A DNA stretch of 64,000 bases, taken from NCBI GenBank assembly GCA_020629315.1, contig JAHDDO010000011.1, positions 23,574-87,573 of the forward strand, in the 5' to 3' direction. Below, in pieces: positions 1 through 64,000 of the stretch (its first letter is position 1; each line of letters opens with the position of its first letter). The notes beneath the pieces were generated by a model. It saw only the letters and a list, made by a program, of their open reading frames with translations. It was not told where the DNA came from and ran no database searches. This DNA is from Saprospiraceae bacterium. Its GTDB lineage: Bacteria; Bacteroidota; Bacteroidia; Chitinophagales; Saprospiraceae. The position numbers and the translations under genes are program-made.

Positions 1-576
1 CCCAGGGCCTGCGTTATAGGCAGCAACGGCTAATGTCCAATCGCCAAACTGCTCATACAGATGTTCTAGATAATCCATTGCCGCAGCAGTCGATTTTTTA
101 GGGTCTCTTCTTTCATCTATTAGCTCAGATATCTCTAAGCCCTGCATTTTACCTGTGGACTTAATAAATTGCCATAATCCAGCCGCCCCAACTCTAGATG
201 TCGCGCTAGGTTTTAGTAATGATTCAATGACGGCCACGTTCTTAAGTTCGGAAGGTAAATTACGCTTAGAAATTTCCTCATCAAATAAAGGAAAATAAAG
301 CATCGCCCTACCTATTAGATCCTCGGTTGCTTTCCGGTGATAATAGGTATACTGTAATACTCTTGTTCGAACTTCAGAAGTATATTTTATTGAAATTGCT
401 GACTGAAGATTCTCCAATCTATTGGAAATATCGGCATCAGTAGGTTTCTGAACTTTGATGTCTAAATGGAATTCTGCAGCAACATTAACAGATGCAAACA
501 CTGTCGTAGGAGTAAAGCCTAACATCAGGACACAAAACACCACCATCATCGTAGCTATACAACGAATTCTGTTCAT
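1..576 (-). CDS. mltD: Membrane-bound lytic murein transglycosylase (MltD-like), partial
   Basis: This gene is missing from the ORF track because its 3' end lies outside the window. I translated 192 codons from the ATG at 576. The protein begins with a basic start and a hydrophobic stretch typical of a signal peptide or membrane anchor (about residues 1-30). It then has a helical region and, from about residue 110, the GH23 SLT motif [20 protein letters not shown], with the catalytic Glu at residue 118. AAYNAGPG follows at the window edge, a motif near the end of SLT domains. The family cleaves the glycan strand of peptidoglycan to 1,6-anhydro-MurNAc in the periplasm. MltD proteins usually carry C-terminal LysM repeats, which cannot be seen here. 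A TAnnTTTG promoter match lies about 130 bases upstream. Confidence 0.9.
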
Positions 577-707
577 AGGATCAAACTTGTAATTTTCGGC
601 GCTAGCCGAATGAGATAATCAAATAATTAACGTCAGTTCGTCAGGTTAACAAAATAAAATTCGGATTTCATATATAAAGTATTTAGCATACGTAAATATA
701 TGAGGTG

Positions 708-715
708 CAAATATA
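708..715 (-). promoter_or_regulatory. -7 promoter element TATATTTG upstream of mltD
   Basis: Read on the minus strand the sequence is TATATTTGC, a full match to the Bacteroidota TAnnTTTG element. It would give a leader of roughly 125 nt before the mltD ATG. No clear -33 TTG lies at the usual 17-23 nt spacing. Confidence 0.5.
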
Positions 716-748
716 AAGGACTTTTAAATTGTAAGTGAAGTATTTTTA

Positions 749-770
749 ATATTAAATTTTTATTTAATAT
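749..770. repeat. AT-rich inverted repeat (9-bp arms, 4-nt spacer)
   Basis: ATATTAAAT and ATTTAATAT flank TTTT, lying just upstream of the putative mltD promoter. The arms share ATATTAAA with the larger palindrome at 33206-33231. It could be an operator or simply AT-rich chance. Confidence 0.35.
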
Positions 771-886
771 GTTAAAGCAAATCACGTGCCAATCTTAAAA
801 TCACCAAATAAAATTTGCATGGCTAATAAAAACGGGGGTTTGAGTGCTTTGTTTTAGTGTAGGGCGCTTATTATTCTAACAAAGTG

Positions 887-2236
887 TTAAATCAACGCTT
901 TTAAGCTTTCTATTAGTATATCGGAGGAAAGAGCCGTTTGTTCTCCGGTCTCCATGATCTTTACTGAATATGTCTTTGATTGTACTTCTTCTTCCCCTAT
1001 TATCATAACAAGTGGGATATTACGTCCTGCTGCATATTTCATCTGCTTTTTCATTTTAGCAGGTTCAGGGTAGACATCGCATGGGATGCCAGCACTTCGG
1101 ATAGTGGCAGCTAAATTAAAACTATGGGCTAGTGCTGCTGCATCTAAGGATAGCAAGATTAGAGGTACTGTTGCGTCTGTATCCTCTGGAAATCGGTCTA
1201 ATTCAAGCAAGACATCGTAAATCCGCTCAGCTCCAAAGGATATTCCTACACCTGAGAGGTCGCTCATACCAAAAACAGAAGTAAGGTCATCATACCGACC
1301 GCCGCCGCCAATACTACCCATTTTCACTTCTTTAGAAACTACTTCTAGTATACAACCTGTATAATAGCTTAATCCCCTGGCCAAACTTATATCAAAAACA
1401 AGCTCCTGCTTTATCTCTACTGCATTAAGATAGGACAACACCTGTTTCAATTCCTCGTAGCCTTTCATTCCTGTAGGTGCATTTGTAAAAAATGCAGGTA
1501 ATTGTTCGATATCCTTAATAGCTATGCCCGCTAACACTTTGGAAATGGCCTCCTTCGATATACCTCTTCTTTCCATTTCCTCCGCTACTTTTTCTTCACC
1601 TATTTTATCCAATTTGTCTAGTGCAACGGTCATGTCTACAAATTGAGCTTCGATACCAGCAGTTTCAGCTATGCCGTATAATACTTTTCTATTATTGACC
1701 TTTATTTGAGTAGATAAGTTCAATCTAGTAAACACTTCATCATAAATCTTTACCAATTCTGCTTCATATAGCAATGAGCTAGACCCTACTACGTCCACAT
1801 CACATTGATAAAATTCATTGTATCGACCTTTCTGAGGTCTATCAGCTCTCCAAACTGGTTGAATTTGATAGCGCTTAAAAGGAAATTTTAACGCATGATG
1901 ATTCATCACTACAAAACGGGCAAAAGGTACCGTCAGATCATATCTAAGACCTCTTTTTGAGATACTGGCGACAAGACCATTTGAGTCTTTATTTTCGAGG
2001 GCTTCTGGATTTGCTTTGGAAAGGAAATCGCCATTATTTAACACTTTAAATAACAGGGCATCACCTTCGTCTCCGTATTTACCGGTAAGAGTGTGAAGAT
2101 GTTCCATAGAAGGTGTTTCTAATGGACCATATCCGTACAGTTCGAAAACATTCTTTATCGTTGAGAAAATGTATTCTCGTCTTTTTATATCCTGCGGCCC
2201 AAAATCCCTGGTACCTTTTAATATAGTCGGTTTCAT
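887..2236 (-). CDS. hisS: Histidyl-tRNA synthetase
   Basis: Class II aminoacyl-tRNA synthetase that charges tRNA-His with histidine in the cytoplasm. Visible signatures are the motif 2 region RYQIQPVWRADRPQKGRYNE, the histidine-binding RGLSYYTG, the glycine-rich GGGGRYDDL and motif 3 around GVGISFGAERI, followed by a C-terminal anticodon-binding domain. The ORF track starts at a GTG at 2419, but its first 61 residues lie inside pheS in another frame and look unrelated. The ATG at 2236 begins MKPTILKGTRDFGP, the conserved HisRS N-terminus, giving 449 aa, a normal length. It starts 4 nt after the pheS stop and is preceded by AAAGGA, so it is probably cotranscribed with pheS. Confidence 0.96.
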   Translation of the reverse strand: MKPTILKGTRDFGPQDIKRREYIFSTIKNVFELYGYGPLETPSMEHLHTLTGKYGDEGDALLFKVLNNGDFLSKANPEALENKDSNGLVASISKRGLRYDLTVPFARFVVMNHHALKFPFKRYQIQPVWRADRPQKGRYNEFYQCDVDVVGSSSLLYEAELVKIYDEVFTRLNLSTQIKVNNRKVLYGIAETAGIEAQFVDMTVALDKLDKIGEEKVAEEMERRGISKEAISKVLAGIAIKDIEQLPAFFTNAPTGMKGYEELKQVLSYLNAVEIKQELVFDISLARGLSYYTGCILEVVSKEVKMGSIGGGGRYDDLTSVFGMSDLSGVGISFGAERIYDVLLELDRFPEDTDATVPLILLSLDAAALAHSFNLAATIRSAGIPCDVYPEPAKMKKQMKYAAGRNIPLVMIIGEEEVQSKTYSVKIMETGEQTALSSDILIESLKALI

Positions 2237-2240
2237 TCCT

Positions 2241-3278
2241 TTAATATGCCGCGTTAAATTGGGATAGAAATCGGACATCATTCTCAAATAACAATCTGAT
2301 GTCTTCGATTTTATATTGTAGCATAGCCTGCCTTTCAATACCCATTCCAAAAGCAAAGCCAGTATACTCCTTTGAGTCGATACCACAATTATCAAGAACT
2401 TGCGGATCGACCATTCCACATCCTAAAATTTCTAACCAACCCGTACCTTTTGTAATTCTGTAATCAACGTCCGTTTCCAAACCCCAATACACATCCATTT
2501 CTGCACTTGGTTCGGTAAATGGAAAATAACTGGGTCTAAGTCTAATCTTGGTGTCAGGACCATACATTTCTCTGGCGAAATAGAGCAACGTCTGTTTCAT
2601 ATCAGCGAAAGACACGTTTTTATCAACATATAATCCTTCAACTTGGTGAAATTGACAATGAGAACGGGCAGAAATAGTTTCGTTTCTATACACTCGCCCT
2701 GGCGCTATAATACGAATCGGAGGTTGTGTATTAGTCATGACTCTAGCCTGGACAGAAGATGTATGCGTACGCAATAATCTAGTAACACTGTCTTTTAAAT
2801 AAAAGGTATCCTGCATATCTCTTGCAGGATGATCCTCTGGGGTATTCATCGCAGTGAAATTATGCCAGTCATCTTCAATTTCTCTCTCCTCTTCTACAGT
2901 GAAACCTATTTTTTCAAAAATGTCGATAATACGGTTCATCACTAGAGATACTGGATGTCGTGAACCTTTATTACTCCTAGCATAAGGAGCGGTAAGGTCT
3001 ATATTATTTGCTTTGCTGTCAGCTTCTACTTTAGCCAATTCTCCTTTTGCTTTTGCAAAGGTTTCCTCAGCCGTTTTCTTTAGGTCATTGAGACGTTGGC
3101 CAAATTCTTTTTTCGACTCATTAGGTACATTTCTAATCTCGCCAAATAAGGGCTTGATCGTATTTTTACTACCTAAGTATTTTATTCTGAAGCTCTCTAG
3201 CTCCTCCGCCGAGTGAATAGTTTCACCTTGTATTTGGTGAAGCATTGCATCTATCTTTTCGAAAACCGAATTACTCAT
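2241..3278 (-). CDS. pheS: Phenylalanyl-tRNA synthetase alpha subunit
   Basis: Catalytic alpha chain of the alpha2beta2 PheRS. An N-terminal coiled-coil arm (about residues 1-85) is followed by the class II core, with NTPEDHPARDMQDTFYL, the substrate loop FHQVEGLYVD, and motif 3 at GMGIERQAMLQYKIEDIR. At 345 aa it has the normal length. The beta subunit pheT is not in this window, so the two subunits are encoded apart, while hisS follows 4 nt downstream. A TACCTTTG promoter match lies 17 nt before the ATG, predicting a leader of about ten nucleotides. Confidence 0.97.
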   Translation of the reverse strand: MSNSVFEKIDAMLHQIQGETIHSAEELESFRIKYLGSKNTIKPLFGEIRNVPNESKKEFGQRLNDLKKTAEETFAKAKGELAKVEADSKANNIDLTAPYARSNKGSRHPVSLVMNRIIDIFEKIGFTVEEEREIEDDWHNFTAMNTPEDHPARDMQDTFYLKDSVTRLLRTHTSSVQARVMTNTQPPIRIIAPGRVYRNETISARSHCQFHQVEGLYVDKNVSFADMKQTLLYFAREMYGPDTKIRLRPSYFPFTEPSAEMDVYWGLETDVDYRITKGTGWLEILGCGMVDPQVLDNCGIDSKEYTGFAFGMGIERQAMLQYKIEDIRLLFENDVRFLSQFNAAY

Positions 3279-3294
3279 ATACTATCTTAAATTA

Positions 3295-3302
3295 CAAAGG
3301 TA
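3295..3302 (-). promoter_or_regulatory. -7 promoter element TACCTTTG for pheS-hisS
   Basis: This minus-strand match to TAnnTTTG sits 17 nt upstream of the pheS ATG. It lies in the divergent region shared with the O-antigen ligase-like gene, whose own element is on the other strand at 3337. No clear -33 TTG is visible. Confidence 0.55.
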
Positions 3303-3336
3303 AGTACTTATTGATAGAAGATAGACTTTCACATTG

Positions 3337-3344
3337 TAGCTTTG
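3337..3344 (+). promoter_or_regulatory. Promoter TTG-N23-TAGCTTTG for the O-antigen ligase-like gene
   Basis: TAGCTTTGC matches the extended -7 element, and a TTG at 3311-3313 gives a 23-nt spacer, within the 17-23 range described for Flavobacterium promoters. The predicted leader to the ATG at 3389 is about 40 nt. Confidence 0.6.
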
Positions 3345-3388
3345 CGTTAGTTTTTAGAATAAACCCTGCTAATAGGAATACGTAACCA

Positions 3389-4639
3389 ATGCGAATCATC
3401 CAACGCTTCTTATCAATACGACCCAATATTGATCATGCTCTGTATGTACTTTTCAGTTTCGCATTTATTGTATCTATCATTTATGCAAAGTTTGTGATCT
3501 CTGTTGTGATGTTTGCTCTTTGCATCCTCACGCTGATACAGTTGCTTTTTAAGGATTATAGCTGGAATATTGAGCACAAACATTTCTTGTGGTTAACGCT
3601 ACCCTTTATAGCTGTTTTATTTTCAGGAATTAACACAGCTGATGTTTCAGGGTATTTGCACCACTTACGCCTAAAAGTGCCTTTTCTTGTTCTTCCACTC
3701 ATGTGGGTCTATAAATCTGTTTTCTTTGCCAAGCATGCCAGACCTTTACTCCTCTTCTTTGTGGCAATTTGCACATTTTCAGCATGCCCCGTTTTAGTAA
3801 CATATCTGAGCGATATGGAGTCATTTAATATAGCCATAAGCAAAGGACAAGCTATACCTACTCCTTTAGGTCATATTATGTATTCGCTGATAATCACAGG
3901 ATCTATAGCTGTATCTTTTGAAATGATTCTTCAGAACAAAGAGTCCACAGCTATTAGGTGGGTGCTAATAGCAAGCACTCTTTTTCTATTCATATTCCAA
4001 CATATCCTAGCTAGTCGAACGGGTGTTTTCCTGAGCTATTTTAGCATTATTTTCCTCGCTTCATGGTATCTAGTTCAGCGAAAAAAATTAGCTGCGTTAT
4101 TTCCATTTTTGTTTTTACTTGTTTTGATTTTTGGTTTAGCAAGTCAGTGGATCCCTTCATTACAAAAGAAACTCTCTTATGCTAAATGGGACGTAAAGCA
4201 ATTTTTGGACAATAAAGGTGATGGATATTCTGATTCCGATCGAATACTAAGCTATCAAGTAGGATGGGCTTTGTTTAAGCAAAACCCTGTCTTAGGAACT
4301 GGTATTGGCGACTTGAGAACAGAAATGACATTGGAATACAAGAAAAAATATAAGCTCCTAAAAAAGAAATATCCCCACAACCAATATCTATTCCACCTAT
4401 CTGGGATGGGTATCATTGGTTTCATTCTTTTTATGGCCGGTATTATCGGTCCAATGATTTTTTATCGAGAAAAAGCGATCCCTTTATATTATTGCTTTCA
4501 ATGCATTTTTCTATTGGCCTTTCTTGTAGAGAATACCATTGAAAGGCAACAAATGATTGCATACTACCTATATTTTACGCTCTTGTTTATGAGCATAATG
4601 GTACATCAGAAACAATTCACCAAATCTCTTAGCTACTAA
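3389..4639 (+). CDS. O-antigen ligase / Wzy-family polytopic membrane protein
   Basis: This 416-residue protein is largely hydrophobic, with about ten predicted membrane segments. One large soluble loop (about residues 255-330) carries SDSDRILSYQVGWALFKQNP and LGTGIGDL, followed by KKKYPHNQYLFHLSGMGIIG. The arrangement of a periplasmic loop with a conserved Arg and a downstream PHNxxL/H motif is typical of the Wzy_C superfamily, the O-antigen ligases and polymerases that transfer glycans from undecaprenyl carriers. Substrate cannot be predicted. No glycosyltransferase cluster surrounds it, so it may act as a stand-alone ligase for LPS or exopolysaccharide. Its stop codon overlaps that of the convergent dsbD-like gene by 4 nt, leaving no room for a terminator. 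Confidence 0.8.
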   Translation: MRIIQRFLSIRPNIDHALYVLFSFAFIVSIIYAKFVISVVMFALCILTLIQLLFKDYSWNIEHKHFLWLTLPFIAVLFSGINTADVSGYLHHLRLKVPFLVLPLMWVYKSVFFAKHARPLLLFFVAICTFSACPVLVTYLSDMESFNIAISKGQAIPTPLGHIMYSLIITGSIAVSFEMILQNKESTAIRWVLIASTLFLFIFQHILASRTGVFLSYFSIIFLASWYLVQRKKLAALFPFLFLLVLIFGLASQWIPSLQKKLSYAKWDVKQFLDNKGDGYSDSDRILSYQVGWALFKQNPVLGTGIGDLRTEMTLEYKKKYKLLKKKYPHNQYLFHLSGMGIIGFILFMAGIIGPMIFYREKAIPLYYCFQCIFLLAFLVENTIERQQMIAYYLYFTLLFMSIMVHQKQFTKSLSY

Positions 4640-7185
4640 ATGTTCTTATTGGTTTCTAAACCACACTTTAAAAACTCTAAATACCCATCTATTCCTTCAC
4701 GATATGGTCGAGGGGCAAGTAATACTTCTTCATTGTTCGACATAGGAATATATAATGGTTGAGCATTATTATCGAAATTCAGAATTTGGAAATCAGCCCA
4801 TTTGTTTCCTACATTTCTGATCTTTTCACCCGGCCGTACTGAATTATACGTTTTGTCGAGCTTTTTCCGATCATCTACATACAGTGAAACTAATACATAG
4901 TCATCATTTAGCATTTTCCGGACACGGCTATCAACCCAAATAAACTCTTCCGTTTTTCGGCAATTTACACAGCCATATCCGGTGAAGTCTACAAACATTG
5001 GTTTGTTCTCTTGCTTAGCATAGGCCAAACCTTCATAGTAGTCCTTAAAGCAATCAATGTTATTAGCGCATTTAGTGTATGAGCTATACTTTTCTTTCAA
5101 AGCTGGATCTAATTCTGGTTGAGGAAGGAAGAAATTATATGTTGTCGGAGGTGCTAAACCAGAGGTTATCGCTGGTGGATCGTAAGACTTTATCTCGTCA
5201 TTATACATGAATCCCGTCGCTAAATATATCGTTGTAGCTAAACTTACCAAGGCAAACGCTAAACGAGGTCTTGACAATTTAGTGACCTTACTATCGTGCG
5301 GGAATCGGATATAACCGAATAAATATAAGGTCATCGCTATACCAATAAGAACCCAAAGTCCTAAGAATAGCTCATACCTAAGTACACCCCAATGACTTGT
5401 CATATCTGCAACAGATAAAAACTTGAGGGCTAAGGCTAACTCTAAAAATCCTAGCACCACTTTTACTGTAGTCATCCAAGATCCAGATCTTGGCAATGAA
5501 TTTAACCAACTTGGGAATGCCGCGAATAAACCAAAAGGAATCGCGAGTGCCGTAGAAAACCCTAGCATTACCATGGTGGGCCCCAGATAACTGCCTGTAG
5601 AAGCGACCTGAACAATAGCCGTTCCGATCAATGGCCCCGTACAAGAAAATGAAACGATTGCTAAAGTGGCCGCCATAAAGAAGGTACCCAAAAGACCTCC
5701 TTTATCTGCCATAGAATCTGTTTTTGTAGACCAAGAACTCGGTAGTGCAATTTCAAAGTAGCCAAAAAACGAAATGGCGAAGGCTACAAATATTATGAAG
5801 AATAAGGTATTAGCTACCCAGTTTGTTGATAACTTATTTAACGCTTCTGGACCTAATGCTGCTGTTACCGCTAGACCTAGACTTACGAAGATTAAAATGA
5901 TAGATAAGCCGTAAATTAAACCATTTACCCAACCATTTTTATTAGCGCCTCCTTTAGTAAAGAAACTAACCGTAATAGGTATCATTGGGAAAATACACGG
6001 CAAAAGTATGGCTACTAAACCACCTAAGAAACCACCGATAAAAATGCCCCAAAGACTTTGATCCTTTTCTTCAATTTCTTCACCACAATTTCCTTTAGGA
6101 TTTTCGAAGGTATCTCTGATCTTAAGGATTTTCTGATCTAATACATCACCTTTAATATTCCCTGCTAATGATGAAGCGCCGCCCCCTTCAAGTGCTTTCT
6201 TAGTGGGGTCATACGCCATGCCATTCGCAAGGTCAAATAGAAAGTCGACATCTTTTGGAGGTAGACATCGTTCCTTATCGCAAGTCATATATGTCAGATA
6301 TCCTTTTATAGGTCCTGAGCCTGCTTTTACTTTTTGTTTGATCGTAAAATCTTGGTCACCCAAGAATTTTATAACATTTACATTATCAAATAATGGGTCT
6401 GGGCCTTCTTTTCTATGCCCTTCTTCTATCGATTCCCCGATCAATTCCGCACCTGCCAAATCCTCATATTCTATATATGTAGGAACCGGTCCATCATCAC
6501 TAGTAAATTGCGAATACACTGTCCAGTCGTCATCAATCTTGGCCGTATAGCTAATTTCGTATTCACCGTTCCCTACATCTTTTGTAGCAAAATCCCAGGA
6601 TACCGGATCTAACAATTTTTTCTTTTTAGGTTTTTCCTCTTCTTCTTCATTGTCCAATGTAAAGCTTGATGCTACACCTGATTCATTGGTAGCTGGAGTA
6701 GCTTTACTTTGAGATTTTTGATTCTGAGCGCCTTCGATAGTAAAGCTGAAATCAACATCTTTTGGAGGCAAGCACCGAGAATCATCACACGTCATAAATG
6801 TTAGATATCCAGAAATGGTTGATGAAGTACCGCCAGTCTTTACCTTTTGTTTTATTACAAATGGTTCGTCATCCAAAAACTTAATTACATTGGTATCAAA
6901 CAATTTGTCATAGCCCTCTTTTTTATGTCCAAATTCTTCTGATTCACCCACCTTTTTGGCTCCACCCATTTCTTCATACTCAATGTATGTAGGTACTGGA
7001 CCATCATCACCTGTGAATTGAGAATATACTGTCCATGTTTTATCCATAGTAGCCGTAAAGACGAGATTCACCTCATCATCTGAAAGGACTTCTGTGCTAA
7101 ATTCCCATGAAACTGGGTCTAAAACTTGACTGTATGAATAGAAACTAATAGAAAGGAATGTAAGTATTAATAAGAATGATCGCAT
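4636..7185 (-). CDS. dsbD: DsbD-like thiol:disulfide interchange protein with duplicated N-terminal domain
   Basis: DsbD moves reducing equivalents from cytoplasmic thioredoxin across the inner membrane to periplasmic partners. The 849 residues comprise a signal peptide (1-19), nDsbD-like module 1 (about 21-151, Cys133/Cys138 in MTCDDSRCLPP), an acidic-then-lysine-rich linker (about 155-190), module 2 (about 191-322, Cys302/Cys307 in MTCDKERCLPP), and the multi-pass core (about 378-650). Core cysteines are Cys397 (LLPCIFPMIP) and Cys515 (FSCTGPLIG). A C-terminal thioredoxin domain carries CVNC at 739-742. Classical DsbD has one N-terminal module and is near 560 aa, so the duplication is unusual. 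A separate single-module gene lies 63 nt upstream on the same strand, probably cotranscribed. Confidence 0.9.
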   Translation of the reverse strand: MRSFLLILTFLSISFYSYSQVLDPVSWEFSTEVLSDDEVNLVFTATMDKTWTVYSQFTGDDGPVPTYIEYEEMGGAKKVGESEEFGHKKEGYDKLFDTNVIKFLDDEPFVIKQKVKTGGTSSTISGYLTFMTCDDSRCLPPKDVDFSFTIEGAQNQKSQSKATPATNESGVASSFTLDNEEEEEKPKKKKLLDPVSWDFATKDVGNGEYEISYTAKIDDDWTVYSQFTSDDGPVPTYIEYEDLAGAELIGESIEEGHRKEGPDPLFDNVNVIKFLGDQDFTIKQKVKAGSGPIKGYLTYMTCDKERCLPPKDVDFLFDLANGMAYDPTKKALEGGGASSLAGNIKGDVLDQKILKIRDTFENPKGNCGEEIEEKDQSLWGIFIGGFLGGLVAILLPCIFPMIPITVSFFTKGGANKNGWVNGLIYGLSIILIFVSLGLAVTAALGPEALNKLSTNWVANTLFFIIFVAFAISFFGYFEIALPSSWSTKTDSMADKGGLLGTFFMAATLAIVSFSCTGPLIGTAIVQVASTGSYLGPTMVMLGFSTALAIPFGLFAAFPSWLNSLPRSGSWMTTVKVVLGFLELALALKFLSVADMTSHWGVLRYELFLGLWVLIGIAMTLYLFGYIRFPHDSKVTKLSRPRLAFALVSLATTIYLATGFMYNDEIKSYDPPAITSGLAPPTTYNFFLPQPELDPALKEKYSSYTKCANNIDCFKDYYEGLAYAKQENKPMFVDFTGYGCVNCRKTEEFIWVDSRVRKMLNDDYVLVSLYVDDRKKLDKTYNSVRPGEKIRNVGNKWADFQILNFDNNAQPLYIPMSNNEEVLLAPRPYREGIDGYLEFLKCGLETNKNI

Positions 7186-7248
7186 GTAGCTAAAATTTAA
7201 AGAAAAGCGAATCTAAAAAAAAGTAACCCTGAGAGTTTAATTATTGTC

Positions 7249-7692
7249 CTACAATTTTGTCTGTAAGACTACCTCTTTTGGAGGTAAACATCTATCACCT
7301 GAACAAGTCATATAGGTAATGGCAGCTTGAATGGTTGTTGAAGCATCTAAAATCTTTACTTCTTGAATAAGAGAAACCTCATCAGAAAATTTGGAGACAT
7401 TGACCTCAAATAGTTCACTATATTTTGTAATGGGCTCTCTTGATTCTTGATAGTCGCCTACTAAAGCGAAACCTTCATTTTCTACAATTTCAAAAGAGGT
7501 AGGTATCGGACCATCATCCTCTGTGTCTTTTGAATAGATAACCCATCCATCTAAAATGCTTGCTGTTGCTACTAAATTGTAGATATTTTCTGCTTCCGTT
7601 TTTTGTAAAGACAGCTCCCAAGTAACTGGGTCTTGTTGTGCTTGAGAACTAATCGAAAAGATGGCAAATAATAAAATGAAGATATATCTCAT
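7249..7692 (-). CDS. Stand-alone nDsbD-like periplasmic redox module
   Basis: This 147-residue protein has a signal peptide (MRYIFILLFAIFSISSQAQ) followed by one domain. That domain aligns through its length with the two N-terminal modules of the downstream DsbD-like protein: DPVTWELSLQ, a DDGPIPTSFE segment, and YMTCSGDRCLPPKEV with Cys130/Cys135. In E. coli nDsbD the corresponding cysteine pair accepts electrons from the membrane core and passes them to periplasmic clients. The single module could be an extra electron acceptor or a specificity adaptor for the adjacent reductase. It is exported, not membrane-anchored as far as I can see. A TATTTTTG promoter match lies 20 nt upstream. Confidence 0.8.
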   Translation of the reverse strand: MRYIFILLFAIFSISSQAQQDPVTWELSLQKTEAENIYNLVATASILDGWVIYSKDTEDDGPIPTSFEIVENEGFALVGDYQESREPITKYSELFEVNVSKFSDEVSLIQEVKILDASTTIQAAITYMTCSGDRCLPPKEVVLQTKL

Positions 7693-7711
7693 GGAATCAA
7701 ATTTGAATACC

Positions 7712-7719
7712 CAAAAATA
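7712..7719 (-). promoter_or_regulatory. -7 promoter element TATTTTTG for the nDsbD module and dsbD
   Basis: This minus-strand TAnnTTTG match lies 20 nt before the start of the single-module gene and could serve both redox genes. No -33 TTG is apparent. Confidence 0.5.
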
Positions 7720-7772
7720 GTCGGGTTTTTTCCATGAAAACAGGGTTATAACTTCCTTTAAAAGAATCTTAA

Positions 7773-8471
7773 CTAATTTATTTGTGCTACCAAGGATTCA
7801 AACAAACGTTTTCCTTGGACGTTTCCTAATGCTGATTCTGATGCTCTTTCTGGGTGTGGCATCATACCAAATACATTTCGTTTCTCATTCATAATCCCAG
7901 CTATAGAAGAGACAGAGCCATTGATATTACTTTCTTCACTCACAGAGCCTTCTTCATTGCAATACCTGAACATAACCTGATCCTTGTCAGTAATCTTTCT
8001 AATGGTATCATCATCAGCATAATATCGACCATCTGCATGTGCAATCGGGATTTTTAAAACATCCCCTTTGCTCATTTTATTAGTTAGGGCGCATTCTGTT
8101 GTTTCCGTTCGTAAGAAAATATTCTTACAAATAAACTTCTGATCACGATTTCTAAGTAGAACTCCAGGAAGCATTTCCGCTTCTGTTAAAACCTGAAAAC
8201 CATTACAGATACCAAAAACATACCCCCCTTTGTCTGCAAAACGTTTCACTTCTTGCATGATTTTCGAATATCTAGCTATAGCTCCTGAACGTAAATAATC
8301 ACCATAACTAAATCCTCCAGGCACAACGATACAATCCAAATTTCCATACGGACTTAGGTCAGATTCCTTGTGCCAAATCTTTGACACTGAAAATCCCATT
8401 ACCGATGATAGAACATGTACCATATCATCATCACAATTTGATCCTGGAAATACAACAACACCTGCTTTCAT
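7773..8471 (-). CDS. purQ: Phosphoribosylformylglycinamidine synthase, glutaminase subunit
   Basis: PurQ is the class I glutamine amidotransferase that supplies ammonia to PurL at the fourth step of purine synthesis. The 232-residue sequence shows the N-terminal VVVFPGSNCDDD, the nucleophile elbow GYVFGICNGFQVL (Cys89), and the His-Glu pair in MMPHPERASE. That completes the catalytic triad. Its length is typical of separate PurQ proteins, which implies a split PurL/PurQ/PurS system in this organism; the other subunits are outside the window. Its ATG overlaps the stop of the upstream DUF6427 gene by one nucleotide (TAATG), suggesting translational coupling. Confidence 0.95.
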   Translation of the reverse strand: MKAGVVVFPGSNCDDDMVHVLSSVMGFSVSKIWHKESDLSPYGNLDCIVVPGGFSYGDYLRSGAIARYSKIMQEVKRFADKGGYVFGICNGFQVLTEAEMLPGVLLRNRDQKFICKNIFLRTETTECALTNKMSKGDVLKIPIAHADGRYYADDDTIRKITDKDQVMFRYCNEEGSVSEESNINGSVSSIAGIMNEKRNVFGMMPHPERASESALGNVQGKRLFESLVAQIN

Positions 8472-9472
8472 TACAATAAATTTTGAAGGTCAATGGGGAA
8501 AAACCCATAGTGATTATTAAGCACCAAAACTAAACAAACTATATGTATTAATTCATGTACTATACTATTCTTTGATTTCAAATAGGAAAGACAAAATAAA
8601 ATTGAAAATGGCCATGCAATCACTGTGATTAATTGGGGTTCTATCTTGCAAATAAATAGCAAACCAATAAAACACAAAGATTGCCAAAGAAACAACAAAG
8701 AAATCTTCTTACGCGCCGCTAAGCTTTTCTTTTTGATGAAGCTGCTGAATTGAAAACTAGGAAGCAATAGAATGAATAGTGCCGCCGCAAATAATATCCA
8801 GTCTGTTTTTACCCATGAAGAAAAATCAAATGAGAGACTAGCATTTGCTAACCATTCTTCTACGAAGAATGCATGTGCAAGGTTTTTGAAAAATAAAGTT
8901 GAAAAAACGATTATGAATACTGAAGTCATACTCAACAAGAATTGAAAATAGGATCGTAGCTCTATGGATCGTAGGCTATTAATCGTTAAAATAGCGAGAG
9001 GTATCATTAACACATATGGAAAGTAAAGTAATGATGCTAAGCCTGTATAAAACCCGGCCATAGCCAATGGAATATATGGCCTAGGATGTTTGGTCAATGT
9101 AAATAAACTTCTGAAACATAAGATCAGAAATGTATTAGCTAACAACAAAGGTGTCATAGATAACTGAGACCATAAGAGGGAAGCTATCAAAATGTAGATC
9201 AAACCAGGAATCACCGTAAATTCTCGAGTAATTCGATTTATAATTACGATCCTATTAATCATAAGCCCTTGAAAAAAAAGCAACAAGGATGTAAAAATCA
9301 CATGAAGCAAGGGTGAACTCAATACACTGTTTATGCTATCGAATACCAAGCTTGGACAAGCTGTATCATGGACTGTTTGCTCTTTGAACAATAAAGGCAA
9401 ACGCAGCAACAAAATATAGGGAATCAGTAACAAACTGTTCACCAAAAGATTCTTACGATATAAGAAAAGCAC
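8471..9472 (-). CDS. DUF6427-like polytopic membrane protein, GTG start
   Basis: This 333-residue protein consists almost entirely of hydrophobic segments, about eight to ten, with short polar loops and an N-terminal YRKN motif. I recognise it as resembling the DUF6427 membrane family of Bacteroidota; no function is known to me. The frame opens with GTG (9470-9472), and I see no upstream in-frame ATG, so GTG is the likely start. The gene is coupled by a one-base overlap to purQ, which suggests a housekeeping context but does not reveal its role. Confidence 0.65.
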   Translation of the reverse strand: MLFLYRKNLLVNSLLLIPYILLLRLPLLFKEQTVHDTACPSLVFDSINSVLSSPLLHVIFTSLLLFFQGLMINRIVIINRITREFTVIPGLIYILIASLLWSQLSMTPLLLANTFLILCFRSLFTLTKHPRPYIPLAMAGFYTGLASLLYFPYVLMIPLAILTINSLRSIELRSYFQFLLSMTSVFIIVFSTLFFKNLAHAFFVEEWLANASLSFDFSSWVKTDWILFAAALFILLLPSFQFSSFIKKKSLAARKKISLLFLWQSLCFIGLLFICKIEPQLITVIAWPFSILFCLSYLKSKNSIVHELIHIVCLVLVLNNHYGFFPIDLQNLL

Positions 9473-9587
9473 CTTTCGCTTATTTAGCTCGTAAATTTAC
9501 AAAATTTGATCATGCGCTTCCTCATCAATAGTAACATTGGACCGCTAAACAAATAGGACTCCATACTTGTTTACAACTATAGAATAG

Positions 9588-9595
9588 TACATTTG
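9588..9595 (+). promoter_or_regulatory. Promoter TTG-N18-TACATTTG for the polyprenyl synthetase gene
   Basis: TACATTTGC matches the extended -7 element, and TTG at 9567-9569 gives an 18-nt spacer. The expected transcription start falls at or just before the ATG at 9602, so the message may be leaderless or nearly so. Confidence 0.65.
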
Positions 9596-9601
9596 CATCA
9601 C

Positions 9602-10576
9602 ATGGTGGCTCGTCTACAAGATATTAAAGCTCCTATTGCCCAGGATCTCATTCAGTTTGAGAAGCACTTCAAAGAAAGTCTCAATTCGCACGTTCCATTA
9701 CTTAATAAGATAAGTTACTATTTGGTTAAGAGGAAAGGAAAACAAGTGAGACCCTTATTCGTATTCTTGACCGCAAAATTACTTCACGGTATTAATGACA
9801 AAACCCACACGGCGGCCTCTTTGATCGAATTATTGCACACAGCCACATTAGTGCACGATGATGTTGTAGATGACTCGCATATGAGAAGAGGCTTTTTTTC
9901 TATAAATGCCTTGTGGAAAAATAAGATTGCCGTACTTGTTGGAGACTTTTTGTTATCTAGAGGGTTTCTATTGGCGATCGATAAAGGGCATTTTGACTTA
10001 TTAAAGATTTTATCTGTAGCGGTAAAAAAAATGAGTGAGGGTGAATTGCTCCAACTTGAAAAAGCAAGAAAATTAGACATTGATGAATCCGTGTACTTTG
10101 ATATAATTCGAAGCAAAACAGCCTCTTTAATTGCGGCTTCGACTTCTTCTGGTGCCGCATCCGTAACAGACGATAAAGAAGTAAGAGAAAAATGCTGGGA
10201 CCTAGGAGAAAAAATCGGAATGGCCTTTCAGATCAAAGATGACCTTTTTGATTATGGAGAGCAAGAAATTGGTAAACCTAGAGGTATTGATATCAAGGAG
10301 AAAAAAATGACCTTGCCTCTGATTTATACCCTTCAACAATTGCCATTGGGCCAACGAAAACAAATCATAAACATAATCAAGAGGCAGTCCGATAACCCTG
10401 TAAAAGTGCGAGAAATCATTAGTCTAGTGAAAGAAAAGCAAGGGCTACAATATGCTGAAGAAATCATGAATCAATATCATAAAGAAGCCTTGGACATTCT
10501 TAATACTTTTCCGGCCAATGAATCAAATGAAGCGCTACAACAACTTATTGATTTTGTAATCCTACGACGTAAATAA
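9602..10576 (+). CDS. ispB: Polyprenyl diphosphate synthase (octaprenyl/hepta-type)
   Basis: Trans-prenyltransferase that elongates farnesyl or geranylgeranyl diphosphate with isopentenyl diphosphate, making the side chain of menaquinone. Visible motifs are GKQVRPLFVFLTA, the first aspartate-rich motif LVHDDVVDDSHMRRG, and the second KDDLFDYG followed by a conserved GKPRGIDIKEKKMTLP region. The track begins at TTG 9593; the ATG at 9602 (MVARLQDIK) is preferred and gives 324 aa, the normal length. A strong promoter lies immediately upstream. Chain length cannot be read reliably from the sequence. The stop codon is one base from that of the convergent murA gene. Confidence 0.9.
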   Translation: MVARLQDIKAPIAQDLIQFEKHFKESLNSHVPLLNKISYYLVKRKGKQVRPLFVFLTAKLLHGINDKTHTAASLIELLHTATLVHDDVVDDSHMRRGFFSINALWKNKIAVLVGDFLLSRGFLLAIDKGHFDLLKILSVAVKKMSEGELLQLEKARKLDIDESVYFDIIRSKTASLIAASTSSGAASVTDDKEVREKCWDLGEKIGMAFQIKDDLFDYGEQEIGKPRGIDIKEKKMTLPLIYTLQQLPLGQRKQIINIIKRQSDNPVKVREIISLVKEKQGLQYAEEIMNQYHKEALDILNTFPANESNEALQQLIDFVILRRK

Positions 10577-10577
10577 T

Positions 10578-11894
10578 TTAGGACTCGGCGTTTATTCGCT
10601 GAATATTCGCGCCTAGCGCATTTAACCGTCCATCAATATTTTCGTAGCCTCTATCTATTTGAGAAATATTGTGAATAGTGGAATGACCCTTCGCTGATAA
10701 AGCTGCAATTAAAAGAGAGACACCAGCTCTAATATCAGGCGAACTCATAGATATCCCGCGTAATGGAAACTTCCGATCTAATCCTATGACTGTTGCTCTA
10801 TGTGGATCGCAGAGAATAATTTGGGCCCCCATATCAATCAACTTATCCACGAAGAATAATCTGGATTCAAACATTTTTTGATGAACGAGAATACTTCCTT
10901 TAGCTTGAATGGCCGTAACCAATAAAATACTAATTAGATCAGGCGTGAAACCAGGCCAAGGGGCATCATATACGGTCAAAATAGAGCCATCAATAAAGTT
11001 TTGGATCTCATAGTGATCTTGGGCAGGAATATGAATATCATCCCCTCTAAATTCCATCTGGATACCTAATTTCTGAAAAGTGGATGGAATTATGCCCAAG
11101 TGAGGCAAACTCACGTCCTTGATGGTCAATTCTGAGGCCGTCATAGCCGCTAAACCTATGAAGCTACCTATCTCTATCATGTCCGGTAAAACACGGTGTT
11201 CTGTACCGCCTAATCGTTCCACACCTTCTATGGTCAAAAGATTGGATGCAATGCCTGATATTTGAGCACCCATGCCATTTAACATACTGCACAATTGTTG
11301 CAAATAGGGCTCACAAGCCGCATTGTATATTTTAGTAGTTCCTTCGGCCAAAACTGCCGCCATAACCACATTTGCTGTTCCTGTTACAGAGATCTCCTCC
11401 ATATGGATAAAATCACCCTTTAACGCCGAACCATCCAAATAATATTTATCTTCTTCTGCATTATATTGGAAGGAAGCCCCCAATTTTTGAAACCCTATGA
11501 AGTGGGTATCCAAACGTCTACGCCCAATTTTGTCGCCACCTGGTTTTGGTAAAAAAGCCTTTCCAAACCTAGCCAGCAATGGGCCCATCAACATAACGGA
11601 ACCTCTGATTTTTTGTGCTTCTTTTTGATAATCAGCAGATGCTAAATAATCCAAATCTATTGTAGAAGCATTAAAACTGTAATCATTTTTACTGAGCGCT
11701 TCTACTGTAACGCCTAATCCTTTTAATAGCTGAATTAAACGGCGCACATCGAGAATGTCCGGAATGTTTCTAATGATGATAGTTTCCTCACTTAGTAAGA
11801 CTGCGGAAATAACTTGCAGGGCTTCATTCTTAGCTCCTTGTGGTGTGATTGACCCACTAAGTCTTGCATTACCCTCAACCAGAAAAGAACTCAT
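10578..11894 (-). CDS. murA: UDP-N-acetylglucosamine 1-carboxyvinyltransferase with Asp in place of the active-site Cys
   Basis: MurA transfers enolpyruvate from PEP to UDP-GlcNAc, the first committed step of peptidoglycan synthesis. The 438-residue sequence has the N-terminal GAKNEALQ with Lys22 and a normal two-domain EPSP-synthase-like fold length. In the mobile loop the residue matching E. coli Cys115 is Asp121, in PKPGGDKIGRRRLDTHF (codon at 11532-11534). Asp at this place is known from Chlamydia and Mycobacterium MurA and prevents the covalent attack of fosfomycin, so this enzyme should be active but insensitive. It lies last in a run with DUF4290, glmS, DUF4270 and the glgA-like gene, though a terminator-like hairpin sits just upstream. 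Confidence 0.95.
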   Translation of the reverse strand: MSSFLVEGNARLSGSITPQGAKNEALQVISAVLLSEETIIIRNIPDILDVRRLIQLLKGLGVTVEALSKNDYSFNASTIDLDYLASADYQKEAQKIRGSVMLMGPLLARFGKAFLPKPGGDKIGRRRLDTHFIGFQKLGASFQYNAEEDKYYLDGSALKGDFIHMEEISVTGTANVVMAAVLAEGTTKIYNAACEPYLQQLCSMLNGMGAQISGIASNLLTIEGVERLGGTEHRVLPDMIEIGSFIGLAAMTASELTIKDVSLPHLGIIPSTFQKLGIQMEFRGDDIHIPAQDHYEIQNFIDGSILTVYDAPWPGFTPDLISILLVTAIQAKGSILVHQKMFESRLFFVDKLIDMGAQIILCDPHRATVIGLDRKFPLRGISMSSPDIRAGVSLLIAALSAKGHSTIHNISQIDRGYENIDGRLNALGANIQRINAES

Positions 11895-11910
11895 ATTTGT
11901 TTTTATTAAA

Positions 11911-11936
11911 ATAAAAAAGGGGCCATAAAAGCCCCT
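11911..11936 (-). terminator. Intrinsic terminator-like hairpin between DUF4290 and murA
   Basis: Read on the minus strand, AGGGGC and GCCCCT form a 6-bp GC-rich stem with a 7-nt loop, followed by a TTTTTTATTTT run. It lies after the DUF4290 gene and before murA, so it should reduce or stop readthrough into murA. No clear TAnnTTTG element follows it, so partial readthrough may be how murA is expressed. Confidence 0.7.
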
Positions 11937-11968
11937 CTAATATATTAAATAAATCTTTAATATGATAA

Positions 11969-12613
11969 TTACCTTCTTTTTCTCCCACCGCCTCTATAGT
12001 TCCGACTTCGGGAATTGTTATTATTCTTGCTTTGGCGATTGGATCGGCGACGTTTATCAATAGAATCTAATAAGCCATCTAAGGATACCTCTTCCGGTAT
12101 TATTATAGCTCCATCAGATATATTCTTTAAATCCTCCTTGATGATTTCATCATTTACATAATGCTCACGATTCCAATTTTTGTACGCCATTTTCATAAAT
12201 GAACCAATCACCTTATGGTAGGCACGTTGTTTTGCCTCATCATCCAATGAGTTAGCCTTAGCTATCATAACTTTCAAATAACTTCCATAATGTCTATACG
12301 TGTCATTTCGCTGTGGATATGGCACCACATCTGGTTTCAATGCATCTTCTTCTGGTGTAGGTATCACGCCTGATGGCGTCTCTACATCTAGCTCATAGTT
12401 AGCTATTCTAAATATATGCTTCCAGATTTTATCTCTGTATTCCAGGAGATTTTTATGTTGTGGATGCATTTGTATCATTAATTGAGCAATGGCATTTACG
12501 GTATTCTGTCGTTTCTCTTTATCCTCAATTCCTTTTGCATGTTGTATCAGATTTTGGATATGTCGACCATATTCTGATATTACAAGGTTCTCTTTCTGAC
12601 TATTATATTCCAT
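11969..12613 (-). CDS. DUF4290 family protein
   Basis: This 214-residue soluble protein has no signal peptide. It has a helical body (about 1-165) with motifs such as YGRHIQNLI, KRQNTVNAIAQLMIQMHP, YRHYGSYLKVMI and MKMAYKNWNREHYV. A strongly basic, Asn/Arg/Gly-rich tail (SRSRNYRGGGRKRR) looks suited to nucleic-acid or ribosome contact. I recognise it as DUF4290, a Bacteroidota family usually found next to murA. Function is unknown. It follows glmS by 18 nt in the same operon-like run. Confidence 0.8.
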   Translation of the reverse strand: MEYNSQKENLVISEYGRHIQNLIQHAKGIEDKEKRQNTVNAIAQLMIQMHPQHKNLLEYRDKIWKHIFRIANYELDVETPSGVIPTPEEDALKPDVVPYPQRNDTYRHYGSYLKVMIAKANSLDDEAKQRAYHKVIGSFMKMAYKNWNREHYVNDEIIKEDLKNISDGAIIIPEEVSLDGLLDSIDKRRRSNRQSKNNNNSRSRNYRGGGRKRR

Positions 12614-12632
12614 TTTAATGTATATCTATAGA

Positions 12633-14471
12633 TTATTCAACAGTTACTGACTTTGCTAAGTTTCTTGGTTGGTCCACATTACACCCTCGCATAACAGCTA
12701 TATGATAGGCGAGCATCTGCAAAGGTATTACAGATAAAAGTGGTGTTAATGGATCTTCAACATTCGGTATTTCAATGGCAAAATCAGCCAATTTCTTTAT
12801 CTCTGTATCGCCTTCCGATACTATAGCAATAATGATCCCTTTTCTTGCTTTTACTTCTTCAATATTACTTACTACCTTTTCGTAATTACGTTTGTTAGTA
12901 GCTATAACTACAATAGGCATATGCATATCTATAAGCGCAATAGGACCGTGTTTCATTTCAGCGGCCGGGTATCCTTCCGCATGTATGTAAGAAATCTCTT
13001 TGAGCTTCAATGCTCCTTCTAGGGCAATAGGGAAATTATATCCTCGACCTAAATACAATGAATTATTAGCATCCTTAATCTCACTAGCGATGTATTTTAT
13101 ATGATCATCATTTTGCAAGATCTTTTCTACTTTTCTAGGGATGGACTCGAGTTCAGTCAATAATTGTCGATAATACCCCTGTGTAATTACGCCTCTCTCA
13201 TAGCCTAAGATGATGGCCATCAAACTTAGTACGGTCAATTGACTCGTAAATGCTTTTGTGGAGGCAACGCCTATTTCAGGACCTGCATGCGTATATGACC
13301 CGGCATGCGTCTCTCTCGCAATAGAAGAGCCCACTACATTCACGATCCCATAGATCAGGGCGCCTTTTTGTTTTGCCAACTTAATGGCGGCTAAGGTATC
13401 TGCTGTTTCACCAGATTGGGAAAGGGCTATAATAAAATCATCCTGACGGATAATTGGATTCCTATATCTAAATTCACTCGCATACTCTACCTCAGTTGGT
13501 ATTCTTGCTAACTCTTCAAATAAATATTCTGCGATTAGCGCTGCATGCCAGGAAGTACCACAGGCGGTCAAAATGATACGCTCAGCTTGCTTGATTCGCT
13601 TTGTATATTGATCCATACCTCCTAAGCGAGCCCAACCTTCAGCTGCATTTATCCGCCCTCGCATAGATTCTGCTATGGTGATGGGTTGCTGATAGATCTC
13701 TTTAAGCATATAATGCTCAAAACCCGCTTTTTCTATCGTTTCTAACTTTAGATCAATGTGCTTTATCGGATTTGCGGATACTTCATTATCTAGATTAACT
13801 ATGGAATACGAACCATTCTTATTTATAGTTATAATTTCATCTTCCTCTATATAGATGACCTTATCCGTGTATTTCACTATAGGTGTTGCATCAGACGCTA
13901 AAAACATTTCTGACTCACCTACACCACAAACAAGAGGACTTGAATTCTTAGCACCTACTATTTTTTCAGGGTCCTTAGAATCAAACAATACAATCGCATA
14001 GGCCCCAACAACCATGTTCAAAGCCTGACGTGTTGCTTCTTCTATTAATAGTCCTTTCGACTTTTGTACCTCTTCAATCAAGTTGACTAATACTTCCGTA
14101 TCTGTTTCTGATTCGAAGGTGTATCCTAATTCTTGCAGTGCTGATTTAAGACTAGCATAGTTTTCAATAATCCCGTTATGGATTAATACGATTTCTCCGT
14201 TATTTGAAACGTGTGGATGTGCGTTTACATCATTGGGACGTCCGTGTGTTGCCCAACGAGTATGGCCAATACCCATGGAACCACTTAGGTCTTTTCCTTC
14301 GATCAGCTTTTCAAGCTCTAAAACCTTTCCTTGTTTTTTATATGTCTTAACATCCCCGTTATAAATAGAAATACCCGCGCTATCATATCCTCGATATTCT
14401 AAACGCTTAAGGCCTTCCATAATAATAGGACTGGCCTCCTTTTTACCAATGTAAGCAACTATACCACACAT
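12633..14471 (-). CDS. glmS: Glutamine-fructose-6-phosphate aminotransferase (isomerizing)
   Basis: GlmS makes glucosamine-6-phosphate from fructose-6-phosphate and glutamine, the entry to UDP-GlcNAc. The 612 residues start MCGIVAYIG, with the N-terminal nucleophile Cys2 exposed after Met removal. The glutaminase domain (about 1-220) is followed by two SIS sugar-isomerase domains, with TACGTSWHAALIAEYL and ALSQSGETADTLAAI in the first. The C-terminus LAKSVTVE is the conserved GlmS tail. No glmS ribozyme is visible, as only 9 nt separate it from the upstream DUF4270 gene. Its position with murA groups two early steps of peptidoglycan precursor synthesis. Confidence 0.97.
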   Translation of the reverse strand: MCGIVAYIGKKEASPIIMEGLKRLEYRGYDSAGISIYNGDVKTYKKQGKVLELEKLIEGKDLSGSMGIGHTRWATHGRPNDVNAHPHVSNNGEIVLIHNGIIENYASLKSALQELGYTFESETDTEVLVNLIEEVQKSKGLLIEEATRQALNMVVGAYAIVLFDSKDPEKIVGAKNSSPLVCGVGESEMFLASDATPIVKYTDKVIYIEEDEIITINKNGSYSIVNLDNEVSANPIKHIDLKLETIEKAGFEHYMLKEIYQQPITIAESMRGRINAAEGWARLGGMDQYTKRIKQAERIILTACGTSWHAALIAEYLFEELARIPTEVEYASEFRYRNPIIRQDDFIIALSQSGETADTLAAIKLAKQKGALIYGIVNVVGSSIARETHAGSYTHAGPEIGVASTKAFTSQLTVLSLMAIILGYERGVITQGYYRQLLTELESIPRKVEKILQNDDHIKYIASEIKDANNSLYLGRGYNFPIALEGALKLKEISYIHAEGYPAAEMKHGPIALIDMHMPIVVIATNKRNYEKVVSNIEEVKARKGIIIAIVSEGDTEIKKLADFAIEIPNVEDPLTPLLSVIPLQMLAYHIAVMRGCNVDQPRNLAKSVTVE

Positions 14472-14480
14472 AGAATTTGC

Positions 14481-15827
14481 TTAAGGTTCTGAAACAACTA
14501 ATTTAAGTTTTGCTTGACCTTCTCCAGGTGCATTACCATGTAATACTACTCGTCGAGGTACTTCTAAAGGTTCTTGGGCGACTAATTCAATTATTGGATT
14601 GTCAATGGTACCATTTTTAATTTTCACCAAATGGTCCGTAATCTTCAATCGATACTTTCTAACTACATTGCCCATATCATCTAATTCTCTCCGCAAGCGG
14701 CCATCAAATGATGCAGAACCTAGATTTACTATATCCGAAAGTAAGACCTTTTGCCCATCTTCATTCTCATATATGGCCAAAATATTTGCATTTGGCTTAT
14801 ATGTAAATAAATCATCCCCAAGTGTTTCATTGATGGTGAGTTCGACCTCGCCATAATTTATACCTTGACCTTCAAAGTTTTTAATCTCTGACAAATCCAA
14901 GGTTGCGAAAGTACCTCCGGTCGCTTGGATAAATAGATTTTCGTCGCTATTATCCTCAATGGCCATTTCTACCATTGTACCGGAATAATCATGATTTACC
15001 GGATTATGCTTGAATGCCGCCAAATAAAAATCGTAAAATGTCTTTAATGTATCTGTAGTATAATACATCCTAAGCCTGGCGTCAGTCGTCGCCGAACTCA
15101 AATTAACAACACTAAACCCGACAAATGACGAAGCATCAGGTTCACTTTCAATAACCATTCCTTTAAAGGTTTCCTGAAATAATGAATCTGATGACACATT
15201 CTCATTATTTAACCATAATAAGGAAAAGAAGTCATCAAGTTTAATTCGTACTTGAGGTATATCTCTAAAGAAAGAATCCAGCACAGGGTTATATACAACG
15301 ATTGAATCATCATAGCTAATTCGCTGTACCGTTTCCCCTATAAGATTAGCGGTATTTGGTTCAATGTAATTAGTGGTATAAAAGGTATCCTGACGATCTT
15401 GTATATCTGTATTATGGATGATATCATCCAAGCGGTATACCTTAATATCATGGGTAGCATTGAGCTCACCATAGGCCGCTAAACTATCCAAAGGAAGAAT
15501 CAAAACTAAAGAATCTAGTACTGCGCCATCAAAGTCCGGGGTGTTTAGAATGTTTGGACACAACACAAGTTGCTGCTCACTAATCCCAAAAATAGGATCT
15601 TCTATTCGCCCTACTCTATAGTTATTGGGCGCAGAAATTAATAGTCCGTCCGTGGCGAATGTTCGAATGGAATCCGAAAAGGCATTGGTAAAAACAAGAT
15701 CTAGAGTATCTGTAAAAGATATATCTATATTATCTTCTCCAAGTAGTCCTGCACCAATGGAAGATTCTCTATCACATGCAACAAAGCATAATGATAAGAT
15801 CAAAAAAATCAAGGTTACATACTTCAT
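14481..15827 (-). CDS. DUF4270 family lipoprotein
   Basis: This 448-residue exported protein begins with a lipoprotein signal ending in the lipobox FVAC (Cys18), then DRESSIGAGLLGEDNIDISF. The rest is predicted beta-rich, with repeated phrases such as DPIFGISEQQLVL and ARLRMYYT that suit an extracytoplasmic beta-sandwich protein. I recognise DUF4270, found in Bacteroidota between the short glycogen-synthase-like gene and glmS, which is exactly the arrangement here. Its role is unknown; the gene context suggests envelope assembly or polysaccharide handling. It is flanked by gaps of 9 and 20 nt, consistent with an operon. Confidence 0.82.
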   Translation of the reverse strand: MKYVTLIFLILSLCFVACDRESSIGAGLLGEDNIDISFTDTLDLVFTNAFSDSIRTFATDGLLISAPNNYRVGRIEDPIFGISEQQLVLCPNILNTPDFDGAVLDSLVLILPLDSLAAYGELNATHDIKVYRLDDIIHNTDIQDRQDTFYTTNYIEPNTANLIGETVQRISYDDSIVVYNPVLDSFFRDIPQVRIKLDDFFSLLWLNNENVSSDSLFQETFKGMVIESEPDASSFVGFSVVNLSSATTDARLRMYYTTDTLKTFYDFYLAAFKHNPVNHDYSGTMVEMAIEDNSDENLFIQATGGTFATLDLSEIKNFEGQGINYGEVELTINETLGDDLFTYKPNANILAIYENEDGQKVLLSDIVNLGSASFDGRLRRELDDMGNVVRKYRLKITDHLVKIKNGTIDNPIIELVAQEPLEVPRRVVLHGNAPGEGQAKLKLVVSEP

Positions 15828-15847
15828 TTGATCGGGTGATCTGTGCC

Positions 15848-16657
15848 CTACTCTTCTGTTAGGGTTTTGTAAAATTTAATGTTTTCTGCAGGTAATTCCT
15901 CATCTTCAGCATATTCCATGACTGGTACTTCCACTTTATCAACCGCCTCGCCTATGGATTTATTTAATGATTTATCCCCTTTCACAACTGCATCTGCGTG
16001 TACTAACGCACCTTGGTGTAATCGTATTTTGCCTCGACTTTGGTAAATATCTAAATCTTCTCGTTCAATGCCATTTATAGTGGCCAAGTCAAGCAATTTT
16101 TTAGAAAAATGCTTTTCATAGGTATCATTATAGGCTGTGTAAACACATTTACTATTGCTGAAAATAGGCTCATTCTTATAGACCGTCTTCAAATAAGTCG
16201 GAATGAATGCAGTTAACCAACCATGGCAATGAATAATATCAGGTGCCCATCCAAATTTCTTTACTGTTTCTAAAACACCCTTACAGAAGAAAACCATTCG
16301 CTCTTGATTATCCTCAAAAGGCGCATCTTCTTCGTCATTAAAAATGAACTTTCTCTTAAAAAACTCTTCATTATCCAAGAAATAAACCTGCATTCTTGCT
16401 CCTGGCAATGAAGCCACTTTAATGATTAAAGGGTAATCTTCATCGTCAACAATTATATTCATTCCAGATAAGCGAACCACTTCATGAAGTCGGTGCCTTC
16501 GCTCGTTTATGGTTCCATAGCGGGGCATAAGTACCCGTACTTCCATACCCCCACTTTGCACTTTTTGTGGTAAACTCCTGACCAACTCTGAAATTTTACC
16601 CAATTCTGTGTATGGATTCATTTCCTGAGTTACGATTAAAACCCGTTTTTTAGTCAT
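15848..16657 (-). CDS. Short glycogen/starch-synthase-like protein (GT5 N-terminal domain only), probably non-catalytic
   Basis: This 269-residue protein matches only the N-terminal Rossmann domain of GT5 glycogen synthases: ILVTQEMNPYTELGK-like start, RVLMPRYGTINERRHRLHEV, and PDIIHCHGWLTAFIPTYLK. The C-terminal ADP-glucose-binding half is absent. Key residues are also altered. The KxGGL loop reads TELGKISEL, HDWQT becomes HGWLT, and the TIHN segment reads TAYNDTY. I therefore doubt glycogen synthase activity. Short proteins of this kind occur widely in Bacteroidota ahead of DUF4270 and glmS, so this is a conserved family, not a local truncation. It heads the operon behind a clear promoter element. 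Confidence 0.78.
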   Translation of the reverse strand: MTKKRVLIVTQEMNPYTELGKISELVRSLPQKVQSGGMEVRVLMPRYGTINERRHRLHEVVRLSGMNIIVDDEDYPLIIKVASLPGARMQVYFLDNEEFFKRKFIFNDEEDAPFEDNQERMVFFCKGVLETVKKFGWAPDIIHCHGWLTAFIPTYLKTVYKNEPIFSNSKCVYTAYNDTYEKHFSKKLLDLATINGIEREDLDIYQSRGKIRLHQGALVHADAVVKGDKSLNKSIGEAVDKVEVPVMEYAEDEELPAENIKFYKTLTEE

Positions 16658-16691
16658 AAATTTTCTATTATCCTCCTCGAAATTCGGAGTG

Positions 16692-16699
16692 CAAAGATA
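16692..16699 (-). promoter_or_regulatory. -7 promoter element TATCTTTG for the glgA-like/DUF4270/glmS run
   Basis: The minus strand reads TATCTTTGC, a full extended match, 35 nt before the ATG. The same 10-mer CTATCTTTGC occurs before yceD at 60885-60892, which supports it as a real promoter core. Confidence 0.65.
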
Positions 16700-16769
16700 G
16701 TAAAATAAGGGCAGTTTACCTAACCTAGCTTAAATGTAAAGTATATGAAAATCAATAATATATGCGCTT

Positions 16770-18179
16770 TTACGTAGCAATAGACTGCATGAGTCCTGCA
16801 CATACAAGTGCGCCAATTGTCCCAATAGCATATCCCAATACTGCCATAAGAACGCCAACAGGCGCTAAGGTCGGATTAAATGCCGAAGCTACAATAGGTG
16901 CAGAAGCCGCACCCCCTATATTAGCCTGACTACCCACAGCCACAAAAAAGAAAGGCGCTTTTATCAGTTTTGCCATTACTAACAATAAGGTTACATGGAC
17001 CAGCATCCATGTAATACCAATGAAAAATAGACCCAAGTTATTCACAACTTCTCCTAAATTCATTTTCATGCCAATAGTTGCCACTAAGAAATAAATAAAA
17101 ATAGAACCCCAAGTAGACGCACCAACACCCTCTAATTTTCTAAACCTTGAGAATGAAAGAGCAATACCTATTGAAGTGGATATTACAATTAACCAAAAGA
17201 AATGTGACGCTAAACTGTTTAATCCCAATTTATTTAAGGTCTCCATTTTGCCTTTCATGATAGGTGTAATAACATCAGCACCCCAATGTGAGATGGCAAC
17301 ACCACCAAAAGCTACTGCCATTAAGACGAACAACTTAGTTGTCGTTGGTTTCGACTCGACACTTTTGCGATAATTAGCTACTCGTTCTTGCAAATCATCA
17401 ATAGCCGTTACGTCTCCTTGCAACCAATTGTCAATTTTGTGCCTAATATTAGCACCATACAAAAGAAATCCCATCCAAATATTAGCTACCACAACATCCA
17501 CAATTATCATGGTGCCAAATAAATTATCATCCACTTCGAATATTTCTTTCATCGCCGTCTGATTAGCTCCTCCACCAATCCAGCTGCCGGCTACCGTAGA
17601 TAACCCTCGCCAAATCATATCAGGATCATCACCTAAAATGCCTGGTGCTACATATTTACTTACTAAAAGGGCAATTGGACCACCTATGATTATACCCACT
17701 GTTGCGGTGCCAAACATAATTAAGGCCTTGGGACCTAGGTTAAGTACCCCCTTTAAATCGATACTCAAGCATAATAAAATTAAACTAGCAGGTAGCAAAA
17801 ATCTGGAAGCTATATAATAGAGGTTTGAATGGCCCTGGATAGATGTATACTCGGCGGAAGGCACCCCATTTTCCTGTAAAATACTGCTTATTCTATCGAA
17901 GCTAGCACCCCATGGTATTTCAATAGCATACTTCTGCAATAGTGCGTCTAGTTCTCCAGTATACCAATGAGAGCCTATCAGGTTTAATGGCCAATGAAGC
18001 AATGCTGGAAGAAAGTAACATAGCAATAAAGCAGGCACGATTCGGTAGAATCGCTGCCACCCTTTGTTTTCCAATGATGACGTATGGAAAATTAAAGCCA
18101 ATAGGATAATCAGAATACCTAAGGTTATGGCATCATTCGTAAAAAAAGGTCTCGCTGCTAAAAAGCTAAAACATTGCAT
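16770..18179 (-). CDS. DUF819 family membrane protein
   Basis: This 469-residue polytopic protein has about eleven to twelve hydrophobic segments and two glycine-rich internal stretches, SWIGGGANQTAMKEIFEV and GSQANIGGAASAPIVAS. Their inverted-repeat-like arrangement recalls secondary transporters. I recognise it as DUF819 (YjcL-type), a family with no assigned substrate that I know. It begins with ATG at 18179, 42 nt after the rnr stop, and a small CTTCC/GGAAG hairpin sits just before the start. It may be cotranscribed with rnr. Confidence 0.8.
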   Translation of the reverse strand: MQCFSFLAARPFFTNDAITLGILIILLALIFHTSSLENKGWQRFYRIVPALLLCYFLPALLHWPLNLIGSHWYTGELDALLQKYAIEIPWGASFDRISSILQENGVPSAEYTSIQGHSNLYYIASRFLLPASLILLCLSIDLKGVLNLGPKALIMFGTATVGIIIGGPIALLVSKYVAPGILGDDPDMIWRGLSTVAGSWIGGGANQTAMKEIFEVDDNLFGTMIIVDVVVANIWMGFLLYGANIRHKIDNWLQGDVTAIDDLQERVANYRKSVESKPTTTKLFVLMAVAFGGVAISHWGADVITPIMKGKMETLNKLGLNSLASHFFWLIVISTSIGIALSFSRFRKLEGVGASTWGSIFIYFLVATIGMKMNLGEVVNNLGLFFIGITWMLVHVTLLLVMAKLIKAPFFFVAVGSQANIGGAASAPIVASAFNPTLAPVGVLMAVLGYAIGTIGALVCAGLMQSIAT

Positions 18180-18221
18180 ATATCTTCCTTATAGGAAGCA
18201 ATATAAGGATTAGACAAAAAC

Positions 18222-20381
18222 TTATTCAATGATCCGGAACTCAAGTTGCTTATCTTCTAGATTCACATCGATCAATTTCACCTTGACTGTGTCTCCAAAT
18301 TTAATGATATCTCCTGTTGCTTTGCCTTGCAGTTTAAATCGCGAGCCCGCATACTGAAAATCATCATAAAGACTAATCATAGGCACAAATCCTTCTGCCT
18401 TAGTTTCCTTGATTTCTACAAAAATACCGCGATCGATTATACCCGAGATAACCCCTTCAAAGCTTTCATTCAATCTAGAGGCCATAAATTCTACTTGCTT
18501 ATATTTTATGGACTCTCTTTCGGCCTCTGCTGCCATTTTTTCTTGAGAAGAGATATGCTTGCATTTTGCTTCTAATGTTTCTTGATTTACTCGAGTTTCA
18601 TTTTTCAAATTAGCGTACAAGATTCGATGCACTAGGACATCTGCATACCTCCTGATGGGTGAGGTAAAGTGTGCATAAAAAGGAAAAGCTAATCCATAAT
18701 GGCCAATATTATTGGTGGTGTAGATAGCCTTTGCCATGCAACGTATTGCTAAGGGTTCAATCAGCTTTAAAGCTTCATTTTCCTTAGATGCTTTGCTAAG
18801 CGCATTTATAGATTCCTTGACGGCCATTGGACTTTGAAATGAAAAATCAAAACCTAATTCTTTAGCAAACAATGAAACCTCAGCTAATCGCTCCAAATCA
18901 GGAGTATCATGCACTCTATAAACAAAAGGAATAGTTTTAGTTTCTCGATCACCAATAAATCTAGCCACTTCTCTATTCGCTAAGAGCATTAGATCTTCAA
19001 TCAACATATGAGCTGCCTTTCGTTCTTTTACATAAAGGCCTAAAGGCTTACCCCGTTCGTCTAATTTAAATTTAACTTCTTCAGAATCAAAGTTTACGGC
19101 ACCATCCTTAAACTTTTGCTTTCTAAGTTTCAATGCAATTTCATTTAACTTCTTTAATTCCTTTGCATAATCTCCTTCCCCTGTTTCTAATACTTCTTGC
19201 GCTTCTTCGTAGGTAAAGCGTCTATCCGAGTGAATAACTGTTCGTCCAAACCAACGATTTTTGATTTTACATTGATTGTCAAATTCGAAGACAGCAGAAA
19301 AACTTAATCGATCAACATTAGGGTTAAGGGAGCATAAATTGTTAGACAACTTTTCTGGGAGCATAGCCACACACCTATCTACCAAATACACAGACGTGGA
19401 TCTCCGATACGCTTCTTTGTCAATAGCGGAATTCTCTGTAACGTAATGTGTAACATCGGCAATATGAACACCCACTTCTATGTTGCCATTTTCTAATTCA
19501 GCATAGGAAATAGCATCATCAAAGTCTTTTGCTGTGTCTGGGTCAATCGTAAATGTGATCTTTTCTCTAAAATCTTTTCTTCCATCATAATCGCTAATCT
19601 GAAGTTCGTCCGGAATGAATTTTAACTCCTGCAACACATCATCTGGATAAAAGGAATCAAATCCATTTAAACTCAGAATAGATTGCATAGTTACTTCATG
19701 ACTATGGTCTGCTGGAATCACTTCTTTTACTCGTCCCCAAATGGTTTTATTCTGTGCATTCCCCCAGTTTACGATATCAACAACAACGATATCCCCATCC
19801 TTTGCTTTTCCGGCATCACTAGGTTTCACCATTATTCCCAGGGGAGATTTTGTATGTAACACATCAACTAAACAATACCTCTTTTGGAAATAGATCTTTC
19901 CAACAACAGAACTGATAGCTCGCTTAAGAATTGATTTTACCTTGGCTTCTCCTTTTCGCTTATTCTTTGGAAATACGGCAGAAACTTCAACTATATCCCC
20001 ATTCATAGCTCCCTTTAAATGCTTATTAGGGATAAATAAATCCTCTTCAAGTTCATCGACCACTAAAAAAGCAGAACCATTTCGAGCCATGTCCACTTTT
20101 CCTTTATAATTATAGCTAGGGAGTTTTTCAATGTAATCCTTTATACCTGTTTTATCTAGCCTAAATTTACCATCCTTTACATGCAGTATTTTCCCTTCTT
20201 CTTCTAGAAGAGTTAACGCATGTTTAATAGCATCTACATTATTACCCGTTTTCAGTTTGGCACTTATCTGCTTTGCATTAAATCGTTTCTTAGGCATCCG
20301 AATGAAAAGCCTAAGAATACTGCTCTTTAAGGCTCCAGAACTTAGCTTTTTTCCTTTGTATCGCTTTTTTCGTTTAGCCAT
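18222..20381 (-). CDS. rnr: Ribonuclease R
   Basis: Processive 3'-5' exoribonuclease of the RNB family that degrades structured RNA. The 719 residues show a basic N-terminus (MAKRKKRYKGKK), a winged-helix/cold-shock region, the RNB catalytic segment ITFTIDPDTAKDFDDAISY with its metal-binding aspartates, HIADVTHYV, the conserved DRCVAMLPEKLSNNLCSL, and a C-terminal S1 domain (FEGVISGIIDRGIFVEI). Its ATG lies 40 nt inside the preceding gene in another frame. The basic N-terminus is typical for the family, so I accept this overlap. Promoter activity probably comes from upstream of that gene. Confidence 0.95.
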   Translation of the reverse strand: MAKRKKRYKGKKLSSGALKSSILRLFIRMPKKRFNAKQISAKLKTGNNVDAIKHALTLLEEEGKILHVKDGKFRLDKTGIKDYIEKLPSYNYKGKVDMARNGSAFLVVDELEEDLFIPNKHLKGAMNGDIVEVSAVFPKNKRKGEAKVKSILKRAISSVVGKIYFQKRYCLVDVLHTKSPLGIMVKPSDAGKAKDGDIVVVDIVNWGNAQNKTIWGRVKEVIPADHSHEVTMQSILSLNGFDSFYPDDVLQELKFIPDELQISDYDGRKDFREKITFTIDPDTAKDFDDAISYAELENGNIEVGVHIADVTHYVTENSAIDKEAYRRSTSVYLVDRCVAMLPEKLSNNLCSLNPNVDRLSFSAVFEFDNQCKIKNRWFGRTVIHSDRRFTYEEAQEVLETGEGDYAKELKKLNEIALKLRKQKFKDGAVNFDSEEVKFKLDERGKPLGLYVKERKAAHMLIEDLMLLANREVARFIGDRETKTIPFVYRVHDTPDLERLAEVSLFAKELGFDFSFQSPMAVKESINALSKASKENEALKLIEPLAIRCMAKAIYTTNNIGHYGLAFPFYAHFTSPIRRYADVLVHRILYANLKNETRVNQETLEAKCKHISSQEKMAAEAERESIKYKQVEFMASRLNESFEGVISGIIDRGIFVEIKETKAEGFVPMISLYDDFQYAGSRFKLQGKATGDIIKFGDTVKVKLIDVNLEDKQLEFRIIE

Positions 20382-20887
20382 GTAAATGCTTCTTCTTTTT
20401 GTGATATAATATCTCCATTTTGCATTATCTCCATATACATAGCCTGACTCGAAAGAGGCTCAAATTGATCTTCATCAGCTTGACCAACCATTATGTGTAT
20501 ACTTAAATCTTCTTCAATCTTTGCGACGGAGCTTAAGACTGTATTTCCATCAGAAATCGTTCCTGCAATGACCTTTTGACCTATAATAGTTCCAGTACGC
20601 GGATCTAGAGTAACTAGTATATATTGATGCTTTAATAGGCCGGCCTTCCAATAAATTAAGGCAATATAGTTTTCTGTTTCGCTCAATGTAACACATGGAA
20701 CAAACTCAGTAAATTCATCTATTTCAGTTTCCCAACGTGCTACAAATTCTTCCAAAATCACGGGCGGAAAAACTTTGTTCATCTTACTTATCTCCTGAAT
20801 GGATTCCGCTGACAATGTGATCGGTGGTTCTATCGAAGGAAAAAAACTGAGAAGATCATCAAAGGTTGGTGCTTTATTAGCTTTCAT
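20342..20887 (-). CDS. Hypothetical protein overlapping rnr
   Basis: I do not recognise this 181-residue protein. It has no signal peptide and is acidic, with an N-terminal PTFDDLLSFFPSIEPPITLS and a central segment, YIALIYWKAGLLKHQYILVTLDPRTGTIIGQKVIAG, that looks like a small beta-sheet domain. It overlaps the start of rnr by 40 nt and carries its own TAATTTTG promoter match 16 nt upstream, so the pair is likely one transcription unit with RNase R translated from within its end. A role linked to RNA metabolism is only suggested by position. Confidence 0.65.
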   Translation of the reverse strand: MKANKAPTFDDLLSFFPSIEPPITLSAESIQEISKMNKVFPPVILEEFVARWETEIDEFTEFVPCVTLSETENYIALIYWKAGLLKHQYILVTLDPRTGTIIGQKVIAGTISDGNTVLSSVAKIEEDLSIHIMVGQADEDQFEPLSSQAMYMEIMQNGDIISQKEEAFTWLNEKSDTKEKS

Positions 20888-20903
20888 GCAATTAATTCAA
20901 CCA

Positions 20904-20911
20904 CAAAATTA
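20904..20911 (-). promoter_or_regulatory. -7 promoter element TAATTTTG for the hypothetical/rnr pair
   Basis: This minus-strand TAnnTTTG match lies 16 nt before the ATG at 20887. No -33 TTG is seen at the expected spacing. Confidence 0.5.
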
Positions 20912-20944
20912 GCTGAAATAGTTTTATGGTACCCTGTAAAATTC

Positions 20945-22843
20945 TTAAAGAGCGTTTTCTTTTATTACCGCTACAATCTGTGGATTTAGAAGTGTTGAGA
21001 CATCACCTAATTGATCAAATTCTTTAGCCGCTATTTTTCGTAATATTCGACGCATGATTTTTCCAGACCGTGTCTTTGGCAATGCAGGAACGAATTGAAT
21101 TTTATCTGGCTTAGCTATAGGACCTATTTCTCTTCGTACAACTTCAATGACCTCATTTCGAACTGTATCATCTAATTCAGAATCACCCGAACATATAAGA
21201 TACGCATAGATACCTTGACCTTTGATCTCATGAGGATAGCCTACCACTGCAGATTCTATAACACGAGGGTGCGCATTTATAGCGTTTTCAACTTCAGCTG
21301 TTCCTATTCTATGCCCAGAGACATTAATGACATCATCTACCCTACCAATCACCCTAATTCTTCCTTCTGAATCCGTTCTTGCACCGTCTCCTGTAAAGTA
21401 CTTTCCTTCAAAAGCAGAAAAATATACTTGTTTACACCGCTCATGGTCGCCATAGGTAGTTCGTATCATAGATGGCCATGGAAAAGATATACATAATAAG
21501 CCTTCCGAATTATATTCTCGAATTTCTTCGCCCGATGGATCCACTAAAACGGCTTGAACTCCAGGCAAAGGGTATGCCGCATACGTGGGTTTACAATCGG
21601 TTACTCCCGGAATAGAAGAGATCATAATGCCACCCGTTTCCGTCTGCCACCAAGTGTCAACAATAGGTGCTTTAAAACACCCAATCTTTTCATTATACCA
21701 ATGCCATGCTTCCTCATTTATAGGTTCACCGACACTGCCTATAACCTTAAGGCTAGTGAGATCATGGCCTTCTGTCCACTCATCTCCACATGCCATCAAT
21801 GCTCTTATCGCTGTTGGCGCTGTGTAGAATTGGTTTACCTTATATTTTTCTACAATATTCCAAAATCTAGATGCATCTGGGTAGCTTGGGACCCCTTCAA
21901 ACATAATCGTAGTCGCTCGAGATAAAAGAGGGCCATATACTATGTAAGAGTGACCCGTAATCCAACCAATATCGGCCGTACACCAGTATATGTCTCCGGG
22001 TTCGTATTGAAAAACATTTTGAAAACTATACGCTGTATATACCATATAGCCCCCGTGGGTATGCACGACTCCTTTAGGCTTGCCTGTAGATCCTGAAGTA
22101 TATAAAATAAAAAGAGGGTCTTCTGAATCCATTATTTCCACGGGACATTCTGTAGGCATATTGTCCATTTTCTCATGCCACCACTTATCTACATCATCAC
22201 TCCAATTAATTGGATTGCCTGTGTTTTTATGAACAAGCACATGTGAAACGCTATTACAAGAAATATCCATAGCTTCATCCACAATAGCCTTTACAGGAAT
22301 TGATTTTTCGCCCCTTTCATTGTAATCAGAACAGATGATCATTTTAGCTTGTGCATCATCAACTCTATCGGCCAAAGCTTGTGCAGAAAATCCTGCAAAA
22401 ACAACAGAATGTATAGCGCCTATCCGAGCACAAGCCAAAATACCAATGGCCAGTTCTGGAACCATAGGCATATAAAATACTACCCGATCTCCTTTGGAAA
22501 TATCCATGGCCTTCAGGGCATTAGCTGTTTTGCATACTGCCTTGTGCAATTCGTCATAGCTAAACTTTTTAAAAGCTTCTGTAGGGTCATTGGGCTCCCA
22601 AATTAAGGCAGTATCATCACCATGATCTTCTAAATGAACATCTAGACAGTTGTAGCAAATATTCGTCTTTCCTTCGATAAACCATTTTACATCAGGTGTA
22701 TCAAATTCCCACTGTAACACTTCAGTATACGGCTCAAACCAATGAAAGCTTTTAGCTTGTTCGTCCCAAAAGGAAGTAGGATCATCAATGGCTTTTTTGC
22801 ATAAAGCTTGGTAATGCTCTAAATTCTTTATCCGTGTAGGCAT
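20945..22843 (-). CDS. acs: Acetyl-CoA synthetase
   Basis: ANL-superfamily enzyme that activates acetate to acetyl-CoA through acetyl-AMP. Visible are the P-loop-like YTSGSTGKPKGVVHTHGGY, the adenylate-binding DTWWQTETGG, TGDGARTDSEGRIRVIGRVDD at the domain hinge, and the C-terminal catalytic-lysine motif PKTRSGKIMRR. That lysine is the known acetylation switch in this family. The track begins at TTG 22876; the ATG at 22843 (MPTRIKNLEHYQ) is preceded by AAAAGG and gives 632 aa, close to the usual 650. No full promoter element is seen upstream. The divergent neighbour is sdhCAB, so two acetate/TCA functions share this region. Confidence 0.96.
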   Translation of the reverse strand: MPTRIKNLEHYQALCKKAIDDPTSFWDEQAKSFHWFEPYTEVLQWEFDTPDVKWFIEGKTNICYNCLDVHLEDHGDDTALIWEPNDPTEAFKKFSYDELHKAVCKTANALKAMDISKGDRVVFYMPMVPELAIGILACARIGAIHSVVFAGFSAQALADRVDDAQAKMIICSDYNERGEKSIPVKAIVDEAMDISCNSVSHVLVHKNTGNPINWSDDVDKWWHEKMDNMPTECPVEIMDSEDPLFILYTSGSTGKPKGVVHTHGGYMVYTAYSFQNVFQYEPGDIYWCTADIGWITGHSYIVYGPLLSRATTIMFEGVPSYPDASRFWNIVEKYKVNQFYTAPTAIRALMACGDEWTEGHDLTSLKVIGSVGEPINEEAWHWYNEKIGCFKAPIVDTWWQTETGGIMISSIPGVTDCKPTYAAYPLPGVQAVLVDPSGEEIREYNSEGLLCISFPWPSMIRTTYGDHERCKQVYFSAFEGKYFTGDGARTDSEGRIRVIGRVDDVINVSGHRIGTAEVENAINAHPRVIESAVVGYPHEIKGQGIYAYLICSGDSELDDTVRNEVIEVVRREIGPIAKPDKIQFVPALPKTRSGKIMRRILRKIAAKEFDQLGDVSTLLNPQIVAVIKENAL

Positions 22844-23023
22844 CCTTTTTTGCCCCAAAATACAAATTAAGCCCAAGCAGCTCCAGAAGAATATTTGGCA
22901 TATCGAGTAGAATCCATAATTAACTACAAGCTAATGCAGCATTGCATTAATTAAAATCATTAGAATGATTCTAAATAAGTACTAGTGACTGTTATTTAAC
23001 CTAGCTCCCCTTATAGTATTTTC

Positions 23024-23031
23024 TATTTTTG
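23024..23031 (+). promoter_or_regulatory. -7 promoter element TATTTTTG for sdhCAB
   Basis: This plus-strand TAnnTTTG match lies 26 nt before the sdhC ATG. No -33 TTG is evident. Confidence 0.5.
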
Positions 23032-23057
23032 AACGAACACAAACGGAAGATTACATT

Positions 23058-23738
23058 ATGAAATGGATCATACAATTTTTCTCATCCAGCATAGGTAAAA
23101 AAGTGATAATGAGTCTGACAGGTTTGTTTCTTATCTCATTTCTCTTTGTCCATCTTATTGGCAATTTACAATTATTGTACGATGATGGTGGAGAGGCATT
23201 TAATACCTATGCATACTTTATGACCCATAACCCGCTTATAAAAGGCATCTCGTATGGGTTATACTTCTTTATACTATTACACACTATACAAGGTGTAATT
23301 ATTGCTGCTAAAAATCGATCAGCAAAAGGGTATAAGTATTCAAAGCCTTCTGGTGAAAATGCAAAGTGGGCATCAAAAAATATGGCTTTACTTGGTTTAT
23401 TAATCCTTGCGTTTTTATTTCTCCACATGGGAGATTTCTGGTTAAAAATGAAATTGGGCCAACTCGGTATGGTAGCAGTGGAAGCGTATGATTTTAAAGT
23501 TGCCGATCTATATTCCAGAGTAAGTATAGCTTATCAAAATCCAATTATAGTTGGTTCATATCTAATTGGCTTGGTGGCTTTGTATTTCCATCTTTCTCAT
23601 GGGTTTAGTAGTGCTTTCCAAACGCTTGGCCTTAACCACAAGAAATACACACCGCTTATCAATGGTTTAGGTATGCTTTATGCGATTGTGGTACCATTGG
23701 CCTTTGCCGTGATACCTATTTTCATGTACTTCAAATAA
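23058..23738 (+). CDS. sdhC: Succinate dehydrogenase cytochrome b subunit
   Basis: This 226-residue membrane anchor has five hydrophobic segments, with histidines placed at their ends (FVHLIGN, LHTIQG, LHMGDFW, HLSHGF) that suit binding of two b hemes. This matches the single-subunit anchor of class B succinate:quinone oxidoreductases, as in Bacteroides and Bacillus. It passes electrons between the SdhA/SdhB arm and menaquinone in the inner membrane. It is first in the order C-A-B and ends 9 nt before the sdhA ATG. Confidence 0.93.
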   Translation: MKWIIQFFSSSIGKKVIMSLTGLFLISFLFVHLIGNLQLLYDDGGEAFNTYAYFMTHNPLIKGISYGLYFFILLHTIQGVIIAAKNRSAKGYKYSKPSGENAKWASKNMALLGLLILAFLFLHMGDFWLKMKLGQLGMVAVEAYDFKVADLYSRVSIAYQNPIIVGSYLIGLVALYFHLSHGFSSAFQTLGLNHKKYTPLINGLGMLYAIVVPLAFAVIPIFMYFK

Positions 23739-23747
23739 TTGGAACAT

Positions 23748-25751
23748 ATGTCATCTATTGATTTAAAATCAAATACTCCCGAAGGTCCTTTAAAAACCAA
23801 GTGGAGTGAATATAAGGGGACCATGAATTTGGTAGCTCCAAATAACAAAAGAAGAATAGAGGTGATTGTTGTAGGGACTGGCTTAGCTGGTGCTTCAGCA
23901 GCTGCTACATTGGGAGAACTAGGATATAATGTAAAGGCCTTCACCTTTCATGATAGCCCTAGAAGAGCGCATAGTATTGCAGCACAGGGAGGAATAAATG
24001 CCGCCAAAAATTATCAAAATGATGGGGATAGTACCTATCGTCTTTTTTATGATACCATTAAAGGGGGTGACTACAGATCACGTGAATCCAACGTGTATCG
24101 TTTAGCTGAAGTCAGTGCTTCTATTATAGACCAATGTGTCGCACAAGGCGTACCCTTCGCCAGAGAATACGGAGGACTGTTAGCCAATCGTTCATTTGGC
24201 GGGGTGCAAGTTTCGAGAACTTTTTACGCAAGAGGTCAAACTGGTCAGCAGCTTTTAATTGGTGCTTATCAGGCTCTTTCTCGACAGATATCTACAGGTC
24301 AAGTAAAAATGTACAACCGACATGAAATGTTGGACCTTGTAAAAGTAGATGGAAAAGCAAGAGGAATCATCACTCGTAATTTATTGACTGGCAAATTAGA
24401 AAGACACGCCGCACACTGCGTTGTATTAGCAACCGGTGGGTATGGCAATGTATTCTATCTATCGACCAATGCGATGAACTCAAATGTTAGTGCCGCATGG
24501 AGAAGTGTACGAAGAGGTGCATTAATGGCAAACCCTTGCTTCACTCAAATACACCCCACTTGCATTCCTGTTTCCGGTGAATATCAATCGAAATTGACAT
24601 TGATGTCAGAATCACTGAGAAATGATGGTCGTGTATGGGTGCCTAAAACTGAAGAAGATGCAATAGCTATTCGCGAAGGAAGAAAGAAAGGAAATGATAT
24701 AGCAGAAGAAGATAGAGACTACTATTTAGAAAGAAGGTACCCTGCCTTTGGAAATCTAGTGCCAAGGGATGTTGCATCGCGAGCAGCTAAAACGGCCTGT
24801 GATGAAGGAAAAGGGGTTTCTCCTACAGGTCTTGCTGTATTTTTAGATTTTGCCAGTGCCATTGAACGATATGGTAAGGCTGCTGCACATTCTAAAAACA
24901 TTTCGAATCCTTCACAAAAGAAAATACTTGAATTAGGGGAATCTGTAGTTTCTCAGAAATACGGAAACTTGTTTGAGATGTATGAAAAAATCACAGGCGA
25001 GGACCCTTATAAAAATCCTATGAAAATTTACCCAGCTGTGCATTACACGATGGGCGGCGTTTGGGTGGATTATAATCTTCAAACTAATATACCAGGTCTT
25101 TTCGCATTAGGTGAGGCTAATTTTTCTGACCACGGCGCCAATAGACTTGGAGCCAGTGCTTTAATGCAAGGCTTGGCAGATGGCTATTTTGTGATTCCAT
25201 ATACTATTGGACAATTTCTCTCTAAAGAAATTAGAACGCCAATGATCTCTGATCAAACAGCAGAGTTTGATGCTGCAGAGAAAGCCGTTCAAGATCGAAT
25301 TGATAATTTGATGAATATTCAAGGCAATCAATCTGTAGAAAGTTTCCATAGGCGTCTTGGTAAGATTATGTGGGAATACTGTGGTATGTCTAGAAGTGCA
25401 GAAGGACTAAAGAAGGGTCGTCAAATGATAAGAGACTTACGTGATGAGTTTTATAAAGACGTATTTATTCCAGGAAGCGCTAATGAATTCAATCCTGAAT
25501 TAGAAAAAGCTACCAAGGTGGCTGATTTTCTTGAACTAGGTGAAGTTATGATGTGTGATGCCTTAGATAGAAATGAATCTTGTGGTGGTCATTTTAGAGA
25601 AGAATATCAAACCCCTGAGGGTGAAGCATTACGTAATGATGCAGACTACACTTACGTTTCAGCGTGGGAATGGAATGATAAAGATCCCATTTTACATAAA
25701 GAAGATCTTGAATTTAAAAACGTTGAATTAAAGACAAGGTCTTATAAATAA
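23748..25751 (+). CDS. sdhA: Succinate dehydrogenase / fumarate reductase flavoprotein subunit
   Basis: FAD-containing catalytic subunit oxidising succinate to fumarate. The dinucleotide-binding [20 protein letters not shown] is followed by [14 protein letters not shown], which holds the His that covalently binds FAD. The active site includes the HPTCIPV segment, with [11 protein letters not shown] and [10 protein letters not shown] further on. The track start at TTG 23739 directly follows the sdhC stop; the ATG at 23748, preceded by GGAA, is better and gives 667 aa, normal for the class B enzyme. It lies 24 nt before sdhB. Confidence 0.97.
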
Positions 25752-25775
25752 TTAACTGATTAACGAATCAAGAGT

Positions 25776-26522
25776 ATGAAACTTAAACTAAAGATCTGGA
25801 GACAACCTTCTTCCGAAGCAAGAGGAAGACTCGAAAGCTATATTGTTGAAGCCAATGAACATATGTCATTTCTTGAAATGATGGATGTTTTAAATGAGCA
25901 GTTAATCGCAGAAAAAAAGGAGCCGGTGGCCTTTGAGCACGACTGTAGAGAAGGTATATGTGGCACTTGCAATATGGTTATAAATGGCAGACCTCATGGA
26001 CCTCAACGAGGTACTACTACCTGCCAGCTACATATGAGACATTTTAATGATGGGGATGTAATTACAGTTGAACCATGGCGAGCAAAAGCCTTTCCGGTTA
26101 TTAAAGATTTAGTAGTAGATAGAAGTGGATTTGACAGGATTATTCAGGCAGGAGGATATATTTCTGTAAATACTGGCCAAGCTCCAGATGGTAATTCTAT
26201 CCCTATCGAAAAGGACACTGCTTCAGAAGCTTTCGATGCAGCTACCTGTATTGGTTGTGGTGCTTGCGTAGCAGCTTGTCCTAATGGATCAGCCATGCTT
26301 TTTACCTCAGCCAAAGTAGCACACTTAGGAAAGTTGCCGCAAGGTAAAGTCGAACACGTTGCTAGAGTTAAAAATATGGTAGACCAAATGGATGAAGAAG
26401 GATTTGGTAACTGTTCGAATACAGGTGCATGTGAAGTCGAATGTCCAAAAGAAATTTCTATTGAAAATATAGCTATGTTGAATAGGTCATATATGGCTAG
26501 TATTTTCGGTGCTAATAAATAA
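25776..26522 (+). CDS. sdhB: Succinate dehydrogenase iron-sulfur subunit
   Basis: Electron-transfer subunit with three clusters. The [2Fe-2S] ligands are in [14 protein letters not shown] and the downstream CQLH. The [4Fe-4S] motif is [17 protein letters not shown], and the [3Fe-4S] region is [15 protein letters not shown]. At 248 aa it has the usual length for the class B type. It ends the sdhCAB operon and is convergent with the TPR-like orphan; a hairpin without a T-run sits between them. Confidence 0.96.
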
Positions 26523-26530
26523 TTCATGAT

Positions 26531-26557
26531 TAGGGGGTGGGTCAATGTCATCCCCTA
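26531..26557. terminator. Weak hairpin between sdhB and the convergent orphan
   Basis: TAGGGGGTG and CATCCCCTA form a 9-bp stem with one wobble pair and a 9-nt loop. Neither strand shows a following T-run, so intrinsic termination is doubtful. Confidence 0.35.
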
Positions 26558-26571
26558 TTCAAAACACCTTC

Positions 26572-27972
26572 CTAATAGACAGCTAATTTTTCTAAAAACC
26601 ATTTACGCTCCGTCAATACTTTTTCTCCTTGTATTGCCTTTCTAAGTTTTTCCAACTTGTTTTTATCAAATTTTTTAAGCCTAATGAGCTTTTTAAAGTA
26701 TGAGATTATATTCTTATAATTGGTTTTGTGATAGCCTAGCACTTTGCTCCTAATGATATACATATTCATGCTATCTAAATGAGATTCTAAAAGATCATAC
26801 TCATCTAAATCATAATAAATTTTCGCTTGCAAGGATTTGGCGGCTAGACTGATTAGATGATCTTTGAAATCTGCTTGTACAATATTACTAAGTGCCTCAT
26901 CACAGTCTCCTTTATAATAATTTATCAGTGCCAGATTCATATGGAATGCAGCATTTCTGTCCTCCCTAAATAAATAAGGCTCGAATCGTCGTGTTAATTC
27001 CTCTGCTTTTTCAAAAGCCCCCGTTCGGATTGCCATCATTACCATATTACGATAGCTAAATCTTGAAAGCTTACCTTGTATAAAGAGTATACCAGTCTCT
27101 AAGGATCGTTCATACAATGCTATTCCTATCCTCCCATAATTAAAGTCTCCACCATTTAATCTGCGGATACAATAATTCAAGGCAAAGAAATATAAGGAGC
27201 GTAATTCATCTGCCTTAAATGAATCAGCATGTTGATCAATAATACGCGTAAACTCTTCAAAATGAGATTCATTGTCAAATTCAAGAAGCATATTACAGGC
27301 ATAATAGTATACTTCTACAAATGGAGAGTCATAAAAATCGTGCGTTTCAACCCACCTTAAAATGGGTGTAAAAGGTATCGTACGATCACTTTTATAAATA
27401 TTTTGATGGCTTAATGCGTAACAGATAAATCGGAGCTTTTTATAATAATAACTGACATCTGTTAACTCCAATAAAGCATCGAAATCTATTTCATGACTTC
27501 GCCCTTTTAAAGATGTAAATTGATAATATTCAAATTGCAATTCAATCTGTTGATCAAGATTGAAATAATTCGGATTTGCTCTCAGCTTTTTATTCGCCTT
27601 ATTAAATGAAGCATTGAAATGCTTATCTAAACCGTTCTTTTGATATAATGACAATAATTTCAGATCACTCTCTGCATTTGATTCAACTTGGATGATGTCT
27701 TTGATTAAATAGAATTTTTCTACAACCTTATACATTTGGCTTTGGAGAAATCTAAACTTTTGATCGTTGTATTGAGTTCTTGGAAATACTCTTTCAAACA
27801 AATGAGTTTTGCTAGAGACATTTTTTGTTTTGAGTTGCAGCAATATTTCAAGTAATAACATTGTACTAGAAGACGACAAACTGAAGACCCCAGCTTTGAC
27901 TAAAGATGATAATTGATCGATTTCTTTGTTCGATAGTGTTTCTAGTAGCAATAACAACTTAGATTGATTCAA
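26572..27972 (-). CDS. Large helical (TPR-like) orphan, Saprospiria-type, TTG start
   Basis: I cannot name this 466-residue soluble protein. It is almost wholly alpha-helical with TPR-like helix pairs (for example AFHMNLALINYYKGDCDEALSNI and AKSLQAKIYYDLDEYDLLESHLD). Its N-terminus (LLLLLETLSNKEIDQLSSLVKAG) and FRFLQSQMYKVVEKFYLI recall a multi-copy family I have met in Saprospiria genomes. An in-frame stop lies just upstream at 27978, so the frame must open at TTG 27972, or at the Met at residue 38 with loss of the conserved start. No partner gene is adjacent. Confidence 0.7.
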   Translation of the reverse strand: MNQSKLLLLLETLSNKEIDQLSSLVKAGVFSLSSSSTMLLLEILLQLKTKNVSSKTHLFERVFPRTQYNDQKFRFLQSQMYKVVEKFYLIKDIIQVESNAESDLKLLSLYQKNGLDKHFNASFNKANKKLRANPNYFNLDQQIELQFEYYQFTSLKGRSHEIDFDALLELTDVSYYYKKLRFICYALSHQNIYKSDRTIPFTPILRWVETHDFYDSPFVEVYYYACNMLLEFDNESHFEEFTRIIDQHADSFKADELRSLYFFALNYCIRRLNGGDFNYGRIGIALYERSLETGILFIQGKLSRFSYRNMVMMAIRTGAFEKAEELTRRFEPYLFREDRNAAFHMNLALINYYKGDCDEALSNIVQADFKDHLISLAAKSLQAKIYYDLDEYDLLESHLDSMNMYIIRSKVLGYHKTNYKNIISYFKKLIRLKKFDKNKLEKLRKAIQGEKVLTERKWFLEKLAVY

Positions 27973-28125
27973 AACTTAATATTTAGTAATTATCTGATAT
28001 ACAGTGTTTTATATTCTATTAATTACTATTTAAACGAAACAAATATGAATAATTGTCTTTTTTCTTTGAGGTATTTCTTTTGATTTTTGACCTATGAACA
28101 TATTTCGAATCAAAAAACAACGATC

Positions 28126-30738
28126 ATGAGACAACTTCTCTCTCTTGTATTATTCATTGGGATCTTTCATTTACAGGGATTTTCACAAACCTGTCCAGAT
28201 ACCGTAAAGTTCCATCTGGACTTTGAAACTGTGGATGAAATTTTAGAAGTACACTTATCTGCTGAAAACTTTATAGACGTTTTAAGCTTTCAATCTTCAC
28301 TTTCTTATCCAACCCAAGATCTTTACTTTTTGGGTGCGGAAAGCGCGTATCTTGAACCATTTGGAGATGCAAATTTTACGAATTCAGGTGTAGGTGACAT
28401 AAGCCTGTTATGGTTTGATAATACAGGCATTAATCCTGTAAGTGTTGATCCATCTGAAACCATTATTACCTTCCGTTTTCTTCCTGTAAATGATGCTACT
28501 GTACATATATCATTATCTAATGATCCTACTTCCACAGAAGTATTTTACAGTAGTGGTGAGGCCTGTTATGAGCTAACTGAAGAAATGCATACAGTCACAG
28601 AAGCAGAAGATGGCTGCATAGAATTTTATTTTGAAAATGGGTCTTCCCCGGGAACACATATTGACGTTGATTTGCTTGTTGAAAATTTTACCGATATCTA
28701 TTCCATTCAGTTTACCATAAACTATGATCCAGAGGTGCTAGCCTTTGATACAATGTACTCTGAAACCCTAAACGAATTTTCCGAATTAAATTATTTTAAC
28801 CCAGATCTAGGTTATATAACAGTTTCATATTTTGATCCAGCACTCATCGCTTTCTCATTAGAAGATGGTGAATCCCTTTTGCATTTATCCTTTGATGTAA
28901 TTGAAGCACAATCAACTCAATTGACGATTAATAATGATCCTCTTGTTGTAGAGATTATCAATGCAGATTTTGAAGAAGAATGTATGGTGTCTGGCTCAGC
29001 TGATATTGTAGGTGAAGGAGCTTATATTTTTGGCCAAGTATACTTTGATGAAAATGAAGATTGTGAAGCTAACGATGCTTCTACTTTAGCTAATTGGATG
29101 GTTAAAATACAAGGAGATAACTTCGAGTATGTAACGAATACACAAGCGGATGGAAGCTATGGTAGATTATTGCCACCGGGCAGCTATGACGTTAGCATCA
29201 TACCTCTCAATGATCTGTGGGTGGAATGCGCACCCATAAGCAGTGGCTTTGTAGACATAGGTCTAAATCAAGAAATCAATCTAAGTGCAAAACCTGCTGT
29301 GTATTGTCCAGAGTTACATGTATCGCTAAACACACCTTTTTTGCGCAGGTGTTTTGAAAACACCTATACCGTCCAATATTGCAATAATGGCACACAAGAA
29401 GAACCTAATCCTTATATCGATATCATTCTTGACGAATATTTTGATTTTGTAAGTACTTCATATGATACTTATACTTTATCAAATGATACTTTACAATTTG
29501 ATCTTGATACACTAGGTGTTGGTGAGTGTGGTTCAATGTCATTTACTGTTTATCTCCAATGTGATGAAACGACATTAGGACAAACCCATTGTGCACAGGC
29601 TATTATTTACCCTAACTATCCATGCTTATCAATAATTGATCCTAGCTGGACTAAAGCCAGCCTTGAAATTGAGGGGATATGTGATGAAACAGAAGTACAG
29701 TTTACAATAACAAATGTAGGGGAAGGGAGTATGGCAGAAGTACAAGAATTTATTGTTATTGAAGATGATGTTATGATGCCTGTCAATGACAATGATGTGG
29801 ATTTGGAGGCAGGAGAAAGTATTCAATTCGAATGGCCGGCAAATGGATCCACTTACAGAATTAGTATTCCGCAAGAGCCTAATCATCCTGGAGAGTCTAT
29901 GCCTACCATAGCTTTAGAAGCATGTGGTGAAAACGAGGATGGAACCTTTAGTCTAGGCTTTGTAACAATGTTCCCTGAAAATGATTTAGATGGCTTTACA
30001 GATATTGACTGTCAGGAAAATATCGGATCGTATGATCCTAATGACAAGGCTGCAGAACCAAAAGGATATCGAGAGCAACATCTAATAAAGCAGAATACAC
30101 CTATTGATTATAAGATTCGTTTTCAAAATACAGGAACTGACACTGCATTTAATATTACTATTATTGATACAATATCAACTCATCTATCTCTTGAGAGCTT
30201 TGTCCTTAAAAACGCCAGCCACTCATGCAATTATGAAGTAAAAGAGGATAGAAGTATATGTTTTACGTTTGCTGATATTCTCTTAGTTGATAGTACTACA
30301 AATGAAGCACTCTCTCACGGATTTGTACGTTTTTCAGTAGAGCAGAATGCAGATCTACCATTTGGTACATTGATTTTAAATGAAGCAGACATCTATTTTG
30401 ATTTTAACGAACCCATTAGAACCAACACCGTATTTCATGAGATAGGAGATGACTTTGTAGAAATAATAAGTAGCACTCCTAAGATAAATGACCCCAACCT
30501 TACATTGGACGTTTATCCTAATCCAACTAGCCAATCATTTTTCCTTGCGTTAGATGACATTGAACAAAGGCAAAAGAAATTACAGATTTTTACCATCACA
30601 GGTCAATTAATTAATAGTAAGGTCCTATCCCAAGGAATGAATGAAGTAAATGTATCCCATTTGTCGACCGGCATTTACTTCTGTAAAGTATTTACGGAAC
30701 AAGGCTTGCTCGGTACATTCCGTATTGAAATTCTATAG
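28126..30738 (+). CDS. Secreted multidomain protein with T9SS type A sorting domain
   Basis: This 870-residue protein is exported: signal peptide MRQLLSLVLFIGIFHLQGFSQ. Two cohesin-like beta domains (about 24-155 and 170-300) share phrases such as HIDVDLLVENFTDIYSIQFT. A Cna-B/SdrD-like domain follows (GQVYFDENEDCEANDASTL), then a repeat-like region and a DUF7619-type module (SYDPNDKAAEP ... YFDFNEPIRTNTVFHEIG). The C-terminal LDVYPNPTSQSFFLAL ... GIYFCKVFTEQGLLGTFRIEIL is a type A signal for the Bacteroidota type IX secretion system. It is probably a cell-surface adhesin or matrix protein. The track starts at TTG 28087; ATG 28126 places the signal peptide first. Confidence 0.9.
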   Translation: MRQLLSLVLFIGIFHLQGFSQTCPDTVKFHLDFETVDEILEVHLSAENFIDVLSFQSSLSYPTQDLYFLGAESAYLEPFGDANFTNSGVGDISLLWFDNTGINPVSVDPSETIITFRFLPVNDATVHISLSNDPTSTEVFYSSGEACYELTEEMHTVTEAEDGCIEFYFENGSSPGTHIDVDLLVENFTDIYSIQFTINYDPEVLAFDTMYSETLNEFSELNYFNPDLGYITVSYFDPALIAFSLEDGESLLHLSFDVIEAQSTQLTINNDPLVVEIINADFEEECMVSGSADIVGEGAYIFGQVYFDENEDCEANDASTLANWMVKIQGDNFEYVTNTQADGSYGRLLPPGSYDVSIIPLNDLWVECAPISSGFVDIGLNQEINLSAKPAVYCPELHVSLNTPFLRRCFENTYTVQYCNNGTQEEPNPYIDIILDEYFDFVSTSYDTYTLSNDTLQFDLDTLGVGECGSMSFTVYLQCDETTLGQTHCAQAIIYPNYPCLSIIDPSWTKASLEIEGICDETEVQFTITNVGEGSMAEVQEFIVIEDDVMMPVNDNDVDLEAGESIQFEWPANGSTYRISIPQEPNHPGESMPTIALEACGENEDGTFSLGFVTMFPENDLDGFTDIDCQENIGSYDPNDKAAEPKGYREQHLIKQNTPIDYKIRFQNTGTDTAFNITIIDTISTHLSLESFVLKNASHSCNYEVKEDRSICFTFADILLVDSTTNEALSHGFVRFSVEQNADLPFGTLILNEADIYFDFNEPIRTNTVFHEIGDDFVEIISSTPKINDPNLTLDVYPNPTSQSFFLALDDIEQRQKKLQIFTITGQLINSKVLSQGMNEVNVSHLSTGIYFCKVFTEQGLLGTFRIEIL

Positions 30739-30765
30739 AAAGGAAATTTGATGACCCTTACGTTG

Positions 30766-30795
30766 GAGCTGTCTTCTGGGCAGCTCTTTTTTTTT
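30766..30795 (+). terminator. Intrinsic terminator after the T9SS gene
   Basis: GAGCTG and CAGCTC, with two more inner pairs, form a stem with a short loop followed by nine T residues. Confidence 0.88.
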
Positions 30796-30881
30796 GAAGC
30801 AGCGAAATGAGCCAATTTATGTCTCTTAGTATACATGAGATTAACCATAAAGATGATAGGAAAAGACTATCTTGAGAGCAT

Positions 30882-31520
30882 ATGAGAAAGTGTTTGATAG
30901 GAATTTGCTGTGTGCTCCTGAGTATACCCATCTTTGGACAAAATAACTTTGGCGTTAAATCAGCTCTAACACTTTCGTTAGCAAAAGCAGAACAGTTACT
31001 CTTCGACGACCCTTTTGACTATTTGTTGTATGAAGTAATATTTGAAGAAGAAGATGTTTCTCCTTCCTTTGGAATATTCGGTATTACCAGGGACGATAAT
31101 TTATTTCTACAATCCGAACTTTTATACCGGAATATTACCTCCAACTTTAGTTACATCATATGGGAGAACAACCCAGCTATTGAAAGAATGGAAGCTAAAC
31201 GGACCCACTTTATAGTTTGGCCAGTTATTGGGGGAATTGAAATTCAACGCTTCAAATTTGGTGTAGGTCCTGTGTTTTCATTTATTATTTCCGAAAATGA
31301 GATCTTTTCTGAATTCAAGCACTTTGAAGAGCGAAGAGAATGGCTAGAGGCCGGCTTTTCTTTTAATGTTGGGGCTATAATCTATCGTCTGCATTTAGAT
31401 TTTCGCTATGAATTGCATTTTAACAGAGTTGGTGATTACTTTGTATTTAATGAGTTGCAATCCGGTTTTGGTCAAAGCCCAGGTTATTTCAGTATGGGTC
31501 TTGCCTATCTTATTTTCTAA
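30882..31520 (+). CDS. Exported small beta-barrel-like hypothetical protein
   Basis: This 212-residue protein has a signal peptide (MRKCLIGICCVLLSIPIFGQ). Amphipathic, aromatic-rich strands follow, ending in an aromatic residue (MGLAYLIF), as outer-membrane beta-barrels do. The start NNFGVKSALTLSL and internal VWPVIGGIEIQRFKFGVGPVFSF recall the PorT-like or general outer-membrane barrel families of Bacteroidota, but similarity is too weak for a name. Its stop codon directly abuts that of the convergent gene at 31521, which encodes another barrel candidate. It probably follows its own promoter after the terminator at 30795, though no full TAnnTTTG match is seen. Confidence 0.7.
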   Translation: MRKCLIGICCVLLSIPIFGQNNFGVKSALTLSLAKAEQLLFDDPFDYLLYEVIFEEEDVSPSFGIFGITRDDNLFLQSELLYRNITSNFSYIIWENNPAIERMEAKRTHFIVWPVIGGIEIQRFKFGVGPVFSFIISENEIFSEFKHFEERREWLEAGFSFNVGAIIYRLHLDFRYELHFNRVGDYFVFNELQSGFGQSPGYFSMGLAYLIF

Positions 31521-32222
31521 TTACTCATAGATAACCTTTCGCAAGAACTTTACGGCCATTGTTACTTCAAAAGATACATTCCGTATCTTATTAGCCCTTA
31601 TGGTTTGTAATTGGCCCGTCCAAGGGTTGGTTGTCTGGATATCAAAATATTGATCATACTGAGGGGATAAATCTGGTTGGATTGAAAATTCCAAAAAAGG
31701 TTGCACAAATTCTCTTCGGCTAAAGACAATGCCTCCTGACAAATTAATGCCATAAAGAAACTTTCTTACAAATTGATCTAAGGGATAAAAGCTGGTTGTC
31801 GATAGCGATAAGAATTCTTCAAGGTTCGTTCTAACCGTATATTCACCACGAATACCAACTGCATAGAAATATGTGTTTCGATGTCCAAGATCAAATGGAC
31901 TTTTTGCCCCTACCACTAAAGATATATTTTGAAACTTATACCCTTGGGTTAAGGTTTCAAGATTCAAGTTGTTGAAAAACCGAATAGAACTTCCTCTAGT
32001 GTGATATCCTAATTGTGCATAAAAACTTCCCGCGGCATTCGGATTGTAACTTTCAATGAAAAGATCTGCGTGTATATTCATCAATGGCCTTCTTGATGAA
32101 TACGCCTCCCAACGTTGGGTAGCCATAGTAATCCCAGCTTTAGGGCCAAAATAAAAACCTTGTGCTAGGAGATCAGCACTGCATATAAATGAGATAAAAA
32201 CTAGTAAAAGGAATTTCTTCAT
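31521..32222 (-). CDS. Exported outer-membrane beta-barrel-like hypothetical protein
   Basis: The 233 residues start with a signal peptide (MKKFLLLVFISFICSADLLAQG) followed by FYFGPKAGITMATQRW, a typical first strand of small outer-membrane barrels. Alternating hydrophobic strands continue to the end (NVSFEVTMAVKFLRKVIYE). No catalytic motif is visible. It lies 28 nt downstream of the GH73-LysM gene on the same strand and may share its promoter, which would link it to the cell surface or wall. It is convergent with a second barrel candidate, with no base between the two stops. Confidence 0.7.
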   Translation of the reverse strand: MKKFLLLVFISFICSADLLAQGFYFGPKAGITMATQRWEAYSSRRPLMNIHADLFIESYNPNAAGSFYAQLGYHTRGSSIRFFNNLNLETLTQGYKFQNISLVVGAKSPFDLGHRNTYFYAVGIRGEYTVRTNLEEFLSLSTTSFYPLDQFVRKFLYGINLSGGIVFSRREFVQPFLEFSIQPDLSPQYDQYFDIQTTNPWTGQLQTIRANKIRNVSFEVTMAVKFLRKVIYE

Positions 32223-32250
32223 GGATTATTTACTTAATCCAAAGGTATAT

Positions 32251-33180
32251 CTAAAAGACGAATTCATCAGATTTGGTGGCAGTAGGATCATAATAAGCGG
32301 GCTTTTTCCCCATCCTAATTATACCCGTAATCTGAATTTTTTCACCTTCCTTGGGTTGCATGCCTGGTGGAATCCTATTCTTGATGTACAGCTGTTGAAG
32401 ACTAATGCCATATGCCGCAGCAATTCCCTCCATAGAATCACCTTCTTTTACAAAATGAATGTCTCCAAATCGTTGTTTCCTCACACGACTGTCAAATACT
32501 TTTTCCTCATTTTTAAGAGAAAAAACCGGAGGAGGATTGGACTCCTCCGGGCGTTCTGTTATCATTTCGGTTTCCAAGGAAATTGAACTATCGGTTCTAG
32601 GTTTTATTTTATCGAGATCTACTAATTGACCATCTCTTATAATAATTGGATCGTCAAAAATATAGAGCTCGTAATCTTCAATAATTTGAATCAGTTTTTC
32701 TGCATATTTCTTATCTGTGGCATATCCAGCACGGACTAAGCCATAAGCCCAAGACTTATAATCACTTCGAGGTATTTCAAACAACATACCGTAACGATAT
32801 GCTTTTTTCTCATCCATAAGGAAGTCGGAGTGTGCCCGGTAAGAACTCACCGCTGATCGATATGAACGAAAACAACTTTGAATCTTATTACCCTTGTGAT
32901 CATATTCATCGTCAGCCCTATAAAAAACGCCTCCATTCCAAACAGATCCACACTTAATGCCAAAATGATTGTTAGCGTTTAATGCAAGTTCACTCCTTCC
33001 CCAATTGGACTCAAGCATACCTTGTGCTAGCTTTATACTTGCCGGTATATTGCTTCGTTCCATCTCTTCGATGGCCACTGAAGAATAATTATCTATATAC
33101 TTATAGATAAAATCCTTGCTATGTGTGGAACCAAAAACAAGAAAAAGGACTAAATAAAATATAGTTAACTTGCTGCTCAT
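32251..33180 (-). CDS. Exported glucosaminidase (GH73) with C-terminal LysM domain
   Basis: Predicted peptidoglycan hydrolase of 309 residues. A signal peptide (about 1-21) precedes the GH73 domain (about 35-165), with PASIKLAQGMLESNWGRSEL, whose Glu is the expected catalytic acid, then NHFGIKC and YKSWAYGLVRAGYATDKKYA. A linker of about 70 residues leads to one LysM domain (HFVKEGDSMEGIAAAYGISL ... YIKNRI) for wall binding. The family cuts the beta-1,4 bond of GlcNAc in peptidoglycan and acts in cell separation or remodelling. The promoter element lies 23 nt upstream and overlaps a 26-bp palindrome, so this gene could be controlled by a dimeric regulator. Confidence 0.9.
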   Translation of the reverse strand: MSSKLTIFYLVLFLVFGSTHSKDFIYKYIDNYSSVAIEEMERSNIPASIKLAQGMLESNWGRSELALNANNHFGIKCGSVWNGGVFYRADDEYDHKGNKIQSCFRSYRSAVSSYRAHSDFLMDEKKAYRYGMLFEIPRSDYKSWAYGLVRAGYATDKKYAEKLIQIIEDYELYIFDDPIIIRDGQLVDLDKIKPRTDSSISLETEMITERPEESNPPPVFSLKNEEKVFDSRVRKQRFGDIHFVKEGDSMEGIAAAYGISLQQLYIKNRIPPGMQPKEGEKIQITGIIRMGKKPAYYDPTATKSDEFVF

Positions 33181-33202
33181 TCAATTTCATCACAGTGTTA
33201 CA

Positions 33203-33210
33203 CAAACATA
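33203..33210 (-). promoter_or_regulatory. -7 promoter element TATGTTTG for the GH73-LysM gene
   Basis: This minus-strand TAnnTTTG match lies 23 nt before the ATG. Its upstream half lies within the palindrome at 33206-33231. Confidence 0.55.
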
Positions 33211-33231
33211 TTAAAAAATTTTTTAATATGT
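33206..33231. repeat. 26-bp perfect palindrome in the GH73/DUF937 divergent region
   Basis: The half-site ACATATTAAAAAA is followed directly by its exact reverse complement. It overlaps the GH73 -7 element and lies 45 bp before the DUF937 ATG, which fits an operator. A run of A6T6 at its centre would also bend DNA strongly. Confidence 0.6.
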
Positions 33232-33275
33232 ATATATTTAATAATGTTTTTTTTATCAACAAATAGAGATTTTAC

Positions 33276-33887
33276 ATGACAAATTTGATGGATCTTTTAC
33301 AAGGTCAACTAACAGAAGGTGTGCTAGAACAATTAAGTAGACAATTTAATAACGCGCCAAAAGAGCAAACACAAACCGCGGCTAGCGTTGCCATGTCTAC
33401 ATTAATGAACGCACTTGCAAAAAATACAAGAAACCCTCAATCGTTAGAAGGCCTGATGGGTGCACTAAGTAACGATCATGATGGGAGCATATTAGATAAT
33501 ATAGGTGACCTATTAAGCGGCACTCAGACAAGTAGAGCTGCAGATGGTATGGGTATTCTTGGACATTTACTCGGTGGTAATAATTTATTTAATGTTATCG
33601 AAATGATCTCAAAATCAAGTGGATTGAACCGAAATAACTCAATGAGTATGCTTATGAAAGTTGCACCTATTGTATTGGGTGTTTTAGGAAGACAAAAAAA
33701 GCAGCAAAATATGAATGCAAACACATTAGCTAGCTTCCTTAATCAATCCGTACAGTCTAATGCTCAACAAAGAGCACAATCCCAAGGCCTTATCGAGCGT
33801 ATATTGGATCAAGATGGTGACGGATCAGCGATGGACGATATAGCTTCTATGGGTATGAAAATGCTAGGTAATATGTTTAGAAAATAA
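33276..33887 (+). CDS. DUF937 family protein
   Basis: This 203-residue soluble protein has no signal peptide and is rich in Gln, Asn, Met and Ser. I recognise the DUF937 pattern: an N-terminal helical bundle (LLQGQLTEGVLEQLSRQF), a region with DGSILDNIGDLL, then GILGHLLGGNNLFNVIEMIS and MLMKVAPIVLGVLG. The last 25 residues (DQDGDGSAMDDIASMGMKMLGNMF) resemble the calcium-loop-like ends common in this family. No biochemical role is known to me. It has its own strong terminator and lies opposite the GH73 gene across a palindromic divergent region. Confidence 0.8.
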   Translation: MTNLMDLLQGQLTEGVLEQLSRQFNNAPKEQTQTAASVAMSTLMNALAKNTRNPQSLEGLMGALSNDHDGSILDNIGDLLSGTQTSRAADGMGILGHLLGGNNLFNVIEMISKSSGLNRNNSMSMLMKVAPIVLGVLGRQKKQQNMNANTLASFLNQSVQSNAQQRAQSQGLIERILDQDGDGSAMDDIASMGMKMLGNMFRK

Positions 33888-33912
33888 TTCGTTTTCTATA
33901 TCAGAATATAAA

Positions 33913-33941
33913 AGAGGGTCTTTCTAAGACTCTCTTTTTTT
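33913..33941 (+). terminator. Intrinsic terminator after DUF937
   Basis: AGAGGGTCTT and AAGACTCTCT form a 10-bp stem with one wobble and a 3-nt loop, followed by a seven-T run. Confidence 0.88.
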
Positions 33942-33979
33942 ATCTTATTATCTTATGCTTTATTATTTATTCTTCTACC

Positions 33980-34972
33980 ATGAATATTGCTAGAAACACC
34001 TTATTCTTATTTATAATTATTATGCTTTGTGCTTGTAACAATGAAGCTGAACCTCCTAAAGAAAAATCTCCAGCAAATAGAAGTCTTACCGAACTCATAA
34101 AGAAAAATCCAGAAGACGCTCAGCTATTGATTGAACGGGCAGCCATTTACGCAAAAGAAGGCGTCTATAAAGCAGCCATCGATGATGTTCAAAGAGCGCT
34201 TGCCATAGATAATAGCGATGTTTCTTTTTACCATTTGCTTTCGGATTACCAAATGGATGATCAACAGTCCAAAGAATGTATTGAAACATTAGAACTAGCA
34301 CATGAAATGTTTCCTGAAGATATCAAGACCTTATTAAAGCTTTCAGAAGATCATCTCATCTTACAGAACTATGAGCAATCGTTTCTGGCCGCTAATAAAG
34401 TCTTGAAAATAGATCCTCAAAATGCCGAAGGCTATTTTATGGCAGGTATGAATTTTAGGGATACCGGAGATACCGTACGAGCTATTTCTGCTTTTCAAGA
34501 GTGTATAGAAAATGATCCTGATTTATTTGATGCTTGGATCATTATGGGTCAGATCTATGAAGACATGGGAAATAAGAAAGCCATTGATTATTTTAATGGG
34601 GCAATAGAAGTAGCACCAGAAAATGTGAATGGTTGGCACTCAAAAGCTTTCTATTTACAGAATAATGGCGGAATTGAAGAAGCTCTTACTATCTACAAAA
34701 AAATAAATACCATCGACAAGTATTTTCCTCAAGCATATCTCAATGCCGGCCTTTTGTATTTAGATATGGATTCCGTAACCAAGGCATATGATCAATTTAA
34801 TATATTGGTAAACACTTCTCCTACTAATTATTTTGGCTTTTATTATCGGGGTATTGCTAATGAAATGATGGGTAGGAATTCACTCGCCATAGAAGATTAT
34901 CAAACAGCTTTACGAATAAACCCCAATTTTACAAGAGCTCAAAAGGCTGTTGAGGAATTATCCAAAGGTTAA
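33980..34972 (+). CDS. TPR-repeat lipoprotein
   Basis: The 330 residues begin with a lipoprotein signal, MNIARNTLFLFIIIMLCAC, with the lipid-modified Cys at residue 19. About seven tetratricopeptide repeats follow, for example AAIYAKEGVYKAAIDDVQRALAID and YFMAGMNFRDTGDTVRAISAFQECIENDP. TPR lipoproteins are scaffolds at the periplasmic or outer-membrane face; no enzymatic motif is present. It lies upstream of dodecin but that gene has its own promoter. A second, cytoplasmic TPR protein follows at 35546. Confidence 0.88.
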   Translation: MNIARNTLFLFIIIMLCACNNEAEPPKEKSPANRSLTELIKKNPEDAQLLIERAAIYAKEGVYKAAIDDVQRALAIDNSDVSFYHLLSDYQMDDQQSKECIETLELAHEMFPEDIKTLLKLSEDHLILQNYEQSFLAANKVLKIDPQNAEGYFMAGMNFRDTGDTVRAISAFQECIENDPDLFDAWIIMGQIYEDMGNKKAIDYFNGAIEVAPENVNGWHSKAFYLQNNGGIEEALTIYKKINTIDKYFPQAYLNAGLLYLDMDSVTKAYDQFNILVNTSPTNYFGFYYRGIANEMMGRNSLAIEDYQTALRINPNFTRAQKAVEELSKG

Positions 34973-35009
34973 TTATATACGAATTTGTGCATCGCAAATC
35001 TTCAGAGAA

Positions 35010-35017
35010 TACCTTTG
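35010..35017 (+). promoter_or_regulatory. Promoter TTG-N22-TACCTTTG for dodecin
   Basis: TACCTTTG fully matches the -7 element, and TTG at 34985-34987 gives a 22-nt spacer. The predicted leader is about 15 nt. Confidence 0.6.
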
Positions 35018-35036
35018 TTAAAAATTTTAGATAATT

Positions 35037-35237
35037 ATGGCAGTAATGAAAGTAATTGAGATTCTTTCTAACTCAAAGAAAAGTTGGGAAGATGCAACCG
35101 CAAAAGGAGTTGCAAAAGCTTCAAAATCTATTAATAATGTTAAGTCTGCTTTTGTACAAAGTCAGAGTGCTGTATGTAAAGATGGAAAAGTAGTTGAATA
35201 CAGAGTAAACCTAAAAATTACTTTTGAAGTAAAGTAA
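35037..35237 (+). CDS. Dodecin family protein
   Basis: This 66-residue protein is homologous to dodecin, which forms a hollow 12-mer storing flavins: VIEILSNSKKSWEDA, AKASKSINNVKSAF, and the C-terminal VVEYRVNLKITFEVK. In archaeal and many bacterial dodecins a Trp stacks on the flavin in the segment after the helix (IRW-type). Here that place reads NVKSAFV, with no Trp in the position, so flavin binding may be changed or absent. The length is normal. It is flanked by its own promoter and a strong symmetrical terminator, so it is a monocistronic unit. Confidence 0.9.
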   Translation: MAVMKVIEILSNSKKSWEDATAKGVAKASKSINNVKSAFVQSQSAVCKDGKVVEYRVNLKITFEVK

Positions 35238-35253
35238 TATAACAAAAGACTAT

Positions 35254-35288
35254 AAAAAAGGGGGTTTTCTATGAAAACCCCCTTTTTT
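35254..35288. terminator. Symmetrical intrinsic terminator after dodecin
   Basis: GGGGGTTTTC and GAAAACCCCC form a perfect 10-bp stem with a 3-nt loop, flanked by A6 and T6, so it could work from either strand. Confidence 0.92.
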
Positions 35289-35545
35289 GTTTAAATGATT
35301 CAAGCCATTCGCTATCATCTTTCGAAAAAGTAATATATATACCCAAGTGAGCCTTAACCTATTAGATTATTTAAATAAGTCTTATTCTGCATATGTACCA
35401 CTATTTCAGCAGTTAACATATATATTATATCTTCATATGATGCAAAAAATTATTTGTTTTTTTTCAAAAAATAGTAGAATCAATAGGTTCTAATTTGTTT
35501 ATATTTGGCGCATAATTGTTATCCCTACTAACAGTAAAAGAACGC
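35289..35545. other. AT-rich intergenic region before the TPR gene
   Basis: Together with the dodecin terminator this makes about 308 bases without a gene. I see no open frame or structured RNA. It holds A/T tracts and the TATATTTG element at 35500. Confidence 0.6.
35500..35507 (+). promoter_or_regulatory. -7 promoter element TATATTTG for the TPR gene
   Basis: This TAnnTTTG match lies 38 nt before the ATG at 35546. No TTG is present at the usual spacing. Confidence 0.5.
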
Positions 35546-36967
35546 ATGAACCAAAGGACTAAACCTAATAATTTGATCGTTAGTCTTGTATCTCAATTTG
35601 AACATAACTACGCAAACGGAAACCTAGCTTTTATTTCTGAAAAGAATTTAATTGAGCTGATTCAATATTATGAATCAGAACTCATGTATAGAAAAGCTCT
35701 CGAAGTCGTATCAGTCGGTATCACCCAATACAACTATAATGCAGACTTCTTAATAGCTAAAGCTAGAATACATTTTAAAATGGCTGAATTTTCAAAAGCC
35801 ATTCATTACCTAGATAAAGCAGAAACCATTGCCCCTTTTGATAATGAAATTCAATTATTGAAAGTCAAGGTATTAGCATCTGATGATAAATTCACAGAAG
35901 CAATGGCCATTATTGCTGAGCTAAAGCAAATTTGTAGTAGCTGGGAATTAGTGGAAGTTTACTTGTGTGAAGCATTCGTGTTTGAAACTATGCATGATTT
36001 TGACGGAATGTTTTTCTCTCTAGCTGAATCTTTGAAAAGAGATCACAAGAACGAAGATGCACTTGAAAGAATATGGTTAGCCGTAGAGTTATCAAAAAGA
36101 TATTTTGACAGTATCAGATTACACGATGAACTGCTGGAACAAGATCCATACTCACACTTATCATGGTTTAACCTAGGACATGCATATGCTTGTATAGGTG
36201 AGTACGAAAACGCCATTGATGCATTAGAATATTCATTTATCGTAAATAGAGAATTCAATAATGCCTACATGGATTGTGCCGATATTTGTGTGCAAACAGG
36301 TAAGTATAAAAAAGCATTAGAAGTATTCTTAGAGGCCGAAAAGATTAATGGATTTGATGAAGAGTTGTCCTTAAAGATTGCAGAATGCCAATTTCTATTA
36401 GGAAATACAGGAGCCGCTAAGGTCAATCTTTTGAAATCAATAAAGATGGATCCTTACAGCGATGAAGCATACCACATATTAGCTAAATGTTATGCCAAAG
36501 AAGAAAAATGGAATCATGCTATTAAGGCCTTTCATAAAGCCATTGCCATTGATGAAGGAGTTGAAGAATACTATTTAGGCATAGGTGAGGCTTATTATCA
36601 TGTTGGCTCATTTGACAAAGCTGAAAAATTCCTTCAAACTGCCACTAGTATTGCTCCTGAAGCAAGTCAATATTGGTGTGGATATCTTTCGTTCCTTATA
36701 AAAACAAGGCAAATCACCAAAGCCATTGATGTTATTGAAAATGAAGCCCTTCAAGCTACCTTTGGTGCTGACATATTATATTGTCAATTTGTTGCTCTTC
36801 ATCTTAATGGCAACTTTGAAGCAGCTGTAAAAGTATTAGAGGAGGCATTAGTTGAAGACATCGATCAACATTCATTGATCTTTGAAATAGAACCTGAATT
36901 TAAATTAAACAAACAAGTAAATTCTATTATCAATTACTATATGATGGAATTGATGGATACGAAATAA
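35546..36967 (+). CDS. Cytoplasmic TPR-repeat protein
   Basis: The 473 residues lack a signal peptide and consist of ten or more tetratricopeptide repeats, for example LSWFNLGHAYACIGEYENAIDALEYSF, and AYHILAKCYAKEEKWNHAIKAFHKAIAID. TPR arrays mediate protein contacts; no other domain is visible, so the partner is unknown. The track begins at TTG 35516; the ATG at 35546 (MNQRTKPNNLIVSLVSQFEHNY) is favoured because it follows a -7 element at a sensible distance. A perfect 10-bp terminator ends the unit, which is monocistronic. Confidence 0.85.
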   Translation: MNQRTKPNNLIVSLVSQFEHNYANGNLAFISEKNLIELIQYYESELMYRKALEVVSVGITQYNYNADFLIAKARIHFKMAEFSKAIHYLDKAETIAPFDNEIQLLKVKVLASDDKFTEAMAIIAELKQICSSWELVEVYLCEAFVFETMHDFDGMFFSLAESLKRDHKNEDALERIWLAVELSKRYFDSIRLHDELLEQDPYSHLSWFNLGHAYACIGEYENAIDALEYSFIVNREFNNAYMDCADICVQTGKYKKALEVFLEAEKINGFDEELSLKIAECQFLLGNTGAAKVNLLKSIKMDPYSDEAYHILAKCYAKEEKWNHAIKAFHKAIAIDEGVEEYYLGIGEAYYHVGSFDKAEKFLQTATSIAPEASQYWCGYLSFLIKTRQITKAIDVIENEALQATFGADILYCQFVALHLNGNFEAAVKVLEEALVEDIDQHSLIFEIEPEFKLNKQVNSIINYYMMELMDTK

Positions 36968-37022
36968 TAAGACCTATATCTGAACTGAACGTTCGGGCAT
37001 ACTCAATCTACAATAATCTCAT

Positions 37023-37054
37023 GAGCAATGTGTTTCTCACATTGCTCTTTTTTT
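37023..37054 (+). terminator. Intrinsic terminator after the TPR gene
   Basis: GAGCAATGTG and CACATTGCTC form a perfect 10-bp stem with a 5-nt loop, followed by seven T residues. Confidence 0.92.
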
Positions 37055-37200
37055 ATAGAATAATTTCACCCACTCATGGACTATTTTCTGCTATTTATCT
37101 ATATAAAGTAACCTTAGGCCAGCTGAAAAAGTAATAAAGGCAAACAACGAAATTTTTAACTTTTTTAAACAAACCCACTAATTTATTCACCTTAATTTCT

Positions 37201-37539
37201 ATGACTATGAATTTCAAAAAATTGGCCCTTATTCTTCCTTTATTTGTAAGTATTTCAATGACACAACTACAGGCAACGGATCGTATTACAGACAGTGAAC
37301 CTACATGGCAAGATCAAATGGTTTCTTACCTAAGTACAATTGACTTTGATAAGTATGATGACCTTGAAAATGTGATGATAGATTTTATGATCGTAGAAGG
37401 AGACAAGATCCTTATCATATCTACAAATGAACCAGAAATGGACGCTACATTGAAAAACAAACTTAATTACAAAACGCTAAGTAGCACAGAATTGGAGTTC
37501 TATAAGAAGTATACCTTACCTATAGCTATCCAACGATAA
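37201..37539 (+). CDS. Small exported hypothetical protein
   Basis: I do not recognise this 112-residue protein. It has a signal peptide (about 1-25, MTMNFKKLALILPLFVSISMTQLQA) and an acidic mature part with WQDQMVSYLSTIDFDKYDDLENVMIDFMIVEGDKILII. That pattern, a short helix then a strand carrying a small hydrophobic core, suggests a compact alpha/beta domain of about 85 residues. Two start codons are close together (37201 and 37207). It has its own strong bidirectional terminator, shared with convergent glyS. A periplasmic role is likely but unspecified. Confidence 0.7.
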   Translation: MTMNFKKLALILPLFVSISMTQLQATDRITDSEPTWQDQMVSYLSTIDFDKYDDLENVMIDFMIVEGDKILIISTNEPEMDATLKNKLNYKTLSSTELEFYKKYTLPIAIQR

Positions 37540-37542
37540 AAT

Positions 37543-37576
37543 AAAAAAAGGCCCAGTGAAATCACTGGGCCTTTTT
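37543..37576. terminator. Bidirectional terminator between the small exported gene and glyS
   Basis: GGCCCAGTGA and TCACTGGGCC form a perfect 10-bp stem with a 2-nt loop, flanked by A7 and T5. It suits both convergent genes. Confidence 0.92.
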
Positions 37577-37577
37577 A

Positions 37578-39113
37578 TTAAACAAATAATTTTTTTACAC
37601 TGCAATTGTCCCTTATAATCGCTGGTGCTTCATCTATACCTATTCTTTGTTGTTCTAAACTATCCCTCTCTCTAATCGTCACTGTATTATCCTCTAATGT
37701 TTGATGATCCACCGTTAAACAATAAGGCGTTCCAATGGCATCTTGACGCCTGTATCTACGCCCAATGGCATCTTTTTCATCATATTGTGCATTAACATCA
37801 AACTTTAAAGCACTGTACAAGTCTTGCGATGCTTTTACTAAGCCTTCATCATTTTTCAACAAGGGCAATATCGCACATTTCACAGGAGCAATAGCAGGAT
37901 GAAATTTCATAACCGTTCGAGTACTTTCACCTCCTTTTGAATCTGGTACACTTTCTTCTTGTAATGCCAAACTTACCTGAGCTAAAAACATTCTGTCACA
38001 ACCTATCGAAGTTTCTACTACGTAAGGAACATAGTTCTCATTTAACTCTGGATCAAAATATTGTAGCTTCTTCCCTGATAATTCTTGATGTTGAGTTAGA
38101 TCAAAATCAGTTCTAGAGTGGATGCCTTCTAACTCTCTAAATCCAAACGGAAATTCGAATTCAATATCGGCTGCAGCATTGGCGTAGTGTGCTAACTTTT
38201 CATGATCATGGAATCGTAATTTGTCAGCTGGAACACCCAAGGCCTTATGCCATTGAAGTCTTGTTTCTTTCCAATGTGCATACCATTCCATTTCTGTTCC
38301 TGGTCGAACAAAGAATTGCATTTCCATTTGCTCAAACTCCTTCATCCTAAAAATGAACTGTCTAGCTACGATCTCGTTTCTAAAAGCTTTACCTATCTGT
38401 GCAATACCAAAAGGTACTTTTTGTCTTGAAGACTTTTGTACATTTAAAAAATTGGTAAATATCCCTTGGGCTGTTTCTGGACGCAAGTAAAGTTTTCCTT
38501 CTTCCCCTGCTACATTTCCTAGCTGCGTAGAAAACATGAGATTAAACTGCCTCACATCGGTCCAATTCTTAGAACCACTATCAGGACAAGCGATTTCCAA
38601 TTCTTCGATTAAGGACTTTACGTCAGCTAAATCCTCTTTAGATAAAGAATCATTCATACGTTTAAGAATACTATCTATCCGCTCTTGACGCTCTACTACC
38701 CTACCATTGGTACTTCTAAACTGAGCCTCATCAAAATCGTCCCCAAATCGCTTTCGCGCCTTCTCTACATCTTTGCGAATTTTATTCTCGATCTTTTCAC
38801 AATAACCCTCGATCAATTGATCTGCCCTGTATCGTTTCTTTGAATCCTTGTTATCAATTAGTGGATCATTAAAAGCATCAACATGTCCAGACGCCTTCCA
38901 AACTTTTGGATGCATAAAGATGGCCGCATCTAATCCTACAATATTTTGGTGCATTTGCACCATGCTTTTCCACCAGTATTCCTTTATATTATTTTTTAGC
39001 TCTATTCCATAAGGTCCGTAATCATACGCCGCTGCTAAACCATCGTAAATCTCACTTGACTGATAAACAAAAGCATACTCTTTGCAATGGGCTACCACAT
39101 TCTTGAAATCCAT
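37578..39113 (-). CDS. glyS: Glycyl-tRNA synthetase, single-chain (eukaryal/archaeal-like) type
   Basis: Class II synthetase attaching glycine to tRNA-Gly; 511 residues, the size of the dimeric alpha2 type and not the separate GlyQ/GlyS alpha2beta2 type. It shows LYLRPETAQGIFTNF, FGIAQIGKAFRNEI at motif 2, EFEQMEMQFFVRPG, HYANAAADIEFEFPFG, and motif 3 near VVETSIGCDRMFL. The C-terminal anticodon-binding domain ends near CSVKKLFV. A TATTTTTG promoter match is 19 nt before the ATG. It ends at the bidirectional terminator shared with the exported small protein. Confidence 0.96.
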   Translation of the reverse strand: MDFKNVVAHCKEYAFVYQSSEIYDGLAAAYDYGPYGIELKNNIKEYWWKSMVQMHQNIVGLDAAIFMHPKVWKASGHVDAFNDPLIDNKDSKKRYRADQLIEGYCEKIENKIRKDVEKARKRFGDDFDEAQFRSTNGRVVERQERIDSILKRMNDSLSKEDLADVKSLIEELEIACPDSGSKNWTDVRQFNLMFSTQLGNVAGEEGKLYLRPETAQGIFTNFLNVQKSSRQKVPFGIAQIGKAFRNEIVARQFIFRMKEFEQMEMQFFVRPGTEMEWYAHWKETRLQWHKALGVPADKLRFHDHEKLAHYANAAADIEFEFPFGFRELEGIHSRTDFDLTQHQELSGKKLQYFDPELNENYVPYVVETSIGCDRMFLAQVSLALQEESVPDSKGGESTRTVMKFHPAIAPVKCAILPLLKNDEGLVKASQDLYSALKFDVNAQYDEKDAIGRRYRRQDAIGTPYCLTVDHQTLEDNTVTIRERDSLEQQRIGIDEAPAIIRDNCSVKKLFV

Positions 39114-39132
39114 TTTCTTCGTTATTTGCCCG

Positions 39133-39140
39133 CAAAAATA
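39133..39140 (-). promoter_or_regulatory. -7 promoter element TATTTTTG for glyS
   Basis: The minus strand reads TATTTTTGC, a full extended match, 19 nt before the glyS ATG. No -33 TTG is seen. Confidence 0.55.
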
Positions 39141-39172
39141 CCAATTTTATAGCGCTCGATAAGTAAGATTAA

Positions 39173-40051
39173 ATGCAGTACCTTAGCAAGCTACCAATAC
39201 CTAAATTTTTGATAAAAAAATATTCCATAGATATCTTCAAACCCAACTGGCCTCAATGGAAAATAAAGTTGGTCGATTTTTTCTTAACACGATTACCCGT
39301 TTTGCATGTGGGTACGATCAATAAAGTGATCGCAAATAGTGAACACCTTTCAAACAGAGAATTCATTTGGTCTTGCTTAAAAGATATGGGCATAAAAATC
39401 CATACAATTGGCACCGAAGCTATCCCTAAGGAAGGGCCCCTAACCATCGCAGCAAATCACCCTGGAGGTGCAGATGTAATGGCATTAATATCCACGATAG
39501 GTATGGTTAGAGAGGACCCGTCTATTTTGGCAAACTCCTTAGTCTGTATAGAGCCTGTAAAAGACATTGTAATACCGGTGGATAAGTTAGCATCCAAAAA
39601 TGCTGTAGATTTTAACCAAATAGACAAAGCATACGAAAATGGAAGGGCTGTTGTATTCTTTGCAGCCGGAATGAACTCTAGACCAGATGAAAGTGGAAAT
39701 CTCGTGGATAGAAGATGGAGAGCCACGTATTTACAATACGCCAAAAAGTACAAAACACCTGTTATTTTAATGCACATTGATAAAGGCAATAGCCCTTTGT
39801 TTTTTAAAGTCGCCAATATCAGAGCAAAGTATAAAAGATTAGCAAAAGTGCCATTAGAAAACATTTTCCAATTAAGAGAATTCGTTAAAGCCAAAGGCGA
39901 TATTAATGTTTTAGTTTCTGAATGTATTTCATATAATGAAGTAGACCGTCTATTACTTAATGAAACTAAAAAAGACTACAGAGAACTTGCTGATAAAATG
40001 CGTGACTTTGTGTATACTATGAGTCCTAATGAACGTGAATTTAACGCTTGA
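39173..40051 (+). CDS. Lysophospholipid-type acyltransferase (PlsC family), probably aminolipid O-acyltransferase
   Basis: This 292-residue protein has the PlsC/LPLAT core: AANHPGGADVMAL, where His96 and Asp101 form the catalytic HX4D, followed by a longer domain ending near residue 280. It lacks obvious membrane helices but is likely membrane-associated. The next gene, 2 nt downstream, encodes an OlsB/GlsB-like N-acyltransferase. Together they match the two activities that make acyloxyacyl amino-acid lipids (glycine or ornithine lipids): the GNAT enzyme N-acylates the amino acid and the LPLAT enzyme esterifies the hydroxyl. The order LPLAT-then-GNAT is that of the fused OlsF enzyme of Flavobacterium, here split into two genes. 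Confidence 0.82.
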   Translation: MQYLSKLPIPKFLIKKYSIDIFKPNWPQWKIKLVDFFLTRLPVLHVGTINKVIANSEHLSNREFIWSCLKDMGIKIHTIGTEAIPKEGPLTIAANHPGGADVMALISTIGMVREDPSILANSLVCIEPVKDIVIPVDKLASKNAVDFNQIDKAYENGRAVVFFAAGMNSRPDESGNLVDRRWRATYLQYAKKYKTPVILMHIDKGNSPLFFKVANIRAKYKRLAKVPLENIFQLREFVKAKGDINVLVSECISYNEVDRLLLNETKKDYRELADKMRDFVYTMSPNEREFNA

Positions 40052-40053
40052 AA

Positions 40054-41076
40054 ATGAAAGAGGTTCTAGTAGCAAAACCATTGGAAAATATTAACCTTAT
40101 TGATTTTTTTGATGACAAAAAGTCAATCTACAAGCCGGTCCCTACCTTTCCATTCCTTACAGAAGAAGATGTACTTTCAGCGCTACATGAGCTTTGTGAT
40201 TTTGAAGAAATAAAAAAGGAAATTAAAGAGGTACAGCGTAAAGGTCACAACAAAATTCCGAATACAGAATACGTAATCTGCTTAACAGATTGGTTTAGCT
40301 ATCCAAACCTTATTGCAGCCTTGACAATTATTCGAGAATGGGCATTTAGAAATGAAGGCGGTGGTGTAGGCAAAAATGATATGGATGCTTTTGACACGTT
40401 GCCGATTACCCAACAGTTAATGATCTTAAACCCCCACGCTGAAAGCTTACTTGATGTGATCATTGGAGGGTATAGGTATCAAATACACTCAGGCGACACC
40501 TACGAAGAAGGACCTATGGGTGATCATTTCACCTTTAATCCGAACATCAAGAAAGAAACATGGTCTGAGTTGGGTCGTTCGTTTATTAATCCATTTTACC
40601 AGAAAAGAGAAACTCGTCAATCTTTTGATTATGTCTTGCATGGCTTAGGCTTCATTTATGCAAATAACCAACACATCAAAGGATACTTTGGTAAAGTGAC
40701 ACTCTATAATATCTACGAACAAAGAGAAGCACACCGCTTCTTCACGGGGACTGCACGCCAATACTGGAAAGCGTCTGATCTCATGAATGTTTATGATAAC
40801 GAAAGAGTAGAAGAAGGGGAACTCACGGATGACCAAAAGTCGATGTTAGATAGAGATATTTTTAAAGGGATGTTCTACATCTTACGAAAAGAATATCAGA
40901 TAAACCTAGTCCCAATTATGGCCGTATATAATCGAATGACGGCACTAGAAAATATGTTCTATTTCGGTGCGTTCAGGCATCATGCGTTTGGCAATACGAT
41001 AGAAGTCGGGATGGGCATAGCTATCGAAAATATAAGACCGATTATTATGGAAAAATTTGTGGATCCTTACCGCTAA
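40054..41076 (+). CDS. GNAT N-acyltransferase of OlsB/GlsB type (aminolipid synthesis)
   Basis: The 340 residues resemble the Acetyltransf_5 family. Key segments are LLDVIIGGYRYQIHSGDTYEEG, HFTFNPNIKKETWSELGRSF, with the family's ELGRSF motif, and INPFYQKR, then GYFGKVTLYNIYEQREAHRF. In Bacteroides the comparable glsB product N-acylates glycine with a 3-hydroxy fatty acid; in Rhizobium OlsB does so with ornithine. The amino acid used here cannot be told from sequence. The track begins at TTG 40048, which overlaps the previous stop; the ATG at 40054 fits better. It starts 2 nt after the acyltransferase stop, so the two are translationally coupled. Confidence 0.82.
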   Translation: MKEVLVAKPLENINLIDFFDDKKSIYKPVPTFPFLTEEDVLSALHELCDFEEIKKEIKEVQRKGHNKIPNTEYVICLTDWFSYPNLIAALTIIREWAFRNEGGGVGKNDMDAFDTLPITQQLMILNPHAESLLDVIIGGYRYQIHSGDTYEEGPMGDHFTFNPNIKKETWSELGRSFINPFYQKRETRQSFDYVLHGLGFIYANNQHIKGYFGKVTLYNIYEQREAHRFFTGTARQYWKASDLMNVYDNERVEEGELTDDQKSMLDRDIFKGMFYILRKEYQINLVPIMAVYNRMTALENMFYFGAFRHHAFGNTIEVGMGIAIENIRPIIMEKFVDPYR

Positions 41077-41100
41077 TAGAATCGCTCGTATCTTTAACCT

Positions 41101-42345
41101 ATGGGTATACTTTTAGGCATATTGGTTTTCTTATTACTCTCCGCCTTCTTTTCAGGCTCCGAAATAGCGTTTGTCACTGCTAATAAACTAGGTATGGCGA
41201 TGGAGAAAGAAGGAGGCTCCCGCAGAGGGAATATACTCTCAAAATTCTATCAAGAGCCCAAGAAGTTCATAAGTACAATGCTGGTTGGTAATAATATCGC
41301 ATTAGTGGCTTTTACTTATTTCATGACTTTATTTTTAGAACAATTAATGCCAGGACTGTTACCTTTTCCTGTCATGGCTTTGCTCGTGTTTACCCTTATA
41401 ATTACGGTTGTTGTTTTACTCTTCGGGGAGTTTATACCGAAAACATTTTTCCGACTTTACGCAAATAATATATTGGTTTGGCTCGCCTACCCACTGTATT
41501 TTTTCAAACTATTATTAGCCCCTCCGACATGGCTGATGAACAGTTTGTCCAATGGCGTTTTACGACTATTTAAATTGCCGCTTGATCAAGTGGATTACTC
41601 AATCTCTAAAGTCGATGTTCAAGATTATTTTGAAGAGCAAATTTCAGAAGAACAACAAGATATAGATAAAGAAATTCTTACTAATGCACTTAACTTGAGC
41701 GAGCTTCAAGTACGTGACGCGATGATTCCAAGAACGGAAATCGTATCGTTTGACATCAATGAAGATCGTCCATCATTAATACGATTAATTAAAGAGACAA
41801 AGCTTTCTAGGATCATACTCATTGATGATGACATCGAAAATGTTATAGGTTATATTCATCATCAACAACTCCTATCTGAACCTAAATCTTTAAAGAAAAT
41901 AGCCATTGATATTCCCTTCGTACCTGAGGCCATGAATCTGCAAGATTTACTAACAAAGTTTATCCAATCGAAAAAAAGCATCGCCTGTGTTGTAGACGAA
42001 TATGGTAGTCTTGGAGGCATAATTACATTGGAAGATATCATTGAAGAGATATTCGGCGATATTGAAGATGAATTTGATGATGAAGAACTATTGGAACAAC
42101 AGATCTCAGAAAATGAATTTATCTTTTCTGGGCGTATCGAGATAGACTACCTGAATGAAAAATATGAGAATATAAATCTGCCCGATGGCGATTACCAAAC
42201 GCTATCAGGATACATGGTCATGACATCTGGAAATATTCCTGAAATGGAGGAGGAGTTTGCCACCGAGAGCTACGTTCTGCAAGCCCTTCAAGTCAGCGAT
42301 AATAAGGTGGATATTATTCGTTTAGTTGTATTAGATAACAAATAA
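41101..42345 (+). CDS. CNNM/CorC-type membrane protein with CBS pair (DUF21-CBS-CorC_HlyC)
   Basis: This 414-residue protein has an N-terminal DUF21 membrane domain (about 1-175) with SAFFSGSEIAFVTANK and LVGNNIALVAFTYFMT. A CBS pair follows (about 190-320, with MIPRTEIVSFDI and VVDEYGSLGGIITLEDIIEEI), then an acidic stretch and a CorC_HlyC C-terminal domain (YLNEKYENINLPDGDYQTLSGY). Relatives export magnesium or sodium. It follows the aminolipid acyltransferase genes by 24 nt and may be the third gene of that operon. Its stop is 15 nt from the convergent hemW stop. Confidence 0.9.
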   Translation: MGILLGILVFLLLSAFFSGSEIAFVTANKLGMAMEKEGGSRRGNILSKFYQEPKKFISTMLVGNNIALVAFTYFMTLFLEQLMPGLLPFPVMALLVFTLIITVVVLLFGEFIPKTFFRLYANNILVWLAYPLYFFKLLLAPPTWLMNSLSNGVLRLFKLPLDQVDYSISKVDVQDYFEEQISEEQQDIDKEILTNALNLSELQVRDAMIPRTEIVSFDINEDRPSLIRLIKETKLSRIILIDDDIENVIGYIHHQQLLSEPKSLKKIAIDIPFVPEAMNLQDLLTKFIQSKKSIACVVDEYGSLGGIITLEDIIEEIFGDIEDEFDDEELLEQQISENEFIFSGRIEIDYLNEKYENINLPDGDYQTLSGYMVMTSGNIPEMEEEFATESYVLQALQVSDNKVDIIRLVVLDNK

Positions 42346-42360
42346 ATCTGATGTGGCATA

Positions 42361-43509
42361 CTAGTTAAATAGACTAGCAGCAATATCATCCGCAAGCAAC
42401 ATACCCATAAGACTCAGTTTTAATACTCCATTTTCTTTTAGTATATGGCCACTTTCTATCCACGGGTTTAGTTGGTTTTGGTCCAATGTAATCCCCTGCT
42501 CCGCAAACTCAGTAAGTACATCGAGATGTAAGCCACTTGAAGTTCTAAGTCCCAACATAATCCATTCATTGAAGCGGTCAATATCGGTGAGTAGCTCGAA
42601 ATCGCCCGGCGCTAATCCATTTTCTATACCCTCCATGTACTTTGCATTATGCGCTATGTTCCAAGAACGGCACCCATCTACTAAACTATGCGCTGAAGGA
42701 CCTATTCCTAAATAACTCCGCCCAGTCCAATACGATCGGTTATGCTTAGATTCAAAGCCAGGCTTTGCATAGTTTGAAATTTCATAATGAGCAAAACCCT
42801 TCCCCTGTAAAAAGTTATGCGCATAGATAAATTGATTTCGCGCCAACTCCTCATCCAAGGGTTTTGAAATACGCTTGTCAATAAATTTTTGGAGAGCAGT
42901 TCCTTCTTCTACTGTCAAATTATAGGCAGAAATGTGATCTACATTCCAGCTTGTAATTTGTTCTAGTTCTTTCTTCCAATAATCTAGATCTGTCCCTGGT
43001 ACACCAAAGATCAGATCCACACTTATGTTGGTAATATTTGATGATTCAAATAAATCCAAAGATCGTTTTACATCTTCTACCTTATGTGCACGATTCATCC
43101 ATTGTAGCACTTGAGCATCGAGTGATTGGACACCTAAAGACAATCGATTTATACCACTTTCATACCACCTTTCCAAGATCTCCTCATCTATATCATCTGG
43201 ATTCGCTTCAATCGTTATTTCTGGAGAATTAGCAATATCATAATGTTGGAAAATGGTATCGAATAAAGAGCTTATTTCCTGGGCGTCCAATAACGAAGGT
43301 GTCCCTCCACCCAAATATATACTGTGAAATGTATGATCCTTCCAATCTTCGGCCTTCTGAACTAACTCCGCAATAAGGCAGTCGATCATTCGACTTTTAT
43401 AGGCTAATGAAGTGCTAAAATGAAAGTTGCAATAATGGCAGGCTTGTTTGCAAAAAGGTATATGAAGATAGATGCCTGAAGCGTTATGTTTAGAGTTTCC
43501 TGTATTCAT
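42361..43509 (-). CDS. hemW: Radical SAM heme chaperone HemW
   Basis: HemW-like radical SAM protein of 382 residues. The cluster motif is CKQACHYCNF in SGIYLHIPFCKQACHYCNFH, C-x3-C-x2-C, which binds the [4Fe-4S] for SAM cleavage. IYLGGGTPSLL, DLIFGVPGTDLDYWKKEL and ISAYNLTVEEGTAL are typical of the HemW/HemN group. The C-terminal HemN-like domain includes YEISNYAKPG and HNRSYWTGRSYLGIGPSAHS. HemW acts in heme delivery; anaerobic HemN activity is less likely because of the shorter length. The promoter element lies across the start codon of the divergent tamA-like gene. Confidence 0.9.
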   Translation of the reverse strand: MNTGNSKHNASGIYLHIPFCKQACHYCNFHFSTSLAYKSRMIDCLIAELVQKAEDWKDHTFHSIYLGGGTPSLLDAQEISSLFDTIFQHYDIANSPEITIEANPDDIDEEILERWYESGINRLSLGVQSLDAQVLQWMNRAHKVEDVKRSLDLFESSNITNISVDLIFGVPGTDLDYWKKELEQITSWNVDHISAYNLTVEEGTALQKFIDKRISKPLDEELARNQFIYAHNFLQGKGFAHYEISNYAKPGFESKHNRSYWTGRSYLGIGPSAHSLVDGCRSWNIAHNAKYMEGIENGLAPGDFELLTDIDRFNEWIMLGLRTSSGLHLDVLTEFAEQGITLDQNQLNPWIESGHILKENGVLKLSLMGMLLADDIAASLFN

Positions 43510-43535
43510 TGTACCTTGAAACTTATCAAGTTCTC

Positions 43536-43543
43536 CAAATGTA
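43536..43543 (-). promoter_or_regulatory. -7 promoter element TACATTTG for hemW, overlapping the tamA-like start
   Basis: The minus-strand TAnnTTTG match lies 26 nt before the hemW ATG, and covers the ATG at 43539 of the divergent outer-membrane gene. The two genes therefore share the same bases for a promoter and a start codon. Confidence 0.5.
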
Positions 43544-45299
43544 CCAATTAATAAAGTTGTACATAATGGCTTCCTTTGTTTTCCTGATATCTACTGATCT
43601 TTCGGGTCAATATACATATCAGATTACACCTCCGCCGGCCATTAAAAATATAGATGATGCCGGCCGCCTTACGGATAGTATAGCATGTAATGATCTAGCT
43701 AACGAAGTTGTGCTCGCTCATCTGAATGAAGGTTATTTTGAAGCTAGCATCGATAGCATTCAATACACAGAAAACAACTGTCTAATCCACTTGCACATCG
43801 GACCAAAATATGATAAACAAGGCATCCGCTTAGGAGACATAAAACCCGCATTACTTGATGAATTGAAAATTAATAAAAATGTATTAACTGATAATTTTCA
43901 TCCAATCTCATCTAAGCGTTACTTGACCAAAATAGTTAGCCATTTTAATAACACAGGATACCCATTTGCTACATTATTTTTGGATAGTACTTCTGTTCAA
44001 AACAATCAGGTTATAGGGAAATGGAAGCTTGACCTAGGTCAAAAATTATACTTTGATACAATAGGTATAACTGGAAATGCTAGAATACATAAACGCTTCT
44101 TGCAGCAATACTTGGGTATTGAACCACTAAGTCCTTTTAATTTATCTCTGGTGGAAGATATTCCTAGTAAAATGTCAGAACTGGAGTTTATTACCGTAAA
44201 TGCGGGCCCTGAATTATCTGTATTTAATAGCTGGGTGACGCTAGAAATGGATCTAGCAACAAAGAATACAAGTCGCTTCGATCTTATTTTCGGAATCATT
44301 CCTAGTGATGATTTAGAAGAACAGAACCTATTCTTCTCATTCGATATTAATGCAAAGTTGCAAAACAAATTAGGTAGAGGCGAGACCTTTTTATTTACCT
44401 TCGAACGCCTTAGGCCAGAGCACCAACAAATGTTTCTTGCCTATAAAATGCTCTATCCATTTCAATTACCCGTAGGATTAGACCTTTCGTTTGACTACTT
44501 CAGACGATCATTAGAATTTCTGGAAATTGAAAATAGTTTTGGCATTCTTTTTCCTTTGCCAAAAAGAAATACCCTTTCGATAAATGCTCTATTCGATCGA
44601 AATAGACTCATCGAGATTGATAGTACAAGTATCCTACAATCAGGAAGTCTACCTAGTGCCCTAGATGTCCGTACAGACGCTATTGGTATCGGCTTAGATT
44701 GGAACAATACAGATTATAGATTTAATCCACAGAGAGGTTGGTATGTAGATGCAAAAGCTAATACTGGAATTCGCACTATACTACCCAATGTCCAAATCCA
44801 AGCCCTATCCAATGAAAACGTTGATTTTGAAACGGCTTATGACAGTTTGGACCTACAGGGAATACGGATTCAAGCCTTGGTAGAGGCTGCTTATTTCTTT
44901 TCGATAGGAAAACGGAGTTCCCTAATGCTTCGAAATCGTACAGGATTAAATTTCGTTGAAGGCCGTGTAGTAACAAACGAACTGTTTCGTTTAGGTGGAA
45001 ATCAAAATCTTCGCGGTTTTGATGAACAGGCCTTTTTTGCTCAGCACTATAGTCATTTGACTGTATCCTACCGATTAATACTAGGGCAAAATTCCTACTT
45101 CTCCATTCCCTTTATTGACTATGGATATTTTAGAGATGAGGGAGGACATTGGAACCAAACCATAGGCGTGGGTACTGGGATAAGTTTTGACACCAGAGCA
45201 GGATTACTCAATCTTTCCCTAGCCGTGGGACGTCTTAATGAGCAGGCCTTTGATCTCGGTAGACCTAAGGTACATGTCGGATTTAATAGTCTATTCTAA
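43539..45299 (+). CDS. tamA: TamA/BamA-like outer-membrane protein (POTRA-barrel, D15 family)
   Basis: This 586-residue exported protein starts with a signal peptide (MYQLIKLYIMASFVFLISTDLSG), followed by three POTRA-like domains (about 40-200) and a C-terminal D15 beta-barrel. The barrel carries the L6 signature LGGNQNLRGFDEQAF, matching the VRGF-type loop, and ends FNSLF with a terminal Phe, as BAM clients do. TamA helps insert some outer-membrane proteins. The track starts at TTG 43509; ATG 43539 places the signal peptide correctly. Its stop overlaps the convergent MATE gene by 9 nt. No tamB is adjacent. I call it TamA-like and not BamA because of its size. Confidence 0.8.
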   Translation: MYQLIKLYIMASFVFLISTDLSGQYTYQITPPPAIKNIDDAGRLTDSIACNDLANEVVLAHLNEGYFEASIDSIQYTENNCLIHLHIGPKYDKQGIRLGDIKPALLDELKINKNVLTDNFHPISSKRYLTKIVSHFNNTGYPFATLFLDSTSVQNNQVIGKWKLDLGQKLYFDTIGITGNARIHKRFLQQYLGIEPLSPFNLSLVEDIPSKMSELEFITVNAGPELSVFNSWVTLEMDLATKNTSRFDLIFGIIPSDDLEEQNLFFSFDINAKLQNKLGRGETFLFTFERLRPEHQQMFLAYKMLYPFQLPVGLDLSFDYFRRSLEFLEIENSFGILFPLPKRNTLSINALFDRNRLIEIDSTSILQSGSLPSALDVRTDAIGIGLDWNNTDYRFNPQRGWYVDAKANTGIRTILPNVQIQALSNENVDFETAYDSLDLQGIRIQALVEAAYFFSIGKRSSLMLRNRTGLNFVEGRVVTNELFRLGGNQNLRGFDEQAFFAQHYSHLTVSYRLILGQNSYFSIPFIDYGYFRDEGGHWNQTIGVGTGISFDTRAGLLNLSLAVGRLNEQAFDLGRPKVHVGFNSLF

Positions 45300-46583
45300 T
45301 GACCAGCCTTTTCGCTTATAAAGGATACTTTGGAATATACCTCTAAATAATAAAAAGCCAAATAGAGCTACCCAAATAGTGTAGCTGCCAAATACACCTT
45401 CACCAAAATAAAACAAACTCAAATACAAAATAAAGGCCAAACCCATTGAGTTTCGCATAGCTTTTGAGGCTGTAAGTCCAATGTAAATACCATCCCAAAT
45501 GTAACAAGCAAAAGCTACTAATGGCATGGCAACTACAAATGGGAAAAATTGCTTGGATAAAGCGAGTAATTCTGCTTCACTATTGAACCAAATAATTATT
45601 GAATCAAAAAATAATCCGAATGTAAGACTATACAATAAAGCCAAACCAAAACCCCAGATCATGGTATATCGTATCGTCTGATTTACCTTTGTTTCGTTTT
45701 TAGCCCCTACATATTTCCCCACCATACTTTCTGCAGCAAAGGCAAAGCCATCCACACCATACGACATCCAATGAATCAGTTGAATTAGGATCGTATTTAC
45801 AGCCAGAAACATGGCTCCCTCTTTCGAAGATTGCGAATACAAAAAGAAGAATGCAGATGAAAGAAATAAGGTTCGAATAAAGATATCGCGGTTTATATGC
45901 AAAAATCTTAGAAATGCATCCTTGTTCCACAATCTGACTTTATCAAAAAAAGCAAATGTAGAACGGTACTTATTGTACATAATCCATATAGCGGTAAGTA
46001 GACCCAAATATTGAGCTATTACTGTACCCCAAGCTACACCCGCCAACTCCCAATCAAAATATCGGACTAACACCACGCTAATAACTGCATTTGTAAGGTT
46101 AACTATCAATGTTATTCTAAGGGGAGATACAGCATCCTGCATCCCAAAATACCAACCATTCAAACTATAAATCAACAAGGTTGCTGGCGCCGCGCAAAGT
46201 CGTATAAAGAAATACTGCTTAACAAGTGCCATACTTTCTGGTGATACGTTCATAGCCCAACTAGTGGCCCTGAAAATGGGTATGGAAAAGGCTACAATGA
46301 TCAAGGTAATCACCCCTGCTGTGATGCAAGATCGCAATAAGGTATCTAAGATTTTTGTATCTGAATTTTCCCCAAAAGCTTGGGCTGTAATACCCGTTGT
46401 GCCCATCCTTAAAAAGCCAAAATTCCAATACACAAAATTAAATATCATGGCACCTAAACCGACAGCACCTAGATGAACAGTCGATAAGTGTCCCATCAAA
46501 ACCGTATCCACTGTAGAAATCAATGGAACGGAGATATTACTTAGGATGTTAGGAATAGCAAGTCGAAGGATCTCTTTATTCAA
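45291..46583 (-). CDS. MATE family efflux transporter, TTG start
   Basis: This 430-residue inner-membrane protein has twelve predicted helices in two homologous halves, the MATE pattern: IPNILSNISVPLISTVDTVLMGHLS, then LLIYSLNGWYFGMQDAVSPL in the first half. It resembles the DinF subgroup, which exports cationic compounds in exchange for protons or sodium. The frame opens at TTG 46583, with an in-frame stop three codons upstream; the N-terminal sequence agrees with relatives, so TTG is the likely start. A TAAATTTG -7 element lies upstream, facing the ddl promoter on the other strand. Confidence 0.87.
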   Translation of the reverse strand: MNKEILRLAIPNILSNISVPLISTVDTVLMGHLSTVHLGAVGLGAMIFNFVYWNFGFLRMGTTGITAQAFGENSDTKILDTLLRSCITAGVITLIIVAFSIPIFRATSWAMNVSPESMALVKQYFFIRLCAAPATLLIYSLNGWYFGMQDAVSPLRITLIVNLTNAVISVVLVRYFDWELAGVAWGTVIAQYLGLLTAIWIMYNKYRSTFAFFDKVRLWNKDAFLRFLHINRDIFIRTLFLSSAFFFLYSQSSKEGAMFLAVNTILIQLIHWMSYGVDGFAFAAESMVGKYVGAKNETKVNQTIRYTMIWGFGLALLYSLTFGLFFDSIIIWFNSEAELLALSKQFFPFVVAMPLVAFACYIWDGIYIGLTASKAMRNSMGLAFILYLSLFYFGEGVFGSYTIWVALFGFLLFRGIFQSILYKRKGWSLE

Positions 46584-46609
46584 AAGCGGTTAATTTTTCG
46601 GTTGTACCA

Positions 46610-46617
46610 CAAATTTA
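46610..46617 (-). promoter_or_regulatory. -7 promoter element TAAATTTG for the MATE gene
   Basis: This minus-strand TAnnTTTG match lies 26 nt before the TTG start. It is divergent from the ddl element at 46641. Confidence 0.5.
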
Positions 46618-46640
46618 TACTTTACCCTTTTTAATAATAT

Positions 46641-46648
46641 TAATTTTG
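46641..46648 (+). promoter_or_regulatory. -7 promoter element TAATTTTG for the double ddl gene
   Basis: TAATTTTGC is a full extended match, with 16 nt to the ATG at 46665. No TTG lies at the usual spacing. Confidence 0.55.
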
Positions 46649-46664
46649 CACTGAATCGCGGAAG

Positions 46665-49331
46665 ATGGAAAAAATAAAAGTGGGTATCTTTTTTGGAGGT
46701 CCTTCTCGAGAGCGAGAGATTTCCTTTGCTGGTGGGCGTACCGTCTATGATAATATAGACAAGAGCCTTTTTGATCCTGTGCCCATATTTATGGATAGCC
46801 TAGGTCGATTGATCCTTTTAGATTGGTCATACATTTATAAAGGAAGTATTCGTGATTTCTATCCACCAGCCTCTGAAGTCAAAGCTTCTGAATATAATTT
46901 TCAAGTATATATTGAAAATGTCCATGATTTAGATGACGAAAAACACAAGGCTTGTATTGAATCAGTAGGTACCGAGATTTCGTTTTCGTCCCTTTCTTCC
47001 ATAATAGATATTGCTTTTTTGGCACTACATGGAGTAAAAGGGGAAGATGGAAGTATACAAGGTCTTTTAGAGTTTTTAGACATACCCTATACTGGATCCG
47101 GAATACTCCCTTCTGCCATTGGCATGAATAAATCAATCCAAAAATCTTGGATGCAGGCTTTTGGCTATGCTTCCAAACCAAGTTTCACTATTCATCGAGC
47201 TACTACCATTGATGATGAGCTCATCGAACAAGTTACAGAAAAGCTTGGATTTCCATTAGTAGTCAGACCCGCTAATCAAGGCTCTTCCATAGGTGTCAGC
47301 ATATTAATGGATACTGATCCTGGAGCTTTGAAAGAAGCCATTAAAAAAGCATTTTTCAAAAGAAATATACATAGGGACCATTGGATAACATTGGACCGCC
47401 AACAAAAAATACAACTAGTACGAGAATGGACTGATATCCGAGAAGGAATCGGTTTACCTGTAAAGATTAATGATAAATGGATACATCACCCAGATGCCCT
47501 TTTTGAATACTTCGAGAAAGACGGATGGCATCAAATGGTTGCAGAAGCCAAGGATGGCGAATCCGAAGTTATTGTTGAGGGATTTATTTCAGGTCGAGAA
47601 TTCTCATGTATCGTTATCAAAGACGAAAACAATGGTATAATGGCTTTACCTCCTACCGAAATAGTTAAAGGGCAGGAGTTGTATGACTATAGGAGCAAGT
47701 ACATGCCTGGGCTGTCTCGGAAAAAAACGCCCATAGATCTCGAAGATGAAGCCATTAGAAAGATACAAAAGGAGTGTGAACGCTTATTCAAAACATTTGG
47801 CTTTCATACATATGCACGAATTGATGGGTTTTATGGAACCGATGGTGAGATATATCTTAATGATCCAAATACTACATCGGGAATGCTTCCTTCGTCATTC
47901 TTTTTCCATCAGGCAGCAGAAGTAGGTTGGAATCCATCACAATTTCTAAGCTATATCATTCGAAATAGTGTGGCTGAACGACAACGTCATTCTAATGATT
48001 CTACTAAATATGAATCACTAATAACACGATTAGATAAAGGCTTAAAAGATATCCAGACCGATGCTAATACCCGTCAAAAGGTGGGGATTATATTAGGTGG
48101 GTATTCCTTCGAAAGGCATATCTCAGTAGAAAGCGGACGGAACATATATGAGAAGCTTGCCTCTTCCACAAAATATGATGCTATTCCGATTTTCCTAATG
48201 GGAGACGACGAAGGATATGAATTATATCAAATTCCTATTAATCTTCTATTGAAAGATAATGCAGATGATATTAAAGAAAACATCTTGCATTTTAGTAAGC
48301 ATACTATCACTGAATCTATCAAAGAAAAAGGGGCCGATCTGTTTGCAAAATATCGATCAAACTTTACGGTTCTAGAGCCTCAAAAACTTGACAAAGATAA
48401 TTTGACTGATGTTTTCGACCTTGCATTTATAGCTTTACATGGCCGACCTGGTGAAGATGGTACCATCCAACAGTTGCTATTGCAACAAGGCATTCCATTT
48501 AATGGAAGCATGCCTGAGTCTGCAGCCATAACAATACATAAATACAATACGCTACAAACCTTGAAAAAACATGGTTTTACTGTAACTGATCAAGCCATAT
48601 ACACTAAACAAGGATTTCTAGATGACGAACAAGAGTTAGTTTCGAATATAGAACAAAGGTTTAGCTATCCTTTTATTTTGAAACCCTTAGATGACGGTTG
48701 CTCATCTGCCGTAAAAGTTATAAAAGATAAGAAGCAGTTGCATGCCTTTTTACATACCATGTTTAGAAGTGCACTCGAAATACGTCCTGAACATGCAGAA
48801 ACGCTATCCTTAAAAAGGAATGAAGAATTCCCTAGAAAGAACGAGGTATTAGCTGAAGCATTGATAGGGCCCAATGGCGCCGATGCGTTTTTAGAAATAA
48901 CGGGTGGCATGATTACTTCTTACTCAGATGGAGAAGTTAGATACGAGGTTTTTCATCCTTCCGAAGCACTGGCAGGAAATGAAATTCTAAGTTTGGAAGA
49001 AAAATTCTTGGCTGGAGAAGGTCAAAATATTACGCCAGCCAGATTTGCGACTAGCACACTTACATATGAAGACGTGGCAAATAAGGTTAAAGCGGACCTT
49101 CAAAAAGCAGCAGAAATACTTCAAGTCGATGGGTATTGCCGTATAGACGCCTTTGTGCGAATATATAATGAAGGTCGTGTTGAAACCGTTATTATTGAAA
49201 TCAATTCACTACCTGGTATGACACCAGCTACTGCAATTTTTCACCAATCATCGTTGAATAACTATAAACCTTTTAATTTTATTGATAAGATACTGGAGTA
49301 CGGTGTACAACGGCATCAAAAACAAAGCTAA
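46665..49331 (+). CDS. ddl: Double-length D-alanine-D-alanine ligase (two fused Ddl units)
   Basis: D-Ala-D-Ala ligases are about 310-370 aa; this one is 888 and holds two complete units. Unit 1 (about 1-460) has GGPSREREIS with a Glu at 16, LHGVKGEDGSIQG, ANQGSSIGVS, the omega-loop ELYDYRSKY, ARIDGFYG and DPNTTSGM. Unit 2 (about 468-888) has GGYSFERHIS, LHGRPGEDGTIQQ, LKPLDDGCSSAV, CRIDAFVR and EINSLPGM. In unit 1 the ATP-binding Lys before the GSS loop is Arg (VVRPANQ), and the EIN metal motif is DPN. Unit 2 keeps both but lacks the YDYxxKY omega-loop Tyr (it reads LSLEEKF). The PASTA gene follows at 5 nt. Confidence 0.92.
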   Translation: MEKIKVGIFFGGPSREREISFAGGRTVYDNIDKSLFDPVPIFMDSLGRLILLDWSYIYKGSIRDFYPPASEVKASEYNFQVYIENVHDLDDEKHKACIESVGTEISFSSLSSIIDIAFLALHGVKGEDGSIQGLLEFLDIPYTGSGILPSAIGMNKSIQKSWMQAFGYASKPSFTIHRATTIDDELIEQVTEKLGFPLVVRPANQGSSIGVSILMDTDPGALKEAIKKAFFKRNIHRDHWITLDRQQKIQLVREWTDIREGIGLPVKINDKWIHHPDALFEYFEKDGWHQMVAEAKDGESEVIVEGFISGREFSCIVIKDENNGIMALPPTEIVKGQELYDYRSKYMPGLSRKKTPIDLEDEAIRKIQKECERLFKTFGFHTYARIDGFYGTDGEIYLNDPNTTSGMLPSSFFFHQAAEVGWNPSQFLSYIIRNSVAERQRHSNDSTKYESLITRLDKGLKDIQTDANTRQKVGIILGGYSFERHISVESGRNIYEKLASSTKYDAIPIFLMGDDEGYELYQIPINLLLKDNADDIKENILHFSKHTITESIKEKGADLFAKYRSNFTVLEPQKLDKDNLTDVFDLAFIALHGRPGEDGTIQQLLLQQGIPFNGSMPESAAITIHKYNTLQTLKKHGFTVTDQAIYTKQGFLDDEQELVSNIEQRFSYPFILKPLDDGCSSAVKVIKDKKQLHAFLHTMFRSALEIRPEHAETLSLKRNEEFPRKNEVLAEALIGPNGADAFLEITGGMITSYSDGEVRYEVFHPSEALAGNEILSLEEKFLAGEGQNITPARFATSTLTYEDVANKVKADLQKAAEILQVDGYCRIDAFVRIYNEGRVETVIIEINSLPGMTPATAIFHQSSLNNYKPFNFIDKILEYGVQRHQKQS

Positions 49332-49336
49332 ATACA

Positions 49337-50125
49337 TTGAGTTTTAAACGATTTTTAATTAACCTCCTCATAATTGGGCTCATCCTGATTCTCATCTTTG
49401 TGGGTTTGAATATTTGGTTACGTGTATATACTAATCACGGACAACAATTAGAATTGCCTGACTATGTAGGTCAACATATCGATGAGGCGAGCGAAGATGC
49501 TCGTAAACGATCTTTCGAAATAATAGTCAGCGACTCCATCCATATTGTCGGCAAACCAGGTGGTATTATTACTAGGCAGAACCCAGCGAAACAAGCCAAA
49601 GTGAAAGAAAACAGAAAGGTGTATGTCTCTGTCACAAAATATAGTGCTGATCAAATCCAGGTAGGTAGTTTAGGCGTCTTATATGGACAGGATTATGAAA
49701 GTAAAAAAAGGGAATTGGCCTATTTAGAAATAAATAGTACCATAAAAGGACGTAAATACGATCCAGGAGAACCAGATCATATTTTAGAAGTGTGGTACAA
49801 GGGAGAGGCTGTAATTACCAAGAATGTAGAAAAAAGGAACGTATCTATAGATAAAGGTGATACGCTAGAGTTTGTAATCAGTCAAAAAGGAGGCGGAGAA
49901 GCTGCAGTTCCAGATCTTCGTTGCCAACCTTTCGCTGCCGCACAATTTATTCTAGAATCTAGCCAACTTAAGTTAGGTGAAGTTAAAGAGCTAGGGCAGA
50001 TTACAGACATTAACGCAGCTACAATCGTTGCCCAATCTCCCAACCCAGAAACGGTGCGTTCTGTAGCTATGGGTCGTGAGTTTACTGTAACTATTCAACA
50101 AGAAAAACCAAAAGATTGTCCATAA
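49337..50125 (+). CDS. PASTA-domain membrane protein, TTG start
   Basis: This 262-residue protein has one N-terminal transmembrane helix (about 8-29) and an extracytoplasmic part with three PASTA-like repeats (about 38-102, 103-175 and 190-256), such as LELPDYVGQHIDEASEDAR and VPDLRCQPFAAAQFIL. PASTA domains bind muropeptides or beta-lactams in other bacteria. No kinase domain is attached. The start must be TTG 49337, since no ATG occurs before the helix, and MSFKRF agrees with Bacteroidota relatives. It lies 5 nt after the double ddl and overlaps the rhodanese start by one base, forming a three-gene operon. Confidence 0.88.
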   Translation: MSFKRFLINLLIIGLILILIFVGLNIWLRVYTNHGQQLELPDYVGQHIDEASEDARKRSFEIIVSDSIHIVGKPGGIITRQNPAKQAKVKENRKVYVSVTKYSADQIQVGSLGVLYGQDYESKKRELAYLEINSTIKGRKYDPGEPDHILEVWYKGEAVITKNVEKRNVSIDKGDTLEFVISQKGGGEAAVPDLRCQPFAAAQFILESSQLKLGEVKELGQITDINAATIVAQSPNPETVRSVAMGREFTVTIQQEKPKDCP

Positions 50126-50433
50126 TGAAGGATATTGATGTAATTGAATTAAAAGAGAAACTGGATAGAGGTGATGACTTTTTATTTCTAGATGTTAGGG
50201 AGCCTCATGAATTTCAAGAGTTTAATCTAAACGCACAATTGGTTCCACTAGGTGCTCTAGCAGTGCGATTACACGAATTTGATGAATTTAAGGACAAAGA
50301 AATCGTTGTACACTGTCGATCAGGTGCCCGAAGTGCTTCGGCGAAAGCATTTATGACTAAGGCAGGCTTCGAAAAAGTACGCAATTTGTTAGGTGGTGTA
50401 CTTAGTTGGAGGGAGCATTTCCCCAATTCTTAA
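50125..50433 (+). CDS. Single-domain rhodanese-like protein
   Basis: This 102-residue cytoplasmic protein is one rhodanese domain: DFLFLDVREPHEFQEFNLN, then the active-site loop HCRSGARSASA with the persulfide-forming Cys, and NLLGGVLSWREHFP at the end. Such proteins carry sulfane sulfur, but the acceptor is unknown. The ATG overlaps the PASTA gene's stop (TAATG), so the two are coupled. The track's earlier TTG start is not needed. In many Bacteroidota the ddl-PASTA pair is followed by rluD; here a rhodanese takes that place. Confidence 0.9.
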   Translation: MKDIDVIELKEKLDRGDDFLFLDVREPHEFQEFNLNAQLVPLGALAVRLHEFDEFKDKEIVVHCRSGARSASAKAFMTKAGFEKVRNLLGGVLSWREHFPNS

Positions 50434-50522
50434 ATTTTTCTTAAAAAATATGTGACCTATCGGTTTAATTAAGTCTCAATGGTATAACTGATTTTTTGAC
50501 TAATTAAACAATATAGGTTAAT

Positions 50523-51680
50523 ATGGAATTTCTAACTCAGGGATTGGAGTCTTTGTCTGCTCGATTTGGTACAGTTTTACCAAATATTCTATCTGCCTTG
50601 TTACTATTAATAGTAGGTCTTTTCTTAGCAGGTGTACTAAGAAGAGTGACAGCAAAGGCATTACGAGGAAGCGGTTTGGACAGCCGATTTAGCTCGTCTT
50701 CATTTACACTTTCAAAAACAATAAGCAAATTAGTTTACTACATCGTAGTAATCTTTGTTCTTTTAGCAGTATTGAACATGATGGGAATCAGCAATGCGCT
50801 GGCGCCATTACAAAACATGTTAAACGAGATTACAGGATTCATTCCTAATATCTTCGCTGCTGGTATCATCGGATTCGCTGGTTATACTTTGGCTAATATC
50901 GCTAAAGAAGCAGTAGGTCTTATTTCTGGATCTGTAGAAAAATTCGCTGATAGATACGGATTGACAGGTAACTTCGATGTTACTGCGATCATTAAGCAAT
51001 TAGTATTCATTTTCGTATTCTTCCCAATTTTATTGGTTGCATTGGATACATTAAACATGAAGACTATCTCTGATCCTGCTAAACAAATGTTGACTTCATT
51101 ATTCGACGCTATTCCTAACATATTAGCTGCAGGTATTATCCTTGTTGTTTTCTATGTAGTTGGAAAATTTGTTGTGGGTATTGTAAGAGAATTATTAGGA
51201 AACTTGAATATTGACCAATATGCTGAGAACTTAGGTATTAGTTCATTAACAGCTAACAGATCACTATCTAACTTGATCGCAAATGGTCTTTATTTCTTCA
51301 TTATGTTTTTCGGTATCATCACAGCTGTTGAGAAATTAGGTTTCGGTCAATTAACAGGTATCCTAAATACAATTATGGATATGGCTGGTTCAATTTTATT
51401 CGGTGGTGTGATCCTTATTATCGGTAACCGATTATCACAATTTGTAAGTGATTACTTCAAAAAGTCTGATTCTCCAGCGTTAGCTTCAATCGCAAGATTT
51501 GCAACATTAGGATTGTTCCTAGCTATGGCCCTTAGATATATGGGAATTGCAGATGATATAGTTAACCTTGCCTTTGGTCTTACTTTAGGTGCGGTGGCTG
51601 TTGCTTTCGCTCTATCATTTGGATTGGGAGGAAGAGATGCTGCTGGTAAGCAAATGTCAAAATTCTTAGACAAGTTCTAA
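50523..51680 (+). CDS. MscS-like / TM-helix repeat membrane protein
   Basis: The 385 residues contain about ten hydrophobic helices in repeating units with the phrases LPNILSALLLLIVGLF, IPNIFAAGIIGFAGYTLANIA, and IPNILAAGIILVVFYVVGKFV. These are repeated 'conserved TM helix' modules linked to the mechanosensitive ion channel family. The C-terminal part, LGLTLGAVAVAFALSFGLGGRDAA, is the MscS pore-like helix with Gly/Ala packing. The large cytoplasmic MscS beta-domain is missing, so gating would have to differ. Its own terminator follows; no -7 element is clear. Confidence 0.82.
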   Translation: MEFLTQGLESLSARFGTVLPNILSALLLLIVGLFLAGVLRRVTAKALRGSGLDSRFSSSSFTLSKTISKLVYYIVVIFVLLAVLNMMGISNALAPLQNMLNEITGFIPNIFAAGIIGFAGYTLANIAKEAVGLISGSVEKFADRYGLTGNFDVTAIIKQLVFIFVFFPILLVALDTLNMKTISDPAKQMLTSLFDAIPNILAAGIILVVFYVVGKFVVGIVRELLGNLNIDQYAENLGISSLTANRSLSNLIANGLYFFIMFFGIITAVEKLGFGQLTGILNTIMDMAGSILFGGVILIIGNRLSQFVSDYFKKSDSPALASIARFATLGLFLAMALRYMGIADDIVNLAFGLTLGAVAVAFALSFGLGGRDAAGKQMSKFLDKF

Positions 51681-51698
51681 GATCTAGATATATAGATT

Positions 51699-51734
51699 AA
51701 AAAAGCCCGGCTAAATTAGCCGGGCTTTTTTTTT
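51699..51734. terminator. Bidirectional terminator between the MscS-like gene and dcd
   Basis: GCCCGGCT and AGCCGGGC form a strong stem closing over AAAT, or a longer stem with a tighter loop. It is flanked by A6 and T9, so it works for both convergent genes. Confidence 0.92.
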
Positions 51735-52269
51735 ACCATTTATTCTTCCACATCATCGATTCAACGGGTCGAGTGACTTTATCTACATATTTAGCGCCTT
51801 GCTTTTTATTGTAGTAATTATCTACATCGCCATCGATCTTAAAATAAATAAGTTGGCCTATGGGCATCCCTGCATAAATACGTACCGGCTGAACACAAGA
51901 TATTTCCAGGGTCCATGTATTACAGAATCCAACATCCCCCTTCCCTGCTGTGGCATGAATATCAATACCCAATCTACCTATACTCGATTTACCTTCTAAA
52001 AAAGGAACCGAATTATGCGTTTCAGTGTATTCCAATGTAACGCCTAGGTATAAAATACCCGGATGGATAACATAGCCTTCCTCAGGTATTTCAAAATACT
52101 TTATAGTGTTGTGCCTTCGAGCATCCAGTGTTTTATTATTGTAAACGGCTAATGTTTTGCCTAAATGAACATCATAACTGTTTGTACCCAAACAAGATCT
52201 ATCAAATGGCTCAATGACGATCTTCTGATCATCAATACTTTTTAATATTTGTTTATCTGTCAATATCAT
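51733..52269 (-). CDS. dcd: dCTP deaminase
   Basis: Trimeric enzyme converting dCTP to dUTP for thymidylate synthesis. The 178 residues show FLEGKSSIGRLGIDIHATAG, holding the conserved Ser and Arg, then WTLEIS with the catalytic Glu, and IYAGMPIGQLIYF. The track ORF starts 30 codons earlier, but that extension lies in the promoter region and overlaps the divergent pptase gene; the ATG at 52269 (MILTDKQILKSI) is the conserved start. Only 29 bp separate the two divergent start codons. It ends at the bidirectional terminator. Confidence 0.93.
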   Translation of the reverse strand: MILTDKQILKSIDDQKIVIEPFDRSCLGTNSYDVHLGKTLAVYNNKTLDARRHNTIKYFEIPEEGYVIHPGILYLGVTLEYTETHNSVPFLEGKSSIGRLGIDIHATAGKGDVGFCNTWTLEISCVQPVRIYAGMPIGQLIYFKIDGDVDNYYNKKQGAKYVDKVTRPVESMMWKNKW

Positions 52270-52298
52270 GACGCTACTATAAACTGTAATTTTACAAA

Positions 52299-52928
52299 AT
52301 GAAGCTTTTGTACGAAAGACGATTTGAAGATCCTTTTTTCGTTGCCGTGCTCGAAACAAAAGACGATTGGCAAAAGTACACAGATGCTTTGAATCTAAGT
52401 GTACATGACCATGATCTTATGAAAGGAATGAAAGATTTCCGAAAACGGGAATTTCTTGCCTCAAGGGCCGGATTCCAATTCATGCTGGATAAACCAATCG
52501 AAATTAGTAAAGACCACTATGGCAAACCGTGGCTCAAAGATGATGACCATTATATTTCCATTTCACATTCAGAAAATAGGGTCGCACTCATCTACCATGA
52601 GCGTAAAGTGGGTATAGATATCCAGATTCACCAAGATAAAATCATCGATCTCGCGCCTAAATTTATTACTGAATCAGAAATCGAAGCCATACCTGATATT
52701 ATGAAAATGGAAAGTATCCATTATTATTGGGGCGCAAAAGAAAGCATGTTTAAAGCGTATGGAGAAAAAAAGGTTGATTTTAAAAAGCACCTTGATGTAC
52801 CTTTATTACATCCTTCATATACAGATGCGATGATTGCGCGTTTTAATAAACCTGAATACTTCGCGGAATACTATATTAACGTTGATCAAATAGATAATTT
52901 TTATCTCGTTTATGCTATCGAAAAATAA
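52299..52928 (+). CDS. 4'-phosphopantetheinyl transferase superfamily protein (Sfp type)
   Basis: Transfers the phosphopantetheine arm of CoA to a serine of acyl or peptidyl carrier proteins. The 209 residues show ISISHSENRVALIYHERKVG, then GIDIQ with a magnesium-binding Asp107, and YYWGAKESMFKAYG, the WxxKE-type motif that completes the site. The size is of the Sfp group and not the short AcpS. No carrier protein or NRPS/PKS gene is nearby, so its partner is unknown; it may be the general enzyme for fatty-acid ACP. The next gene begins 17 nt inside its end. Confidence 0.9.
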   Translation: MKLLYERRFEDPFFVAVLETKDDWQKYTDALNLSVHDHDLMKGMKDFRKREFLASRAGFQFMLDKPIEISKDHYGKPWLKDDDHYISISHSENRVALIYHERKVGIDIQIHQDKIIDLAPKFITESEIEAIPDIMKMESIHYYWGAKESMFKAYGEKKVDFKKHLDVPLLHPSYTDAMIARFNKPEYFAEYYINVDQIDNFYLVYAIEK

Positions 52929-53367
52929 ATCATACAAAATCTTAATCCTACTAGGTCTGGTTATTTCTATTTTGCCTTCATGCAAACAATCGGAACAAGC
53001 CGCACCCACTAGAGAGGTAGAAATTAATGATCAAGTGCCTGCTGATTTCCTAAATTTCTATGACCGATTTCACCAGGATAGTAGTTTTCAGATAAACCGT
53101 ATTTCATTCCCTCTTCCTCAACAAAAATCGGGGATTCCATGGGATAAAGAACGTTGGATTCTTCATAAACCTTTTACAAATTTGGGTAATGAGTATCTAC
53201 GGTCCTATGCCAATTTTGAAGGCATTATAAATGAGCGGATTATTCACAAAAGTGGTCTTTTCGAAATGAATAGGCGCTTCGCAAAGTTATCCGGAGACTG
53301 GCACCTTATTTACTATACGATTGACCAAACAGAGCAAAGTGATTGGTCAGAAGATAGTATTCAATAA
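52912..53367 (+). CDS. Lipoprotein, possibly DUF4348-like
   Basis: The 151 residues begin with a lipoprotein signal: KILILLGLVISILPSC with the lipidated Cys at residue 23. The mature domain, VPADFLNFYDRFHQDSSFQINRISFPLP, reminds me of DUF4348, a Bacteroidota lipoprotein family, but I hold that loosely. The C-terminal half is GDWHLIYYTIDQTEQS. It overlaps the transferase gene by 17 nt, so the two are probably cotranscribed, and its stop overlaps the convergent hldD stop by 7 nt. No function is assigned. Confidence 0.7.
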   Translation: MLSKNKSYKILILLGLVISILPSCKQSEQAAPTREVEINDQVPADFLNFYDRFHQDSSFQINRISFPLPQQKSGIPWDKERWILHKPFTNLGNEYLRSYANFEGIINERIIHKSGLFEMNRRFAKLSGDWHLIYYTIDQTEQSDWSEDSIQ

Positions 53368-54326
53368 ATAGCTGAGGGATTTAAGTACTGTTGGACATAA
53401 TCCTCAATGCCTGCTTCTAATGAGTACATTGGGTCATAACCTGTAGACCGTATCTTTCGTATATCTGCTTCCGTGAAATATTGGTATTTATCGCGAATAT
53501 CTATCGGTGTATCAATAAAGTTAATCATAGGTTCTTTGCCCATGGCGTTAAATGTGGCGCTTGCTAAATCAATAAATGATCGTGCCTTGCCCGTGCCTAT
53601 GTTATACAAACCAGAATCAGCACTCGGATTTTCTTGTAAGTGAATACACATCTTTACCACATCCTTTATATAAACAAAGTCCCGAGACTGCATGCCATCT
53701 TCTACATCAGATCTATGTGATCTAAATAATGACATTGAACCACTCAACGTAACGGTATTAAACGTATGGAATACAACACTTGCCATTCTGCCTTTATGGT
53801 ATTCATTAGGACCATACACATTAAAGAATTTAAGACCATACCAGGAAGGCGGCTGCAAGCTTTGGTCCAATGCCCATTTGTCAAAATTATTCTTTGATTC
53901 TCCGTATGGATTAAGGGGCTGTAAACTATGTATGATCTCATGATTATCGACAAAACCATGCTCACCAGAACCATAGGTTGCCGCTGATGATGCATAGACT
54001 AATGGGAGGCCATACCTGGCACATTTAAGCCACACCATTTTCGAATAGTTGACATTTAGTTCATCGAAAATCGACTTATCCATTTCGGCCGTATCCGTAC
54101 GTGCACCCAAGTGGTATACAGATTCTACTGTTTCATAATGTGCATCCAACCAATCGGAAAAAATCAGTCGATTGACTAAAATATGATAGTGCTTATCCTT
54201 GAAATTAGCCGCTTTCTTCGGTCTGTTAAAATCATCAACTAAGACTAGATCTTTACGACCCATGTCGTTAAATGCGGCGACTAATGCAGAACCAATAAAC
54301 CCGGCAGCACCTGTTATAACGATCAT
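53361..54326 (-). CDS. hldD: ADP-glyceromanno-heptose 6-epimerase
   Basis: SDR-family enzyme that epimerises ADP-D-glycero-D-manno-heptose for LPS inner core. The 321 residues show the NAD(P)-binding GAAGFIGSALV, VYHLGARTDTAEMD, the active-site NPYGESK with Tyr and Lys, and the HldD-typical FNVYGPNEYHKGRMASVVFH. Other heptose genes are not in the window. Its ATG follows the gcvP stop directly (TAAATG), so they form a two-gene unit, an unexpected metabolic pairing. Heptose-containing LPS is implied. Confidence 0.93.
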   Translation of the reverse strand: MIVITGAAGFIGSALVAAFNDMGRKDLVLVDDFNRPKKAANFKDKHYHILVNRLIFSDWLDAHYETVESVYHLGARTDTAEMDKSIFDELNVNYSKMVWLKCARYGLPLVYASSAATYGSGEHGFVDNHEIIHSLQPLNPYGESKNNFDKWALDQSLQPPSWYGLKFFNVYGPNEYHKGRMASVVFHTFNTVTLSGSMSLFRSHRSDVEDGMQSRDFVYIKDVVKMCIHLQENPSADSGLYNIGTGKARSFIDLASATFNAMGKEPMINFIDTPIDIRDKYQYFTEADIRKIRSTGYDPMYSLEAGIEDYVQQYLNPSAIY

Positions 54327-57176
54327 TTATTGATATTCTTCAACCGATGGACAAGTGCAAATAAGGTTGCGATCTCCATATGCATTGTCTACCCTAGCAA
54401 CCGAAGGCCAGAATTTACGACCCTCCTTTAGGTAGTCTAATGGATACGCTGCTTTTTGCCTATCATACGGATAATTCCATTCGTTAGCTGTAATCCGTTG
54501 TAGCGTATGAGGAGCATTATGGAGCACATTATTATCCTGTGGATACTCTCCTTTGATGACTTCATTGATCTCCTCCTTGATGGCTAGCATAGCTTCGCAA
54601 AACATATCGAGTTCCTCTAGATTTTCACTCTCTGTAGGTTCGATCATAATAGTGCCTGCAACAGGGAAGCTTAAGGTCGGTGCATGGAAACCATAATCAA
54701 TCAATCGTTTAGCTACATCTTCTGCCGTGATACCAAAGTTCTTGAACGGCCTTAGGTCAATAATTAATTCATGTGCACACATTCCTTCTTCGCCTAGATA
54801 CAGAACATCATAGGCATCAGTGAGTCTTGCTCTGATGTAATTTGCATTGAGTAAAGCAATGGCTGTGGATCGAGTTAAGCCTTCAGCACCTAGCATACGG
54901 ATATATGCATAGCTTATTAATAAAATGCTCGCACTACCATTTGGGGCAGCTGATATGGCAGAAATCGCTTTTTCACCACCTACTTTTTCGTATACATGTC
55001 CAGGCAAATAAGGAGCTAATTTATCGTTTACACAAATGGGTCCCATACCAGGTCCACCTCCTCCATGAGGAATGGCAAAGGTCTTATGTAAGTTTAGATG
55101 ACATACATCCGCCCCAATCAAACCGGGTGACGTATATCCTACTTGTGCATTCATATTAGCACCATCCATGTACACTAAACCACCATTATCATGTACAATC
55201 CCACAAATTTCTTTCACTGCTGCTTCAAACACACCATGAGTTGAAGGATAGGTAATCATTAATGCCGCAAGATTATTCGTGTGTTCGGCCGCTTTTGCTG
55301 TAAGATCTTCTATATCGATATTTCCCTCATCATCACATTGGACCACCACCACTTTCATTCCACACATAACCCCACTAGCTGGGTTAGTACCATGCGCTGA
55401 GGAGGGAATCAGGACTATATTTCTATGATTATCGCCTCGATCTATGTGATACGCTCGTATGGTCATAAGACCCGCATATTCTCCTTGTGCACCAGAGTTT
55501 GGCTGCAACGAACAAGCGGTAAATCCAGTCACCTCTATCAAATAGTCTTTTAAGGCAGCGAACATTTCTTGGTAACCAGCGGCTTGATCTAATGGCACAA
55601 ATGGGTGAATTTGCCCAAACTCAGCCCAGCTTAAAGGCATAAGCTGTGTGGCTGCGTTTAATTTCATCGTACACGAACCCAATGGGATCATTGAGTGGAC
55701 CAAGGAAAGGTCTTTGTTCTCAAGCATCTTAATGTAGCGCATCATAGCCGTTTCTGTACGGTATTTTTTAAATACCTCATTATCACAGAACGACGTCTCC
55801 CTTTGTAATTCAGCGGGTATAGCTGAGTCAGCAACTTGCCCATCTTTAAGCCCTAACACGTCATATATCGCCTTAAGATCATGTTCCGTTGTACTCTCAT
55901 CTAAGCTGATGCTAGTATACCCTTCTGCATAATAAAAATTAATCTTTTTTGCCACAGCTCGAGATCGAATACTATCCTGTTGGTCTTTGTCCGTGTGGAA
56001 GGAAACGGTATCAAAATGGCTTGCATTATCAACAACAAACTTATCTTGCTTCAATGCAGCCGCTAAACGCTTGGCCTTCGCATGAATTCCAGCAGCAATT
56101 TCAAGCAGTCCTTCTTTTCCATGATAAACAGCATACATGCCCGCCATATTAGCTAATAAGGCTTGAGCTGTACAAATATTAGATGTTGCCTTTTCTCTTT
56201 TTATATGCTGTTCTCTGGTTTGTAGGGCCATTCGCATGGCTACATCTTCATCGGCATCTTGGGAAACCCCAATGATTCTACCAGGTATTTGTCTTTTGAA
56301 TTTTTCGTGTGTTGCAAAGTAAGCTGCATGAGGGCCACCATAGCCCAGTGGTATACCAAAGCGCTGTGTATTACCCACAACTACATCTGCACCCCACTCA
56401 CCAGGTGGTTTTAATAAACAAAGAGAGAGTAAATCGGCAGCCACACATAAAAAGATCTCTTTGGATTCGAGTTCCATAGAATAGGCTCTATAATCTTCTA
56501 TGCTTCCTTTTGCGGTAGGATATTGCAAAATAGAAGCAAAAAATGTACTTCCATCTAAGGATAATTCATTCCATCTACCTTCCACGATCTCTATACCCAA
56601 TGGTTCTGCTCGTGTATATAAGACATCTTTTGTTTGTGCAAATACCCCTTCATCAACAAACAGCTTATTAATGGCTGCCCCTTTATTTCTTTTATTCTTT
56701 TGATGATATAGCATAGCCATAGCTTCTGCAGCTGCGGTACCCTCATCTAATAATGAAGCATTTGCTAGGGCCATACCGGTAAGGTCTGAAACTACCGTTT
56801 GGAAGTTTAGCAAACTCTCTAACCTGCCTTGCGAAATTTCTGCTTGATAAGGCGTGTATTGGGTATACCATCCTGGATTTTCCAAAATATTCCGCAATAT
56901 CACGGATGGCGTAATTGTATTATAATAGCCTTGTCCTATATAGGATTTAAAAACCGTGTTCTTATTTGCGATTTCGCGTATATGAGCTAAATATTCATAT
57001 TCACTTAATGCCGCTGGAATATCTAATAATTTCTCTGACCTAATCTTTGAAGGAATCGTTTTAGAGATTAATGATTCCATGTCAGAAATACCTATTCGAG
57101 TCAGCATTTTATTTACGTCTTCACCGTGGACGCCTATATGCCTTTTATCGAAGGATGCAGATTGATTTAGTCCCAT
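54327..57176 (-). CDS. gcvP: Glycine dehydrogenase (decarboxylating), P protein
   Basis: PLP-dependent decarboxylase of the glycine cleavage system, in the long fused form (949 aa), in place of separate gcvPA and gcvPB. The PLP lysine lies in HLNLHKTFAIPHGGGGPG in the C-terminal half. The first half begins DKRHIGVHGEDVNKMLTRIG and has IGQGYYNTITP and GIPLGYGGPHAAYFAT. The track extends to a TTG at 57203; the ATG at 57176 (MGLNQSASFDKRHIG) is preferred. No gcvT or gcvH is near, and I see no glycine riboswitch upstream. Confidence 0.96.
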   Translation of the reverse strand: MGLNQSASFDKRHIGVHGEDVNKMLTRIGISDMESLISKTIPSKIRSEKLLDIPAALSEYEYLAHIREIANKNTVFKSYIGQGYYNTITPSVILRNILENPGWYTQYTPYQAEISQGRLESLLNFQTVVSDLTGMALANASLLDEGTAAAEAMAMLYHQKNKRNKGAAINKLFVDEGVFAQTKDVLYTRAEPLGIEIVEGRWNELSLDGSTFFASILQYPTAKGSIEDYRAYSMELESKEIFLCVAADLLSLCLLKPPGEWGADVVVGNTQRFGIPLGYGGPHAAYFATHEKFKRQIPGRIIGVSQDADEDVAMRMALQTREQHIKREKATSNICTAQALLANMAGMYAVYHGKEGLLEIAAGIHAKAKRLAAALKQDKFVVDNASHFDTVSFHTDKDQQDSIRSRAVAKKINFYYAEGYTSISLDESTTEHDLKAIYDVLGLKDGQVADSAIPAELQRETSFCDNEVFKKYRTETAMMRYIKMLENKDLSLVHSMIPLGSCTMKLNAATQLMPLSWAEFGQIHPFVPLDQAAGYQEMFAALKDYLIEVTGFTACSLQPNSGAQGEYAGLMTIRAYHIDRGDNHRNIVLIPSSAHGTNPASGVMCGMKVVVVQCDDEGNIDIEDLTAKAAEHTNNLAALMITYPSTHGVFEAAVKEICGIVHDNGGLVYMDGANMNAQVGYTSPGLIGADVCHLNLHKTFAIPHGGGGPGMGPICVNDKLAPYLPGHVYEKVGGEKAISAISAAPNGSASILLISYAYIRMLGAEGLTRSTAIALLNANYIRARLTDAYDVLYLGEEGMCAHELIIDLRPFKNFGITAEDVAKRLIDYGFHAPTLSFPVAGTIMIEPTESENLEELDMFCEAMLAIKEEINEVIKGEYPQDNNVLHNAPHTLQRITANEWNYPYDRQKAAYPLDYLKEGRKFWPSVARVDNAYGDRNLICTCPSVEEYQ

Positions 57177-57324
57177 TATGTATGCCTTTAAAGCTTGCAG
57201 CAAAATAAGGCATTCTTTGCTTAAATATCTAGCTCAAAGAAGGTTAAATATTCAAGTTTTTATGATGGATGCGGTGATTAGTAGACGCTAGATGTTCAAG
57301 AAGCTTGGGAATAAGAGCTTAGCC

Positions 57325-57927
57325 TTATTTGATAAAGAAATCCAATAGTTTTTCATCTTCTAAGAAGGCTTCAAAACGGTCCCCTATTTTTATGGGTCCT
57401 ACTCCGGCAGGCGTCCCAGTATATATTAAGTCCCCTTGTTGTAAGGAAAAGTATTTAGATAGATGACAGATTATATCTGTAAAGCTAAAGATCATATCCT
57501 TAGATTGGCCCTCTTGTACGGACGATCCATTTTTATGAAAACTAAAATGCCAATTCTTTGATGATTCGTATGTTCTGAACTCACTAATAATCGCTGAATT
57601 ATCAAAGCCTTTAGCTATCTCCCATGGGTGGCCTTTTTTCTTTAACTCCGACTGTAAGTCCCTGGCCGTCATATCAACCCCTACCGCTATCTCCTTGATG
57701 TATTGCTCAGCAAAGGCAGGGCTTATATGTTTACCATTTTTCCCAACTTTTAATACTAACTCTAATTCATAGTGGATATCATTACTAAAATCAGGATGAT
57801 AAAACGGCGCATTATTCTTAAGTAGTGCACTCGCTGGTTTCATAAAAACCAGAGGCAAGGTAGGTACCGGGTTTTGTAACTCCTTTGCGTGATCAATGTA
57901 GTTACGCCCTATGCAAAAGATTTTCAT
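57325..57927 (-). CDS. Fumarylacetoacetate hydrolase family protein
   Basis: This 200-residue protein is a single FAH domain: IFCIGRNYIDHAKEL, PLVFMKPASALL, a metal-binding HYELELVLKVG, GVDMTARDLQSELKKKGHPW, and IYTGTPAGVGP. The pattern is that of acylpyruvases/oxaloacetate decarboxylases and not of the longer tyrosine-catabolic FAH. The substrate cannot be assigned with confidence. It is last in the four-gene run ridA-trpS-DUF1059-FAH, and overlaps the DUF1059 stop by 4 nt (ATGA), so translation is likely coupled. Confidence 0.85.
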   Translation of the reverse strand: MKIFCIGRNYIDHAKELQNPVPTLPLVFMKPASALLKNNAPFYHPDFSNDIHYELELVLKVGKNGKHISPAFAEQYIKEIAVGVDMTARDLQSELKKKGHPWEIAKGFDNSAIISEFRTYESSKNWHFSFHKNGSSVQEGQSKDMIFSFTDIICHLSKYFSLQQGDLIYTGTPAGVGPIKIGDRFEAFLEDEKLLDFFIK

Positions 57928-58166
57928 ACTTGAATTTCTGGAAGACTATCAAACAATGCCTTCTTTTCCTCCATCCACTTTTCCATAGCGCCAGCCTCAT
58001 GCATCATAGCACGCATTTTATTCATGGCATCCAAGTGCGGCATATCTGATTTCTCAAACATTTCTACGCCATGTTTTTTACTTAGGGCTGCCATTTCATC
58101 GAAACTATTGGCTCTAAATATTTCGTCACAAGCGCCGCCTAATTGTCTGCAGGTCATTTCTTTCAT
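57924..58166 (-). CDS. DUF1059 family small protein
   Basis: This 80-residue cytoplasmic protein starts MKEMTCRQLGGACDEIFRAN, followed by a helix (FDEMAALSKKHGVEMF) and DMPHLDAMNKMRAMM. I recognise DUF1059, a small family with conserved Cys in the C-x6-C pattern at its start, possibly binding metal. The length is normal. It lies 3 nt after the trpS stop and overlaps the FAH gene by 4 nt. Its function is not known. Confidence 0.8.
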   Translation of the reverse strand: MKEMTCRQLGGACDEIFRANSFDEMAALSKKHGVEMFEKSDMPHLDAMNKMRAMMHEAGAMEKWMEEKKALFDSLPEIQV

Positions 58167-58169
58167 GAA

Positions 58170-59174
58170 TCAAAATTTTACATTTAGTAATCCCGTCAAT
58201 TCTTTAACCTCTCGAACCGTTTCTTGTGCTACTTTGCGGATCCGCTCTGATGATTGTTTGATCTGATACTTTACGTCTTTTTTATTGGCTAAGATTTCAG
58301 CCTTGGCCGCTACAAAACCTTGGTTCAAGCCTAGTAAAGCCTGACCTACAGCATCTTTAAGATCTACATATTTTAGTTGGCCTGCCTCATAGTCTTTCAT
58401 CAAAGAAGTATGATCCTCATCAGCTCCAGCTGCTTTCAGTAATTCAAAAAGATTCGCAACTCCATCACTCATTTGCCCTTCAGTTGTTTCGCCGGTATCT
58501 GTCACTGCACTTCTTATTTGCTTTAGTAGTCTAGCTTCGTCAGCAAATACATTTATATAATGCTTTTCGCCAGCGCTTTTACTCATTTTTCGACTAGGAT
58601 CAGCAGTGGATTTGATTTTAGGAGTTTTAGTAAGTAAGGTTTCTGGCAATACGAAATATTCTTTACCTACTTGATTATTAAAACGATTAGCAATCTCCCT
58701 AGTCAATTCCAGATGTTGCTTTTGATCCTCTCCAACAGGCACATAATCTGCCTTATAGATAAGTATATCTGCCGCCTGCAATACGGGATAGTCAAAAAGA
58801 CCCACACTGATAAAACCACTTGATTTTTCTTTACTATCAGAGCTCTTGTCTTTAAACTGTGTCATATTCTCAACCCGACCCATGGCTGCAAAATTATTGA
58901 AGATCCAACCTAGCTCGGCATGCTCAGGCACCAAAGACTGGACAAATAGATTCTCTCCCTTTACGCCTATAGCCATTAGATTGAAAATCATTTCCCAGGT
59001 ATTTACTCTAAGCTTTTTCACATCATATGGCATGGTCATAGCATGATAATCTACTACGCCATAAAAGCACTCATATTCAGCTTGTAGATCCACCCAGTTT
59101 TTATTGGCACCAAAGTAATTACCAAAGTGCATATGCCCTGTAGGTTGTATACAGGAAAGGACTCTTTTCTTCAT
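58170..59174 (-). CDS. trpS: Tryptophanyl-tRNA synthetase
   Basis: Class I synthetase charging tRNA-Trp. The 334 residues contain the HIGH-equivalent signature PTGHMHFGNYFGA and the KMSKS loop PSRKMSKSAGEKHY, with VLQAADILIYKADYVPVGEDQ between them, as is typical of TrpRS. At 334 aa it has the normal length. It sits 3 nt from both neighbours, ridA upstream and DUF1059 downstream, so it is the second gene of a compact operon. Confidence 0.96.
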   Translation of the reverse strand: MKKRVLSCIQPTGHMHFGNYFGANKNWVDLQAEYECFYGVVDYHAMTMPYDVKKLRVNTWEMIFNLMAIGVKGENLFVQSLVPEHAELGWIFNNFAAMGRVENMTQFKDKSSDSKEKSSGFISVGLFDYPVLQAADILIYKADYVPVGEDQKQHLELTREIANRFNNQVGKEYFVLPETLLTKTPKIKSTADPSRKMSKSAGEKHYINVFADEARLLKQIRSAVTDTGETTEGQMSDGVANLFELLKAAGADEDHTSLMKDYEAGQLKYVDLKDAVGQALLGLNQGFVAAKAEILANKKDVKYQIKQSSERIRKVAQETVREVKELTGLLNVKF

Positions 59175-59177
59175 AAT

Positions 59178-59564
59178 TTAGCTATCTACGTGTGCTATAC
59201 ATGAAATCTCAACATTCACAAATTTCGGCAAATTAGCCACCTCTACTAAAGCTCTACAAGGGGCCGTATTTTCATTAAAAAATGTCCCATAGACTTGATT
59301 GATCCGTGCATAGTCATTCATATCCGAAACAAAGACAGAACATTTAAGCACATTCTCAAATGAAGTACCCGCTGCTTCTAATATATACCCTAGGTTTTTC
59401 ATTACCATTTCTGTTTCTGCTTCAATACTTTCATTGATAAGTTGGCCGCTACTGGCATCAATGGCTATTTGTCCAGAAACATAAAGCGTATTTCCATGTG
59501 CTATGGCCTGATTATAAGGACCAATTGGGGCCGGTGCTTTTTCTGTAAATATGATCTTTTTCAT
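59178..59564 (-). CDS. ridA: RidA family reactive-intermediate deaminase
   Basis: RidA hydrolyses reactive enamines/imines formed by PLP enzymes such as threonine dehydratase. The 128 residues show APAPIGPYNQA, LYVSGQIAID, and NTAPCRALVEVANLP, with the conserved Arg105-equivalent in PCRALVEV, and the Glu near the C-terminus that supports the active site. The track begins at TTG 59570; ATG 59564 (MKKIIFTEKAP) is preferred. It heads the ridA-trpS-DUF1059-FAH run. Confidence 0.93.
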   Translation of the reverse strand: MKKIIFTEKAPAPIGPYNQAIAHGNTLYVSGQIAIDASSGQLINESIEAETEMVMKNLGYILEAAGTSFENVLKCSVFVSDMNDYARINQVYGTFFNENTAPCRALVEVANLPKFVNVEISCIAHVDS

Positions 59565-59627
59565 TTTCAAAATTAACCCTGTAAAGGTACGTTCTTCGTT
59601 TTTCTATTAAAATGATTTGGCTGCTTA

Positions 59628-60035
59628 TTACAAAACACCCACTGCTTTATAAAAGCTATGCAAATTATCCATTTCATTTTGATTATGAATATGCTCTATT
59701 TGTTCGATGAGCATTTGATCATTTACCAAAACCTTTTGGCTACACTTGTGTGTATATGATTGGCCTTTATGAGTTATATAATCCGTAAAATGAACATAGA
59801 AATATTGCTCATCAATAGCTTCAATTTTGCATTCACCCCATACTAGCTTATCTAATTTTCTCTTGCCTTCAATCATATTTTGCTCATACGAGTCGCTTAT
59901 CGCTTGAGGTCCCTTAATGATCTTGTCTCCAATAATATATCGACAGTCTGGTGACAATACTTGACGGGTCTGTTCATATTGATCTTGGTCCAATGACCTT
60001 CCAAATCGTTTTGCGATGCCTTTTTTATCTGCCAT
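59628..60035 (-). CDS. NTF2/SnoaL-like small protein
   Basis: The 135 residues look like a cone-shaped NTF2 fold: an N-terminal helix (KKGIAKRFGRSLDQDQYEQTRQVL), SPDCRYIIGDKIIKGPQAISDSYEQ, followed by a beta-sheet, YFYVHFTDYITHKGQSYTHKC, and a final helix. Proteins of this type are enzymes, binding domains or immunity proteins, so no function is assigned. No signal peptide is seen. It lies after the rpmF terminator on the same strand and before ridA, without a clear promoter element. Confidence 0.7.
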   Translation of the reverse strand: MADKKGIAKRFGRSLDQDQYEQTRQVLSPDCRYIIGDKIIKGPQAISDSYEQNMIEGKRKLDKLVWGECKIEAIDEQYFYVHFTDYITHKGQSYTHKCSQKVLVNDQMLIEQIEHIHNQNEMDNLHSFYKAVGVL

Positions 60036-60060
60036 CTATGGTTTTGACGTAGTTAAATAG

Positions 60061-60094
60061 AAAAAGCTCCTCTTCGATCGTGCGAAGGGAGCTT
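60061..60094 (-). terminator. Intrinsic terminator after rpmF
   Basis: On the minus strand AAGCTCC-CTTCG and CGAAG-GGAGCTT form a long stem with one bulge and a 6-nt loop, followed by a T-run. Confidence 0.85.
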
Positions 60095-60125
60095 CCATTG
60101 GTTTTTTTTTCTGTAAATCTATTCC

Positions 60126-60323
60126 TTAATCCTCGTCCTCAACAGCGTATTCTACTATCATTTTACCCTTGTAGTACAAGTTTCCTTCATGATAGTACGC
60201 TCTGTGATAAAGATGAGGCTCCCCAGTATTTTTGCATACCAATACGTGTGGTACGTCTGCTTTCTTATGGGTTCTTCTTTTTCTTTTGCGTTGCTTTGAT
60301 ATCCTACTCTTCGGATGTGCCAT
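60126..60323 (-). CDS. rpmF: 50S ribosomal protein L32, zinc-ligand-poor form
   Basis: The 65 residues start MAHPKSRISKQRKRKRRTHK, the conserved basic N-terminus of L32, which binds 23S rRNA in the large subunit. The zinc-ribbon form has four cysteines; here the region reads LVCKNTGEPHLYHRAYYHEG, retaining one cysteine only. It therefore should not bind zinc by the classical site. I recall that as usual for Bacteroidota L32, so it is not a sign of a second paralogue. It follows yceD by 11 nt, and a terminator lies after it. Confidence 0.96.
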   Translation of the reverse strand: MAHPKSRISKQRKRKRRTHKKADVPHVLVCKNTGEPHLYHRAYYHEGNLYYKGKMIVEYAVEDED

Positions 60324-60334
60324 AGCGCTAAATT

Positions 60335-60859
60335 TTAGTTTTCAAACTTTATTTCCTTAAGGCTGTCCCAAATAGAGCCCGTAGCCTCGTCATTATTCTT
60401 TTCTCCTAAAAACGTCAGCGTATTTTTATCACAAGGTTTTTGCTCTTCATTCATAGCTTCACAATCAATCTTTTTGACCATCGGTACTCTAAGACAAATA
60501 CTTTCGTACAAATAGCTAGCCACATTGATTTCGTGATCATTTTGAAGTATATAAATGATCTCATCTTCCACTTTTCTCTCTTCACCAATCTTTATAACAT
60601 AATGCTCCTCTGTCTGAATTGGGATAGCTATCTCCGCTGTACACCTATCACAGGCTGTCAGCATGGAGCCCTGAACTATAAAATCCAATTCATAATGACT
60701 GGAGGACCTTGTAATGGAAACATGTGCCTCAAATTCACCTTTTGAAATCTCACCAAAATCAAAAGAATCGAAGACATCTTTATTCAAATTATATTCGAAT
60801 TCATGCTTCCCATCTTTCAAACCCAACAAGGGTATCGAAAAATGTTTCAACCGCTTCAT
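60335..60859 (-). CDS. yceD: YceD family (DUF177) protein
   Basis: YceD proteins accompany rpmF in many bacteria and assist 23S rRNA processing or ribosome assembly. This one is 174 aa, with LKHFSIPLLGLKDGKHEFEYNL, GSMLTACDRCTAEIAIPI, where the CDRC pair is family-typical, and a C-terminal KPCDKNTLTFL ... SIWDSLKEIKFEN. The track begins at TTG 60865; ATG 60859 is preferred. The yceD-rpmF arrangement, with an 11-nt gap, is conserved, and the promoter element TATCTTTGC lies 25 nt upstream. Confidence 0.92.
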   Translation of the reverse strand: MKRLKHFSIPLLGLKDGKHEFEYNLNKDVFDSFDFGEISKGEFEAHVSITRSSSHYELDFIVQGSMLTACDRCTAEIAIPIQTEEHYVIKIGEERKVEDEIIYILQNDHEINVASYLYESICLRVPMVKKIDCEAMNEEQKPCDKNTLTFLGEKNNDEATGSIWDSLKEIKFEN

Positions 60860-60884
60860 TTCCAAAGAACTTTTAAATGGGCTG

Positions 60885-60892
60885 CAAAGATA
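60885..60892 (-). promoter_or_regulatory. -7 promoter element TATCTTTG for yceD-rpmF
   Basis: The minus strand reads CTATCTTTGC, identical to the 10-mer before the glgA-like operon at 16692. It lies 25 nt before the ATG. Confidence 0.65.
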
Positions 60893-60949
60893 GATTTATT
60901 TTGTAAAAAATCTACCCTAACTCGCTAAAAATCAGGCAACCATTCTTTT

Positions 60950-61375
60950 CTAGCCTTCAAGTACCTCTCGGTACAATATAGGTCTCGGATATTCCTCTTT
61001 TAAGGTGTGTTTTATCACATCGAATGCGGTAACCACTCCTTTTAGATCTCCATCTAGATTTACAACGGGTAATGTTTTAAACCGTTTTGACATAAACAAT
61101 TCTGCGGCTGTACCCACCTTATCAATAGGCGTAATACGTAGTACATTGGTTGTCATGACTTCCTGCACCTGTGTTTCAGGATTAAAAGAAGCATCTTTAT
61201 GATTTTTCCATAGATCATAAGATGTGATCAAGCCACGTAGTTTACCGTTTTCCACCACCGGTATTTGCTGGACTTTGTTATCGATCATCACTTCCTGTAC
61301 TTGAGCTAGTGTCTGATTTGGGCTTACAGTGATAGGATCAAGGGTCATGATCCTGCGGACTTCTTCGTTCATCAT
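60950..61375 (-). CDS. CBS-domain pair protein
   Basis: The 141 residues are two CBS motifs and little else: IMTLDPITVSPNQTLAQVQEVM with QIPVVENGKLRGLITSYDL in the first, and TTNVLRITPIDKVGTAAELF with LPVVNLDGDLKGVVTAFDVI in the second. CBS pairs sense adenosyl ligands such as AMP, ATP or SAM. A stand-alone pair usually regulates a partner, but none is adjacent. Two ATG codons (61375 and 61372) are next to each other; either could start it. No promoter element is clear; upstream lies the structured intergenic island. Confidence 0.88.
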   Translation of the reverse strand: MMNEEVRRIMTLDPITVSPNQTLAQVQEVMIDNKVQQIPVVENGKLRGLITSYDLWKNHKDASFNPETQVQEVMTTNVLRITPIDKVGTAAELFMSKRFKTLPVVNLDGDLKGVVTAFDVIKHTLKEEYPRPILYREVLEG

Positions 61376-61472
61376 AATAACAGGTTATTTGGTTATGCTG
61401 ATTAATTTAACAAAAAAGGCGATGAAAATCAAGGGTTTATCACGCTTTCTATTTTGAAAAATTCGTTGCGAT

Positions 61473-61620
61473 AAGGGTCCAGAACCCTTGGTCCCCGATT
61501 ATGCTTGAAGATTATCATAGTGAACGTTGTGTTTTATAGGGGACCGAGCTGTTAGCGAGGGTGGCGGGGCCTGCCGCTGAAGCTAGGCCAATCGTGTAGC
61601 AAGGTTTTCAGCGGATCGCC
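61473..61620. other. G+C-rich structured intergenic island, possible ncRNA or dispersed repeat
   Basis: This stretch is far richer in G+C than its surroundings. Inverted repeats are nested: AAGGGT/ACCCTT (61473-61489), GGTCCCC (61490-61496) with GGGGACC (61539-61545), GGCCT/AGGCC (61567-61589), and CCGCTGAA (61574-61581) with TTCAGCGG (61607-61614). No open frame on either strand looks like a gene, and no RNA family is recognised. It precedes the bTHX promoter and follows the divergent CBS gene. Confidence 0.4.
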
Positions 61621-61630
61621 CAAAAAAAAT

Positions 61631-61638
61631 TATATTTG
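61631..61638 (+). promoter_or_regulatory. -7 promoter element TATATTTG for the bTHX gene
   Basis: TATATTTGC matches the extended -7 element, 25 nt before the ATG at 61664. A TTTTC at 61605 could act as a poor -33. Confidence 0.6.
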
Positions 61639-61663
61639 CAGCTCATTAAAAAAAAGAATTGCC

Positions 61664-61768
61664 ATGGGTAGAGGTGACAAAAGGTCAAAAAAAGGTAAGA
61701 TCTCTAAAGGTTCTTACGGAAATTCAAGACCTAAAACAAAAAAAACAGCAGCTCCAGCTAAAAGCTAG
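61664..61768 (+). CDS. 30S ribosomal protein bTHX (Thx)
   Basis: This gene is too short for the ORF track. It encodes 34 residues, MGRGDKRSKKGKISKGSYGN then SRPKTKKTAAPAKS, highly basic and Lys-rich. It matches the Bacteroidota small ribosomal protein bTHX (MGKGDKKTRRGK-type start, GSYG near the middle). In Thermus the relative lies in the head of the 30S subunit. It has its own -7 element, and its terminator stem extends across the TAG stop. It is convergent with fumC, 11 nt away. Confidence 0.92.
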   Translation: MGRGDKRSKKGKISKGSYGNSRPKTKKTAAPAKS

Positions 61769-61781
61769 GAGCTCTTTTTTT
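61750..61781 (+). terminator. Terminator overlapping the end of bTHX
   Basis: AGCTCC-AGCT and AGCT-A-GGAGCT pair, with a bulged A and an AAA loop, followed by a T-run. The left arm lies in the last codons, and the right arm contains the TAG stop. Confidence 0.8.
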
Positions 61782-63165
61782 ATCCAATCATATCTTCGGG
61801 CTTAACCCAAGCATCAAATTCTTCTTCACTTAAATACCCAAGTGCCAAGGCCGCTTGCTTTAGTGAACTTCCTTCTTTATATGCTTTTTTGGCGATCTCC
61901 GCCGCTTTGTCGTAACCAATCTTAGTATTGAGGGCCGTAACAAGCATTAATGAATTATTAAGAAGATCATTTATTCTGGCCGTATTAGGTTCAAGGCCTT
62001 CAATACAATTCGTACTAAAACTTCGACAAGCATCTCCAATCAATCTAGAGGAAAGCAAGAAATTATAAATCATCATAGGCTTGAACACATTCAATTGGAA
62101 ATGACCATTCATGCCACCTACATTAATAGCGACGTCATTACCCATCACCTGGGCCATCGCCATAGTCAATGCCTCAGCCTGTGTAGGGTTTACTTTGCCC
62201 GGCATAATCGAAGAGCCCGGTTCATTAGCTGGAATCGTGTATTCACCAATACCACATCTTGGGCCCGAAGCCAACATTCGAATATCATTCCCAATCTTCA
62301 TCAAAGAAACAGCGACTGTTTTTAAGGCACCATGAGATTCTACAATCGCATCATGAGCCGATAGTCCTTCGAATTTATTAGTTCCTGTCTTGAAGGGATA
62401 CCCAGAAATATCCGCAATCTCTTTGGCTACTCGTTCGGCATAACCATCCGGTGTATTTAATCCGGTTCCCACAGCTGTACCGCCTAAGGCAATTTCTGAT
62501 AAGTGATCCAAACTATTTTCTATGGCTTTAATACCATGATCTAGTTGGGAAACAAATGCTGATAATTCCTGACCAACTGTCAATGGTGTAGCATCCATAA
62601 AATGCGTCCTACCAATCTTTACAACATCCTTATATTCGTCAGATTTCTTGGCAAAGACGTCTCTTAATTCTTTTATTCCCGGAATACAAACTTCAATTAA
62701 GGATGTATAGGCCGCTATATGCATAGCTGTTGGAAACGTATCATTAGAGGATTGTGACTTGTTTACATCGTCATTAGGGTGCATGGATTTTTTCTCGTCC
62801 GTCAAACTACCGCCATTTATAACATGCGCTCTATTAGCTATAACCTCATTGACATTCATATTGGACTGAGTACCTGAACCCGTTTGCCACACCACCAATG
62901 GGAATTGATCATCCAATTTACCCGCTTTAATCTCAGCGCACACATTGGCTATAAGATCTCGCTTTTCTTCAGAAAGTACACCTAATGCAGCATTAGTACG
63001 TGCCGCCCCCTCTTTCAGAATGGCATAGGCCTTTATCACTTCTTTTGGCATCTGTTGCCCACCTATTTTGAAGTTTTGCGTTGATCTCTGTGTCTGGGCT
63101 GCCCAATATTTATCGGCCGGCACATCTATATAACCTATGGAATCTTTTTCCTTTCTGAAGCTCAT
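61780..63165 (-). CDS. fumC: Fumarate hydratase, class II
   Basis: Iron-independent fumarase converting fumarate and malate in the TCA cycle. The 461 residues show [57 protein letters not shown], and the signature loop [14 protein letters not shown] with its catalytic Ser. The length is typical (about 460). The track begins at TTG 63195; the ATG at 63165 ([18 protein letters not shown]) is the conserved start. It has a TACTTTTG -7 element upstream, divergent from sodA. Together with sdhCAB at 23058 it covers succinate to malate. Confidence 0.97.
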
Positions 63166-63182
63166 ATCAAAAAAATTTGCCA

Positions 63183-63190
63183 CAAAAGTA
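63183..63190 (-). promoter_or_regulatory. -7 promoter element TACTTTTG for fumC
   Basis: This minus-strand TAnnTTTG match lies 17 nt before the ATG. The same octamer occurs on the other strand for sodA at 63235. Confidence 0.55.
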
Positions 63191-63234
63191 AACAAGAAAA
63201 AATATACTTATTCTTAGAGTTGGAGTGAACTTCT

Positions 63235-63242
63235 TACTTTTG
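63235..63242 (+). promoter_or_regulatory. -7 promoter element TACTTTTG for sodA
   Basis: This plus-strand TAnnTTTG match is 51 nt before the ATG. Its nearest TTG is only 12 nt upstream. Confidence 0.5.
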
Positions 63243-63293
63243 AATTGTTATAAATAGAGGACTTACTTTTCAAAAAAATTAAAATACAATAAT

Positions 63294-63905
63294 ATGGCTT
63301 TCGAATTACCAAAATTGCCTTATGCCTATGATGCCGTTGAACCGCACATAGATGCAAGAACGATGGAGATACATCATGGCAAACACCATAATGGTTATAC
63401 TAATAAATTAAATGCTGCCATCGAAGGAACGGACATGGCTGGCCAATCGATTGAAGATATCCTTACTAATCTCGATATGAGTAATGGTGCTGTTCGAAAT
63501 AATGGTGGTGGATACTATAATCACTGCTTATACTGGGAAGTGATCAATCCTGAAAATAAAGGAGTGCTTTCAGGTGCACTTAAAGATGCTATCGAAAAAG
63601 CGTATGGCTCAAAAGATGCCTTCGAAGAAGCGTTTGCAAAAGCAGCAGCGACTAGATTTGGATCAGGGTGGGCATGGTTATGTGCACATGCTGATGGAAC
63701 AGTAGAGGTATGTTCATCAGCTAACCAAGACAATCCCTTAATGCCTGGCATCGGATGCGGTGGCACACCTATCTTAGGTATCGATGTATGGGAACATGCT
63801 TACTATCTTAATTATCAAAATAGAAGAGGTGACTACGTAAAGGGTTTCTTACAATTAGTAAACTGGAATGTAGTTGAGAAAAAATACGAGGCTTTACAAG
63901 GCTAA
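63294..63905 (+). CDS. sodA: Superoxide dismutase, Fe/Mn family (Mn- or cambialistic-like)
   Basis: Dismutates superoxide to oxygen and hydrogen peroxide in the cytoplasm. The 203 residues hold the metal ligands: His in EIHHGKHHNGY, His in GGGYYNHCLYWEV, and Asp and His in GIDVWEHAYYLNY. NQDNPLM carries the Gln typical of Mn or cambialistic enzymes, and the preceding GGG matches the Mn type in the position where Fe enzymes have Gln. The usual GGHxNH is GGYYNH here, a small variation. It has a strong terminator and is divergent from fumC. Confidence 0.95.
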   Translation: MAFELPKLPYAYDAVEPHIDARTMEIHHGKHHNGYTNKLNAAIEGTDMAGQSIEDILTNLDMSNGAVRNNGGGYYNHCLYWEVINPENKGVLSGALKDAIEKAYGSKDAFEEAFAKAAATRFGSGWAWLCAHADGTVEVCSSANQDNPLMPGIGCGGTPILGIDVWEHAYYLNYQNRRGDYVKGFLQLVNWNVVEKKYEALQG

Positions 63906-63933
63906 CGCATCGGTTTTTAAAAAATTAAAAAAG

Positions 63934-63966
63934 GCGTTTCTCATAGTTTGAGAAGCGCTTTTTTTA
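63934..63966 (+). terminator. Intrinsic terminator after sodA
   Basis: GCGTTTCTCA and TGAGAAGCGC form a 10-bp stem with one wobble, a 5-nt loop, and an eight-T run. Confidence 0.9.
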
Positions 63967-64000
63967 TACCCTTACTTGTACCTATTACCTGCTTTCCTCT

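Follow-up and report, generated by a model that had tools for sequence, protein, structure and literature searches.

One gene in the window, i.e., the whole 64,000-nucleotide stretch of Saprospiraceae DNA analysed here, encodes two D-Ala-D-Ala ligase (Ddl) units within a single protein. Such tandem Ddls are real and widespread, and they are a variant of a known enzyme, not a new kind of enzyme. As best explanation, to which we give somewhat better than even chances, we propose that unit 1 makes D-Ala-D-Ala and that unit 2 is its ATP/D-Ala-binding partner, both resulting from an ancient Ddl duplication.

Ddl, which is targeted by D-cycloserine, is essential and is taught as a homodimer of single units. 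No description of a tandem or fused Ddl, or of Ddl in connection with Saprospiraceae, was found in the literature searched, outside of which most subscription journals lie. If much of Bacteroidia relies only on the two-unit form, an essential enzyme departs from the textbook catalytic rules on Glu270 and Tyr216, and the dimer of Ddl becomes open to study as a fixed heteromer.

Gene and protein architecture

The features discussed in the following are listed with their window positions, strand and basis.

46665..49331, + strand: tandem Ddl gene (ORF, 888 aa; Pfam/NCBIfam Ddl matches; AlphaFold2)
46665..48050, + strand: unit 1, residues 1-462 including a linker helix, proposed D-Ala-D-Ala ligase (alignment; kept alone in the shorter f88 frames described below)
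47355..47555, + strand: unit 1 insertion of ~65 residues, about residues 231-297 (alignments)
47862..47870, + strand: unit 1 Asp400-Pro-Asn402, equivalent to Glu270-x-Asn272 of E. coli DdlB (EcDdlB), with a fixed Glu to Asp metal-ligand change (alignment)
48051..49328, + strand: unit 2, residues 463-888, proposed ATP/D-Ala-binding partner (alignments, predicted fold, structural matches)
48972..49046, + strand: unit 2 omega-loop region, LSLEEKFLAGEGQNITPARF, strongly conserved in tandems and of low model confidence
49337..50125, + strand: PASTA gene (PF03793) with one transmembrane-like segment, next after the tandem Ddl (domain match)
50116..50433, + strand: rhodanese-like gene (neighbourhood comparison)

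The tandem gene runs from ATG to TAA in one frame of 888 codons and has zero internal stops. Both units of the encoded protein match Dala_Dala_lig_N as well as Dala_Dala_lig_C; over the whole protein, PF01820 matches two stretches (162 bits) and PF07478 four (185 bits). The uninterrupted frame and the doubled Pfam matches thus bear out what an earlier, sequence-only reading by a model had claimed, i.e., two full Ddl units in one frame. For TIGR01205 (cut-off 245.65), the whole tandem protein reaches 366 bits, whilst single units in the relatives searched score below the cut-off.

The AlphaFold2 model of the whole tandem, based on 44 homologues, shows a pLDDT of 87.8 and a pTM of 0.87. Its low-confidence parts are the two omega loops only, and its best PDB matches are Ddl structures. 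Unit 2 modelled alone reaches a pLDDT of 88.5. The structural matches listed for this model are all Ddl or Van ligases, where the D-Ala-D-Lac ligase 1ehi (LmDdl2) is on top with a negligible margin over ordinary Ddl. The ~65-residue insertion of unit 1 is present in the sampled tandems and in f88 and absent from canonical Ddl in our alignments.

In 12/82 sampled proteins, among them three decayed tandems, the tandem Ddl continues in frame into a membrane-PASTA protein, a fusion which suggests membrane tethering in some lineages. Respective Ddl-Ddl-TM-PASTA chains are L017, L025, L026, L030-L032, L036, L041, L043, L049, L052 and L053. The order Ddl-PASTA-rhodanese-MscS-like is also observed with a single Ddl in a relative (L173, genome G054). 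Since the gene order is common to this single-Ddl genome, the tandem occupies a ddl locus that is also used by single Ddls. Elsewhere in the window (39173..41076), an acyltransferase-like ORF adjoins a GNAT-type ORF (PF13444 match), a pair which we take to resemble ornithine-lipid synthesis genes.

Active-site residues of the two units

We mapped 15 positions of EcDdlB (E. coli K-12 ddlB, taken from the genome record) onto both units. The respective residues are, in the same order:

EcDdlB: Glu15, His63, Lys97, Lys144, Ser150, Ser151, Glu180, Glu187, Lys215, Tyr216, Arg255, Asp257, Glu270, Asn272, Ser281
Unit 1: Glu16, His122, Lys156, Arg201, Ser207, Ser208, Glu305, Glu312, Lys345, Tyr346, Arg385, Asp387, Asp400, Asn402, Ser411
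Unit 2: Glu483, His592, Lys626, Lys673, Cys679, Ser680, Glu731, Glu744, Lys780, Phe781, Arg826, Asp828, Glu845, Asn847, Thr856

Single Ddls (n=24) show the signature EHKKSSEEKYRDENS, with one sequence carrying Gln at 180. Among the intact tandems, 73/74 read EHK[K/R]SSEEKYRDDNS in unit 1 and EHKKCSEEKFRDENT in unit 2, while the remaining one has Thr at 151 of unit 1 and no other difference. That is, unit 1 of the 74 intact tandems departs from canonical Ddl by Glu270 to Asp and by having either Lys (40) or Arg (34) at the Lys144 position, with all other mapped positions canonical apart from that one Thr. Unit 2 departs by Ser150 to Cys, Tyr216 to Phe and Ser281 to Thr, again with canonical residues elsewhere; its ATP, Mg and first-D-Ala residues are invariant. 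Each unit carries fixed conservative substitutions, which concern a predicted metal ligand in unit 1 and the predicted second-substrate side in unit 2.

These alignments also bear on residue assignments made in the sequence-only reading. For unit 1, it had noted Arg in place of the ATP-contact Lys and DPN in place of EIN. Both replacements are found (Arg201 for Lys144, Asp400 for Glu270), but Asn402 is kept, such that DPN is not a lost EIN, and Arg does not define a loss, since Lys and Arg are interchangeable at this position. The omega loop of unit 1 (YDYRSKY, with Lys345 and Tyr346) is retained as described, and so are Lys673 and Glu845-Ile-Asn847 of unit 2, where Phe781 takes the place of the loop Tyr216. 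The GRE segment had wrongly been considered absent from unit 2: Glu744 is the equivalent of EcDdlB Glu187 and follows an insertion of roughly 7 residues (MAFFT and hhalign), and every unit 2 sampled retains this glutamate. Two further fixed changes of unit 2, Ser150 to Cys679 and Ser281 to Thr856, had been overlooked. Thus, the idea of complementary active-site losses holds with respect to different sites being altered in the two units; the alterations themselves are conservative and invariant instead of losses.

With regard to what is known of these positions, the conservation of Glu270 among normal Ddls amounts to 98-100% (PMC6899670). An ATP-grasp kinase with working Asp-x-Asn metal ligands is Asp1, where both metals are bound (PMC9765450). 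The choice of the second substrate is set by the Ser150 and Tyr216 positions (PMC7691350, PMC5996685).

Distribution, ancestry and decay

Related genomes were searched for double-length Ddl proteins, as had been suggested together with the initial claim, and a full-length tandem on one contig is indeed found in 45/101 of them; three more hold contig-edge or split pieces. Two relatives are named Saprospiraceae MAGs. In a draw from Bacteroidia (n=395), we count about 170 tandems, i.e., 173 matches that are too strong for a single Ddl and are not f88, some fragments included. A scan of the best-quality genomes of the phylum, which is no frequency measure, provided long matches in 6/297, all from the same class or closer.

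No other canonical Ddl match is found in 42/45 tandem genomes, a status that rests on draft genomes. As a negative control, the identical search was applied to the non-tandem relatives and recovers single Ddls there with only four exceptions. HMM searches, which covered 16 genomes, are consistent with this result: canonical Ddl was not found by HMM search in the tandem genomes G001, G002, G060, G157, G285, G376, G452 and G466, and it exceeds the TIGR01205 cut-off in G003, G020, G022 and G057. In the source genome, the remaining PF07478 matches fall outside the tandem gene and are read as other ATP-grasp proteins, based on lengths and coverage and not on one-by-one annotation. The tandem is the predicted sole Ddl in most genomes that carry it. 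Genome G060, one of the 42, holds a second, divergent tandem copy beside its intact one (L054; G060:C311:5158-6732), which is cut at the contig end and whose unit 2 appears to retain the Cys/Phe/Thr pattern.

MurF is present in the source genome as well as in the tested tandem, single-Ddl and f88 genomes, so a D-Ala-D-Ala source is needed. Two MurF-like proteins are observed in the source genome (G000:C27:42620-43858, 814-aa frame; G000:C3:192381-193607, 439-aa frame), and such a pair is found in most tested tandem and single-Ddl relatives. A link between the tandem Ddl and the second MurF (MurF-Alr) was rejected, since both kinds of genomes have MurF-Alr.

Unit 1 (95/92), unit 2 (100/100) and f88 (100/100) each form one clade in a maximum-likelihood tree that was built from 78 units. 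f88 and unit 1 join (100/99) and are together sister to unit 2 (97/92), where the join of unit 1 and unit 2 connects two long branches that were flagged by the tree program. One ancient tandem duplication would explain this tree.

Purifying selection is strong on both units and about equal: the closest tandem pairs show dN/dS values well under 1 for either half, and pairwise identities average 54.6% (unit 1) and 55.2% (unit 2). In genomes with the tandem as sole Ddl, unit 2 is no decaying relic.

Partial loss is observed in four genomes of 99-100% completeness (G339, G387, G448, G483), whose sole Ddl is a frame of 558-590 aa, referred to as f88. It comprises unit 1 with Asp270, the insertion and Lys144, followed by ~100 degenerate residues that resemble the start of unit 2. 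Its unit 1 signature is EHKKSSEEKYRDDNS; differences to unit 1 of the tandems are a restored Pro275 and also Lys144. Given that the sole Ddl of f88 genomes is unit 1, we infer that a unit 1 with Asp270 can serve without the active site of unit 2.

Genomes G003, G020 and G022 carry a canonical Ddl in addition to a tandem, and the active sites of these tandems are scrambled. The fractions of conserved columns kept in unit 1/unit 2 of tandems beside a canonical Ddl are 0.84/0.86, 0.70/0.68 and 0.46/0.50. This joint decay suggests that D-Ala-D-Ala supply is the function of both units, since an independently needed product of unit 2 should have let unit 2 outlive unit 1. Lineages without unit 2 or with both units decayed therewith constitute a natural test of each half's role. 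G057, which also has a canonical Ddl, encodes an 803-aa protein (L055; G057:C132:219546-220538) that joins a single degenerate, unit-1-like Ddl domain to a PASTA part and is possibly a Ddl turned structural.

Roles of the two units and comparison with known systems

In the mechanism we favor, an in-frame tandem duplication of the Ddl gene in Bacteroidia would have given rise to an enzyme of two covalently joined units, which took the place of the single Ddl. Unit 1 would provide D-Ala-D-Ala for MurF via an Asp-x-Asn metal site instead of Glu-x-Asn. Unit 2 would keep the full ATP/Mg and first-D-Ala site with an altered second-substrate site (Cys150/Phe216/Thr281) and would mainly serve unit 1 as a built-in partner that binds nucleotide and D-Ala. 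The two units would thus form a heteromeric counterpart to the Ddl dimer, which is recurrent in crystal structures (PMC6899670). Among the options named from the sequence alone, this is closest to the one with a catalytic and a regulatory unit, with unit 1 as the probable catalyst in view of f88. Against this explanation, none of the ATP and metal ligands is missing from unit 2, which is beyond the needs of a purely structural partner, and unit 1 of f88 is not identical to that of the tandems.

The same invariant ATP, Mg and first-D-Ala residues speak for both units being catalytic, where unit 1 would make D-Ala-D-Ala and unit 2 D-Ala-D-X, e.g., a depsipeptide such as D-Ala-D-Lac. Phe at 216 marks the depsipeptide Ddl of lactic acid bacteria (PMC5996685), EcDdlB with Ser150/Tyr216 changes shows weak D-Ala-D-Lac activity (PMC7691350), and LmDdl2 (1ehi) tops the structural matches of unit 2 by a small margin. 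We nevertheless consider dual catalysis unlikely: f88 has lost unit 2, and beside a canonical Ddl both units decay in parallel, so no independently needed unit 2 product is evident. Furthermore, MurF and MurF-Alr sets show no consistent difference between tandem and single-Ddl genomes, and the changes Ser281 to Thr and Ser150 to Cys differ from the LmDdl2 residues. That the enzyme is a bifunctional ligase whose unit 2 makes an unrecognised D-Ala-D-X dipeptide or depsipeptide is an improbable case; if true, many Bacteroidia would have a cell-wall precursor of unknown terminus.

We are similarly doubtful about an obligate pair, in which neither half is active alone and catalysis at one site depends on conformational or chemical support by the other. 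The invariant, non-overlapping changes, the co-decay and the equal constraint of both units would fit such a pair, which had also been suggested from the sequence alone. f88, with unit 1 and ~100 residues from the start of unit 2, argues against it, at least in these genomes, though exactly those residues could be the helping part.

Given the conservation of Glu270 (PMC6899670), Asp270 could also be crippling and unit 2 the real ligase, with unit 1 being regulatory. Unit 2 does keep the canonical Glu845, Asn847 and Lys673, and unit 1 is without the canonical Glu270. However, the second-substrate residues Ser150, Tyr216 and Ser281 are canonical in unit 1 and changed in unit 2, and f88 dispenses with unit 2 and has unit 1 as sole Ddl, such that we regard this assignment as very improbable. 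A frameshift, an assembly error or a chance joining of genes, the first two named beforehand as what could refute the finding, is ruled out for practical purposes: nothing was found in its favor, and dozens of independent genomes each encode the full-length protein in one open frame, with identities of 40-67%.

Both units of the tandem, i.e., the putative ligase unit 1 and its putative partner unit 2, have the full fold of canonical Ddl and most of its catalytic residues (TIGR01205, PF01820+PF07478; EcDdlB, Salmonella DdlA 3i12), and some single-Ddl relatives show the Ddl-PASTA-rhodanese order of the tandem and have MurF. In contrast to canonical Ddl, the tandem has two units per chain, Glu270 to Asp and the ~65-residue insertion in unit 1, and Ser150 to Cys, Tyr216 to Phe and Ser281 to Thr in unit 2. 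With F-type Ddl, i.e., D-Ala-D-Lac ligases such as LmDdl2 (1ehi), unit 2 shares Phe at the Tyr216 position (Phe781; Phe in intact unit 2s) and a non-Ser residue at 150. It differs by Cys instead of Ala at 150, Thr at 281 and its location as second domain of a tandem. Shared ancestry with F-type Ddl is not indicated, as unit 2 groups with unit 1 in a tree without F-type sequences from lactic acid bacteria.

The large subunit of carbamoyl phosphate synthetase also has duplicated homologous ATP-grasp halves in one chain, both catalysing steps of one reaction. It belongs to a different family. With respect to a need for both halves in one reaction, the two halves of the tandem are conserved and decay jointly, but its unit 2 can be lost (f88). 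Like unit 1, fission yeast Asp1 and PPIP5K2 have Asp at the Glu270 position, followed by Asn, and bind both metals (PMC9765450); unlike Ddl, they are inositol phosphate kinases and not ligases. Finally, the chlamydial MurC-Ddl fusion (NF011171) joins Ddl to another protein in one chain as the tandem does, but its partner is MurC and it has a single Ddl unit.
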